From NCBI GenBank assembly GCA_010645155.1, contig CM021320.1, forward strand, positions 4,615,071-4,679,070: a DNA stretch of 64,000 bases, given 5' to 3'. The DNA is from Tigriopus japonicus. Lineage: Eukaryota; Arthropoda; Copepoda; Harpacticoida; Harpacticidae. The notes under the pieces are model-generated. The model was not told the origin of the DNA. It searched no databases and was given only the letters and a program-made list of their open reading frames with translations. Below are positions 1-64,000 of the stretch, in pieces; within the stretch, counting starts at the first letter, position 1; each line of letters starts with the position of its first letter. The translations under genes were made by a program, and so were the position numbers.

Positions 1-996
1 GAAAAATACTCTAATCAACAATCTTCTGATTTTTTCATTCCTAAGGTGGTCTCGTGGATGTATGTACCTCAAATATTGTCGAAATATATTTGGCAATTGT
101 TTAATATGGCTTTACATCACTCCGTTTTCGTCCTTCAAGTTGTTCAAAAATAGACATTGAAAATTGAACAGAAAAATACCCATGTGTGCCTAACAAATGC
201 ATCAATGAAAATAGTCATAAATGTGTTTTAGGCATGTTTTTAGTGACATAACTTCAATATTTGGCCCATGGCCTAATTACCAGAACTCAATTTCAAATGT
301 GGCATTCATTGTCTCATCACATCAAAATTGTTCTCAATTACTTTTGGAACTTAAAAGTAATATCTCCAAGTCAATTAAACAATGTGTACTGCTACATTGA
401 TGTATCCTTAGCTTGATGATTTTAAGTTTATAACGGCCTTTTTTAGAAATAGCGATCTTTGAAGGCAGCAAACCTAATTCTGCAATCTACATTGTTTGTA
501 GATCCTTCTATTACCATAACATGAGTTTCTTTAGGTTTGCTATTTGTTGGTTGCATGCAATGAGATTCTTTTGTCTAGTCTTTAGTTTAGTAAACAGGAT
601 GTTATAATTAAAGCCAAGATGGTGAATAAAGTGTGAGGTTTGCATCTGAAATGCACATATTTCTTCAAGGTGCTAAGAATGGTTGATTGCAAATGCAAGC
701 TTTTTCGACTAGTTCAAAATTTGATCTTGAAACTAAAAATTCTTTCAAAAGCCACAACATTTTTTAAAGAAATTGTCAATTTTGGCCAAAAACGTAAATA
801 AAAAGTGCAAATAAAGGTGAAAAGTGCAAAAGTGCAAAAGTGCAGAAAAATGGGTTTATGTTACCAAAAATCTTTTTACACTATTTGCCTGTCCCTACTG
901 ATCACAACCAAACATTCCACCTTATGGCCTAAAGTTCCTAGCTCTCGAAGCCATAGTTTGATCAGGAAGTTGTACAACAGATGCTAGGGTTCATAT
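1..996. other. Intergenic, no gene recognised
   Basis: No reading frame here has a convincing start, domain or splice context. Around 797-843 there is a short run of imperfect GTGCAAAA-type repeats. Otherwise it is AT-rich non-coding sequence. Confidence 0.5.
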
Positions 997-1222
997 TCAA
1001 AGACTGGCAAGTTTATTCCATCTGTAAGCGCCATGGAAGGAAATTGTTTCTAAAGTAACAATAAAGAAAACAGTCCCCAATGTACATCCAATTCGGCGAA
1101 AAATTCCTATCCAAGTGAGAATGTTATTCAACAGTATCAATATTATGTGATTTATATGCAGCTCTTTCGATTTGCCGTAAGGAAGCAAAAAAACGAGATT
1201 TTGCAGTATTTCCTTTACTTAC

Positions 1223-1551
1223 TTGTACGCATAAAAGTTTTCTTGAGTTCCAAATCCCATCATAGCTGGAACAGGCCATCGTCCTTCCAAGAACAGAAGT
1301 TCGGCTTGAGCTTTCTTGTCATCAATATTTCTAATCCACGATGAGATCGAGATCAGCCGACTCGCCAATGAATTGGTATTAAATCGGAGACAAAAGGACA
1401 GGCTCTGAAAGTCCTGAGAATCTTGAGTCTCCAAACAAGCCCCTTTAATCGGCTCTTCGGACTTGAACACTTGAATTCCAGCAATCACGGAGCGAGATCC
1501 AAGTACAAGTATGATAGTAAGGCGAGTCGCTACAAGAGTTCTTAAGCCCAT
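1223..1551 (-). CDS. Secreted LamG/concanavalin-A-like lectin protein, first exon only
   Basis: I choose the ATG at 1551 (A at -3, G at +4), although the frame stays open to 1758, because it begins a signal-peptide-like stretch: basic start, hydrophobic core (VATRLTIILVLGS), then a likely cleavage near residue 25. The next ~85 residues include a SLSFCLRFNT motif and a hydrophobic RLISISSW strand, resembling the first strands of laminin-G/pentraxin-type folds seen in secreted arthropod proteins. The exon ends at 1223 with a consensus donor (GTAAGTAAAG) in phase 2. A possible acceptor, TTACTTTAG, lies near 1046-1038, but the exon it opens stops after about a dozen codons. The gene is therefore partial, ends very soon, or is decayed. 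The lectin assignment is by motif style only. No neighbouring gene informs its role. Confidence 0.42.
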
Positions 1552-1758
1552 TATCGTTCCAAGTGAACACCTAATAGGATTTGAGCCGGAGCTTGCGAAT
1601 CCATTCCAAGAGGTCTTTAGTGCAAGTGACGGAAGGAACAACGAGGTCCCATTAATATCCGACATAAAAGTTGCAAAATATATCCGACACTCATGTATTG
1701 GAATATTGAAGACCTTCTGAGTGGAATCAATAACCGAGGTCTCCAAATTGTCCATCAT

Positions 1759-3904
1759 GTTGTCTTAAGGACTGAAGTTAGGGTGTTTCTGCTTCCACTA
1801 ATGAGATTTCGACGAGGACAAGTCGCCTCGAGGATATAATAATAGTATCTTCGACTTTTTTCTTTTCTCAACACCTTGAAATCATTTCCTTCACAACATA
1901 CTTCTTGTTATCAGGAACCCTACAAGGTTTCCATTTTTATCTTTTATTTCCAAGTAACAATCTCCATTCCTCTGCATGTTCATTTGGGCTACCCATTCGT
2001 TCAAGAGCAAAAACATGTAATAAACGTGATCCTATCTTTTCTGTACATATGACAGGTATCAGATTATTCTAGGATAAATATTTAAAAGTGTTCTTAAGTA
2101 AAAATAGATAGTGGGTTAAACACAACATATTAGCCCTTTGACATGCCATATAACCTTATAATTTTTAATATAATATTTATATGTATATATTATAATATTT
2201 AATTTTTCCATATAAAAAAGTATAATAATAATATGGAAGGGCTTGACTTAGTTTTCTAGTTTGAGGGGCAAGTATTCGCTATTAAGATCTTATTAATCCA
2301 TTTCGCAGTACAGTATCTCATTGTCTCAACTTATAATGAATCACGTTGGAAGTTTCTTAAACTAAATAAAAAACGTGAGAGGATTCAAAATAAAAACCGA
2401 TAGAGGACGCCTTCATCGAGCCGCCCTTTTGCGTAACAGAAACCAAAACAAACACATGACTCGGGTACTACAAAAGACCATCATTCTTGGTTTTCCAGTC
2501 CCCTGTAAAAACGCGCTATTAGGGTGATAAAGTTCCAGGTAAACAAAATTAGGTGCAATGCATAACATCCCGTATGGTTTGCAATTTAATTTGTTCCTAT
2601 CATAGTGAGTGTATTTAACAAAGGATAATTAATAGCGCAACCTAACACATCTTCACTGTTGCTTTACTCCTTGGCATGCACATTTATAAGAATCCCTCTA
2701 AATAAAATAACCAATTATATCCTAAGGTAATTTATCGTATTTGGTCAGGAGAAAGTGACAAAGAAGGCTTTTCTAAAACACTCAATCAAGCAACAACCAC
2801 TTTTTTCATACACACTCAGCTGATCCCATAACTAGATAAAGTTTTGACAATAACCGAATTAGATTTTTCGAAGAAACTGTTTTTTGTTCATAACAGCCGC
2901 ACATCTTGTTTTTAGTATGCTGAAATGTATCTTCGTCTAATGGTTAAAAGTTTAAAATTCAAGATGTGAAAGACCCAGCCTTTAGTATAGCAAAAAGTTG
3001 TTTGTTCCAAGAACATTGTTTCCTTCAACACTTGGCAATGTTGCTCGGGCTTCGTTGGCACACCCCTTTCTGTTCTGAGGGCCAAAAACAAACGGCCCAT
3101 TACATAGCACTCAAACGTCGATTTCCTGTTTGGGGAGGTGCTTTCCTTTATAGTTCCTCATTTCTTCTGATTTTCCTTGCTTCCATAGAGTTCCAGTTCC
3201 TCCCAAGGATATTTCCCACTGGCTGAACCTAGTGGTACATTTCTTTGCGACGCGAGCAAGGCCGACAACAACCTTCGTCCTTCTTGAAGCAAGCCCACGA
3301 GGAGAAAAGAAAGAATGTAAGCGTCTTCCCCGCAGGATAAGGCCGGACTTCCAACCATTATCCGGATGATCCCTCACCGTGCGATTACGTGGACAATGTA
3401 CTCCTCGACTACTTAACAGTAATGAGGTGTGCAAGAACTTTGCAGATTAACCTTTTCTCAGGGCCAAGACTGTTGATTTAAACCGCAATCGACTTGACAG
3501 ACCTGAACATCTAAGACATTTCTTGGAATCAAGAATTCCAAGCACTTTCTTCCTCCCGATTTCCAGCTTGAGAATTCAATGAATCTTCTTCCCAAACCCA
3601 GAAGCGAGACTATCAATGGGGGTCGGGTGAGGGCTTGGAACTCCATAGGAGAAGAACTGAGTAAAGGAGGATAGAGGCCAATTTTCCTCCGTTCACGTCA
3701 AGCCGACCTCGTTGGATGGCAACAGCAGACTCTACCACTCTCTATACATCCACAAGCTCGCACGGACTGCAAACCGAGGCCAAGGAAGAAAGAGAGGGAG
3801 AGAGAACGAGGAATGGGAACTGGAACCAGAGTTTGGGACACGCACACTCCCTCTTTCTTTCCTTTTCACTCTCTCCTCTTGTACTGTCTGTGACTTATTC
3901 CACA
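1759..3904. other. Intergenic, no gene recognised
   Basis: AT-rich sequence, notably 2150-2235 (runs of TATA/AATAT). The short frames between 2900 and 3650 on both strands lack domains, splice sites or initiation context and look like chance. From about 3780 the sequence becomes purine-rich (GAGAGGGAGAGAGAACGAGG) on the approach to the next gene. Confidence 0.5.
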
Positions 3905-3938
3905 CATATACGTACACCCTTGTTGTGTCTGATCAGTT
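3905..3938 (+). promoter_or_regulatory. Candidate core promoter (TATA-like + arthropod Inr)
   Basis: An arthropod-type initiator TCAGTT (A at 3935) sits about 30 bp downstream of CATATA (3905-3910). This is the canonical TATA/Inr spacing and lies ~160 bp upstream of the DUF1399 gene's ATG. A GAGA-rich stretch at 3780-3815 precedes it. It is a pattern match only, with no transcript evidence. Confidence 0.35.
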
Positions 3939-4095
3939 GTAGAGATCATCTAATATTTTCTTGGTGCTAGTTCCTTGGAATTGCGAAGGTCATCTTTGGT
4001 GGGCGAGAAGAAACCCTTCCGCAATAAGATTCATGCACCCATACTAACAACGGGTCTCTCGGGTGTGAGTATCGACCACTGTGATAGAGGTAAAC

Positions 4096-7000
4096 ATGAA
4101 ACGCAATCGGATGGAGGTGACCCGTGTGAATGTGGCCGAGGCTCATCATCCTACGGATGAGGCCGGATCCCCGGCCTCTTTAGGCAATGCCATCACGCCA
4201 AAATTGAATTTGAGTGCGGTTCGAAATGAGTTGGAGTTTTTGGAAGTGATTGATAACTCGGGAGACATCTATTATGATCCTGGGTACATTCAAAACGCTA
4301 TCAGGCGCTATGAAACCTTCTGGATCCCGTTCATTAAAGAGCATTCTGGAGAAACCGTGGCCAAAGATTTAAATGTGGCTCCACCTTTGGGTAAGTTATT
4401 AAAGGACCTCTGACGAAGATGTTAATGTTTAAAACACTTTCATTTCTTATCCAGATGTCCATTGGGTTTGGCATTGCCACATGCTCTGTCCCACTAAGTA
4501 CAAAATTGACCTCGAGAAAAGCCAATTAGGGCGGTTCATTCATCATCAACCTTTGGATTCGGCCACCTTGCAGACCCTAAGGAACCATACCCAAAAGCTG
4601 TGGGAGCGGCAGTTTCCAAAAGAGCCGTTCGATTTCTTGTCGGTCGATCCTATGAAGGTGCCCGATGGGGTTCCTTTCCAATCCAAATTCAGTTATGACA
4701 TCCTGGCCGCTGCCTTGAGACAAAGGTCTTTCTACTATCAAGTATCCTTGCCTCATTACCGCCTCAAAAGCTTCATCGGCAAGAACTTTATGCGTTATCA
4801 AATGTACCTCAAACTTAAACAAAGAAACCCAAACACGTTTCTCGTCCCTTGTTATGATATCGATATCATTTGGCACACCCACCAAGTGATCCCGGCCGAT
4901 TATCAAAACGACACTATTACAATTCTCGGCTCGATTCTTCCCCACGATGATTCAGTCAATGATCGAAGTCCTGGATCCAAACTGAACAATGCAGATGCCG
5001 AAACCAGAACCCTCTGGAGAGGTAAGTTCTCAAACTGCTGAGCTTGGCAAAGGAGGAGAGGTGCTCAATTATTCATCGACCCCAGAGAAGGTCATTAATG
5101 ATGTGGTCACCTGAGATTCCTGAAGAGCTTTTCGCTCAAATTGTTCCCTGTTGGAACAAAAGCAAAGAAAAAATCGTATCTGAGAGTCCACGCAATTTCT
5201 ATCTTTCAGAAAACTTTGGGATGGATTTTGCCCAACCAGGAGCTATGTATCGAGGTCCTACAGCCAAAGGGCGATTACTGCCTTTGACACAAGAGTTCCA
5301 AAAGTCTCTTCATACGGGAACAATGGACGTCATAATTTTCCATTCTTTCGAATTTGAGGCCGAGAAGGATCTAAAAGCCTCGGAAAAGTACGAGTACATT
5401 CTCAGAGTGTTCACGCTGAAAAGTGATTTGGGAGGAAAGTGCGAACGTCGGAGGAAATATGCCATGAAATTGAAAGGAGAGCGGACAGAGTCGAATGTGA
5501 TCAAATTTGTTAATCCGGCTGAGTGTCTTACCATCCCCGAAGGCTGTGACGGCGAAATAGAGTTTGAGGTCGAGCGTCGCTCCAAGACTCAGAAGCCTTC
5601 CATATTCTCATGCTTGGGATTCTCCACCCAAGACAAGTCGATCGGAGAATCCAGAAAGACACTGATATGCAAGGACTTGAAAGTAGGAGACAATTCTGTG
5701 AAGAAATCCCTTTACCCTGGTGGGATCCTTACGGGATGTGTGGTCCGAAAAAGCGACACCAATCAAGACATGATGAAAAAGCTCTACATTGCCGAGGGCA
5801 GCTACTACGATTGTGTGATCCCCGAAAATATCGAGAGTATGTGGGGTCCAATTCCATTGGAAAGATTGCCAGAGGGGGTAGACAATCACTGTAAAGCTGT
5901 TACGCATGGGTAAGAGCACTCAAACCATTCGTAGCCAATGAAAGAGCACCTCTAATGTATAATTTTCCGCAGGATTTACGATCCAAATGGCGTAAAAATG
6001 TTTTCAGTATATTTGATTCATTCTTTGCCTTTGGAGATGTCCGCCATTCAAGTGTTCGTCGGCGATAAAATGGCCACTGTGGCGCATCTGGTTGGTCCGG
6101 ACACCCTCGGGACTGACGAAACCAGATTAGGACTGGCTGAGGACGTAAGTATAATAAAAAATGTATGTATCCACATCTACATTGAAGCTTGAAGCTCCTT
6201 TGAGCCTGTTGTGCCTTTTGTGATCAAGAATTAATCCTCTTGAGATGAAAATATGTCGCTCGGACGGAAACGGCTCTTTTTCGGCATATTCCGCTCAAAA
6301 TTCGAACTCATTCGGCTTTGTGACCACTTTTCAGCTAAGAAATAAGCCCTACAGAGCAATGCTGATCAAAGACAATGATGGAGATTGGGGTATTTGTACT
6401 GCTGCTTGGCTTGGAATGAAGGCTGGAACTCCAGGAATTCCAGCCTCCAGAGGACGGAGAGGCATACCAGGGGTTCCTGGAAAGCCTGGATACTTTAAGA
6501 TGTATTTCTTTAATCTGAGGTTGGTCAACCATCACATTTCCGTTTTCAAAGATCCTCTTTTGATAATAGAGTTCCATGTCTTCTCCTTTCAGGACTAAGG
6601 AGCACAAAAGCATTGTGTTTCCGGAGAATTTTACGGCTGTTTCAGGACACAAGTATCGATTCACTCTTCCTAACCTCTTCGTAGACCTGGAGAAAGGTTC
6701 CATGGTCATCACCCCACCAAATCACAACACAGGGGCCATCCCTAATGGGCATCACGGAAAGTCAGCTCCCAAAAAGGAGCCCGCCCCTCCTAAGCCCTAT
6801 GAAATGGCTCAACAAGTCACTTTGGCGTTTGCCACCTCACTTCTTTATCTCATGGTCCAACCACACCCTGCCAATTTCGAGGACGAAGATTCCAAAAAGA
6901 TCATTATGACTGCCAACGACGGAGTTAGAATCCGCCCAATGTTCCTTGAGTGCGCTCAACTAGCATTTCTTACCTATTGCGGCTGGAAATTCCGCAATGA

Positions 7001-7352
7001 AATCCCCACCAATAGCACTTTGAAGAATGTCTGCGGCCAAGGAGCCGCTGCAGGATGCATGGCCGATATTAGCATTGTGGGCGGGGCTTTGATTATGGCG
7101 GATGCCGCCAACGGAGGCCTTGGTTGCGATGTGGGCGGTTGTGGAGGTTGTGGCGGTTGTGGGAGTGGGGGCTTAGGCGCTGCAGGGGGAAATGGGTTCT
7201 TTGATGGCGGTGGATATGCCGGAATGGAAGGAGGAGGTTGGAGTGAATGGGCTGGAGGGGGCGGAGGTTCATTTGGAGATGGCGATGGGGGTGATGGGGG
7301 AGGTGATGGGGGTGGAGGTGGATGTGGGGGTTGTGGAGGTTGTGGTGGCTGA
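4096..7352 (+). CDS. Glycine-rich domain-containing protein (GRDP, DUF1399 family)
   Basis: Six exons: 4096-4390, 4455-5021, 5210-5909, 5973-6144, 6245-6519, 6593-7352 (922 aa). All junctions are GT-AG and in phase. Exon 1-2 joining creates DVHWVWHCH (residues 99-107), the hallmark first motif of the family. A second motif, DIIWHTHQ, lies at about 235-242. The exon 2-3 join makes LWRENFG...GAMYRG (285-303), another conserved block. Here the frame is open upstream of exon 3 (5044-5209), so an ORF caller would wrongly start at 5044; the CTTTCAG acceptor at 5209 restores the family motif. A central region has a short collagen-like GTPGIP...GVPGKPG stretch. The last ~80 residues (843-922) are almost only Gly with spaced Cys, hence the name. 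The biochemical role of animal members is unclear; plant members affect growth and stress responses. The start is the first ATG after an upstream stop, with A at -3. No AATAAA is seen close after the stop; the inverted-repeat element begins 76 bp downstream. Confidence 0.9.
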
Positions 7353-7427
7353 TGCGATTCTCAGATGATTCTGATCTTCTAGTTTTTTGTTGACCGCCAA
7401 ACGAGAAGGAAATGCCGCCATAAAGGG

Positions 7428-8218
7428 CACACGGTGTGAATTTGAGCTCAAGAAGTCATTTTTAACTTCCAAAAACCTTTAAGACCACTTTTGAGGTGTT
7501 AATGTAATACTGGATATGAATTTGAATTCTGTTACATGGGGTTCGCGTAATTAGGTCACGGGAAAAAATACGTTATGAGGTTGCTTAAAACATGCTTAAA
7601 GCAAATTGTTTAGACATTTTCTTCAGCCTAACTCTCAATTAATCTGATTTGTGGGTCTACCTAAAATATTGTCGAACTTTATACCTAAAATATTGTCGAA
7701 CTTTACTTAGCCGTTTATCTAAATTGTTGTAATGACCCTCTTGTTTGGTCCTTCGAGAATGCCGCTGGAAAAGGTCATTGAAAATAGATCCGCGACATAG
7801 ATTTCCAAAATATTTAAAAACAGATCCGCGACATAGATTTCCACAATATTTAAAAACAGATCCGCGACATAGATTTCCAAAATATTTGAAAACAGATCCG
7901 CGACATAGATTTCCAAAATATTTGAAAACAGATCCGCGACATAGATTTCCAAAATATTTGAAAACAGATCCGCGACATAGATTTCCAAAATATTTGAAAA
8001 CAATACTGCTCTAAGTACATCCATGACTTTAGTCAAAATTTTTTTTTTTTCAAATATTTCTTTTTAAGTGTGTTTTAAGTAATATACTAGTGTTTTTGTA
8101 CGTGACTTATTTAACTGAATTCAAATAATTGTTCAGCATTGCATTCACATCTAAAAAGTGGTTTCAAATGTTTTTGGAAGTTAAAAATGACTTCTTGAGC
8201 CCAAATACACACCGTGTG
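7428..8218. mobile_element. Non-autonomous TIR element with internal minisatellite
   Basis: The two ends are inverted copies. 7428-7534 matches the reverse complement of 8112-8218 over ~107 bp at roughly 80% identity by eye, with the outermost 11 bases (CACACGGTGTG) identical and themselves near-palindromic. Similarity continues weakly inward (TAGGTCACG versus TAAGTCACG). The interior holds a 22-bp sequence repeated twice (7661-7706, ending ATTGTCGAACTTT) and the 36-bp tandem array listed next. No transposase frame is present. I could not define a convincing target duplication. The position just past the DUF1399 stop means the element probably lies in that gene's 3' region. Confidence 0.75.
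7786..8002. repeat. 36-bp minisatellite, six copies
   Basis: The unit begins AGATCCGCGACATAGATTTC and recurs at 7786, 7822, 7858, 7894, 7930 and 7966, exactly 36 bp apart. It differs only at a couple of sites (CAAAATATTTA/G, one CCACAATA). As 36 is a multiple of three, both strands stay open and give repeated 12-residue peptides; these are by-products of the period, not evidence of a protein. Confidence 0.95.
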
Positions 8219-9986
8219 GGATTACAATATGGTGTAAGATTACTTGTTTTAAAGGCAGTTATTGGTTTCTCCCAGACGTTTATTTTTGAGCAACGGTTGG
8301 CTTAGAAACGCTTGAATTCGAATAATGAGAGACCTGAATGCCCAAAAGAGTCTAAAATCCGGTTAATATGCCAAGCCACTGTTTTGTTTAGGAGGTCAGT
8401 AAGGACAAGGTATCAGAGTTTTCTTTTGGATCTTTACACCTCGTTGAAAATCTAAATAAGGTATAATTTCCTGTGATTTAGTTTGGTGTAACTACCATGC
8501 GGTGCTACATAATGCAATTACATAGAAACAGTATATACCAAATAGAAACAATAATACATTTGCATATTATGATGATAAATATTGGGTATGTACAAATGTA
8601 TTAATCCACACTATCCAAGTATCCAGGTACACAAAATTCCTGTTCATTTATGACTTACTATGTGAGATTTCCAATTTTATAACCCGTTTAGATTGAAAAA
8701 AATGTGGCTCGAAGCCTCACTTCGAAAAGAGGTAAAATAGGATTGTAACAAACATGTGCCCAGTTACGACTATAAGTGTAGATTTTCGTCCCTCTCATGT
8801 CCCTGCAAAGGTCATTGGGTACTGGAATTAATATCGTAAAATTAGCAATACCTACATTATACAGTGGATGTAACATTGGAGAGACTTGTACGAAATATAG
8901 ACAATATAAGCTTGGTGTACTTTATCTTCAAACTACTGATGTCCAAATTGTCTTACATAAATGCCAAGAACAATGAAATTTGGCCTCACTTTAGCCATGT
9001 CTTGGCTTACCTTCGCATTTTGCTTGAACTTAATTTAGACCATTGTATGTTTGTACCTTTGGTACCTTTGGTACTTTATCCGTCGATCTTTTTTATTTAA
9101 AGTAAAAACAGATAGCGGAGAAGTGTGAAAGGGCTTAACAGAAACTGATACAAAATAATGATAATGAAAATCTCTATTACGAGAATTATCTAATTGAAAA
9201 TCAATTTACAATGTTTTGAAGTGTTTTATGATGAGCATTTTGGATGTTAGGGCCATTCTGGGTTTTCGGTTGATTCTAAATCAAATACTCGCCTAAAGCA
9301 AGCACAGTGAGAAGTGAGGCATAAACTACAATTAAAGAACTGGCAAAATACTATTGTATAGTATGTACTATGAAAAATGCGAAAAATTCAAGAATTGTTT
9401 TTGGATAATATTAAGCATTATTTTTAGCCTCTCAATACGTACGTAATCGTTTGACTATATGCTTTGAAAAAGTGTTTTTTTTTAACCAAAATAAGTTGAT
9501 GAAATGTATGAAAGGAGGGGGGCGAATATTTTGATAATCGACCAAAAGTCTGGAAAACGAAATCGAACAACAATTGTGGGATGCCCCTTTAATACCCTGG
9601 AAACCGAAAGAGGGCTTAACCGAAAGTTTCGGCCGAACGAGGATATAACCGAAACCGAAAGCAGCTGGCTAAAAAATGCAAAAATCATGTTGAAAAATAG
9701 CATGTTGGAACATGTCAGATGATCCCTGTCGGTTAGGCATTCATAAAGCTTGCTAGCCAGTCTCTGTCTGGGGGTCCCTAGTGTGAATTACAACAAACAT
9801 AGCATTCTTTTAAAACATTTCTTATCTTTATTTCTCATTCCTCTCATATATCAATGGAATTCCGTCAATTTTAAGTTCAAAGGTCAAGGCAGGCAGGCAT
9901 ATTTTGAGATTTTGCTCTACGTGGCAAGCTCGTGAGCGATATTTCGCATTAAAAATGTCATTCGTCATCAAGTGTTAAGCACACAT
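8219..9986. other. Intergenic, no gene recognised
   Basis: AT-rich sequence without convincing coding frames. It contains one reversed fragment of the CGGTTTCGG MITE family (about 9598-9668). Confidence 0.5.
9598..9668 (-). repeat. Fragment of CGGTTTCGG MITE, reversed
   Basis: GAAACCGAAAGAGGGCTTAA, a TTTCGGCCGAA block and ATAACCGAAACCGAAAGCAG appear in the order of the reverse complement of the right end of the 9987-10326 element. The TAGTGATGG terminus is missing, so this is a truncated copy. Confidence 0.6.
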
Positions 9987-10326
9987 TAGTGATGGACCGA
10001 AAGCGCTTTCGGCCAAAATTACGGCCGAAATTTCGGTTTCGGTTTCGATTATGCCTGCCGAAACCGAAAGCAGACATGCACTATAAAGGACGGAGTTTGA
10101 CAACAAAATCGAAAAAAAATTCGTCCAAAAACCTCTGAAATTCAAGTTTCTCGATTTTTTTCAAATTTGCGACTACCCAACATCGAACACATGAGCAATC
10201 TAATTTTAAGGTGGATTTTGCATTTATATAATTTCGTTGTCAGCTAGTTTCGGTTTCGGTTTCGGTTAAGCCCTCTTTCGGCCGAAACTTTCGGTTTCGG
10301 TTATAAGCCCTTTCGGTCTATCACTA
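9987..10326 (+). mobile_element. CGGTTTCGG-rich hAT-like MITE, copy 1 (full length)
   Basis: Starts TAGTGATGGACCGAAAG and ends CTTTCGGTCTATCACTA, giving inverted termini of about 17 bp with one mismatch. Subterminal regions are packed with CGGTTTCGG/CCGAAACCG motifs on both strands. The core (about 10070-10240, AGCAGACATGCACT...ATTTTGCATTTATA) is shared with the copy at 23665. There is no coding capacity. Flanking 8-mers (GCACACAT, GGTTAACA) do not match, so the target duplication is lost or the ends are misplaced by a few bases. Confidence 0.8.
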
Positions 10327-11719
10327 GGTTAACATTTTTGCTAAAAATGTTAACGGTTCGTACCCTCTTCATGTGCTTCATAACTATAGTGATGTTCTAG
10401 TTTAGCATTATGGAACAAAATGTCTTGTCGTGTAACTATGGAACAAAAGAAGGGTTGTTTTTTCAAATGTTCTTTTTTCTAGTACTGCGTCATTTTACCT
10501 CGTCGTTCATGGCAAACTAATCGTTTTCCACTTGCCAGGTATGAATAATGAACGAGTGTTTATCCGTCGTCTCAAACCACACTTTTCCAGTGTGCATTTT
10601 ATGGAATTGTCCAGCTTCAATAAAGGCACCCAGGCTCCCTCTCAAGTAGGCCTTCTAGAGTTGTACAATAGTTGGTCGACATTCACTTAGAATATTGCTA
10701 ACCAACACGTGAGGGTCGAGAAAGGCCCCTTAATGGGTGCATAAAGGCCAACAAACACTTTTAACGAGGGTACCCTCGACGTACAGTACATAATACATAA
10801 TACATTCCTTTGACACGTGAAAGATAAATACTCGATAACAGTCCATCGTGGTCTGCGGTAATTTTCGAAGGTGGAAATTTTAGGTATCAAGTATTTGAGT
10901 CAATCAATTAGAAAACAAAGTTTTAAAACGGTTGATCCAGTCTATACAGTATTTCCCAAGCACAAAATGGCATGTTTTATAACTCTCGGAACCGTACGCA
11001 TACCGATCAACGTTTGGCACGATTCACGATTCAACAACAATTTCACTTGAAACCTTTCAAATCTACTCATTTTCAAAAATCAAAAATATTGTCAATCCAC
11101 GTTTACAGGACCCGTTGGATTGAGTGAAAAACATTTTCTGAGTTGGATGGGACAGACGTACTCTTGACCTATTTTTGCCCAAAAAAGTGCACCAGTTTCA
11201 ATCGTTTTTAATTCAACCTAACTTTGTGCAATGACATGAAAGTTTTGTCTCATGATTTGATGGGACAAAAAAAACATGCTAAAATCATTGCAAATTCCAT
11301 GTCACTTAGTCAGGGACTATGTAAAAATGGATGTTCCTAGATTAGAAGAGCTATACGAATTATGTTTCTTACCTTTAAAGCTTTGTTACTATTTTCATGA
11401 TTAGTGAGTACATGAATACATACAGAAATTAATATAATAATAATTATTGCATTATGCTTAAAATACGAGGTCAAAGATTTTTGCTTACGATCAGGATGGT
11501 ATTGTTAACGAAGCTCATGGGAAAGAAGTGTCGTCTGATCACTAGCGACAGTGGCTTTATCATGAAGGCTTTATCATAAGCAAAGGAAAAAAATCAGCAA
11601 ATAGAAGCCTTTCTTGGGGGGGGCGGATTTTTCAATACCGCTACAAGGAATGGGATTCCCTGTAAAGAGAGTTAATCATTATTATAGAAAAAGGATTTCT
11701 CCCGACAACGTCCGTTCTA

Positions 11720-11807
11720 TCCCCAACAGGACTCGAACTCGCGCCGTCTGGGGAAGCACTTACTCTCGGCCCTTAATAACACGTTAGTACGCGCGGCCAT
11801 TCTGGCT
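11720..11807 (-). pseudogene. Degenerate tRNA-Leu-like sequence (SINE head or tRNA pseudogene)
   Basis: Read on the minus strand it starts GCCAGAATGGCCGCGCG, like the 5' end and A box of a class-II tRNA-Leu. It has a B box GAGTTCGAGTCC (11729-11740) and a long variable-arm-like insert between. The acceptor, anticodon and T stems do not pair properly, so it cannot be a functional tRNA as written. Confidence 0.45.
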
Positions 11808-13400
11808 TCCTTTTGACCGGAAAATATCCATCGAAGGGTTTGAATTCATCTATTTTGTGTTACAATGACTGGATCAATCTTTATTGGCATGATTCATGTA
11901 AATTGATTGCAAAATCGATGTTCGTTTTAACTGGAACTTGGTGATTGACAGTGGCGACAACAAACATTTGAAGCTTCGAAAAAGCCAAACAACTTGACTG
12001 GGTAGACGCTTCTTTCTCATGAGCTTCTTTACATGGTTTTGTCTTTCTATATCTTGTTGAACAAGAAAACTTATGAGAATTCTGAACATGTTAGATAACA
12101 ACAACAGAGCGAATAGTGGGTACAATTGGCTTTTTTGGACGGTTTAGGGAGGGTAGAGTTGTATTTGGTTTGATAATCATTTGCCTGTTATATATTGGTA
12201 CATGTTTTATGCAGCATTATGAGATGGCAAGTTTTATTTTTGTAACAAGATAAAAAGTTACTAATCGAAATCCAACTTTTTTAGGAGACCCCGTCTCACG
12301 CACCATCGATTACTCACCCAACCATTTGAAGCGCTTAAGCTAAAGTAATTGAATAATTAAGGACAGTACCTACTCAAATTTTTATTCGTCTTATTCAAAA
12401 AGTTAAAAATTGCAAGGAAACTTTGCCTTAAAAGGATCAAAGCATACTTTGTTCAAGCACATCTCTAATGATCAACCTGTCTAATGATTAGAATGTGTGA
12501 TGCAGATTTTAAATTGATTTGAGATACTAAGGGCCACCAGATAGTTGTGATAAGATGTAAAACTATGAAAGCATGAGAACCATTGTTTTGGTGGCATATG
12601 CATTTCAAACTTCATAACCTGATTTTTTTCCAAAAATGACTTTGTGATGCTACCGCAGTAAAATTTGTCGTCTCGAGACACAAAAACTTAATGTAGTGTG
12701 TGCATTTCTTTCAATTTTTTTGATTGGTTGCCGACTTTTTACTGCCACCATAATGAATGTAATTCCCTGTAAAACAAATAAATCACAAAAAAAGATTATA
12801 CAAATGAAATATATCCGAAAATTTGATCGACCAACGAGTTACTGTTGGCAGATATGGACAACCCTTGTTTTTTAATTTTATCAATTGGCTCAATTACGGT
12901 AGGAGTTTTATTACAGAAACAGCTTCTAAGGCCTAGGAGAGGGTAATGGAATGAATCAATAGCAGCAATTAAAAAAGGTTTGCAAATAAAGTTCTTGTAA
13001 AAGTTTGAAAAAAAGATTTATTGAAAAAATGATATTTTCTTCATCAATCAGGAATGTCAAAGACAAGAAATTTAAATGGGAAAAAATTACATTTTCATGA
13101 AATGTGCAACTCTATCATCAGGCACTAACCACCATCGCTCAATAACCAAAAGACTTTTCAACGAGAATTTCGAATTCGGTTAAGCCCGCCCAAACAGACA
13201 ACGAAAAAAACTATTTCGAATGAAGTTGATTTGCCTTACTTCATCCCATTATGCCTTACCGGGTGATTCATAAGAAACGGAACAAGAAACCATGTCCGTA
13301 ACTCGGAACTGGTTGATCTCATAAAAATCAAAAAGATGTGGAAGATACCAATTCTTAATATACATATAGTTTTTATTCCTTTGATGTTGTATATTGCCTT

Positions 13401-13453
13401 GTTGTCAGCTGCATTCGGTTTCGGTTTCCGTTAAAGACCTTTCGGTCCATCTG
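13401..13453 (+). repeat. Fragment of CGGTTTCGG MITE (right end)
   Basis: TTGTCAGCTGCATTCGGTTT followed by CGGTTTCCGTTAAAGACC and TTTCGGTCCATC matches the right end of the family from the TTGTCAGCTAG segment onward, with an internal deletion and the terminal CACTA missing. Confidence 0.6.
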
Positions 13454-16400
13454 TATGATAGTTTCGACGCCAAATGAATAGTTTTGTTCCTATTACTTTT
13501 TACTCTAAATAAAGACTCCAAATTTTAATATAAAATGCCTCTTTTGGGCCCTCATCACTTTTTCCGCCCATTGAGTTTTTATCAGGTACTGTATTTTGCA
13601 ATAGCCGTGTCTTCGTATTTTCCGATTGGAACAGGGAAAAGCGTCTTCCAGTCAGACGATCTCGAAGACTTGCTCAAGGACCTTGGTCTTACTTTCCCTT
13701 GTCTTGTTGAGTAGCTTTCATTAAGTTAAGTGGCCTTGGAATGCGCCCCAAAGACCACCAACCCAAGATTAACTACCGCGCTTGTTGAAGTAACCTAGTA
13801 CAATGCTGCATACGAACGTATCGTACTAAGGAACTGAACGTACACCAAAGACACACTGCCAAACAAACAGACATTCACGTCCCAAACCGCAAAGCGTGTA
13901 CGTACATATGTAGGGTGGGTAAGCGTATTTGTGCTCTATCAATGCCATTCAATCTCTTTCCCCTCTTTTTATGGCCTCTCCCGCAATTTCTTTCAACATG
14001 ACGGGCTTTGTTCCGTGCTCCCGAATGACATCGAAATTGTTGCTTTCATTGATATTGTTTCTGTCTCTCTACCAACCTAATCATACGCTATGTTTGTTCA
14101 TTCAGTACATCAAAGACTTTTCTAATCATGAGCCAAAGTTTGCCTGGAATCTGGGGATTGAAATAATAAATAAGTATTTGCGTGCAGTTTGATCACATTA
14201 ACCTTGGGCTGTGCGAAAGCAAAGTGAAAATCCGACTTATAACTTCACCTTCACGATGGTTCTCTTTTTTAAATTAAATGTTTGCTCAAATTTGCCCAAA
14301 ATTTCTCTAAAGATTTTTCAATGCCATAGAAAGGTATTTTGTGAATGTGTGCATGATTGCATATGCTCATATAATAACTAAAATGCACAAATTTTCAAAA
14401 AATAATTATTATTATTAGACATGGCAAAGGTCCTTATTGGTTTTGCCCTTAATACAAACGACATTGTTTTTTATTGATGTAATTTAAAATGTATATCTTG
14501 ACGAAATATCTTCCCTATGATACCCAAACATCATAAAATACGGTTAGAAGTCCAAACATTTATTAACCAGTAATTTGAATCACCGTGCCATGCACACAGA
14601 CAGATTCGTTTGAGAAATTCGTGCAATAACGAAAATTTTACTCGTTAACTAAGCGTTCTCCATGCATCTAATATTGCATGTATCATAACTACAACCATTG
14701 ACATGGCTTATCAACGGCACTTATTCGTGTTTTTTGGCGCTCGAATTGGGTAGAATTCATTATACATACGTATTTCAACAATATACGCTGAGTTTCCTGG
14801 ACTGGGAGGTTAGCGATGAAAACTATGATTATCAGTAGGATTGAAGACAGGTGCTAAGATTGAATCAATGGCGATCTTCTGCAAATGGGTCCTTGCATTG
14901 GGTAGAGTGAAAAGTTGTGCCTTCTCAAAGTTATGTACCGAAGAGAGCAAAAGCTCGCCCTTTTGTGGTAAAATATTTACCTGGAATATTTAAGCTAATT
15001 GTCTGTTCAGTTTCTAAGGCAGAGGTTGCTTAGAAAGACTTTTGAACACGTATATGATTTGGCACTTTTTGTGCTTTTGTTGAACACTACAATTCCAACT
15101 TTTGGATAGCAACCAAATTTTTAGGACAGCCGGGAATGGCCACCATGTAAATATTTGTGAGCAATTGCATGGAACCTAAGGCTTCAGAAACACTAGAAAC
15201 ACAAAAGGATTTTGGAAAGGAGAGGTATTATGAGACATTTTTCATGAAGTCATCTTGTAATTTCAAAAATCAGGCGTTTTTAAGAATTATACTTAAAAAA
15301 TTGGTGCTGGCAGAAATTTTGCTTAAGTTCCTAAAACCTCAAAAATCACGCCAATAAATTGCTTTTCAACGTAAAAAAATTAATCAAATTTCTTCCAAAA
15401 AAAGATTTTTGGTGGAAGACATATCGAATTTTTTTGCACCAAAAACTGGCGAAAAATTGAAAATTTTGTTTTTTTCAATAAATTTCAAATCCAGTCTTTG
15501 TTAATTGACATTTAAGCAAAGTTTTGAAGGTTGGAAGAACATTTTATAAACACATGGTACTTTATAACCATTTTTGCCACTTGAGCACAATGTTGAAAGA
15601 AATGAATTCATTTTAGTCTTATCCACGTAGATGTTGCAGGGTAACTTAAGTAATAATAAGATTGTGTTTTTGGGGACTTCAAGGAAAAATAAAGCTTTAC
15701 AATGGGCTCCTTCAGCTTGATTTATCATAAGTCGCTTTCCCACTTTTATGGTCTGATCAAAGGAGCTTGATGATCCTTTCTAGATGGTTCCAATCATTAA
15801 GGAGTGTCATAATGACATGGTGGGATAGTTGGAGGTGGATTTTGCTTTCAGACAGAGAAACACGTGAGGCTTTTCATTCGCTTTTGAGAAGGGCGTTGTC
15901 CTCATCAAACGAACGAAAGTCTTAAGGACAAAAGGTGATGAGACCCCAGAATATTACTCTGAAACATGAGACCTGTCTGAAAAATGGAACTCTGGCTCTG
16001 AAAGTTCCACGGACTTTGACAGCCTTGAACTTTTCAGTCTTTTAAGATGACTGGTAAAGTCGATTAACCTTTAGAAAAGCTACAATTCGAAATCAAACTC
16101 TAGTGGAAGGAGACCCTGTCTCACGCAAAGTCATTGATCGAAACTTTATGAGAATATGAAACAAGAGTAACAGTGTCCAACGCTCTACGAATTGTTCAAA
16201 TCGACGTTTCAACTTTGAAATAAGCTCTCCGACACAAATCATAGTTTCATTTCGAAACTATTTAGACCCAACAATGGAAATTGGGACTTTTGAAGGCTGG
16301 TTTATAACTTGTTTGAAGTGAAGAAAAAGTTGTCATTTTTAACTTTTGCAAATTCATAATTGGATCATTCATATTGAGCCAAGCGTTATCAAACCATGAA

Positions 16401-16653
16401 TATTTATTGCCACTTATGGTCGATTTCTTGTACCTGAACTTTTCGTTTTGTAATGCAGCAATAACGATAGTAATTCATGATTCACATCAGCTGGAGTAAA
16501 CTATAGCTTCATATGACTTCTGCTATTTAAACCATTGCTAGCAATTAACGAAATGGAAAACGATCTCTATTTAATTTTGAAATGCCTCTGCTTTCACCTG
16601 GTTGACAAAATGCTCAGTTTATTCACTAGATAATGAGATACATATACGTAATC

Positions 16654-16819
16654 CAGGGACCACTGTACGTCAGGACGAATTTCAAAAATACACACTGGGT
16701 CCGATCATTGTACTAAAATGTGAGGTTTTTGCAACAAATATATTGTTCCGTTTACTTTTCATTGTACTAATCGGACCCAGTGTGTATTTTGAAAGTAATC
16801 CTGGCTTGAGCCATCCATG
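16654..16819 (+). mobile_element. 166-bp MITE, copy 1
   Basis: Begins CAGGGACCACTGTACG and ends GCTTGAGCCATCCATG. Internally AATACACACTGGGTCCGAT is mirrored by ATCGGACCCAGTGTGTATT, so most of the element is an inverted repeat around an AT-rich centre. It is flanked by identical 7-mers CGTAATC (16647-16653 and 16820-16826). No coding capacity. Copies 2 and 3 have exactly the same length. Confidence 0.85.
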
Positions 16820-17124
16820 CGTAATCATACATTACCAGAAAGAAAAATGGAAAACTATTACATCTCTCTCTAAGGGAAACATTTTGAGATATTGAAATGA
16901 TTCTGTGGAGCCCAAAGAACAAATAAGCGCCTTTCAATTATTATTTAGATCAGCGTTTAGTCCTATTTTTGCAATAGGACAAGGCTGGTTTTGTTCGATT
17001 CCCTTGAAAATCAATTTTGCATATTATTGACCCAATTCCAGCCAATGTATCATTACTTGAAATAACGATCACTTCCACGAACCTAGACTCTTTAAGTAGA
17101 CGGCAAGATAGAAATGACTTGGGT

Positions 17125-17290
17125 CAGGAACCACTGTACTTCAGGACGGATTTCAAAAATACACACTAGGTCCGATCACTGTACTAAAATGTGAGGTTTT
17201 TACAACAAATATTTTGTTCCGTTGAATTTCCATTGTACTAATCGGACCTAGTGTGTATTTTGAAAGTAATCCTGGCTTGAGCCATCCTTG
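17125..17290 (+). mobile_element. 166-bp MITE, copy 2
   Basis: Begins CAGGAACCACTGTACT and ends GAGCCATCCTTG, with the same internal mirrored ACACACTAGGTCCGAT segments as copy 1 (G to A change at the CTGGG position on both arms). It is flanked by identical 7-mers CTTGGGT (17118-17124 and 17291-17297). Only about 300 bp separates it from copy 1, in the same orientation. Confidence 0.85.
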
Positions 17291-19652
17291 CTTGGGTTTA
17301 CCAAAATGGGCTGAGCAACTCAGCACAACTAACGGCCCTGTTCAGCCAATATCGGTATGATTTATATCGCTCACTTGAGCAACCTCTTTGCATGTCTCAT
17401 TGATTTTGGCATCCTCGGGCAATCTGAATTTGTGTCGTGAAAATGGCGAGTGTGTTAAATTTGGCTTGCGATTTCAAATATTTCCTGTTGCCCTAAGAAA
17501 TCAGATTTTTTTTTTTCTGTTTTGGAGTACAGAAGTTCATTTGTGTAGAGATCTTTAGACTTCAAAAAACTTCTAGTAGACTTTCAGCTCCACGGCAAAA
17601 AGATATATGTTCCAGGCCCTGTTCTTTGTTTAAAAAGGCAATTAGCTAGCGAGGACGTGCTCACTTTCGATAGGTTGCCATAAGCTTAAACCCCGCTATT
17701 TTCATTCTCTTGCTTGTTAATTGTTGCAACTCATTTGCTCAAAACCGAGAATGCCAACTGGATTCAACCAGATTTTGAGGCCTCTTCATTAGCCAATCCC
17801 TCTTTGCTTTGCCAATTTCTCGTCTAAACAAAGTAAACTCTCGACCTTCGAGTGTACTCAAATTTCATACAAACGTTATGGTGTCTCTGTGTGGTTCCGC
17901 TATGTCCCTTCAGAAGAATACGGACCTCTCACGCGTCACAGAGAATGAAGGCCGCGGGGTCCTCGATGAAAGGCCGTGAAAGAGAGCCATTGTATTCAGC
18001 TGAGGCGCAAGATTTGCTCAGTCTTTCACAAGTGGAATAGTGAGCATGAGAAGCGGAAAAGGGTTCCACATGTAAACAAAGTCTACCGTGGAATCGGAAC
18101 AGAAGGTAAACTATATTTTATTCTTGTAGAAGTCTCTTAACATTGCTCCGAAAAATGTGTTACTGTTGCTGACAAATCGAATTTCAGAGGTCTTAGCAAT
18201 TGTCAGGTTTGTTTGGGGCTCAAATGTGGGGAAGATTCTAAATTTTGTTATTTTTATTTTGTTGTATTGTCCATGCAGGTCGTGGATACAGAGATCGATG
18301 TTGCCCTTTTTCATTGTTCACTAGAAAAATAAAATTAGAATAAGAGCCTTTTGACGTGAAAAAAGTTCAATGACATTTTAGACCTGCACTTTTCACTCAA
18401 ACTTTCAAATGTTAAAGAGTAACACAGCCGCCAACCAAATATGAAAGCTTGTAAATCAAGATGAAACAAGTTGGTCCAATATCTACATTTTTTGTAAAAA
18501 AATTGGCAAATTTGACTCAGTTGCATTCCCCTTGAAGAAAAGTCTATTAATCAATTTTGCCTCAAAGTCCATGATTCATGATCCACGTAGCAAAAGGAAC
18601 GTGTATTGTAAATCACTTCTTGGCGTTCGACCCAAAACCTCAAGCCAAATTGGTACTCTAATGACAGGTCTCCTCAAAATGTCCTTGATTTTAATTTAAT
18701 GAGCCGTGCACGCCCTGTTCTTCGGTTTGACTTTGTTCAAACATGCCATTTTCCCCGACATAAACTGGTCCCGCAGGCTTTAATTTTCATTAACCGAATA
18801 AGTAAGGATTTTCATTCGGAAAAATCTCACCTAAATATTGATAATGACCTTTTTGAATTTGAAAAAGACCGGGTTACGTGTATTTAAACTTGGGTCGATT
18901 CTAGTTTGACTTGTTTAATCATTTATCAAAAGGATTCGTAACGTCCAGTACTCTACTTCAAAATGTATTTCCTTACAATTACACGACATGTGGAAAGAAT
19001 TAACTTCATTCCTTAAATTCCTCTAATTTCAATAATAGATGAAATTGCTTAGTATTTAAAAAAATACCTGGTAATGACTAATTTCCAAAAAGAAATCTTA
19101 GATTACCTTTTTCTTCTTTTTCATTTATGATCATTTTGTATTTAATCAGGAAATAAAAAAAAAGCAAGGCAAATGCCAAAATTTTTGGCTTGTTGGTTTT
19201 TAACAAAAAAAAAAAACTTTGTTTTCGAAGAAATGGACAAAAGAGGTCTCAAATATTTAACCAAAGAAATTGTCAAGAAAGTGAAAATGTTTACCAATTT
19301 GTTTTTGAAAACCTTGATATCGAGCAAAATATGATGAAATACACTTAATGTGCAATTATCCTGAACTCAAAAGTACAAAATCAAGTGTGATTGAAATGTG
19401 ATAAAATATAATTATATTTCACGTATTCTTGTTGTGAATCTAAAATCAATAGGAATAAATTGAACCCAATATTCCTACAACAGTATTTCCCACCAAGGCG
19501 ACAGCTATTTTCGTTCATGGGAACTTGATTCGTCAATTTAAGAGCTCTCAAATTGACCCTTCTCCAATTGTATTGAAAGGCTGAGAAAGACTTTCCCCGA
19601 GTTTGGTTATGATTAATGAACCGCCACTTTTGTTAAACCAGCGCATTCAATC
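17291..19652. other. Intergenic, no gene recognised
   Basis: AT-rich upstream region of the coiled-coil gene. Short frames on both strands show no domain or splice support. Confidence 0.5.
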
Positions 19653-22484
19653 ATGACCAACGGACGAATTATGGCCCTGCCCACTGACACGCCCAACGCC
19701 GACCTCCATCAAATCTCAACTCAAATCCGAGAAGGTCCCTCATCAAATCTTGTTCCAAATGTCCAACCTCCAAATGAAGACCAAGTTGTTCTGGTTCCAA
19801 GAATTCCTTGTGATGAATGTCGAAAGGACTGCAAGGACATCTTGGCCTTGAAAGACCAATGTTCGAAACTCAGATTGGATCTGGCCAATACAAGAAGGAA
19901 ACGGGAGCTCAAAGAGCAAGAGATGACTCAAAAAATTGCGGACCTAAAAACGGAACACGTCAAAGCCATGCATTCATTGAAATCAACGGTTCTTGGACGG
20001 GAAGATCAAGGAGACCTACTGAAGAGGGATTTCAAAAGGTGAGATATTAAAGGCAGGAGATTTTGAGCCCTTCTTGCCAATGAAAAGCAAAAAGTAAACC
20101 TTCTACTTTTCATTTCAAACACTAAAGGAAAAAGCTATTCCTCAAACAAGCAAAAAGTAAGTTTTAGTCGTTTCAAGAAGACATCTTGAAAAAAAATTGC
20201 TGAGTACGTTTTTGTCCCGGTATTTTTGGGCAAGAATGTTATCCTACTGGAAACGATAATTCATCTAGATTATAGCTAATTTGTAGCATTTTTATGATTG
20301 ATTGACCTAAAAAATATGTTTGCAAGTCAGTGTGGGCAAAGTTTTCAACCTCGGTTTACAAATCGTCGCAACTAATAGCAGAGAGCAACTTTCAAATTGA
20401 GACCTCTTTCTGCAAGCCTTTTTCATTGGCTTGACAACGGCATACTCAGGCTAAAGTTAATTGCTACTTTAAAATAACCTTTTGTGGGCACAAAAGAATT
20501 CATTAAAGAGACTCATAATAGGTCGATTGTTGAGGTAGTTTGTAAGTATAGTAGAAGCATAGCTAGAAACACAAAAGAAGCACATGAGACGGAGTAGAAA
20601 TAGCCATGCTCGATCAAGTTTCGCTACGTAGTGAGCTGCGATTGAAAAATTGAAAAACGCAGCTTATGAAGCAAAACCTGATCGAGCATGGCTATTTCTA
20701 CTCCGTCTCATGTGCTTTTTTGTGTTTCTAGCTATGCTTCTACTATACTTTAAAACTACCTCAACAACCGACCTATTAGGTCGGTTAGAGTCGGGTAGAC
20801 AAATCACCTTGAACCTTTCCTTTTGATGATAAGAAAATGATTAGTCGGATGTCAACGTTATTGGAACTTTATTCATGTGGCAAGGAAAAGAGTAAAAGTT
20901 TTTCGTTGGTAGTAAGCGAATTCCCACCCATTTTAAGCAATCTTTCAAATTCAAGTAACTGTCCAAAAACCCGATTTACAAATTGTTTATAAATGGTCTT
21001 TGTTAAACTGTTGGTTTTTTGCGACGTTTGTTATTGATAGATTTTGGAGAGGTAACTAAGCACTCACAAATATATTGCGGAAAGGAATCTATTCAAATCA
21101 ATCATTACCAAATGTAATAGGACACGCAAAATCTCGATCAAAGGATTTCCTTGTTGAAAAAGTGAAGCTCTTGGTATTTACCCTCCTGCAATAAAAGATA
21201 AAAATCAGTCAAGAATGTTTAGAAAACATCGATTGTTAACCTTTCCTTAGTGTCTTTGCACTACAGTTAAACAGATTCGTGCATTAGAAACTAACCCATG
21301 TGAATAACTAATGCAGGAGAGAGAAGTTTGCAAAGCCAAGCTGAGATTAGCTCTTGACGTCATGTCTTCCAAGAAAAGTTGCGAGGTTGAGCTCGTTTAT
21401 CATTAATGGATAAACATATATGCATATCCTGATAGATTGTTCAGAAAGTATCGATTTCGAAAGGTGAAGATGGAACGAGCTCTGGGGTGAAATCTCTTTA
21501 AGTGCTCATCTTAATACATTTGTCGAATGATCTATAACTTAACAAAATACATTACAATAAATTTTTAAAATTTTACAATCCCCCATTAAAATTTGATAAC
21601 ATTCCTCGGATTATTAGCCTTACAGACAATCAATTTTAAACCCGAAAATCAGTGCCAGATTTTGTTAATACTTGATACATGTATTCTTTTCTCTTTTATA
21701 AGGGGGAACTTTTTTAACCTGAAATAAGGTGAAGTGGTAAAAATAAATGATTTAATTTATTGACATTGGTTAACTTAGAAAAGGAACTTATCGTTAGATG
21801 GAGCAAAAAAGGACTATGTTATTTATCATACAATATGTCATTTATGTTACCAACAAAGAAAATTCATGGATTTTTTTTTCTTTTTGGGAAGTACAAATTT
21901 GAAATATAAATCATATAAAGAGATGTAATAGGCCTGTGATGCCCGTATTTATCCGTACTTTACAACACGTGAGCGAGTTAAATCGACATATTTACATATT
22001 TCCACCTTATGATAACTATGGAAAGTAGGTATATTTGAAACTACTGTAATGTTTGTCTTTCGATGACAATGCTATTCTTTCGAATAACTTTTCCATCTTC
22101 ACTGTTTAAAGCAAAAGAATGCGTTATTTTCTTTGTCTGAGTTTCGTGAATTGTTAGAAGATTTTTTCAGAACTCCTACAGAAGTTCCTACTATTCAAAA
22201 CCACTCATTCCACTTTAATCCTAAGGTATTAAAAGTTGGTTCCGTGTGATTTCAGCCTGCTTGTGGACCACGAAACTGTGGCTCGCGAAATCTTCCAGGA
22301 GAACCAAAGGCTTCGCGGAGAAATTGCCAACCTTATAATTCACATAGACGTGAAGTCGGTGGAAGCGGATGAAGAATGCTTGAAAGTGGCGAAATTGTTA
22401 AACCGACTAAAAGACACCAAACGCGGAATGAAGAATATTCACGGGGATGATGATGAATCTTATATTGAAATCATTATACCTTAA
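19653..22484 (+). CDS. Small coiled-coil protein, function unknown
   Basis: Two well-supported exons, 19653-20038 (donor AAAAG|GTGAGA, phase 2) and 22256-22484 (acceptor GTGATTTCAG, phase 2), splice cleanly to 204 aa. Residues ~50-60 have a CDECRKDC motif. From about 55 to the end the protein is charged and heptad-like (KLRLDLANTRRKRELKEQEM; EIFQENQRLRGEIANL), so it is probably a coiled coil that dimerises or binds a partner. The start at 19653 has A at -3; a second in-frame ATG six codons on (ATTATGGCC) has a better context. The 2.2 kb intron contains a foldback element. It also has two possible small exons (~20125-20155 with a near-perfect GTAAGT donor, and ~21318-21389), whose phases do not fit the two-exon chain simply. 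I do not recognise the family. Confidence 0.6.
20521..20773. mobile_element. Foldback (hairpin) element, copy 1
   Basis: The left half (GGTCGATTGTTGAGGTAGTT...) is the near-perfect reverse complement of the right half (...AACTACCTCAACAACCGACC). Arms are ~110 bp around a short centre near 20640. Only scattered mismatches occur between arms. It is bounded by TA on both sides. It lies inside the intron of the coiled-coil gene, so the transcript could fold into a long hairpin. Confidence 0.85.
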
Positions 22485-22511
22485 CGTGTCAGGCAGCACA
22501 TTTGTTTATGA

Positions 22512-22517
22512 AATAAA
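22512..22517 (+). promoter_or_regulatory. Poly(A) signal of the coiled-coil gene
   Basis: AATAAA begins 28 bases after the TAA stop at 22484, in the right place for a short 3' UTR. This supports the second exon being terminal. Confidence 0.55.
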
Positions 22518-23664
22518 TATGAATTTAAGGATTGAGAACATGGAGCATGAGCGAAGCCAAAGTTGGCCATTATGGATGGACAACATTTCAACAAAATCAA
22601 GCAAACTTTTCAAAGTAGAGCCATGTCAAGTTGCAAACCGTTTACGTTAGCCACCAAATTAGACCTTTGGGGAAAAATGTCGCTCAACTTAAAGAGAACA
22701 AATTGCTCGTAGAACTACGTAAGTACCTTCATTTGGTAAATTCAGAACGGGATACGTATTTTGTGACAACTACTAAGTTTTTCTCTTCGAATTACTTATA
22801 AGAAACAAGTTCTTTCACTTATATTTTGCCATGGAAATGATGCTAAACTTTAAAACAAAAGACAAAAACAGTAAGTTTCGGTCAAAAAAATGAAGCAAAT
22901 CATATCAAATGAGCAAATAAAACACTTTTTTCATGTATTTGCAAAAAATGGAAAAGATACATTTTTGCGCATACATTATGAATACATATTCACAAACTAA
23001 ATGAAATGAGTTCAATCATAAACAATGCCAAACGATTTAATTGTGGCAACTATAAATTGTGTTCCTATAAAATGCATGGATTTTCTGAGAACAAAAATCG
23101 CTGCAATGGTTTTTAGCTCAAGCTATTGGTGAATGGTCTCAAATACTTGTGCGTAAAGTTCCAAGATTGGGATAGGATTTTAGTAAGATCCGTGCCAACG
23201 ATTAAACCTAAAACAATTATAATTTTTTTTGGTGTCCCTGTTTTGACATTTGAAGCACTTTAGTTGTTCAAAACTGATGAATGATCGTTGTTATCATCAA
23301 ATACGCCAACATGCGTATCATGGGAAGAAACAGCAATTGTCGCCTGACATTGACTAGATACTAGATATCATGATCTTACTCTATTATTATAGAATTCTAA
23401 AATAAACGATGATTTGCAATTCGGAAAACACAGAGGCGGGTCAAAACAAAAGGGTTATGTTGTACATCGTCAAGAGCGTCTGTTGCTTAGAGGAGTATAG
23501 AGAGGCCATTGTCGTCATTTTGTCTGCCTTGTTTGTAACTGATGCTGGCCAAAGTTGCCCATAAGTTGCATGAAAAGGCAAATATTTCCGAAGAATTTCG
23601 TGAAATACTTGCCCAAACAAGTGGAAGATCATAGTACAAATGAAAGGGCAGAAGACATATTTCC
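22518..23664. other. Intergenic, no gene recognised
   Basis: AT-rich sequence. Frames are short and without features. Confidence 0.5.
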
Positions 23665-23968
23665 TAGTGATGGACCAAAAGGGGTTTCGGTTATGCCTAC
23701 CGAAACCGAAGGCAGACATGCACTGTAAAGGGTGGACTTTGACAATAAAATCGAAAAAAAAATCGTCCAAGAACCTCTGAAATTCAAGTTTCCCGATCTT
23801 TCAAAATTTGCGACTACTTAACATCGAACACATGAGCAATTTATTTTTTAAGGTGGATTTTGCATTTATACAATTTTGTGGTCAGCAACTTTCGGTTTCG
23901 GTTTCGGTTAAGCCCTCTTTCGGCCGAAACTTTCGGTTTCGGTTATGAGCCCTTTCGGTCCATCACTA
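23665..23968 (+). mobile_element. CGGTTTCGG-rich hAT-like MITE, copy 2
   Basis: Starts TAGTGATGGACC and ends GGTCCATCACTA, so its terminal 12 bases are perfect inverted repeats. The interior is collinear with copy 1 (9987-10326) but lacks ~35 bp near the left end. Flanking 8-mers are ATATTTCC (23657-23664) and ATATTTTC (23969-23976), 7 of 8 identical, as expected for an old hAT insertion. Confidence 0.88.
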
Positions 23969-23976
23969 ATATTTTC

Positions 23977-25767
23977 AATGTCAAATCCTATAATTGCGTG
24001 AACTAATGCCTTTGAATCAAATGATCATCTTCATCGAGCACCTTAGTATAATTTGGGAGAAGCAAACCGTAGGCAAGAGGTCACATGCCGAAAACTAAAA
24101 AGTTTTTCAAAAATGTCCCTTCTACGAATGCGTTTGTTTGGGCAAGTTTCAACTAGTCATTGGTGATTATGGATGTCATTCTATTGCACAAAAAATTGTC
24201 CTAAATTGCGCAAAAAATTGCACAAAAACGGCAAAAATTGCACTGAAAATTGCACATAACCTCCATTCTGGGAAAGTCCTTTTTGAATGGTCTTAAATGG
24301 GGCTTGCAAAGTTTATTTGCTGTTACATCTTAACAATGAAGTGTTCCATTGAATTCTGGGAAACCATCTATGAACAAAGGTGGATGGGTGCTTATTTGTG
24401 AGCAAAATGAATTTTGGTTGTTTAGCTTTTCTAAGAATCTCTCATTACACAAGCCTTTGAACGTTTCACACGAGTTTGAGGAAAGTACAATAGATGGCGT
24501 TAGGAGTAAATTATGGCTTTTGACTTATTTTGAATTATTCAGGGCTCAAAAATTTGATATTGAAGCTAAATACGAATGCATAAGTATCAACTACTGAAAG
24601 AGTTCAATCTGATTTTCAATTTGTTCAATCATTTTTGCGCGAGCTAATTCGTTGTGACTGCCAATTCACGTAAAACTGTACATTTGTCACTTCTGCGAAA
24701 AATCCGTTCGTTTATAGAGAATATCCAGAAAGTGACCCTTTTATTGAAGACTTTGGGCCTGGGGTGCCATCAAGATCAATGGCACTTGTGGCAGTCCTAA
24801 AAGATTGAACAGATTGAAATCAAATTCAATCCATCACTAGTATTGACTTGAAGCAAACTATAATGACTCAGTGAAAAGTTTTAACTCCAAGATAACTCGG
24901 AATGCACTTTCCAATGTGCTGCCATCAAACTGCGGTCAGATATATTTATCATTATTCAATGTAAGGACTGCAAAAGCCCATAAAATTGTCGTCTGCTTCC
25001 CGATACGACTGAAATATTTGGCACTATTTTAGCTACTTAGAATAACTGTTGTACTCAAAACCAGTTTTTGAACAAATGTAACAGGTTTCTGGCGGGAATC
25101 TCGGGAAAATGCATGAAAATTGCTAAAAATTGCACAAAACGTGAAAATTTGCAAAAATGGAAATAAACGGGAAAATTGCAAAAAGTTGCATTTACTAGAG
25201 AATGACATTCCTACTGATGATAAACGGCCCTTGCTGCCCACAGCCCGCGCAGCATGAGCCTTGCTGCTCAAAAAAAAATTTTTTTGAGCTTTGTAGGCTG
25301 ACCAGGCTGCGCCACAATCGCTGCAAAAACTACCATGATCAAAGCTCTTTCAGTCTCTCCAAACTTTGAACACAAAATTACTCATTAATCATTATGAACA
25401 GAAATTATTCATTTTTTTGGTTTCTACATCTTGCATTCCACACTCGATTTAAGTTGGCATGGGAGAGTAACTGACCACCAAAGAGGTAGAGCATTGTATT
25501 ATCTTAAATTGCGCTGAAGTTTAGTCACCACCTCGAAAACTGGAAGCACTAAAACCAGGTGGCGTCCTAGTACCGATTTAGGGAGCAGTCCACCTCTCTC
25601 ATCTGTTGCACTTTGTTCATGTACAGCATGACCCCTCAAGTCTGTGCTCTGCGTGATGAAATGATAATGATTTCCTGAAAACAAAACCAGTCTTAGTTAC
25701 CTTTGAAACTCAGACCCAACAAAGCGTCATCTTACATTTGAATTGTTTTTGAGTCAAAAAGGCCAAG
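23977..25767. other. Intergenic upstream of the sulfotransferase cluster
   Basis: No gene recognised. Two patches (24185-24260 and 25110-25195) are enriched in AAAATTGCAC-like words. An A9T8-type palindrome (CTCAAAAAAAAATTTTTTTGAG) lies near 25266. Neither is convincing as a functional site. Confidence 0.45.
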
Positions 25768-27556
25768 ATGAGTAAACTAATTCAGAAAAGCATCCAAGGG
25801 GTCATGAGTGATGATGTGTTGAAACGTCCCAACTTTGACGGTTTTGTAGTGATTGGTGCCGGATTACCAAGAACTGGTACCACCTCCATGAGGAGTGCCT
25901 TGGCCACTTTGCTCAATGGCTCTTGTTATCACATGATGTGTGTGGCAGAAGGGACTCATGAAGAAGAAGACTTCTGGCTAAAAGCCTTGAATCGAGAGAT
26001 CAAAAGTGATGAAGAATGGCGAAAGTTTTTTGAAGGTCGCGGATATCGGGCCGGGGTAGATTTTCCTGTATCCTTCTTCTATCGGTAATTTGGTTTTACT
26101 TATAAATTAGGCCAGGAAACCGACTTTGTTCTTATGAAGAAGCCGGCATGTCATAATGTGTCGTTAGATAATTGCAAAAAGGACAAAAAGGTCTAACTCT
26201 ATTTGTGCTAAAAAGTGCCCAACTTTGATTTACTACGTTTCTCAAAGTCAGGTCTAGATTAAAAGTTATATACCTAAAAACCTATCAGGTAAATAGTTTT
26301 TTTAAAATCTAGTCAGCACATTTTCGAAGCAGAATCGAAATTGCTTAAAAACATGTTGTTCAGCCGCTGAGTTTTTTGAGTTTAACCAGTCCAATTTGGC
26401 CCAAAAAAGCGAAAAAACGCAAATTCCCAAGGAAATGATGAAGATTTTTGATGTCAGAAAAAAAGATAAAAGTATTTTTTTTCTATGCTTTGTCATAACA
26501 TGTTTAAATAACATTTATTAATACTTTACACACAAACTAAAACTACATATGTGTGGAAAACTATGAATTAATTTTTTTGAGTACATGGGGTTAGGTTATA
26601 GGATGAAAAAAAAATTTGCGCCGATGTGTCTTCGTATTTTGTGAGAATTCGATATTTCTCAAAGGATCATGGTCAAATTGAACCAAAATCGATTTTTTTT
26701 AATACTTACAGATTTTCACAAAATTTGCTTGAAGGACCTACCTATATGACTTATCCATAATTCAAAAGCTCTAATTCGAAAATTGCATTTTTGATTGTGT
26801 TTTAGAAAATACTATATATTAGCTGGTATGTTTAGTGCTGAGACTTTCGGCAAAAAGAGCTCGTTGAACTGAAACCAAGTTTTTGATGCCAATAATTGCT
26901 CTTATTTATCATTTGATACCAATACTTTTTATCCTAGGTGCGATAAAATTGAAAAGCGCTTACTTTTATTTCAAGTGATTTGTTGAAAGCTTTTCCAAAT
27001 GCCAAGGTTATCCTGACCTTAAGGAATCCGGACACGTGGTACAAATCAGTTTTGGAGACCATTTATCGGGGCAACAAGAAAATTCAAGACTTTGCGGTTA
27101 GAACCTTTATGCAGATGGCAGGCAAGAAGAACTTAATCGAAGTTCTTGATCGAACCGCTTGGGAACCAGCTCAAGGAGCAACCAAAGGTGCAAGGTGCAA
27201 TTTTTGAAAATTAAGCAGTACGTTTGAATAAAATAAGCGCTTAATCGGATCTTCTAGGTATGTTGGTGGCCGTTGAAGAATCTCTAGAATCATCTAGAGA
27301 TTATTTCGAAAAGTGGAACAATTCTGTGCGCGAGGTTGTACCAAAGGACTGACTTTTAGAGTTTGATCCCAAACAGGGATGGGATCCTATTTGTAAGTTC
27401 TTGGGAGTACCAATTCCAGAGGTTCCATTCCCAAGATTAAATGATACCAAAGAAATGAATCGCAAGATGACTGGACTGACAATTTTAGCTTACTCCTTGG
27501 TTTATGGCTTACCAGCGATAATTCTTAGTGTTTTGGTTTATTTTGTTTTTCTTTGA
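25768..27556 (+). pseudogene. Sulfotransferase-family paralogue 1, interrupted by in-frame TGA
   Basis: Exons 25768-26084, 26976-27187 and 27258-27556 give a 276-codon frame like its two downstream paralogues. The family transfers a sulfuryl group from PAPS to an acceptor that cannot be told from sequence. The P-loop-type 5'-phosphosulfate loop is GAGLPRTGTTS (residues 30-40), and the second PAPS-binding segment is RNPDTWYKS (122-130). At codon 208 (27350-27352) TGA stands where both paralogues have CGG (KDRLL); it is consistent with CGA to TGA or with two changes from CGG. The following 68 codons stay open and similar to the paralogues, ending in the same hydrophobic tail. It is therefore a young pseudogene, a loss-of-function allele, or a sequencing error. 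The exon 2 donor (AAAG|GTGCAAG) is weak. Intron 1 is 891 bp against 88 bp in paralogue 2. The start has G at -3 and agrees with paralogue 2 (MSKLIQK). Confidence 0.85.
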
Positions 27557-27857
27557 TTTCACTGAACATGCAGATAATTTGTGGGGTCTATTGCAGTTTC
27601 ACCTTGTCGGCTGAAATGTGTTACAGATGCCTTCCAATTAAGACAGATGTTCAACATGTCCATATTTTTTTTTATAATTACACGTTTGGAAATAAGATCA
27701 AATTGGAGTTTTTTTTTTAACATGAGGCGATGTTCTTCGAAAATAAAATTGCGCGTAAGAAAATTACAGTTTTTCTTCTTCATTTGTCTTGCCTCTCTCA
27801 AATGAAGTGAATGCTTCAGATCACGACAAAAACTCTCAAACCCTCGTCGAAATTTTG
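27557..27857. other. Intergenic after sulfotransferase paralogue 1
   Basis: No gene seen. An AATAAA at 27742-27747 could serve as a distal poly(A) signal but is 185 bp past the stop. Confidence 0.35.
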
Positions 27858-28145
27858 TTTTCGGTTTCGGTCTTGCTTACCGTACCCAAAAGCATACATG
27901 CACTTTAAAGAATGGAGTTTGACAGCAAAATGGAAGATATTTTGGTCTAAAATCTCAGAAACTTAATTTTTCTATCTTTTTGAAATATGCCATAGCCCAA
28001 CTTGGAACACATGAGCAATATCAATGTTGAGGCAAACTTGACGGGAATATAATTTTGTAGGCAAGTGCTTTCGGTTTCCTTTTCAGAAAAGCCAAATTTG
28101 TTCGAAAACTCGATTTCGGTTTCGACCCCTTTCCGTTCATCACTA
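27858..28145 (+). mobile_element. CGGTTTCGG MITE, degenerate copy 3
   Basis: Collinear with copies 1 and 2 (GGTTTCGGTCTTGCTTACCG, CATACATGCACTTTAAAGAA, GAACACATGAGCAAT, then CTTTCGGTTTC and CGTTCATCACTAA at the end) but with many substitutions and no clear left terminus. It is an older insertion. Confidence 0.65.
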
Positions 28146-28371
28146 ATGTTTAATTTTTTATTTAGTTTGTTTGAAGGGAAAGTCTATTATAACCATGTTA
28201 TTCTTGTTTTGGAAATGAAGCAAAAGCTTCCCTTTACAAAACTACTTTCGGTTTTTTTTTCAGAAGTAAAAACATGTTAACAGAGTTGAATCCGACCCAA
28301 AATAGAGCAAATCATTTTCCAATCTCATCCACGAAAGAAAACATTTTTGGGGTGGACCAAAAACCAGACGA

Positions 28372-29071
28372 ATGGAACGAAAAAGTGAGAGTGCGCGATC
28401 GCTTTTTTTACGTTACGAAGGGCCCTTCACCCTTCACCAAAAGGAGAACAAGTAGCATTCTTAACCAACTCCCAGCTTCCTCTTTTCGTCTGTGGTTGAG
28501 GGGACGGCCTGCCCCGTCTTAAGGTCATATGTTTTGTGTTTGCAGATCCATGCTTTGAAGCATACTTCATCAATCGACTTCCATCCTTTCTACGTCTTTT
28601 TAACGTTTTCAGGCTTCTAAAATGACGCCATATGAATGTCAGCTTCCACGTATTAGATGTTTAACCCAAAATTTGGTAACAAATGCTCTAGAAGGCTTAA
28701 AATATGCTTGAAGTCAATAATGGAAGTATGCTTGCAGCATGCCTTGGTGCAAACAAAACATATGAGCTTTAGTCTAGTCTCAGCTCAAGGAAGGGAGAGC
28801 CAGCTCTTGAAGCTAGCTCTTACATTGATGCCAGATAATGGTATTTCCTGACACTTTTTGCAAAAAAAACAAGATGAAATGATTCAAAATGAAGAAGAAA
28901 TGTTTTTACTGAAAAGTGGCAGATCATGGCAGCATGGGACCTCTATAATGGCAGTGAGTGGCACTATTTCAAACAACTTTTAGCAATGTTGGCTTGAAAG
29001 ACCTGGGAACCCTGCCCTCAAGGGCCTTTCGTAACGTGAAAAAAGCGATCACGCACTCTCACTTTTTCGTT
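28372..29071. mobile_element. Inverted-repeat-bounded element, about 0.7 kb
   Basis: 28372-28424 (GGAACGAAAAAGTGAGAGTG...CGTTACGAAGGGCCC) is repeated in inverted orientation at 29017-29071 with only a few differences over ~52 bp. The ~590 bp between arms has no recognisable protein. A target duplication was not identified, so the outer ends are approximate. Confidence 0.6.
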
Positions 29072-29514
29072 CCAAAAAATTGGTTGTTACACCAATAATT
29101 GGCAAAGTTAAAAAGAAAACAGTTTGGCGGCCTTAACTTTGGGCATCATGACTTGAAACTAGAGGTGCATTATTCTGTTGAATGGATTGACATTATAGTG
29201 GAAATTCACGCGTGCTTTGGATCCTGTTTCTTCTCTTGTCTTTTGCTTGTCTTGGTCTCATTGACCTTCAAATTCTAGAAATTGAACTAAATGAAGTTAG
29301 GTCATTATTAGAGCGGCCGAAAATATTTAAAAAAATAAGTGAAATATTTAAATAATATTTAATAAAATAAGAGCGAAATATTTAAAAAAGTATTTAAAAG
29401 TGAGTGAAATATTTAAGAAATATTTAGAAAAATTAGGCTAAATATTTAAAAATATTTAAAAAATAATAAAAATTGGCAAATGTGTTAAACATACAAAAAC
29501 TATATAAAAAGTTT

Positions 29515-31251
29515 TTATTCCGTGGGACTTTTTTTTTCACCGTTGCGTGCATAGAAATAGTTAATAATAACAGTTTTTGAAAGATTTTCACAAGAAAAAC
29601 CTTGACGCCGATCAGAAAAAATGTGTTTAAATTGCGAGAAGGACCGCTCGGCATCCACTGACACAATTGGGGCAAACTTAAAAGAAGACGCACAAACAGG
29701 ACTTATTCCCAGAGGTAATGAGGAACACTCTCCAATTAGACTCTGGTTCACAGTCTTAAGGACTTTTAGGCCACCATTTTTTTCCAAGACTTGCCACAAT
29801 TTGTTTTGAAATGGTTTGATTTTGTCTCCCTTAACATCATTCAACCTATCTTCGGCATTTTTGAGGATTGCCAAAGAGTTCGATAATGACAATCCGTCTT
29901 CTTCCAGTTGGGTGATTGAAGATGAGAGGAAGCTCAGGTTTGCGTGGATGAAGGCGAGGTCTGCCTTGAGGCTGGTCTTTTTGAGCAAGGCCTGTGCTTC
30001 CTTAATTGATTGGGCACTGTCACTTTCAAACGCCTCAACAACGCTGGTAATCTTGTCAAGGTGTTGGGCATAGAATGAGGCTGCGTCAATCCACGTTCCC
30101 TAACGGGTCAAAACTGGTTCTGGGGGTAACGGCAGATTAGGGCAGCCTTCTCTATAGGCAGTACGGCGGCAAGGAGACTTCCGAAAAATCATTTTCATAG
30201 ACGCAATTAGCCTGTTTACGTCTGGAAACATCTCTGCGGCGAGATTGCAAACTCTATAACAAGGATAGAAGCACTAGTTTTCAAGAAAATTCAATAATTT
30301 TTTATTAATTGCTTACAAGTGGAGGGCATGAGCCGTGCATGTGACATGGATCAGGTGGGGGAAAAAGACCTGGAGATCTTTCCCACATTTGATCATGTAA
30401 GGGGCGGCGTCACTTAGGAGAATGCGAAGTCTGTCTCCATCAAATTCAGGATCCAATTTCCGCAGAGAATCATTAACAAGCCTTGAGAATGAAACACTCA
30501 ATCAAGTTTGCCATAGTGGTTGTAAAATTAATACTCAAAATACCTGGCCACTGTGGCAGCATCAGCCCTTTCTAAAAAGGCCACATTGATAAGGTGGGGT
30601 TTTTGAAATTCTTGGCTATCCAATTTCCCCACAAGTACATTGGCCACCTCTCGGCCTAAGGCATCCCTGGTGCAGTCGGTGGTAACCCACAGGAGCCCTT
30701 TCTTCAAGTCCTCTTTGATCCAGTGAAATGTTTCTGAATAGCATTCGGGCAAATGTTTGGCTCGTAACATGGTTTCACGGGGTAGTGTGATGCCAGATAT
30801 ATTCTGAAGAACGTCGCGAAGAATAGGATTCATCATTTTCTTTAAAGGAATATTGACTGCAAGAAATCCCTTGCAAAGTTCTCCTCCAAGTAACTCGGCT
30901 CTAGAATAAATCAATTATTACGGTCTTGAAATATTGGCAAGAAGCTGCTTTTTTAGCGACATACTTCGTTTTCTTGACTTTTTCCGTGGGTAAAATGTCC
31001 CCTAACAAAGCTTGAGAGGCGGTTCTTTTCTTCTTCAAATCCATATTCTTCTGATGCCGGCTGGTCTTGGCGTGTTGGCGGAAAAGCTCTCTCTGGGATG
31101 CCGAAAAAGTTGAGTCGCAATACTTGCAGAAACATTCGTTTGAAGACTTCAAGGAGACGTAGACATACGGAAATTCATGCCTCTCATTAAACTCTCTCAG
31201 ATGCTTCAGCTTTGTGGCCATTTTCTGACTGGGTACACTTGAAGAAGTCAT
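29515..31251 (-). pseudogene. hAT transposase (BED finger, hATC domain), disrupted
   Basis: Transcribed from right to left. Pieces: 31251 to ~30901 with a BED-type finger (CFCKYC, then H-x5-H in RQHAKTSRH); ~30912 to 30544; 30481 to 30317 with SDAAPYM and HVTCTAHALH, typical of the hAT catalytic region; 30253 to 29515 ending in the hATC dimerisation block (SVDAERSFSQFKHIFSDRR). Junctions 30544/30481 and 30317/30253 have GT-AG ends and matching phases (introns of 62-63 bp). Two lesions are visible. The BED piece and the next piece are in different frames at ~30901-30914 without a credible intron. A TAG at 30102-30100 sits where the family usually has a tryptophan (TRW-G-TW). The protein cannot be made intact from this copy. 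Confidence 0.88.
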
Positions 31252-31391
31252 TGTATTGGTGAGGGATGGACAAGATAAGTGGAAGGGGTACAAGCATAGA
31301 TACGGTACAAGCTTCACGAGTTTCCTTTCTTTTTGGATTCTCAACCCTCTTCACTTGTGGTCGTGCTCACTTCAAGATTATCACTCGAAAC

Positions 31392-32504
31392 TAGAGCTCT
31401 ATATTAGAAAGAGTACAATCATATCCAACGCCATCTAGTTCATTCTGCTCGCAACTGCTCGCCGTTCCCAAAAGGATGCACGAGTACCCTCTAAGCTGAA
31501 CAAATTTTCCAAAATATGAGACCAAGATAGCAATTTTTGAGAAACTAAGGGGCCTAGAACCCTTATGAAGGGGTCTAAAATGAACTGTTAGTGTGTTTCA
31601 AATGAGTTAAGATTGCATTACTTGTAAAATTGGGTTTAAAACTTTAAAAGACATTAAGAGAATGAAAATCTATCCCCTTGGACATATTGATGCAAGTGGT
31701 GATGGCAACAATGTGATTGGAAATGAAATTGCAGGGCTGCTGAATTCTCTTCCCTCTTGTGCTTGGCTGTCATGGTCATTGCTGAGAAAGAGCACAGGGA
31801 ATTTTCTTCATCTCTTGACTTCACCCCTGACTGCAATTTACACTTGCCCACCTACCCCTTGATATGCAAGATCACAGGTGTAAGTGGTGGTGGCCAGCAG
31901 GGGAGTCCACTCAAATGCTTGCTAGCTTCAGATGGCTTGCCCAGCTTGCCCACTGGCACTTGTTAAGAAGGGAACTGCTAGGATTGCTGGGCCGGGCCAG
32001 CTTTCTCTCTCTCTCTCGCTCGCTCGCTCTCTCTTGCTCTCGCTCTCCACACTGAGCCCAGTGAACAAACAAGGAGGACTGGACTCAAAATTTCAGGGTC
32101 GAAAGGTGAAGAAAGGAAAACTCAACATTCTCCTCTCTATCAATATTCTATCTGAAACATTTTTATGGTAGGAGCCCTGATTGCGAACGTTTTCTCTGAA
32201 AAGCATCGATCAGAGTGAGGGGTGAGATATTCATTTTTCTCTTGGTCTTTTAGGTTTTAAACTTAATTTTACAAGTAATTCAGCTTTGAATCATTTGAAA
32301 CACACTAATAGATCATTTTGGACCCCTTCATTAAGGTTCTAGGCCCTTTACTTTCTCAAAAGTTGTTACCTTGTTCTCATATTTTGGAAAAGTTGTTCAG
32401 CTTAGAGGGTACTTTTGCATTGTTTTGGGAACGGCGAGCAGTTGCGAGCCAAATCAACTAGATGGCGTTGGATATGATTGTACTCTTTCTAATATAGAGC
32501 TCTA
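31392..32504. mobile_element. Nested hAT-like foldback element, 1113 bp
   Basis: Inserted in the hAT element and flanked by perfect 8-bp duplications CTCGAAAC (31384-31391 and 32505-32512). Termini TAGAGCTCTATATTAG are inverted copies and the inverted arms extend ~255-265 bp each (31392-~31655 and ~32249-32504), with moderate divergence toward the centre. The ~600-bp loop has a CT-rich patch and frames I do not recognise. There is no transposase, so it must be moved by another element. Confidence 0.92.
32003..32047. repeat. CT/CTCG simple repeat
   Basis: Run of CTCTCTCTCTCTCGCTCGCT and CTCTTGCTCTCGCTCTC in the loop of the nested foldback element. Confidence 0.85.
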
Positions 32505-32671
32505 CTCGAAACAACGTTTGCTGATGTACTTGATAGTGTTGCCAAAAAAGTAAAGACAGCAAAAAGTTCTCTGAAAACAGCGAAATATTTAAAAAACGCC
32601 AAAATTTACAAAATATTTAAATTAAATATTTATTTATTTAATTAAATATTTTCGGCCGCTCTAGTCATTAT

Positions 32672-33050
32672 TCTTGCTCTCATTACGGAAATTCTCTCCT
32701 TGCTTCAAGATTGAGAAAAGCGTGAAAAAAGGAAAAGTCCGTCAACTTATTTTTTTATTTTACGTCTGTCAGATGTTTTTGGCAATCTTTTTTTGAGAAA
32801 TCTGATGGCAAATTGAATTTGAGGAGCATCGAATATTCACGCAACTTCTACACAGCTTGTAATGAAAATAATCGAGTAAACCAAGTAAGTTATGATAACA
32901 CATATATGTGATAAACACAGAAAATCGTGTCAGTGAAGGCAAAGTAGATTTTATCAATTTTTTTACCACGGCCCTCTCAACGTACAAGCTGGGAAAAGTC
33001 AGAAAATCTAGCCTGTAGTAACGTACATGGAGCGCCACTTGTAGTCTGAC
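32672..33050. other. Spacer between hAT and foldback element
   Basis: Short AT-rich interval between the right target duplication of the hAT and the 33051 inverted-repeat element. No gene seen. Confidence 0.45.
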
Positions 33051-33702
33051 AATGGGAAATGCAGGGGGAGGTTTGAGTGATCTCTTCAAAAATCTTATCG
33101 CGGGCGGATGAAAGAAGAGAAAAGGCTTGTTTGGCAGCAGTGGGTGGCTCGTGAGAATTTGGGCAGTTTAAGGGTTTTCGCAATTTACAGACCGCCCTTG
33201 CGAATTAGATGCCATGAAAAATGTCGAATTGCAAGTTTGAACACCTTTGGTTAGGATTTTGGAATAAAATGCACACTTTATTTGCTCGTTCTTGCACGAG
33301 AAAATTCTCAACAAAAGGCCACTTTTTTTTGGGTAAGTACAAGTGTAAGTGATGTTATAAGCACTGATTTGTATTGTAAAGCTCCAAAACCATCATGGTA
33401 TCAAACAAAATGCCGTTTTTTGTACGTGTTTCTCTTCAATATCAAAGGTCTTTTTTAAGTGCTTGCCATTTTTTGATCAAAAGAATAATTTTGCAAATTC
33501 TTACAAAACCGAGAGTCAAAATGTCCAAACTGGCAATTCGACATTTTTTGTAGCATATAAGTCATAAGGGCGGTCTGTAAAACGCGAAAACCCTTGCACT
33601 GACCAAAATCTTACATTGACGAACAAGCCTTTTCTCTTCTTTCATCCGCCCGCGATAAGATTTTTGAAGAGATCACTCAAACCTCCCCCTGCATCCCCCA
33701 TT
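33051..33702. mobile_element. Inverted-repeat (foldback) element, about 650 bp
   Basis: 33051-~33241 (AATGGGAAATGCAGGGGGAGG...) is mirrored by ~33522-33702 (...CCTCCCCCTGCATCCCCCATT). The arms share an almost identical ~75-bp outer block (TTTGAGTGATCTCTTC...AAGGCTTGTT), a diverged stretch, then a second conserved block (AGGGTTTTCGC...ACAGACCGCCCTT). No target duplication was evident and there is no coding capacity. Confidence 0.75.
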
Positions 33703-34757
33703 AGCTGTTTTAAACACAACCCAGCAATTGACGATGTTTTCGTTCGTAAATGAATGGTACTTTTCATGCTAATACCTTGACAGTTTTTTAACCTTGAAAA
33801 TTTCACCTTTAGGTAAAAATTTTGGAAATAAAATCAAAGCTTTAACTTTTTTCACAATTAAAAAAGATGAAAATTCAAAACTATTCATCTATTCTAGGCG
33901 ATATAATTGAAATAATATAATTGAAATATATCATATTGAAACACTTAGATCCCAAAATATGCTTTTAAACGGCTCCAACTGCATTGAAGTATATGCTCCG
34001 GAACAACAAATATGCTTAAAAAACTGTACGAAATATGGTCAAAAATACGGTTGGGAACCTAAAATTTGCTCTTTCACCCAAAACATTCAAAATCGATGGC
34101 ATTTAAAAACAATCTCCAAAGAAAAGGCAACATCAAGAAGACCACACAATGTGAAAATTAAAATCTCAGGCCGTCAAATAAGTTGCGGCAAAAATACATG
34201 TTTAGCAAAAGGAAACAATTTTCATCAACCATTTCCTTTTTTCGATACCTATAGCTAAAGCTTGATATGCAACAAAGTTATAACTGAAGATAATAAAATG
34301 CATGGAAAATAGCTGTGGCCAAATTTAGGGGGATTTTTCTAGTTCAATTTTGGCAACTTGAAGCGTTTTTGTGTATTGGGTCGAAATTTTTGTCCATTTC
34401 TTCTTCAATTTTGAAGAAAAAGCAACCTGAAAACTCAAAATATGCTTGAAAGACAAAAACAAAATACTATATATATATGATGATGTGAAATTTTCTTGAA
34501 AATGTTTCGCGTTTTCATAAATAAAGAAAAAAAAATGCTCTATGAACTGAAAATCGACTTTGAACGTTTACCTGAGACATGCGGGACATAGTGCATGGCA
34601 AGGTGTGTACTATGATCACGTCCAGCCTGACCCCCAATGTTTTCCTCATCGAGTTACGCAATCTGGCAATGTGCAAGATCAGCAACATACAAACCATTCC
34701 ATCAAACATCTCAAGTTCTTTCTTCATTTGAAAAGTCCATCAACACTGGAAGAAACC
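33703..34757. other. Intergenic upstream of sulfotransferase paralogue 2
   Basis: AT-rich. The frame at 33959-34258 has no recognisable features. The paralogue 2 frame is open upstream of its ATG, but the extension has no counterpart in the other two paralogues, so I treat it as 5' untranslated or upstream sequence. Confidence 0.45.
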
Positions 34758-35739
34758 ATGAGTAAACTTATCCAAAAGGGTTTGAAAGGTGTCATGAAGG
34801 ACGACGTGCTGAATCGTCCCAACTATGATGGATTTGTAGTGATAGGAGCGGGTTTGCCCAGAACGGGTACCACCTCCATGAGGAGTGCCTTGGCCACTTT
34901 GCTCAATGGTTCTTGTTATCACATGATGTGTTTGGCCGAAGGAGGTCATGAAGAAGAAGATTTCTGGCTAAGAGCCTTGAATCGCGAAATCAAAAGTGAC
35001 GAAGAATGGCGAAAATTCTTTGAAGGGCGCGGATATCGGGCTGGATTGGATTATCCCGTGTCGTTTTTTTATCGGTAACGTATCTGTTACTTTGATTGGC
35101 CATATTCATGTGTTTAGTTAGGTGACGAAACCTAGTGGAAAGCTAAAAAAATTTATTTTAAGCGACATGATAAAAGCATTTCCCAACGCCAAAGTTGTTC
35201 TAACCGTGAGGGATCCCGATACGTGGTACAAATCAGTTTCGCAGACCATTTATAAAGGCAATAAGAAGACCAAAGACATTGCTATGCGAATTTTTATGCA
35301 AATCGCAGGCAAGACCAACTTGATCGAGGTCATCGACCGAACTGCTTGGGAACCCGCTGAAGGAACAACCGAAGGTAGTAAACATTCAATCTATCATTAG
35401 ATCTATAATCAAAAATTGACTAGATTGACTCTTTTTCTAGGTATGCTGGAGGCCATTAAAGGAGGTTTGGAAACATCAAGAAATTATTTCGAAAATTGGA
35501 GAAGGTCTGTGAAGGAGGTTGTGCCCAAAGATCGGCTTTTAGAATTCGATCCCAAGCAAGGATGGGCTCCTCTTTGTGAATTCCTGGATGTACCAATTCC
35601 TGATATTCCATTCCCGAAGCTGAATGAGGCCAAGGATATAAATCGGAAATTTGCCACTATGTCACTCTTTGCTTACTCAGTGGTTTATGGGCTACCAGCT
35701 TTGATATTTTGCTTTCTGTTTTATTTGTTCTATCTTTGA
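34758..35739 (+). CDS. Sulfotransferase-family protein, paralogue 2 (intact)
   Basis: Exons 34758-35074, 35163-35374 and 35441-35739 (828 nt, 275 aa). Junctions are phase 2 and phase 1, the same positions as in the other two copies; introns are only 88 and 66 bp. The 5'-phosphosulfate loop GAGLPRTGTTSMRSAL starts at residue 30 and the second PAPS-binding segment is RDPDTWYKS near 122-130. The last ~22 residues (VVYGLPALIFCFLFYLFYL) are hydrophobic and look like a C-terminal membrane anchor, so the enzyme is probably membrane-tethered. The start is fixed by alignment with paralogue 1 (MSKLIQK), although the frame is open upstream to 34560. Predicted reaction: PAPS-dependent sulfation of an unknown small molecule or carbohydrate. 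Paralogue 1 is closer to it in sequence than paralogue 3. Confidence 0.92.
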
Positions 35740-36066
35740 TTATGAAAATGCGTTCATCTTAATCTTTAAATAATTTTCAATAAGAATTCAATTTTGATTG
35801 CCTTTCCTCATTCCTTTGAAATACAATCGTTAAGGCCAGAGTTAAGATTGGTGCGGATTTTTTGATGCAAATGTTCAGAGATGGAAATAGTACTATTTAG
35901 TACTCATTAATAGTACTCATTGTGTCCGTTAGAGGGTCCATGTCTCCGGTGTCACAGTGCACGTCTGCCTCACACAAACGTATTCTATCTCACCCAAGAA
36001 GTAGACTTCATTGCACATTGATTCTGAAAACAGCAATTGGTTTTGAACACAACTTTGTTCAACGTC
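35740..36066. other. Intergenic between sulfotransferase paralogues 2 and 3
   Basis: This 327-bp interval must hold the end of one gene and the promoter of the next. A TAGTACTCATT word is repeated around 35895-35921. CAATAAG near 35779 is the nearest poly(A)-like signal to paralogue 2. Confidence 0.4.
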
Positions 36067-39041
36067 ATGGAAAAAGTATTGAATGCAGCTGTGCATTCGG
36101 GCACTGAAAATCCTGCTCATCAAAAGGCCAATTATGACGGTTTTGTAGTGATTGGAGCAGGGTTGCCGAGAACTGGAACACTGTCTATGAAAAGTGCCCT
36201 GGGAACTCTACTCAATGGATCTTGCTATCATATGCTATCCGTGGTCGAAGGATCATCGGACGAACCTGACTTTTGGAACAAGGCTATTAAAGGCAAAGTC
36301 ACTTCGCAAGAATGGCGAGATTTTTTGGGAGGCCGTGGATATCGAGCAGGAGTGGATTACCCTCTGTCACGGTTTTACAGGTAATTTTGGACGTCCATTC
36401 AACTTTCATTTTAATCATTGTTACGTTCGGTAACAGACATGTTGTCTGTAAGACGACTCCAGTTCGAGTAACATTTATTGAGCAAAACCAAAGCTGTCAA
36501 TCAGCGTTCGAACAGAACAAGAGAATGGAACAATCATGATCAAAAGAGGAAAAAGCATAATGGTTTAACCAAAATGGTCGACATAGTTTTTCATGATTGA
36601 GAGTTGGTTTTTAAGAGAGCAAAGATTCAGTTTCTTTGCTAAATCAGATTTAATGGTTAAAAACTAGTGCTGAACCGAAAGCGCTTTTAGACGAAATTTC
36701 GGTTCCAGTTATGTCTACGCGCCTATATATTAGTGATGTGTCGGGCCCGGAAATATTTTTTTATATTTAATTAAAAATATTTTAAAAATATTTCTCCACT
36801 TTTCCTCGATTTTGTAAATATTTTGGCTTTTTCAAGGAAAAAACAAATATTTTTTTCAAATATTCTAGTCAAAAAATATTTCGGGCAAAATTAAAGAAAA
36901 TAAATGAATGACCAAAGCTCCATGGAGCTTACCCATAATGAACCCAAAATACAAAAATCTTTGCAAAATGGCATTTGCACTAAGGCCAAAAATTTTCACC
37001 AAAAATACTGTCAAAAACGAAAAAACTGCGCCATCTATTGAGGCAAATTGAAAATTGTATTGTTAATTCAATTCTATACGTAGTATGCCTCCAAACAACG
37101 CCAAATGCATCAAATTCAACAAAAATGGTTTTTGAAAATTAGTGCACACAGACAAAAATACGAAAAAAAGGCCTTGTCAAAAAAATATTTCTTCGATATC
37201 CGACTTTTTCCCAAAATTTTGGGCTTTTGAAGAAAATATATATTGGATATTTTGTCACTTTTTTGCAAATATTTTTCCGGGCCCTAGTGATATGTTTCGA
37301 ACTGGGAGTGCTCCCATTTTTGACTTCGAAGTTTATCGTTGTTAGAAAGGGCAGGTTGTATAGAACTTTTTGAAAAGACCCAAACAGGGACCAATTTGGC
37401 AACACTCAAACTAGTTCGACTTCGCATTCCATCCATAGTAAAAAAATGGATTTCGAGTTGGCAGTGCTACCATATTTTATGACAGATAAGGGTGTTGTCC
37501 CTTGAAAAGTTTAGTTGTGGTCAGCTTCTTGACCCTAAAAACCAAAATGACAAAAAAAAGACATGAGATCGGTTGTTGAGGTAGCTTTGAAGTATGCACA
37601 TCTAGTAACACGAAAGAAGCACTTGACGTGGAGTAAAAATAATCATGGTCGATCCAGTTTCGCCACATAAGCGGCGATTGAAAAACACAGCTTATGTAGC
37701 GAAACTTGATCGAGCATGATTATTTCTATTCCGTGTCATCTGCTTCTTTTGTGCTTCTAGATGATGTGCTTCCACTATGCTTCCAAACTACCTCAACAAC
37801 CGACCTATGATCTACATCAGAGGTGTGCAAACTTATTTATCAGTGGGCCAAAAATACTCTCGCAGGCCACGCGAAATCAGCTCGCGGGCCACATTTGGCC
37901 CGCGGACCAGGGTTTGCACACCCCTGATCTACATAGTTCATATAAACTATGAATAGTGAAGCTTGAGAGCAATTGTTTTGGCGTCCAAAAACCTCTGATA
38001 CTAGTGATGTGCTTCGAACCAGGAGTGCTGCCAGTTTTGATTCGGAAGTTTATCTCTGTTAAAAAGGGCAGCTTGAATTGAACTTTTTTAAAAAGCCCAA
38101 ACAGGGACCAATTTGGCATCACTCGAACTAGTTCGATTTCGAGTTTCATCGATTGTTATAAAAATGGATTTCGAGTTCGAGATAAGGTCTATTGTTCGTT
38201 GAAAAGTTTAGTTGTGGTCAAATTTTTGACCCTAAAAAACAAAATGGCAAAATTCTGCCAAAAATCCAACTCGAAACACATCAGTATCTAATACTTGATT
38301 TTATCCAAAGTTTTCAAATGTACGATTTCATTTCTTCAACTAGGAAATCCAATTTTGAAGTCAGTTGATTTCTGTGTCAGTTCCGGTTAAGAGCCCTTTC
38401 AGTCCATCTAAAACTATCTAAAACTGTTCTCAATTTTGTCTGCATTTTCTCCATTGCAGAGAGGTAATGGAGGCCTATCCTGACGCCAAAGTAATTCTGA
38501 CGATAAGAAACCCTGAGACTTGGTACAAATCCGTCAAAGACACCATTTACCGAGGTTCGTTGATCATGAACAAACTTCCCGTCCAAATTTTGATCAAAAT
38601 AGCGGGGAAATCTTCGGTCGCCCAAATGATGTCTGATCTGGGATTCACGCCAGCAAAGGGCATGGACAAAGGTGACTAAAAAGACCGAGATAGGCTTTTA
38701 ATTGGCGTACCTTGGACGGTTTTCAACGTTACATTTCAGGTATCTTCACAGTGGTGGAAGAAGGACCACAATCGGCAACGAAGTATTTCGAAGATTGGGT
38801 TGAATCCGTCAAGGAGTTCGTTCCCAAGGATCGGCTCCTAGTTTTCGAGGTTAAGCAAGGCTGGAAGCCTCTTTGCGAATTTCTGGATGTGCCAATCCCC
38901 GACATTCCATTTCCCAGATTAAACGACACCGAATCTATGACTCGGAAACATAAAAACCTTGAACTTATGGCCCATGCAATTGTCTTCGGAATTCCGGCTC
39001 TTCTTGGATTCATGATTTTCATCATTCTCTCTTACACATGA
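36067..39041 (+). CDS. Sulfotransferase-family protein, paralogue 3 (intact, transposon-filled intron)
   Basis: Exons 36067-36380, 38460-38671 and 38740-39041 (828 nt, 275 aa). Exon boundaries and phases match the other two copies. The N-terminus differs (MEKVLNAAVHSGTENPAH), then YDGFVVIGAGLPRTGTLSMKSAL gives the PAPS loop with Leu replacing one Thr. The second binding segment is RNPETWYKS. The C-terminus is hydrophobic (IVFGIPALLGFMIFIILSY), again suggesting a tail anchor. Intron 1 is 2079 bp and almost wholly made of nested MITEs, whereas paralogue 2's is 88 bp. The ATG at 36067 is preferred over upstream in-frame codons because none is ATG. It is the most diverged of the three, so its substrate may differ. 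The poly(A) signal overlaps the stop codon. Confidence 0.92.
36664..36718 (+). mobile_element. Left end of a CGGTTTCGG MITE split by later insertions
   Basis: TAGTGCTGAACCGAAAGCGC then TTTCGGTTCCAGTTATGTC matches the left end of copy 1 (9987). A matching right end (AGTTCCGGTTAAGAGCCC then TTTCAGTCCATC) occurs at ~38370-38407. The two may be halves of one element separated by the insertions between. Confidence 0.55.
36731..37557 (+). mobile_element. TAGTGATGTG MITE, copy 1, interrupted
   Basis: Starts TAGTGATGTG at 36731, is broken by the 36741-37286 element, and resumes after that element's duplicated target with TTTCGAACTGGGAGTGCT to about 37557. The resumed part is collinear with 38010-38265 (AACAGGGACCAATTTGGCA, GTTTAGTTGTGGTCA). 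Its right terminus is missing; the hairpin element at 37567 begins there. Confidence 0.72.
36741..37286. mobile_element. AT-rich hAT-like MITE nested in another MITE
   Basis: Termini TCGGGCCCGGAAATATTT and AAATATTTTTCCGGGCCCTA are inverted repeats. The flanking 8-mers GTGATGTG (36733-36740) and GTGATATG (37287-37294) match 7 of 8. The interior has many AAATATT words, and the GGCC...AAATATTT end resembles that of the full hAT at 29309, so it may be a non-autonomous relative. Confidence 0.85.
37567..37805. mobile_element. Foldback (hairpin) element, copy 2
   Basis: GATCGGTTGTTGAGGTAGCT at the left is mirrored by AACTACCTCAACAACCGACC at the right. Arms of ~105 bp pair around a centre near 37678. 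It is the same family as 20521-20773 and 47541-47786 (shared GAAACTTGATCGAGCATG core). It lies in the first intron of sulfotransferase paralogue 3. Confidence 0.82.
37818..37926. mobile_element. 109-bp hAT MITE (CAGAGGTGTGCAAAC ends)
   Basis: Ends CAGAGGTGTGCAAAC and GTTTGCACACCCCTG are inverted repeats with one mismatch. The element is flanked by perfect 8-bp duplications ATCTACAT (37810-37817 and 37927-37934). The inner GGGCCA...TTGGCCCGCGGACC style is typical of hAT elements with CAG-GGTG-type ends known in many animals. Confidence 0.92.
38002..38286 (+). mobile_element. TAGTGATGTG MITE, copy 2 (complete)
   Basis: Starts TAGTGATGTGCTTCGAA and ends CTCGAAACACATCAGTA, inverted termini of ~17 bp with a few mismatches. 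Flanking 8-mers TCTGATAC (37994-38001) and TCTAATAC (38287-38294) match 7 of 8, a hAT-like duplication. The interior has mirrored CTAGTTCGA-type words and no coding capacity. Confidence 0.86.
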
Positions 39042-39046
39042 ATAAA
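39041..39046 (+). promoter_or_regulatory. Poly(A) signal overlapping the stop of sulfotransferase paralogue 3
   Basis: The final A of the TGA stop is the first A of AATAAA, so the 3' untranslated region would be only ~15-30 bases if this signal is used. A T-rich stretch follows at 39058-39070. Confidence 0.5.
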
Positions 39047-39461
39047 TGATTGGTGGAATGTTTTTATTTGAAAATCAAAAAATTATATGCCAAATTTTCA
39101 CTGAACTCGTTGCCAAACGCGTAAAACAATTGGCGTCTAAAGAACGGAAGTTGATGTTGATGTCCTCTCAGATAAGGCCGAAACTAATTCTCAGGTGATG
39201 ATCTGTGTTGGTATGAATTTTGTACCCTAGTCTAGCTTGTCATCCCAACCATTTGGTGTCGTCTCAGCTCACTTATTCATTTGGTCCAACCTTGAACCTA
39301 ACCTTCAGTGGTTTTCGCCCTCAGATCGAGCCCGACTCTCAACGTGTGCATAACTATCATGTGACTGTATGTGACTCCCCACCAAAAAAAGTGTGTCTCT
39401 TGAGTAACCCAATAAAATCCCGAGTCTCTCTTCGAAACCCACGTACCATTTCCGGATTAGG
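39047..39461. other. Intergenic between sulfotransferase paralogue 3 and TSP1-like gene
   Basis: About 415 bp with no gene. It must contain the promoter of the TSP1-like gene. No clear TATA/Inr pair was identified. Confidence 0.4.
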
Positions 39462-40942
39462 ATGATTGGGCCTGAATTTTCAATTTTCCTCCTCATTGGT
39501 TATGCTCTTCAGGTAAGAAAGGCTTTCTGGAACGCGAGACACGTAGTATTCATCGTCATTTTCCCTCATTCCTCGTGCGATTCTAGTCATCTATTGGATA
39601 TTGGGGAAGATCTGAAAGTCCATTTGGATCACGATCAAAGGGCCCCTTCTGATTTGGATCGTCTCTTGCTGACCAAGCTCTAAGACTTCTATCTTAGATA
39701 AATATGGATCGAAAATCTATGGCTCAAAACTTCTAACCAACGTTAGAAAACGTGTGTCTGTTGTCCCAACGCTTAATACTAAAGTCAAAATATGAATGAT
39801 CCAATATCATTCAAGCTCAATTGAGTTTTTGTTTGTTCCGGAGTCAGGCCATTACTTTGAATTATGTAGAGCAAGGAAAGGTTTTTTTCAAATTTTTACC
39901 AATGTAAACCAAATGTAGGACGAATTCAAATGGGCATTTGTGAGGCCAAACGGGAGAGATTGGTCAGATCTTAGGCTTGTGCGTTTCAAAGTAGGAGTTT
40001 GCTCCATGAGGGAAAAGTTATATCTTGGCTTAATTCAAGTCTGTAATAAAACAAAAATAACAACAGTGCTCGGGAAAATGTGACAATCTGTACTATCAGG
40101 TTGCTGTTGCAAACAACTTCTTATTTTGTAATAAAAACTTACATAGGGACTATGTTGTTATTTTTTGGAAGCAAGAGAGTGGAACTCAAAATGTGTTTTG
40201 TGTTTTTTGGGAAAGTATGCCGCATTTCGTCACCACTTCAAGGCTAAAGCTAAAAGATTTAGCAAAAGGACTCTTCCAACGAACCTTTGACATGGATTGC
40301 GAAACCTGTAGGCTTAACAAAATAAACCCAGCACCAAAAAGCCTCGTTCCCTGATTTACAAAACGTGCTTCTTTTATTTTTCTACATCGTTTCTTTATTT
40401 CATTTTTTCATTTCCGATTTCAGACCACCTCAGGCTTTTTCTGGTATGCCCCATCACGTTTAAGAACTCTGGACAACTGCATCACTCTAAAAGAACAAGA
40501 TGCCGAATACTACCCGAACTACTGTGACCGGCTCATCGAACAATATGGAGTGGCTGCAATTGCCACAACATCGGAACCCACGGCCTTTGTCACAACAGGT
40601 TGGGGATGGGGCCAATGGGGAGAATGGATGGAAGATTCATGTCCTGCTGATTGTGGAAGAAGATGTCGGCTCCGTCGACGACATTGCATGGGTCCTTATG
40701 AGCAAGGATGTCAAGATAACGGCGATTCCTACGAATACGATTCTTGTGACGCCAGACGAACGACCTCTGCACCCGATGAGGATACAAATCAAGAGGATGA
40801 GCCTGATAGTTATGAGGATGAGGATGATGAAGATGGAGGGCCGAATGGAACTCCCTTCCAAAGGTTTCGAGGAGAAAATAGCTATCGCAGAGCGGGAATT
40901 GCGGTGAAGAGGCGCGTAATCAAGCGACGACGGAAGCCATGA
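39462..40942 (+). CDS. Small secreted protein with thrombospondin type-1-like segment
   Basis: Exon 1 (39462-39512) encodes a 17-residue signal peptide (MIGPEFSIFLLIGYALQ) and ends at a consensus CAG|GTAAGA donor in phase 0. Exon 2 starts at 40424 after a pyrimidine-rich TTTCCGATTTCAG and runs to the TGA at 40942, giving 189 aa. The mature part contains WGWGQWGEW (residues ~77-85) followed by C-x3-C-x3-C-x6-C-x7-C-x10-C. This is the Trp ladder plus cysteines of a TSP1-like repeat, though only one and not perfectly canonical. An acidic stretch (EDEPDSYEDEDDEDGG) and a strongly basic tail (KRRVIKRRRKP) follow, which could bind anionic glycans. Likely extracellular. An AATAAA lies 104 bp after the stop. 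The family beyond TSP1-like is not recognised. Confidence 0.75.
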
Positions 40943-41045
40943 TGGAATTAGGTTGAGTGAGAATAAGACTCTTTTGTTCCGTGTAATTTATGTAGTTTAT
41001 TTTTTGTATTTAGTCCCTTTAACCAATATCTTGGAATTATTCCAC

Positions 41046-41051
41046 AATAAA
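41046..41051 (+). promoter_or_regulatory. Poly(A) signal of the TSP1-like gene
   Basis: AATAAA about 100 bases after the stop codon at 40942, the only canonical signal in this stretch. Confidence 0.5.
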
Positions 41052-43652
41052 CCCCAACCCCACATGTGCAAGCTTTATATTGTTGGTTTTCACACGCTTT
41101 ACATGACATATTCATGCCATGCAAGAAACCGATCCCCTGAAATTGCATATCAGTTTTCCATAGTCTCTCATGGTCAGTTGGTATTGTTTTTTCCATGCTG
41201 ACCCAAGTTTTTCCCGGGACTACACGCGAACAAAAAAACAGTGCTAGAGACATGTGCATGTGCAAATAGACGAACAACAAAAGTTTTATGAGATCAGTTC
41301 AAGAATAGTGTAAAAACTTTTGTTTGTCCACCAACTCAGACCATCAGCCCCCATACCAACAGCCACCACCACAACCACCAATAGTTCAGCACCACCCTTT
41401 TTGCCTGTAAATGGGACCATTCGGACCCCACCCCACCCTAGAAAGAACTAACCCTTCGCTTGCTATCAAGGAGCTTTGTCTCAGTTCACTCTCCATAAAA
41501 TTCTCATTTTCTTTTCGTTTGACTTTTCTCGTTCTCTCATTGCCCACTCCAAAACGGCGACACTGACATGAATCCCACCTCATTAATGCTGACGCGGGAA
41601 ATACGAAAACCTTCGGTGAAATGCCTTTTTTTCTTCAGTGGAAAATTGAGGGATGGTTCTTGGTCCCCCATATCATTTCTCTTTAAGAAGGGAGGGACCC
41701 TTGGCCAGCTCTTTCGCGAGTCGGGGTGGAAATGGGCCCAAGTGAAGAAGAAAAGGAAGCGCTTCAAAGTTGGAAAACAGTTTCATTGAAAGTAAAAAAT
41801 GAGGATTCTTGACGCTTGGATTAAACCACAAGTCCAGTTCTTGTGCTTCATTGTGAAGTTCATGTCAATCTTGTTCAATGACTTGTTGCCAGTTTTTAGA
41901 GAATATTTCAGAACGATAAGCCCTTCCATGGAGAGAATATTGAAGAGGGTGGTTTTTGTGTGCTCTCCGGAACAAAACTCGGGATTTAGCGAACCTGTCA
42001 TGACGAATGATCCCTTTTGGCAGGCAGCTTGTCAGGCAATCCTTGGATTCAGAGGGGAAAATTGAAAAATGTCACATGATCGCTTGAAGCAAACTCCATG
42101 TCATGAGCAGACTCAGAGAGAGAGAGGGCACAAATTTACTGACTGAGGCGGGTTCTGATCCATCAATATCATATCTTGTACGTTCGTCAAATAATTTGGT
42201 CAGCAGCTGAAGACTTCTTAGATGTCTGGCTTATTGTGAGTAGATTCGGGATGTTTTGGCAAAACGAGGTGAAGGAGGAGGATCATCAAAGTGGATCCAA
42301 CGGAGTGTGGACCACTGTGAGGGTAATAGAGTGGAACTTCTTCAAAACCAAGTGGTCATCATTCCCCATCCTTGGCCAAAAGAGAGAGCTAATACAACCC
42401 ATGATGGGGCAGAAAGCAGAAGGCAGATCCAATCATAAACAGGCCAACTTCATCAGATCTTCAGTGAGTTTTTGCCGTTCCCAATCTCCAACTGAGGTCA
42501 CCAAACGAGCCAGTAGCAACTGAACCATCATCAAGATCATTGCTTCGTTTCCTGGCCCATTGTACGAACAAAGTCGAGCTTAACCCACATTGAGCCCAAA
42601 TCGCGTTTGCAATGGGCATTGGGAGGAAATTTGCAATGATCCAGGATCATTTGCAAATTCGAATATGGCCATGTCAAGACCGAAGTGTGAGGATGGTATA
42701 CGTAGTGTATGTAGATGGATGAGGAGAGGGATGAATGAATGGATGGCGCCCACCCGATTCAACACGTTATATTCCAACATTTATTGCCCTCCGACTTCGC
42801 AGATACATCCCTTTTATGGGGAGTAAATCTTCCTCTAAATGCGCCCAAAAGAGGATCTCACAGAGCTCTCTACTTCAATGTTTTAATGCATACTGGAACA
42901 ACGAGAATGGTAATGTGAGGTCCATATTGCAATTTGGAACGGCGAGAATAACTTGAAAGAATCAATGTCAAGTCATCAATACATGAATCGACACTGATGT
43001 GAACAACTACGAATGAGGTTGACGTAAGCTTAAAATTCTCGCTAAGATTATCTAAATTGAATTTGTTAAGTATTTGGAACGTCCGTTGTGTGTAGTCAAC
43101 TTTCCAATAAGTGCGCACGATTTGCAGCACTGTTTTATTCACTTAATGACAAAACTGAAAATAGGTCTCAAAGCTCGTGTTTTGCTTTTCAATTAATGTT
43201 TTCATAATATTTGTTACGCATCCCCATAGTTTTAATTGAAAGATCAAACAGGAAACCCCAAAGCGATGGAAAACTTACAACTTTAACCACATTAGAAGTA
43301 CCTCTGTTCACAGATAATACAATGTAAAAATGAGTATATGCTTGCCAAAAATGCCCCTTTTGGGGGAAAATGCCTTGAAATAGAAATTTTAATGAAACAA
43401 AGTAGTTGCCATGAAATAGCTAAATTTAGTATAGTGTTTTATTGCGACTCTTAGTCATGTCATGGTGTATAATAAAGGATATATGTATAGTCATATAACG
43501 ATGAATAAAAGACAGGTCAATCGGTAAAAACGTTTAAAATAGTTGTGTAAAATCGTGATACCACAGTGAGTTGACGAGAGATTGAATGTTTTAGTGCACA
43601 TGGAAGAAATGAAGAGGTGAAGCACACACGGTACAAATGCAGTTGGGGAGCG
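41052..43652. other. Intergenic, no gene recognised
   Basis: Frames up to ~115 codons occur on both strands but show no domain, signal peptide plus splice context, or homologue I know. A Pro/Gln/His-rich stretch (CCATACCAACAGCCACCACC region, 41345-41395) could be an isolated terminal exon but has no partner. Confidence 0.45.
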
Positions 43653-43818
43653 CAAGGATGGCTCAAGCAAGGATTACTTTCAAAATACACACTGGGTCCG
43701 ATTAGTACGATGAAAATTAAACGGAACAATATATTTGTTGCAAAAACCTCACATTTTAGTACAACGATCGGACCCAGTGTGTATTTTTGAAATTCGTCCT
43801 GACGTACAGTGGTCCCTG
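43653..43818 (-). mobile_element. 166-bp MITE, copy 3 (reversed)
   Basis: Reverse-oriented copy beginning CAAGGATGGCTCAAGC and ending CAGTGGTCCCTG, with the same mirrored ACACACTGGGTCCGAT blocks and exactly the same length as copies 1 and 2. Flanking 7-mers GGGAGCG and GGTAGCA agree at 5 of 7 positions. Confidence 0.82.
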
Positions 43819-46800
43819 GGTAGCAGGAGAAGATGAAAGTCTTGGTTATTGCAGTAAATTTAGGAAAATATATATATTATATAAATAAAATTAGTCGCCC
43901 TTTTGCCAAACAATTCCATAACAAATTGCTATCTAACAGCACACACAAAGATAAGAAATCAAAGATGTCTCAGATGTTTTTTACTGATGTTTTAATTTCA
44001 TCAGCTAGAAAATCCACAGTGAGGCAAAATCAGAATATAACTAAGTGAAAGTAAATGAAAGAATTAAAAAAAAAATAAAGTGCTGAAAGGTCATAATTGA
44101 TAAAGATGTTGTTATGGTGGGCTCATGTTCACTTAGAAAAGAGAAGATTTCAATGTTCCCTTTATAGTGATGGTGTATAAAGCATTTACAATTATATTTT
44201 TTTAATAACCAAAAATGGTCAACATGGATCAAATTGATCATGATTATGACCCCTTTAAAGCGTTAAGATACACTTCTTGTTCAAATATGCATACATACAT
44301 TCGAAAAAAATGTTTCACCCCAATTACTCACTTAATAGAAATCATCATAAATGAAGAATGAAGAATTTTTACAAGGTAAGACTTTAAAATATATGATAAC
44401 AAGTTTTCAAGGTGCAACGGGAAAAAGTTTTGTAATAATCGCTCAAATGAAGGTTCAGGGTTTTGAAAAAAATCTTCAAACGTGAATTTCAACCTATTAT
44501 TTGATTATAGTGTCTTTTTTTAATTTGCACCCTGAACTTTCATGCCCCTTTAAAATCACCCGTTTCATTTTATCTTGCCAATATAAAAATAAGCACTATC
44601 AACCTTCAGAACCAACCTTTTGCATTTTGCCAGTTGTCAATGCCAATCAGTTCAACGCCACTGAAAATGAAGGGTCAAAAGAATGCAAATATAGCTCACT
44701 CAGATCAGGTGACTTTGTATTATCGTCCTGGTCCCAAACTTTGTGCTATTATTTACTTAGAGTTTGGAACAGGACCCAAACGCAAAAGAAAAGGACTACC
44801 TTTGGTCGCACATATTGTCTTTTCACCAACATTTATTAGTTCCTCTGAACACAGGAACCAACTCGTCTTTTTCAATACCACCACCAAGCAAACCATTCGT
44901 TTGGGGCAGTGGTCTCTCTCTTTATTCTAGGCGGTTGCATACGCGCACTACGTACGTACAGTCGTTTCAAGTTCCAACTTGCGAAGGTTGAGGGTTATAG
45001 TCTCTTAGGGTGGAGACCGCAAATTCTAGACTTCTAAAGTTAGGGACAGGTTCGATGAATTTCAAATTTGAACGAGAGACCAATCATCTTGTGGTTAAAT
45101 CATGATACAATGGGACGTCTGAGAAAACTTTGAATGGGTATTGGCCAAGAGTATGTCCTGATGTTTAGAAGTCTTTGGTGCTCAAAGTGGAGTAAAGTAA
45201 GTGAAGAAGGTAAAATTGGCCTGGAATTTCTCGACTTGGGCCGTTATGGACATCTTATTTCCCTGAGGAGGGGATCAAAGGGTGTTCAAATATTTTTGCA
45301 TTCCTCGAAATAGAAATGGAACACGAGACGTTGGAAAGCGAAATTTCAATTGCCGCTGAACAGACAACGTAAATCTAATTGACTTCAAAAGAGCCTTTGA
45401 AGAATGTTGGACAAGCTAAAAAACCTTTATTCAAACAAGCTTTAGATAAAACTCCTTTAAACCTTTCAATTCCAAGTAACTAGTAATTATTGTATAAGAT
45501 TAAATTGTTGTTGTTGTTCCATTAGAGTATCATCAAGTGTTTTGATATTGAGCATCTTTTTAGTGAATTTATGCTGAAGTAAAAGTTCTCACATCATCTG
45601 AAAGGTGCGTTGGGCAGAACCTTTTGATTAAAGTAGTAGAGAGTTTCCTTGGTCAAAGTTATCATTTAAAGGACAAAAAGGATCAATTTGAACATAAAAG
45701 CAGTATATTTTCTTCTTCATTGGAAGTCGTTAACCCGTTTTTTGGTTTCTCTTGCCAAACCTTTGAAGAGACTTGTAAACAATAAAAGTAGGATCCAGTC
45801 CAAGCTTTATATGGGAATAGCCGATGTAAGAATAATTTTTAGTGGTCGAAATTATGAACCTGCTGACACAATTTCTTTGGTACATTTAAATTTGTTGCCA
45901 TCGAAAAATCAATGCCACTCGATCCCACAACATTTTTTAATGATTGATCGTTATGAATATACTCTCTAACCACAAAACCATTTTTTGTTCTTGAAATCTC
46001 ACTTCGGTTGCGTTGAAAAATGTACGTCTCTTCATCAAGAATTCAGCATGCAACTATCCGTGAAAACGATTTAATTGCTCCCTTGAGAGCATCCTTGGAG
46101 GCAACCCTGGTTTCCACTTTCACATTTATTATCACACTCTCCAAATGGCCCAACACTTCTTCAGTTGGTGTTTTTGGGCGAGTTTGTCTTTTTCTCTTCT
46201 CTTCTATCCACAATCATCTCAGAAAACCAAATTCTCTTCCCGTTTTTTCTTCAGTGCATTTGATTGTGGGATAATATAAGCTTCTTCGAGGCTCTGCCCA
46301 AAAGTGGTTGGTTGAAAACCAGACATGCGTTTCCATTCCCAGTAAAGGGTGAGCTTAGATGTGATGCTTCATGAATACGATACAAAACCAGAAGCTCTTC
46401 TCTCTGATCTGATCCTCTTTCCTCCGTACATAAATTGACCCAAACCAGATTGGATCTTGCTCGGAAATGAACTTGGGAACCCTGAAAGATTTTTTGTGGA
46501 ACACGAAGGTTTGGTTGGATGGTGCTTCAGCGTTCCTGCTTTGCATTTTAATTTGCACATATCAGGGAATAACGACAGTGCTTAACGAGACAAAGTTGAG
46601 TTTAAAGAGGATGAAAATGATTTCCTTCTTGGACCATTCTGACACAACTCCGTGTCGAATCTCACCATGCAACATGGAAATGAATATCTCCTGAAACCTG
46701 CCAACTGGATTAAAATGAAGAGGGGGAAGAAAGTGAGCCAAACCCATTTTGTCGTTCCCATTGGAACACACATTGTCTTTCGCGTTTCCGAAGAGACCGC

Positions 46801-47540
46801 GAACAGTCATGTTCCTTCCTATTTTCATTTACTAGTTATGACGCAGGAAGGTCCAAAGCCCAACGAAAACACATCTAAAACCAACCCACTGTCTTCTGTC
46901 CAAACCAAAGGAGACGCAGAACCATTGCTGTGGACATAAAAATCTTTTAAGAAGAACAGAAATGGAAAAGCATCGTTTTTCTGCATCGTTTGGCAAGCTG
47001 GGAAGGAGACCAGAGCGGTGAAGAGAGAGGCAAGTAGACAAGCACGGTCCCTTCTTCTTCTTCTTCTCTCTCCGTGGTCCCACGAAACACAGCGATCCAA
47101 AGGAACGAACGGTGAAAAAAGAAGGGGAGACACTTTCCCGACCAACGTTGAAGTACTTAAATTAAGGTATTGTGATTCGTTCTCGGTGCAGATTTGGTCT
47201 TCATGGGAGAATAGCTATCCCGAGATGGAGTTGGGATTTTATAAATGGACCTTAAATGTTTTGATATTTAATGTAATGTCATGTTCATTGTAAGCCAATT
47301 GAAGAAACAAGCTCGGATGTTAAGTGCACCAATTCATATGGCTTGAGTATACCAAAGTATTGCATTTTGCCACCCTCGAGTACAGTCCTATTACATAAGC
47401 TGCCCTTCGAACACAGCGTACATGCAGAGACTATATTTGAGCATGGTTATTCATACTATACTTTTAGAGTATACCAAAACTAAGTCAAATTAACGGGCCT
47501 GGAGTATAAACTCGCAACAGCTGCTGTTGCAAACACAGAA
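43819..47540. other. Intergenic, no gene recognised
   Basis: AT-rich to ~46 kb, then more balanced with several overlapping frames on both strands (46.3-47.3 kb) that lack recognisable domains and contradict each other. Nothing supportable. Confidence 0.45.
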
Positions 47541-47786
47541 GGTCAGTTATTAAGGTAATATGGAAGTATAGTATAAGCACATCTGTAGAAACACAAAAGA
47601 ACCACATGAGGCGGACTAGAAGTAAACCATGCTCGACCAAGTTTTGCTACTTAGGCTGCGTTTTTCAATCACAGCTTATGTGGCGAAACTTGATCGAGCA
47701 TGGTTATTTCTACTTTGTCTCGTATGCTTCTTCTTTGTTTCCAGATATGCCTCTACTAAACTCCCAAAGTACCTCATCAACCGACC
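47541..47786. mobile_element. Foldback (hairpin) element, copy 3
   Basis: GGTCAGTTATTAAGGTAATA at the left pairs with the right end (...AGTACCTCATCAACCGACC). Arms carry more mismatches than in copies 1 and 2, so it is older. The shared core GAAACTTGATCGAGCATGGT is present. Confidence 0.8.
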
Positions 47787-49254
47787 TTATAATTGATTAA
47801 CTCAAAAAATTGCATGGGGTAACATGCATACAACCTATAAGAACCAGCACCCCTTAGACATGCTATATACAAAAATGCAAATGCTTCAGTCCCGAGTGTT
47901 ATGAATTCCGTTGACTAGCCCTAAATGTTTATTCCTTTGGTTTTTGTTGTCCATAGAACAAAGAAAGCCTTCCCCGACAAGGTGAATGTGTCCAGCTTTT
48001 TGTAAGGAGCAAGAGGTCCCTGTTGGGTAATTATTCTCATCCAGGGAAAGGAGCCAGTTTTTTTTGTCTTTATTTTTTCTCTTGTTGGCCGGGTTTGCGA
48101 CTAAAGAGGAGAGTCACTTCCAAAAGTTTTGTTTTCTTCTTGACTGGAACTGGTGGTGATGGACTTGCTAGTACATATGAAAGAGGGGAAGATGACCAGG
48201 GAGGCCTCAGGACAAAAGTATAGGCATTAGAGTTAGCTTGAAGACCAATGCATAAATGTGTTTTGACTTCTATCTTAAGGTGGAGCTAACTTTTTGAGAG
48301 TGTGAGAGAAGTAGGACCCCCAATGATTCCAAACACCCCTCTTAAGCCGTTCGTAAAAGTAAGCAGCCAGGCATATGAATCATGTGATTTCTACAAAAAC
48401 CGTGGCTTGTCGGCCAAAATCGGGTGTCAGAGGTCAGTGTCTTATGGCCTCTTTATCTGTTTCAAACCCTAAGTGGATGGGCAAAAAATTAATCCGATCC
48501 GGTGAATGATCGTCGAACTAGATCAAAGCCACATTAACCATTCTCAATGGCCGCACCTGGATCCTAAGAAGGGAAAAACCTGAACGGGATGTGGTCCATC
48601 ATTCGGCCGTTCCACCTCAAGAACCACGGAACGAGATCCTCACACATGTCGGTCTTTTCCCGCCCTTTCCTTTGAACCGCCAACGGCCACGCGAACCCCG
48701 GTTGAAGAACTCGGCGCGAGCAATGACCCGGAAGCCAGGAAGGGGAACCGGGCAGAAGAAAGCAGGGGGAAAATAATTCCATTTGGATATTTTTGCTCAT
48801 GTCAAAGCTGGATTTTCTTGCTGGTGTGGAGTGTTGCCTTTAAGTGGGAGAAAAAACAACGATCGAACCAGACGGACAGACGAACCAAAGGCGACGAGTG
48901 TGAGCAAATTGGTCCCAGAAAAGTGCTTCCAATGTCATCTTGAGAAAATGTGAGGAGGAAATTGGCAAAGGCCATAGAGAGCTATTTTTTCCTCCTCGTT
49001 GAGCCAAGGTTCTCTAACGTTGTGTTGGCCTTGATAATCTTTAATCTCCATGCATTGGGGACTTTATCAGAGCTAACTTGACAACGGAAAGTTTTCCCCT
49101 GTCCTTTGTGTCTCTTCTCACTCTCCATTTCTATGAAGTCACTCGTGCTCCAGCGCAAAATCACTCTTTTTCGGAAAAAAGAGCTGCTTAATATTCTGTG
49201 TTGACTTGTTCAAAGTTCTTGGAATGTGTTAGTGCGAGTTTTAAACCCAAAACC
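47787..49254. other. Upstream region of the Beat-like gene
   Basis: No gene recognised. The last few hundred bases must contain the promoter of the Ig gene; I see no clear TATA/Inr pair. Confidence 0.4.
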
Positions 49255-52200
49255 ATGAAACCCAGATCAACGACTAGCACCACCATGGCTCATGTGACTT
49301 TTTCTTCCATTGTGATCGTCTGTCTTCTTGTCATAGGTAAGAGGAGAATTTACACATGGATTCAATTCTCGAGTGATTTTCCCGTTTGAAATCGCTCGAA
49401 ATCCCACTTTATCTCGCTAATTGAATTCAAAACGAGCCTTCATTAGCGAACAATTCCCCAATGTTCCATGAAACCATAACTCGGGTAATATCCCATGAAA
49501 TTCGCTGCGTAAAATCGGTCTCGCGTTTTCGACTTCAATACATCACGATCGACGATTAACAACTCGGCCAGCGATGGTGATGTTGTCGTTGTCGTCCCTT
49601 TATGGCATTATTATTGTTGTTGTTTTGACTTCCACCGGGTTTGATGAATCGCTCACGAGCAAGTGATGACAACTGAGAATTCATTATCAGGCCCGATTCT
49701 GACTCATTCATGAGCGACCTCGCCGAATTTAGAGCAATCGAATGAATCGAGTTTGGGAAGTTTTATTTTTACGACTCATGGCTCAAGGAGTGGTGTCAAG
49801 TATTGTCGAATACAAAATCTTGTTTCTATGGACCTCTCCAAGAAAGTCTAGACCCGTTAAGGCAAGACGGTGGTGGTCATAAAGCAGGGCGTGAAAGTTT
49901 ATATCCCTCGAATCATGACATCTTGCCCAGAACAGTTCTAAGAAGAACGAAAAGTGCCTTGGTCTTCTTCTATTTTCCGTAATTTCCCGACCATCGACAA
50001 GAGTCTTGAATGTCCTGTCTTCCAAGTTTTACTTTTGCCAAATACCCATTAACATGTTTTAACCAACAAGTTTCGTAAGAATTATTCGGAGATTGGTTGA
50101 AGTCAACCAACAAGGACTTAGTGAATGAATCCTTTGCATTATTGAATGTAAAGCGTGTGCGGCAATTATCCCTTGAATCATGACTCAACGTTGGTCGGGT
50201 GAGTTCTTGCAATGGTTGAGCATTCCCCTCGATTTTGGAGGCAATATCTTAACTCGGAATTGGAGAAGGGGGAGAAAAGACAGAAGAAGAAGCTCTTGGG
50301 ACAGGAGAGCAATGAGAAACAATTGGAATTGACATGACAGCCCGGGTTCATGATCTGGGAACAATTTTACGAGGCTTTGGACTAATCGCAATCCCTCGGC
50401 TAACTTTAGCCATTTTCCATTCCAACAATCCGTAGTCCACGATAAACAACACTCCAATTCATGTTCATTTCATGGCAGGATGCATGGAGTGTGTGGCGAA
50501 TAATTGCATCTTTCAGTTCACGCTTGCCTGATTAAAATGAGAAATACCTGGCACCGCCTGCCCCATCATTAAGGCTGATTAACTCCAATAAACCTCCGAG
50601 TGTGAAATCCATCTCCATTCAACTCCAACCTACCAAACGAGACCTCCAGAATCAGCGGGTATTTTTGACTCCCATCGTCGCACACTCCATTCCATCCTGC
50701 TTTGTGACTTGGTCGTTGGCAGACAGGAAATCAGATGTCAAAATTCCCCTTCAATGTGTAGTCCACAAACGAGTCGAGCACAACAATAGCGAGCACTTGC
50801 ATTGCATTGACGCTGTGAACTTTCAGTACACCTCATCGTACTGGAGTGAATTGAGCGGGATCTCGAATTTTGGAACTATTGAAGGATTTCGGAAAAGTCT
50901 GCCCTTGAGCTCTTAACTAGTTCACATTTGGTTCCACCCCCTTCACTCAAATCCGCCTATCACCACCTTGAAATACTTGACGGTGTATGTATGTAGTTAG
51001 GAACGAAACTTGTCCTCAAGCCATTGTCATAATGATAGAGTAAGGTCGACATGAAATGGCTGGGTTCTCCCCCTCAAATATGCCACAACTCACTTTTGTA
51101 GCAAAGTCTCCATCTAAAACCGCTTTCACACGAGCTCTGAAGCGCTGATGCTCGTAATGTGAGATTAGCTCGGGATTAGTGTCCAGTACGATGTTTTTAT
51201 TCGCAATATCGATCAAATAGGACAAGTTTGCTCATGCCAATCAAAATTGCGCATATTGTACTTTTTCCATGGATGTTGGGCCAACATTTCACATGCTGAT
51301 TATAGATTTCTTCCTCCTCTTGGTCGTTTGCGTGCGGATCATTGTCAAGGTTCATCGAATCTTCGATTGGTTTTCGCCGACCATCTATTGAAACCCTCTC
51401 GCCCTCTTTGAGTCTATAAAGGAGGAAGGGTGGAAATGGGATGGTTTCCACCCTCTGTGTATTGGTGAGCCTCATGCGAGTATCGGGATCAGCTGATTTG
51501 GGTTGACGACATCCCTCCTGTGGGGATTTGAGAAAGGGTCCCAGTACAATGGAGATCCACTTGACTGACAGATGATGAGCCACTCCTCATGATGGATGAT
51601 TCCTAAAATACGTTCCAATCGTGCATCTTCAGAACTTGAAAGCGAACGGGAATTGAGATATTTCATAGCTTTTGGCCAGAATTGATGTTCGTATAGCCGT
51701 GACCATTCTCAGAGTTGAAACATCTTCGACGGCAATATTTCATTGGGGTTGTTGTTATCTGGTGTTTTGCTTCATTTCAAAACGCATGGACTCTTCATAA
51801 ATCAGTGGATTGGACTTCTTGAGAAATGAGATTCGCTCCTCTCAAGTTTGATCGCGTTCTTAATAATGTGTAGAACAGGATCGCAATGGATGTTTCGTGT
51901 GCCCTAGATTAAGGGCATTGCGATGAGGGTTAGGGGGCGGGGCCATGCAGTCTGTTTTTCCTCGTCCTCATCAATAATGGCCATGGAGAGGGGTCATTGT
52001 TGGAAAATGGATCCGAGTTCATTGTGATAGCATTTGATAATCTGTCTTGTTGTTCTTTTCCCAATCCAAGAGAGGAAACGAGAGACCCGCTCGGATCCAT
52101 CAGCCTTTAAACGGAAGCTCGAGACAAACTCCTTCACTCTATACACAGAGCGTCCAGCCTTGTCTAGGATGAACCTTCTGGAACATCAACCCTTAACACA

Positions 52201-55200
52201 TCATCCCTTTCCTCGTCAAAGCCCTTTATGCTCGAAAGAAAAGTGTCTCTCAATTCATTGTATATCATAATCAGAGAAGGCAAAGAAATGAGGTAGAAAT
52301 TGTTTTTCAAAGCCTCGCCAATGCGAGTGAAATACACTTCCAGTAGGGATGATGTCCTTATCGCATTGCCACCAGTTTTGTTCATGATTGCCTGCTTCTC
52401 CCGTCGTCCTAGTATTCACTGATCGATATGTCTGGTTCCTTACTCCCCATACACATACACACACCACCAGAAGATATATTGTACCCTCTAAAATAAACCC
52501 TCAAACAACCCCATCACACACGGCACTTTTCCCCAAGGGGCTTGTAGCCATAGCATTCCATCTCAGCACCGAAATAGATCCACTCACCGTGCACGATTGA
52601 GTGTTAAAAATGTACTCTGTAGCCACGAAACTTCATTTAAAGACGGACAAAGTTCCTTTAATTTTTTTGGCACTACTCTTTGTGAATCAGTGCTTTATTA
52701 TGTGGAGAGGGGTTAAGATAGGGGGTCGTGAACTGAAAATGGAAGAAAATTGCATGCAATTCATTAGCCCTGTCATTGGTGGTTCACAAAAGGAAACATT
52801 AACATTCGAACGGAGAAGAAAGGCGAGGGTGGTGAGTTCGCTTCCGTGTTCCATGTTCCAATATCCAATCCTTGTTTTGTTTGTTTACGATCGACTCCTC
52901 TTGACGACCAAAGTGCCTGGATCAGATCGAATGCGCCAAAGCAGGTGTAATGACTCTCTGATAGGGATCGTTCAGTGGTTGTTGGTTTGCCACCCGTGTT
53001 CCGTGGTTCCATGTTGACAGAGACGACCCACGAGGATGACGACAAGAAATGATTTCTCTCTTGGATGAGCTTCATGTGTGGTAAGCAAGAGTAATGAGAG
53101 TTCACTGAACGACCGACGCCATTGCCATCCAGATTGCACATGACACAACCAACATATGTACAAAAGGTGCATTTTTTGAGGTTTTTGGATCTCATTACGT
53201 GTTCCCTGAGTAATGGAAGGGGAACATGGAAGAACATATTGGTCGGTGAATCACTTTCGACGACGAGGACAGGTACGAGAATCAGGGATGATGATTCAGA
53301 TGTTTGGGAGTCGGGGTTATTCAATTAACTGGAACTCCCAGAAGGTTTGGAACAATCACATTTATGGACCATACCAGCGACATTCACGTAAAATGTTGGC
53401 CATCAATTTTCCTGGAGCTAGGTGAAGTGGCTCAAAAATGGCATGCAATAAACTCATTTCTAGTTCCGACCGTCGGCATCTAAGAGCTTGACGAATATGC
53501 TCATCCACTCTTGCATACTTATTTCACACTTGCTTTCCTTGCTTTTGGCCCTGTTGATTGTTCTTGCTCCGCTAAAGAAGCAAATTATTTTCCCTTGTTT
53601 ATTTGACGATTGGCCACCCATGCCGTCATAGAAATAGATAGAGGGGTCATAAACAGAACAAACATAAAAAGCCTTGTTTATGGTTTGCTAACCAAATTTG
53701 TAAAAAGGCTCTTTACCTTGAGAAAATTGAAACATCTTGTTATAAATGTGTTTGATGATGTTTTGTAAGGAAAATTTAATAAAGAAATTGCCTTTTGATT
53801 TATTTCAATCATGGTTTACTCCTACACTTTCTTTTAAATCTTGTACCTATATGTGATTCAAACTGGAAAATGAAAACGGTTGTAAGTTTGGCTAGCTGAA
53901 ATGAAAAAAATGATCATTTTAATTTTTGGTTTCAATGTCAAAAGAGTCCATCCACTCTTTTCATCTCTATGAATTGCCTGTAGAGCCAGGAACGCCTTTC
54001 TTGGATCATGTTGTTCCAATCCTAGGCAAGAAAGAAAGAAAGCCCAGGAAAATAATGTGACTTAAAATGACGGGTTAGAGAGGTAGAGAGGTAGAGAGGC
54101 CCGGCAAAAAGTGATTTTGATTGCAGATCAAATTGCAGGGCAGGACTTCCTTCTCCCTTTTATGTGGTCTCCACTACGTCAACATGATTTGTCATGTACA
54201 CCTTTAATCTGTAGCATTACTTCCACAACAAGTCAGTCGAGGAGAATGTAGAAATCTAGAGCGCCCCAAATCCCATGATGTGCTTGTACACAAAAAAACG
54301 ACAACGACTGATTTTAGGTAGAGGTTTTACATCCGTACCCATTGCTAGATGGATGCTGCTCAATTTGGTTAATGGAGTCCTCTTCAGCTATTCGCCAGAT
54401 TTCCATTAAATTTGTCCAGTAAATCACCGTTTTGCCGCAGTATCGAATATATCTGAGAGATCCAATTTGGTTAGGGCTGCCCAAAAGGGTGCCCTAAAGC
54501 AGGATAAATCCTTGATGCATTACCCCAAAGTTTGACCCACTTTGAGTCATATTTATTGGAGCAAAAACCGCTCAATTCAATTCTCGCTTCGAGCTAAATA
54601 CTGCGAACAGAGGTAGATAGAGTGATGCAATGTCGACAAACCCTTGACAATAATCGACATTTGCGACAGGTGTGTGAATAATTTAGGCGTCAATTTGTGT
54701 CGTTTGTCACTTGGATGACAACTTGATTTGACAGATGGGAACAATTTGACAATCTTGTCCCATCAAGGAGCCAAGAAGCCAATCCAAACTCAAGACAAAA
54801 AATGGCTGTAACTCGTTGGTTCCACATTAGTCCAACAAGGTAAAGATGCCAAGGCCATTCAGAAGTGGGTGTGTCCATAAATGCCTCGTTTCTTCGCTAA
54901 TGGCTCATGATTACTGTGGTTTTCCGTGACTTGTCGCTGTTAATTCCCGGGGCCCGAAATATCCAAGGTGGAATTCATGTCCTGGCCAACAAACATTCCT
55001 CGACACATTCCTCATTGGTGTCCTCGACAAAAGCGAACCGTTCGTTTTCATCTACCATTTGCATATCTAATGGAGGGAACACGACATTGGTTCGCTACAT
55101 AGTATTATAATGTGAGCTAGCAGATGTGGCTCACTCACCTTTTTTTCGAACGACTTTCGAGAGAAATTGAAAGCCTGTCAATACTTGACTCTCGCTATTA

Positions 55201-58200
55201 AGAGAGAGGGGTTTGGTCATGAAACCGTGTTTCAAAGGTGGTAATTACCTCTCTTCAATGAGTCACGGCATCCCTGGTTGAACACGATGCAAAAAGGGGA
55301 AAAAAGAAGAACGGTTTCAAACTGGGTAATTGCTATTATTCCTGAAGAGCGGGGGAGAAAAATCGCTTTCATTTGCCGAAAAGTCAGATGAAAGTTTTCC
55401 TGTGCAGAAATGTCTCTGAGTGAATCTCTCCGTCCAATCCGAAAAGTTTTCCGTTTTTTTCCGAGGCTAATTAGGCGTTGGTCTCTCAATTTGTGGGTAA
55501 TTTCATTTTCATTTTCCAGATTCGAGTTTTGCTCTTCAAATGAGATCCGTGGATATTCCTCGTTTCCCAACTTCGAGCTCCACGATAAGACTGGTGTGTA
55601 ATTATGAACTCGGACCAGATCGACTTTATTCCGTCAAATGGTACAAAGATGGAAGCGAATTCTATAGGTGAGTGTTTCAAAAAGGAGCTTTAAACCTTTA
55701 TAGCCTTTGTATGTGAAGGAATGAGGAAGTTGACGTCGATTCTTTACGTTTCAGATATGTTCCCAAGGATACTCCACCCTCTCAATACTTCAATGTTCCT
55801 TCTGTTCTCGTTGATGTGAGTTTAAACGAAAACTTTTTTCCCTAACAAGAACTTTTCTTTCCCCCTGAGGTTTTCTTTTCAATTTTGACAAGATTGTACA
55901 AAAACTTGGCGTCTTGTTGCTCGATGAACAGTCGAAACCTTCAATCCCAAGTGGACAGCTTCGATGGACGCAAATTCAATTCACGTCATTTGAATCTTTC
56001 CAGCAAGATCAATCCAATGATCGAGAAGTGGTTCTTCGAGAGATTTCTCTACTTTCCTCGGGGATTTACACTTGCGAAGCCAGTTCTGAGGCGCCCAGGT
56101 TCAAGACCATAAGTGGCCAAGGCCATATGAAGGTCATTGACCTGCCTGATAGCCAACCAATCCTCACTGGGGGCAGTCCCAAAGGTTATCGAGTGGGCGA
56201 ATGGATGGACGTGAACTGCACCTCTCCCAATTCCCGACCTCCCGCTCAATTGAAGTGGTACATCAACAACGAAATGGTAATTCTAGGCATTTTATTCAAT
56301 GTGAAGCTCCTACATGTTAATTGTTCAATATCTAACCGAGGCCGGGAACTTCATATTTTAGCTACCAAAATGGCCCTAATTTGAGAGGGTACAACATAAA
56401 ATTGTTCCTTCGATTTCAGGTGGATCCGAGGTACATCATTCAGTTGCCGCCTTTCAAAAGTCATGCGGGCTTATATACTTCCACTTTGCGGCTCCGATTC
56501 CAATTGAAGCGACACCACTTCATTCACGGACATGTGACCGTGAAATGCACTTCCACAATTTACACGGAATACTTCGAGTCCAGTCAGCTTTATCTTCCTG
56601 GGTTAGGCTTGGGCGAGAAGGCTTTAGAGAGCCGAACAAACGGTAAGACCTCTCGATTTGTGGACAGGGAGTACCATTCCTAAGAACAGCAAAACGCTCT
56701 TGTTTAATTTTTATTTATTTGCTTTTCTTTTCTTTTTAAAAGAAAAATAGGGTTGTTTGTTTATTTCCTTTTTGAAATCTTCTTAATCTTTCTAATTCTC
56801 TAGCGGATTATTTTTCCTGGGCTTTTGAATTGTTTTTTCAAATGCGAGATTACTTTTTCTGATTTACTTTTTCTTCACTGATTTGATATACAGTTGATAA
56901 ACTTTGTGCATGTCACTTGTTGGCTCTATTCTGGGTTTAAGCTTGAATCCTTCTTGGCTTCAGCTTGTACCTTTGGGGTTTATCTCTACTTAAATTTGTT
57001 TTTGTTTTGACAGATATTTGATCAATCCACAGCACATTTTATTCTTCTTCTTTTCCATTATATACTTAAAAATCAAGAAGCTGGAAGCAGGAAATTCATG
57101 ATTTCAATGACTTTACTGCTATTGAATCAGTACTAATTCTACTCACGGACCATGCCAATTGCACGATTTTCTAGACTTACCGAAATTTAAGAAATCAGGC
57201 TCCGTCCTTAATAGACTTGCCTCATGTCCATCTTTTTGGAGGTCCAGTGAACTAAATCATGGCGAGAGAGCTCAGTGTAATCTTTAGCACAACTAAACTA
57301 AGGACTGAAGAGTGAAGGTAGCACAACAGTGAGCATGAAGAGGGTGGATGGCGTGGAAAGAAGGGCTGGGTCCTCTTGATGTTGAACTCCCCATGGGTTT
57401 TTGTCAACTAAGAAGGCCACTCCAAACGCCGAACAGACCAGGGGAAGATTCCCTGGACTGTCATAAACAAGTCCAAAAAATGGTACAAGCATTACAACTA
57501 ATTTCAAAGCGACCTTTTCTTTCAAGATTAGCCGACAGGGGGTCCTTTTCTATACGATTACCAACTCTTCTCATGCTATCAATTTATGAACGTGGATGTG
57601 AATTGCTTCTTCAATCGTTCACCAGTGGTCTGGCTTTGTTTTTTTGCTTCTTCGATAAAAAGATCTCAATGTTAAAGAGCTCACAATCCGTCGATTCCGT
57701 ACGCTTTGGAGTACTACGTACGTACCCGCACATCCACATGGCATGGCATATGAAAGAGCCTCCCTTCTTTCCAGACTTTTAGATGCAAATTGCGTGAGAT
57801 TGAAACATTTCTCGTTTCGAAACGGCCACAGAATGGCAAACATGAATACACCCTCCCCTCCCACCTCGCTCAGAAGTAGAAAAGTTGCCGGTGAACCCTC
57901 GCACATTTCGTACATGGTACGGCAAGACTCGTTACTTCCTATAGCGTTTGCTTTAAAGTACTGATTGTCTCAAGAGTAGCAATATTTCCATTTCAAGAAT
58001 TAAGCATGAGAAATAGACTGAAATTGTGAAACTTCAATAAGGTAAAATACAATAATTTTTTTTTCTATTCCATTGAAAACATCCTGTAAATTCCTTTCAA
58101 CATTTTTAACCAAAAAATCATTCCATGAAATCTATCGGAAGACACTAATGGAATGAGGATGAACTAAAGCAGAATGCTTTTTAAGCATATTTTGGAGTAA

Positions 58201-59730
58201 TCTGAACTAATTTTTGATGGTATTTTAATTAAAGAACTCTGCATTTCACATCTCATACCCGAATCATTGAAGAAGTTCAACCGAAGGTTACCAAAATCAC
58301 CACTAGATGGAGGCAAAAGAGGGGACAAGTATTGATTCCAAAGCTATCCCCAACTTAAACTTGTTGCCAAAAATTGCAGCTTCCATTTTAGAGTTGATTT
58401 CTTTTCATTTTTCGAGACTTTTGGAGCTCAACTGCGATTTTATTGTGTCCAAGAATCAAAACGTCACGTTGAGTAATCATAAATTAACCAATGATTTAGC
58501 AGAAGCAAGCACAACCGCTTCTACCTCGAGATGGCGTTGATTGTCACTTTTCTCTGACACAAGAGAGGGCACCAAATTATGATCTATTCAGGGCGTGCTA
58601 TATTATGCGACAGCTCTCTCAGTGACAAGAATGTTGTTTTTCTTTAAAATCCTGTTTTATTATGCTACATTTTTGTATTATCATGCATTTCTTTAAATTC
58701 TGTTTTTCTTTCTATCAAATTGAGGGTAGTTCCCTTGCTTAAAAGTGCTTTAACCTCAAGCCAACCGGCCTCCTTTTTTTCGTGTTCAGTTTTAGTGTCT
58801 TTGCCAGCTTAAACCTGGAACAGAAAAAGCGGATCAATAAGAACTCCAGTTCTGACACTGTAATGTCTGATTAAGTTTAAAAAAATAACATGCCTTAGAT
58901 CTGGTTTTATTCATGAATGTCGTTTCCTTCCTAACAATCATGCACAGTGATCATAAAATGATCGGCATAACAAAAACATGGGAAATTATTTTAACCAGTG
59001 GGCTAAATAGAGAGGTAGGACCAGCTCAGATTGGTCCATAAACCAGTATGTTTAGGTTTCCATGCTTTCGAAATCCGATGGTTACTTGACGTGTGGTTAC
59101 TGTTTATGCTGGAACGCAAGGAAGTTGTAATTTACTGAGCAACTAGACTGACTTCTCCCCTATGGTACAACATAAGGGCGATTATCGACCTTCTGCAATT
59201 TTAAATACAGTGCCCGCCATGTTAAAAACCAATCTAGCTGTGCCGAATTCTTCGGATGTTGGTGCATCTGAACCCAATTGATGCCCCTCTGGGTATTTAA
59301 AGGATCCAGACCCCATTTTGGGGTTTCCCGAAGAAACCTTTCCGCAATATTGTAATAGGATTGCAGTTTGAAGCCCCTTTTGGAAATTCTTAGAGCCTCA
59401 TGCCCCTCAAACGCATATCCATGGGAAAGCTCGATATCACCGTGAACATTATTAACTTGTTCCCAGACATGTTCAATCATCGTCTTATGGTCCTTCTATT
59501 CTGTTTCAGGCTCTCCACGTTTAAATTCTAGTCAGTTTCCTTTCCTTTTGATCTCGTGTCTCCTCTTTTGTCTCTTGACATTCCCCCAAGAATTTGAACT
59601 GGCCACGTGTTCGTCTCGTACTACGACTGTGGCAAGTGGATCTCTTCGTCCAACTCGTCCCATCCCAGCCATATCAACATCATCAACATTCCTGACCTCA
59701 TGGAACACCATTGGAACATCTAGCTCCTAA
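49255..59730 (+). CDS. Beaten-path-like two-Ig-domain secreted/membrane protein
   Basis: Exons 49255-49336, 55520-55667, 55755-55815, 56004-56276, 56420-56642 and a tentative 59591-59730. All are GT-AG with agreeing phases (308 aa). Exon 1 gives a signal peptide (VTFSSIVIVCLLVIG). Ig domain 1 has Cys54, the KWYKDGSEFYRY motif (Trp68) and Cys121 in LLSSGIYTCEAS. Ig domain 2 has Cys169 (DVNCTS), Trp182 (LKWYIN) and Cys231 (VKCTST). Motif wording, spacing and the exon split inside Ig1 fit the arthropod Beat family, cell-surface or secreted ligands of Side receptors in axon guidance. The frame is open upstream of exon 4 (55914-56003), but the CTTTCCAG acceptor at 56003 restores the family spacing. 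The last exon is uncertain: it is Ser/Thr-rich without a clear membrane anchor, and 3' exons could be missing. A second ATG at codon 11 (ACCATGG) has the better context. The subfamily is not assignable. Confidence 0.87.
49337..55519. other. Intron 1 of the Beat-like gene (6.2 kb)
   Basis: Long first intron between the signal-peptide exon and the first Ig exon. Frames inside it (for example 51197-51583 and 52773-53324 on the minus strand) have no recognisable domain. Short CA-rich (52450-52465) and AGAGGTAG (54079-54098) repeats occur. Long first introns often carry enhancers, but no specific site can be named. Confidence 0.6.
56643..59590. other. Putative last intron of the Beat-like gene (2.9 kb)
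   Basis: Starts with a good donor (GGTAAGACC) after the second Ig domain. A 106-codon minus-strand frame at 59160-59480 is the most protein-like sequence in it, but I recognise no family. Confidence 0.45.
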
Positions 59731-59990
59731 TCAAGACGGAACATCCACTTTTGGCATGATTTTCTCACTTTGAAATTCTCCTCGCGAAAGAACGGTTCCA
59801 CATGATGCTGATATTACGACTACTCCATGTAGTGTTACATACAAGATCTATCCACCTAGAATGTGAGAGTGTGTATGAGAAGGTTGACGTTCCTTGCAAA
59901 GCTAGCTGGGCATGAATCTAGTGCTACCAAAAACTGAAAACATGTGAGAGAATGTAAATCCCACTCCTCATAATACATAGTATACCACTA

Positions 59991-60010
59991 CAACTACTAC
60001 TACTACTACC
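59991..60010. repeat. (ACT)n microsatellite
   Basis: CAACTACTACTACTACTACC, about five to six ACT units. Confidence 0.85.
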
Positions 60011-60403
60011 AACAATGTTTGATCTAATGCAATGAAATACATTATTGTTAGTTCTATTCACCGTTTGAAAGTGCTCCATTTTTTTGATAATCAATCAACG
60101 GTGGAAAATCCTCCGAGACTTTCAATAATTCGGAGGAACTCTCGCTTGCTTTTGGTGTGACTAATCTTTTGTTCCAAGCATTCCATGCTCGATATACCTT
60201 ATTTGCGGAAATGAAGGCCATTTCTATGAGAAATGAGCCTCAAGAACGGCTCTCCAGCTTGGCTTCCATGGTATATATGGCCATTTACTGCATGATGTCT
60301 TTTGTCCCGTGGTGAATACTTTGTCTCCTTTTGTTTGAAGGGAAATCGCGGCAAAAAACTCCCTTTAAAACCATGTTGTTTGGTAAAAACTTACGAGACT
60401 ATA

Positions 60404-60409
60404 AATAAA
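60404..60409 (+). promoter_or_regulatory. Candidate distal poly(A) signal of the Beat-like gene
   Basis: AATAAA ~670 bp after the tentative stop codon at 59730, and the first canonical signal downstream that I noticed. It is weak evidence on its own. Confidence 0.25.
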
Positions 60410-62564
60410 AGAGTACGTACATGAGACCGACCAATCCCACTGAGGATCAAGCGTCTCTACAAATTTTACAAGAAAAAGGATGATGGCAACGTATTTTCAT
60501 AAAATTAATGGTTACTTTTGCAAGTCTTGTATTTTTTCTAGATTTTTTTGCTTTATAATTTCACTTTAGTTTTGAGTTTTCCCCTAATTGTGGTACATGA
60601 AGGGAATACAACCAAATAACTCATACACGTACTCTTTAGGTGCAATGGCTCTACTTGTGTACCATTGCAGGTAGATGAACCAATAAAGATTCTTTTCATT
60701 ATATTTGCATATCAATTCTTCAGGGTGACGAAATTTGAAACATATATCAAGCTCAAAAAGAAGCACGGTGTATTTTGAATGTGACGTCTAATTGAAATTG
60801 GTTAATTTTTTGCCCTTATCTATTTACTTATCTTTTTGTGAATCCAAATACAACTCAATGTACAACAATAGTGTTATTCAAAATCCTCCAATATTCTTCC
60901 AATCATAGAAAAGAATACACTCTTTCATTTTCTAAATTATAAACAGCATTAATCTAAATTCAAAGATCTTCTGTCTCCATTGGAGCTTAAAGGACTTTTT
61001 GAAATTTGCAACAATTTGTTTAAGGACGAAATTATCTCTCGATATTCAAAAAGAAACTCCTCCAACCTATTTTTTCGTGTCAGTCACCTGCAATAACAAG
61101 CAAGAAAGGGGCTTTGGAACAATATTAACCAAAAACTATTGATTTTCAACTTCTTCGCAAACCTCTCCTTTTTGTGAATCCAATACGCAGTTGTACATTT
61201 TGGATACTTAAATGGCTACATTTGACCACCAAAGAAGGAAAGGGAATGAAAAGATACCCGTTGAGCCACACAAAAGCGAGCTTTTGACCCCCATCCTTCC
61301 CAACTCGAACCATAATGTATTTATTTTGGGGAGTGATTAATGGTTTCAAGCGTCTAGGACAGAAGAATCCTATCGGAGTCCATTATTATACTGTACAGTA
61401 CTACGAGTACAACGCGTTTGACCAAAGTTCATTTTGGTGGCCACAAGAGCCAAAAACGGGAAAAGAAGAAGGCCAGGCAATTTCAATATTGTTCCTAAAT
61501 GATCTCTCTCTTCAATTAAGGATAATTGGACCAAATCAGATGTGGTTACCGATGATCCTTGTGACGACAGGGTAATCAATTGTCGTGAAGAGAAAGCACG
61601 CGTATTTTTACCCTCGACAACCTTTTTGAAATCATCATAACTGGGATGAGAAGTGGAAATATTGCTCACTTGGCCTACTGGATCTTTCCCCTTCTTGGTC
61701 TACTTTGAGCACGGTGAGGTGACCTTGAGATGACCCAAATTCATGGGATCATTAGCATATTCGAATGGTTCTTTGAGTCTTATGAATGGTTGGCTCTCAC
61801 TGGGACAAGTCAACCGTAAAAAGCTTTATTTTCGGGGCCTTCCTCATTCCGGTTTATGAGAATGGGCACCATTTCTTGGCTTTGAGCTCGGTAACACAAA
61901 ATCTTGGGTCTTGACGATAACGTGACTCTTTCTAGGCAAATTGATCTAAAATGGACAGCAAAAACTTGCATTGGAAGGTCAATTGTCATACTCAAACCCA
62001 CACAAACCTTCTCCTTGACAATCCCAAATATGAACGATACATGGGTATAAAGGTTTATTTCATATACCCGTAATTCAATTGGGCCTCATCCATCAAGCAA
62101 AGTTGGCTTATTAGTAGAGTTAGCAGGCTTTCGTGCACTTACTCTTTACACCGCCCACCCACCACCCAAATACGAGAGTATTGACAAATTTCATAGAGAT
62201 ATTATTCTTAGAAATAAAAAATATTTCCATTTTTCCCTTTGCCTGTTTTGTATTCCAAAAAACTTGAAGATTTTAAAGGTAATTTCAAATCTTACATCAC
62301 CGAGATAGGTACACTGGCACTACGAAGTACAATTTTTGAATAATGTTGGCTTTTGTTTCTTTGTGTTTCAACTTTAAGTAAAACTGGTTTCAAGGCCTTG
62401 TGGTAAAAGATAACGCTCATAAGCAATGCCGTCTGGTTCGTTTGACTCAAGGATTACGTGTTCCTTCCACTTTTTGGCTGCCAATAGTTTATATTGTCAA
62501 TTTTTGATAACCATTTAGCGTCAACGCTAAATTTTGACTCCAAACAACTACATTTTGAGGGTGG

Positions 62565-62637
62565 AAGGTGACCGGAATCGAACCCCAACCTTCTTGAAGG
62601 CAAACAGACCCAGTACACACTACGCCAAACCTCACGC
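62565..62637 (-). repeat. tRNA-derived SINE-like fragment
   Basis: Read on the minus strand it has an A-box-like TTTGGCGTAGTGTG, a short CCTT-CAAG-AAGG stem-loop and an excellent B box GGTTCGATTCC (62573-62583), then CGGTCACC. The acceptor and T stems do not pair fully, so it is a tRNA-derived retroelement head or tRNA pseudogene, not a working tRNA. Confidence 0.42.
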
Positions 62638-64000
62638 TAAATAAAGGATTAGTTTTAGTATTTCTTCAAGACAAAGGTGTAAGAGGGGGATAAATGAGTA
62701 ACGTTCCCTCTCTTTTATTACAACTCTATGGTTAGAAGAGTGCATGAGCGCACAAAAAGGCGACGGAAAAAAGGTGGTTGGGTGGGACAAACAAAGTTAG
62801 CACCTCCAAAGTTTTTTCCCCTTCCTCCCTTATACCAAGCAACAACATGGAAGAGAAAATAAAGAGTTATGCTAATATTGATGGCCATTCAGGTAGGGTA
62901 TTTGGAGTCGCCTTTCGTCATTGAGTGGGTGTGGCGCATGTCGATGATCCAAAAGACGGCCTTGAGCGTTGGAACACTTCGGGAACAGAAACAAAACCCA
63001 AAAAGCTCATCTTGGAGCATGAAAATATCATCTGGATGATGGAGGCATCCAATCATTTGTCGCTCCAGGAGGCGACCATTTAATGGCAAGAGTTCCATAG
63101 AGGGGAACACACTTCCACATGGAACGAGGGGTACTTGTCGAAAAACAACAACACAAAAAGGCAAGTCCTTCTTGCGAAACATGACAGATTGTCCCTCGAA
63201 ATCCCAATTTGATCCCTGCCAAGGTCGACCAGCATCGTTTGTACGCAGGCATGCATAATGGGGTTGTTGCTTGACTCAAACATAAAAAAGTACCATCGTG
63301 GTTGACGCCTTCAAGCTTGCTTTCATTAATCAAAACCGGGCTTCAGGTGCACTCACGAACAGTTTTGACTGGAAGATTCTTCACTGAGGAAAAGGTAAAC
63401 TTTTGGAAAATGGAACCCCTAAGACATTGCAAGGTTCCATTGACTGGAATGAGAACAAATAGCTTGCTCATTAATGATTCTAACAAAATGTTCAGTGTGA
63501 TTTCACAAAACTTAGGTTTTGGGGCAGTTTATTTCAATGAAAGACAATTTTGTAAGGGAAAATCGATGAAAGATGTTTGAAAAATCACAACTTTGCAGGC
63601 GTTTAACAGCATCTGAAAATTTGATTTCATGATTTTGTGTCCTGATTTTATTTGGGTTGATTGCTACAAAATAAATGAATTACCATTTCTTTCAATATGT
63701 TTCATATTTATCCATTTAGTCCGTCAACGAGTTAGTTTTAAAAGATTTGGACAGCCTTTGTTCCTAAACCTTTTCAAAGTTTAATCAAAGCAATGATGGA
63801 AGGAAATTGGTTTTCATTCACGATAGAGATTTCATACAAAATAATTTTTATGCCCCGAAACAGGATTATTTGCCTTGGTTCATTTTTATTTACCATTTGT
63901 AATAAAATAAGCTTCCGAGATCTCATTTTTCGACCCTAAACAAATGATGCCCCAAAACATTGTCCCTAAAAAAATCAAGCCCGAAGTGCACTTAAAAATA

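What the first reader, a model, noticed from the sequence alone, without database searches (positions are those of the whole stretch)
29301..32671. Transposon within a transposon: two hAT-type insertions each with perfect 8-bp duplications
Seen directly: a 3355-bp element (TAGAGCGGCCGAAAATATTT ends, GTCATTAT duplicated) contains a 1113-bp foldback element (TAGAGCTCTATATTAG ends, CTCGAAAC duplicated). Both share the TAGAGC start. hAT transposons are known to make 8-bp duplications. Inference: related transposases move both, and the inner insertion, sitting upstream of the transposase start, may have silenced the outer copy.
Basis: partly seen in the sequence, partly recalled or inferred. Interest (0 to 1): 0.75.

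Follow-up and report, generated by a model that had tools for sequence, protein, structure and literature searches.

The report
Foldback transposon inside a hAT transposon
A young, non-coding "jumping gene" copy with long mirror-image ends has landed inside a broken jumping gene of the hAT kind in an animal-like genome; the nesting is real, but it is an ordinary sort of event.

Summary
A 3355-bp element (29309-32663, 8-bp duplication GTCATTAT) contains a 1113-bp element (31392-32504, 8-bp duplication CTCGAAAC). The outer one is a hAT transposon. On the minus strand it encodes a BED-finger-like/DUF659 transposase, and a profile of its relatives weakly matches Hermes transposase. Its frame also has an in-frame stop. 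The inner one is a young member (1.4% from consensus) of a non-coding family with long inverted ends and 511 near-perfect ends in the genome. An exact 8-bp duplication flanks 31 of 39 readable copies. It is a separate insertion. The ends share TAGAGC and otherwise no similarity beyond chance, target motifs differ, and no transposase of the inner family's own was found. A 4.9-kb copy that seemed to carry one holds a separate P element, itself nested, with a 7-bp duplication. hAT is the likeliest mover; the P superfamily is not excluded. Ordinary biology.

The parts
29301..29308 (.). left target-site duplication of the outer element, GTCATTAT
29309..32663 (-). outer hAT transposon, 3355 bp including the insert; transposase on the minus strand
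29309..29328 (+). outer left terminal inverted repeat, 20 bp perfect; AAATATTT repeats follow (7 in 29309-29470)
29515..31251 (-). interrupted outer transposase gene read as four exons (31251-30965, 30900-30544, 30481-30317, 30253-29515; splice sites placed by hand), 515 aa with one in-frame stop at residue 321; BED-like zinc finger, DUF659, hAT C-terminal motif
   Evidence: the last acceptor was placed by eye
31384..31391 (.). left target-site duplication of the inner element, CTCGAAAC
31392..32504 (.). inner non-coding foldback-type element, 1113 bp
31392..31678 (+). inner left long terminal inverted repeat (about 287 bp)
32218..32504 (-). inner right long terminal inverted repeat (about 287 bp, 87% identical to the left)
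32505..32512 (.). right target-site duplication of the inner element, CTCGAAAC
32644..32663 (-). outer right terminal inverted repeat, 20 bp; 4 AAATATTT repeats in 32513-32663
32664..32671 (.). right target-site duplication of the outer element, GTCATTAT

Best explanation
Two cut-and-paste insertions in sequence. First a DUF659/BED-type hAT transposon inserted at GTCATTAT (shown by its ends, duplication and encoded transposase). Later a young non-autonomous element with about 287-bp inverted ends inserted at CTCGAAAC, between the right end and the transposase start of the hAT copy (shown by the duplication and by the family elsewhere in the genome). The inner family shows no gene of its own in the copies read and must be moved in trans by a transposase encoded elsewhere (inferred). 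That transposase is most likely of the hAT superfamily (inferred, about 0.6), but a different one from the outer element's.
For: Exact duplications and ends. Inner family: 40 places scored (window copy included, of 437 candidates), each matched over at least 97% of the length at 91% identity or more; 511 ends; exact 8-bp duplications in 31 of 39 copies; this copy 1.44% from the consensus of 30 copies, median 1.46%. Outer: 44 transposase relatives, one (P0035) 61% identical over 60% of the query; DUF659 in 21 of 22 aligned members and the hAT dimerisation region in 10 of 22; D171, D239 and E472 invariant in 22 of 22 (that these are the hAT catalytic acids is recalled). The profile matches transposase chains in the PDB at E 0.006-0.01, the last named Hermes. 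Target motif of the inner family T-n-GTYnnRAC-n-A (31 copies: mean 3.9 of 6 positions versus 1.6 for random flanks, highest of 2000 draws 2.4), close to hobo GTNCGNAC (PMC3276498, passages) and Hermes nTnnnnAn (PMC10368747, passages).
Against: No autonomous partner of the inner family was found. Of 40 family loci read, only L055, with its nested P element, matched any of the 77 proteins held then, but those were only P-type and DUF659-type, so a hobo- or Ac-type remnant was not tested by that call. The same motif and duplication length fit the P element (GTCCGGAC, 8 bp). Long inverted repeats are known from Mutator foldbacks and from Galileo of the P superfamily (PMC4079207, PMC3573991, passages). 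The window transposase's own Pfam scores stay below the curated cut-offs, and in the PDB search a U1 snRNP C zinc finger ranks above the transposases (E 0.0044). No empty site was seen for the left flank.
Confidence: 0.85

Rival explanations
1. The inner family belongs to the P superfamily, like Galileo, a foldback-like P element with long inverted repeats; a P-type transposase moves it.
For: Target motif T-n-GTYnnRAC-n-A resembles P GTCCGGAC with 8-bp duplications. The genome has 65 places matching the P-type RNase H domain. A 4876-bp copy of the family holds a P transposase.
Against: The P transposase in that copy belongs to a separate 3761-bp P element with its own ends CATAGAYGTC and a 7-bp duplication GCCCAGT. 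The same P end is found at three other places; two of these match only from the P terminus, and the one whose two flanks were read has a perfect 7-bp duplication GCCTGGT. Seven of nine other copies of unusual length run straight across that point without the segment; one (L056) has a different, about 950-bp mobile element at the same 7-mer, and one lacks the region. Of 23 P-domain places on the contig stretches covered by the listed perfect ends, only that one lies between two foldback ends. The TAGAG start is not the CA start of P elements (recalled).
Confidence: 0.2
2. The outer element's own hAT transposase type moves both families.
For: Both ends start TAGAGC and both make 8-bp duplications. 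Both end sequences have some 500 places.
Against: Local alignment scores of inner against outer ends lie within the range of shuffles: 15, 136, 178 and 139 of 200 shuffles reach the observed score in the four pairings. Outer ends carry AAATATTT repeats. Outer-family duplications read NTNATNAN, inner ones GTYnnRAC.
Confidence: 0.1
3. The inner family is a Mutator-type foldback element.
For: Most foldbacks are said to belong to Mutator (PMC4079207, passages).
Against: The duplication is exactly 8 bp in 31 of 39 copies, 9 bp in none; Mutator duplications are mostly 9 bp (recalled). Strong palindromic GT....AC target.
Confidence: 0.05
4. The inner segment is an ancestral part of the outer element.
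For: None beyond its position.
Against: The same segment stands at 39 other scored places, with its own different duplications. Of 30 copies with 1.5-kb flanks, only the window copy lies in outer-type sequence.
Confidence: 0.01

Closest known systems
hAT superfamily (hobo/Ac/Tam3, Hermes), DUF659/BED lineage
   Same: Outer element: short inverted ends starting TAGAG, 8-bp duplication, BED-like finger, DUF659, C-terminal motif, three invariant acidic residues, subterminal repeats.
   Different: Weak Pfam scores, and similarity to Hermes seen only by profile; this copy has a stop and an insertion.
Galileo (P superfamily, Drosophila)
   Same: Inner element: long inverted repeats, foldback look, many non-coding copies.
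   Different: Galileo makes 7-bp duplications and has a P transposase (PMC3573991, passages); the inner family makes 8-bp ones and no transposase of its own was found.
Tetris (foldback, Drosophila virilis)
   Same: Non-coding foldback, 8-9 bp duplications in its complete copies, mover unknown (PMC4079207, passages).
   Different: Tetris has internal tandem repeats and 3 complete copies; the only tandem array listed inside the inner element is a short TCTCTCGC run, and its copies are many and uniform.
1360/Hoppel (P superfamily)
   Same: The nested P element in L055 makes a 7-bp duplication, as 1360 does.
   Different: It is a passenger in another copy of the inner family, not in the window.

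Membership tests
hAT superfamily (outer element) | 8-bp target-site duplication, target like nTnnnnAn | tested here: met
   GTCATTAT on both sides; 4 of 7 other places with both ends read have perfect 8-bp duplications, all NTNATNAN
hAT superfamily (outer element) | short terminal inverted repeats starting YARNG (consensus recalled) | tested here: met
   TAGAGCGGCCGAAAATATTT, 20 of 20
hAT superfamily (outer element) | transposase with hAT DDE residues, BED finger and C-terminal dimerisation domain | tested here: met
   D171, D239, E472 and H60 invariant, C42/C45/H66 in 90% or more of 22 sequences (their role is recalled); dimerisation region in 10 of 22; transposase chains 4d1q E 0.006 and 6dww (named Hermes) E 0.01. 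The window copy alone scores below cut-offs
hAT superfamily (inner element) | 8-bp duplication and GT....AC-type target | tested here: met
   31 of 39 copies exact; motif. Not specific: P fits too
hAT superfamily (inner element) | an autonomous relative with the same ends encoding a hAT transposase | tested here: inconclusive
   none of 11 hAT or DUF659 places on the stretches covered lies between two listed perfect ends; two hAT places fetched as 4-kb pieces show no convincing ends; 411 of 511 ends were not listed
P superfamily / Galileo (inner element) | own THAP/P transposase between the long repeats | tested here: inconclusive
   the only one found is in a nested, separate P element
Galileo (inner element) | 7-bp duplication | tested here: not met
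   8 bp in 31 of 39, 7 bp in 1 of 39
Mutator foldback (inner element) | 9-bp duplication (size recalled) | tested here: not met
   9 bp in 0 of 39

The most novel reading that the evidence does not exclude
The inner family is a hAT-moved foldback element with unusually long inverted ends whose autonomous form is rare or lost in this genome, and its copies are themselves repeated landing sites for elements that make 7-bp duplications: a 3.76-kb P element and an about 950-bp element with CA...TG ends chose the same 7-mer in two different copies. Three kinds of transposon thus stack in one genome.
Probability: 0.3. Interest if true: 0.25.

Novelty: new member of a known kind. Interest (0 to 1): 0.15.

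Why it matters
The inner copy must have arrived after the outer one. The family gives clean material (exact duplications, many near-identical copies) for finding which transposase moves a non-coding foldback family. Otherwise it is routine transposon biology. It also warns that a transposase found between the ends of a foldback may be a passenger: the P element in L055 looked like the autonomous partner until its own ends and duplication were checked.

Tried and rejected
My first reading, that the inner family is a Galileo-like P element whose full-length form is the 4876-bp copy L055 (note), was rejected. The P segment has its own ends and a 7-bp duplication, and the same P end stands at other places. 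Seven of nine other copies of unusual length run across the point without it.

Search for the inner family's autonomous partner: longer copies, open frames listed for four of them; similarity to P-type and DUF659-type transposases; a variant-end pattern (2 hits, both close family ends); two hAT places scanned for ends (none convincing, elements longer than the 4-kb pieces would be missed). Nothing found. Empty site of the outer element: of 608 bp of left flank, the 233 bp nearest the element matched nothing else among the 40 places scored of 460 candidates; the right flank was not searched. Organism: not established. Named relatives of the transposases include copepods (Tigriopus californicus P0052, Lepeophtheirus salmonis P0032), beetles, a cockroach and a mite; a search with a host-like frame gave 3 unnamed hits. 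Lists of papers on copepod genomes and on P elements were seen, not read. The family consensus mixed orientations and is void; one search replaces it. The flank comparison is not affected.

Full report
What was checked. The two nested elements are present exactly as described. Outer: 29309-32663, ends TAGAGCGGCCGAAAATATTT (20 of 20), duplication GTCATTAT. Inner: 31392-32504, duplication CTCGAAAC, inverted ends of about 287 bp, 87% identical. The window lies in a 195-Mb, 158-contig assembly, which is unnamed here.

Outer element. Minus-strand frames join through three short GT-AG introns into a 515-residue reading with one in-frame stop at residue 321; the splice sites are my placement (last acceptor adjusted by eye). 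Pfam finds DUF659 (2.1e-6, below its cut-off) and weak zinc-finger and hAT-dimerisation matches. A search of 5.8 billion proteins gives 44 relatives, the best with 45% identity over 95% of the query, another 61% over 60%. I aligned 22 sequences (the window's and 21 of the 44 relatives, chosen for length). D171, D239, E472 and H60 are among the invariant positions; DUF659 is matched by 21 of 22 and the hAT dimerisation region by 10 of 22 at E 0.01. In the PDB the profile matches three transposase sequences at E 0.006, 0.0074 and 0.01 over the C-terminal region, the last named Hermes; a U1 snRNP C zinc finger ranks first at 0.0044. With the 8-bp duplication and TAGAG ends this is a hAT transposon. 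The ends carry 7 and 4 copies of AAATATTT against 0.12 and 0.04 in simple shuffles; I chose the motif after seeing the sequence. The end sequence has 546 places in the genome. Of the 100 perfect places listed, facing pairs lie mostly 0.6-1.1 kb apart, so most visible copies are short non-autonomous ones. Coding relatives are few: pieces 85% and 92% identical at C25, a 90% piece of about 260 bp at C2, weaker pieces elsewhere. None of the copies read spans the point of the inner insertion.

Inner element. It has 511 ends within 2 mismatches, and 40 places were scored, of 437 candidates, at 91% identity or more, the window copy included. Among the 100 perfect ends listed, 39 facing pairs within 8 kb are 306 to 4876 bp long, 26 of them 1.0-1.2 kb or within 5 bp of that. 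Of 40 loci fetched, 39 had both ends readable: 31 show an exact 8-bp duplication, 34 when one mismatch is allowed, 5 show none. Pairing flanks of different copies gives 1 of 1482. The target motif is T-n-GTYnnRAC-n-A. The window copy differs from the consensus of 30 copies by 1.44%, family median 1.46%, so it is a typical young copy. No copy read, apart from L055, matched the P-type and DUF659-type transposases held.

The false partner. The 4876-bp copy at C3:4381998-4386873 (L055) encodes a P-type transposase (TNP-like RNase H 3.2e-14, GTP-binding insertion domain 4.7e-5, the latter just below its cut-off; P transposase 6p5a only E 0.018). Its frame is split by a stop and a short extra stretch (by eye). 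Comparison with the inner element shows two collinear blocks meeting at a 7-bp repeat. The segment of 3761 bp begins CATAGATGTC and ends GACGTCTATG, with a further inverted repeat GACCGCTCGGCTGTCTA inside, flanked by GCCCAGT twice. Its end occurs at three other places. At C1 both flanks could be read and carry GCCTGGT twice; at C4 and C3 the other end did not lie in what I fetched. Of nine other copies of unusual length, seven run across the point in one piece, one (L063) lacks the region, and one (L056) has an about 950-bp different segment there. That segment is a mobile element too: it recurs in L057 and L059 at other points of the foldback, with CA...TG ends and 7-bp duplications ACTCAAA and GCTGGGC, and GCCCAGT/GCCCAAT in L056. 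So L055 is a P element that landed in a foldback copy, at a 7-mer that a second element also hit, not the foldback's autonomous form.

What moves the inner family. Published motifs are GTNCGNAC (hobo, 8 bp), GTCCGGAC (P, 8 bp), GTTNAAC (1360, 7 bp) (PMC3276498, passages) and nTnnnnAn for Hermes (PMC10368747, passages). Motif and duplication therefore allow hAT or P. The TAGAG start favours hAT (recalled consensus). The P family measured here makes 7-bp duplications, which disfavours that particular family. I put hAT other than the outer type at about 0.6, P at 0.2, the outer element's own type at 0.1, the rest Mutator or other.

Silencing. The insertion lies about 140 bp upstream of the first ATG and could remove the promoter or leader from the gene. 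That is inference. The frame also has a stop, so the insertion need not have caused the loss of function.

Verdict. A real nested insertion of two ordinary transposon families; a new member of known kinds.

Noticed in passing
L055:867-4627 (G000:C3:4381998-4386873): A 3761-bp P element with CATAGAYGTC ends and 7-bp duplication inserted into a copy of the inner foldback family; four places of its end in the genome, and 65 P-type RNase H places overall.
   Followed up: partly
L056:1159-2115, also L057 and L059: An about 950-bp element with CA...TG ends and 7-bp duplications sits in three different copies of the inner family, at three points; in L056 it uses the same 7-mer as the P element in L055. 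Possibly a non-autonomous P-type element.
   Followed up: partly
window 28373-29074: Another repeat with 55-bp inverted ends (95%) just left of the outer element; parts occur elsewhere at 82-99% identity (C5, C8, C63). No clear duplication seen.
   Followed up: partly
window 20516-20778: A short near-perfect foldback (two nested inverted repeats of 61 and 57 nt).
   Followed up: no
window 4481-5913: Likely host gene; its first frame (4481-5041) has a GRDP-like domain at 5.4e-34.
   Followed up: no
window 7778-8002: Tandem array of a 36-bp unit, 6.2 copies, 97% matches.
   Followed up: no
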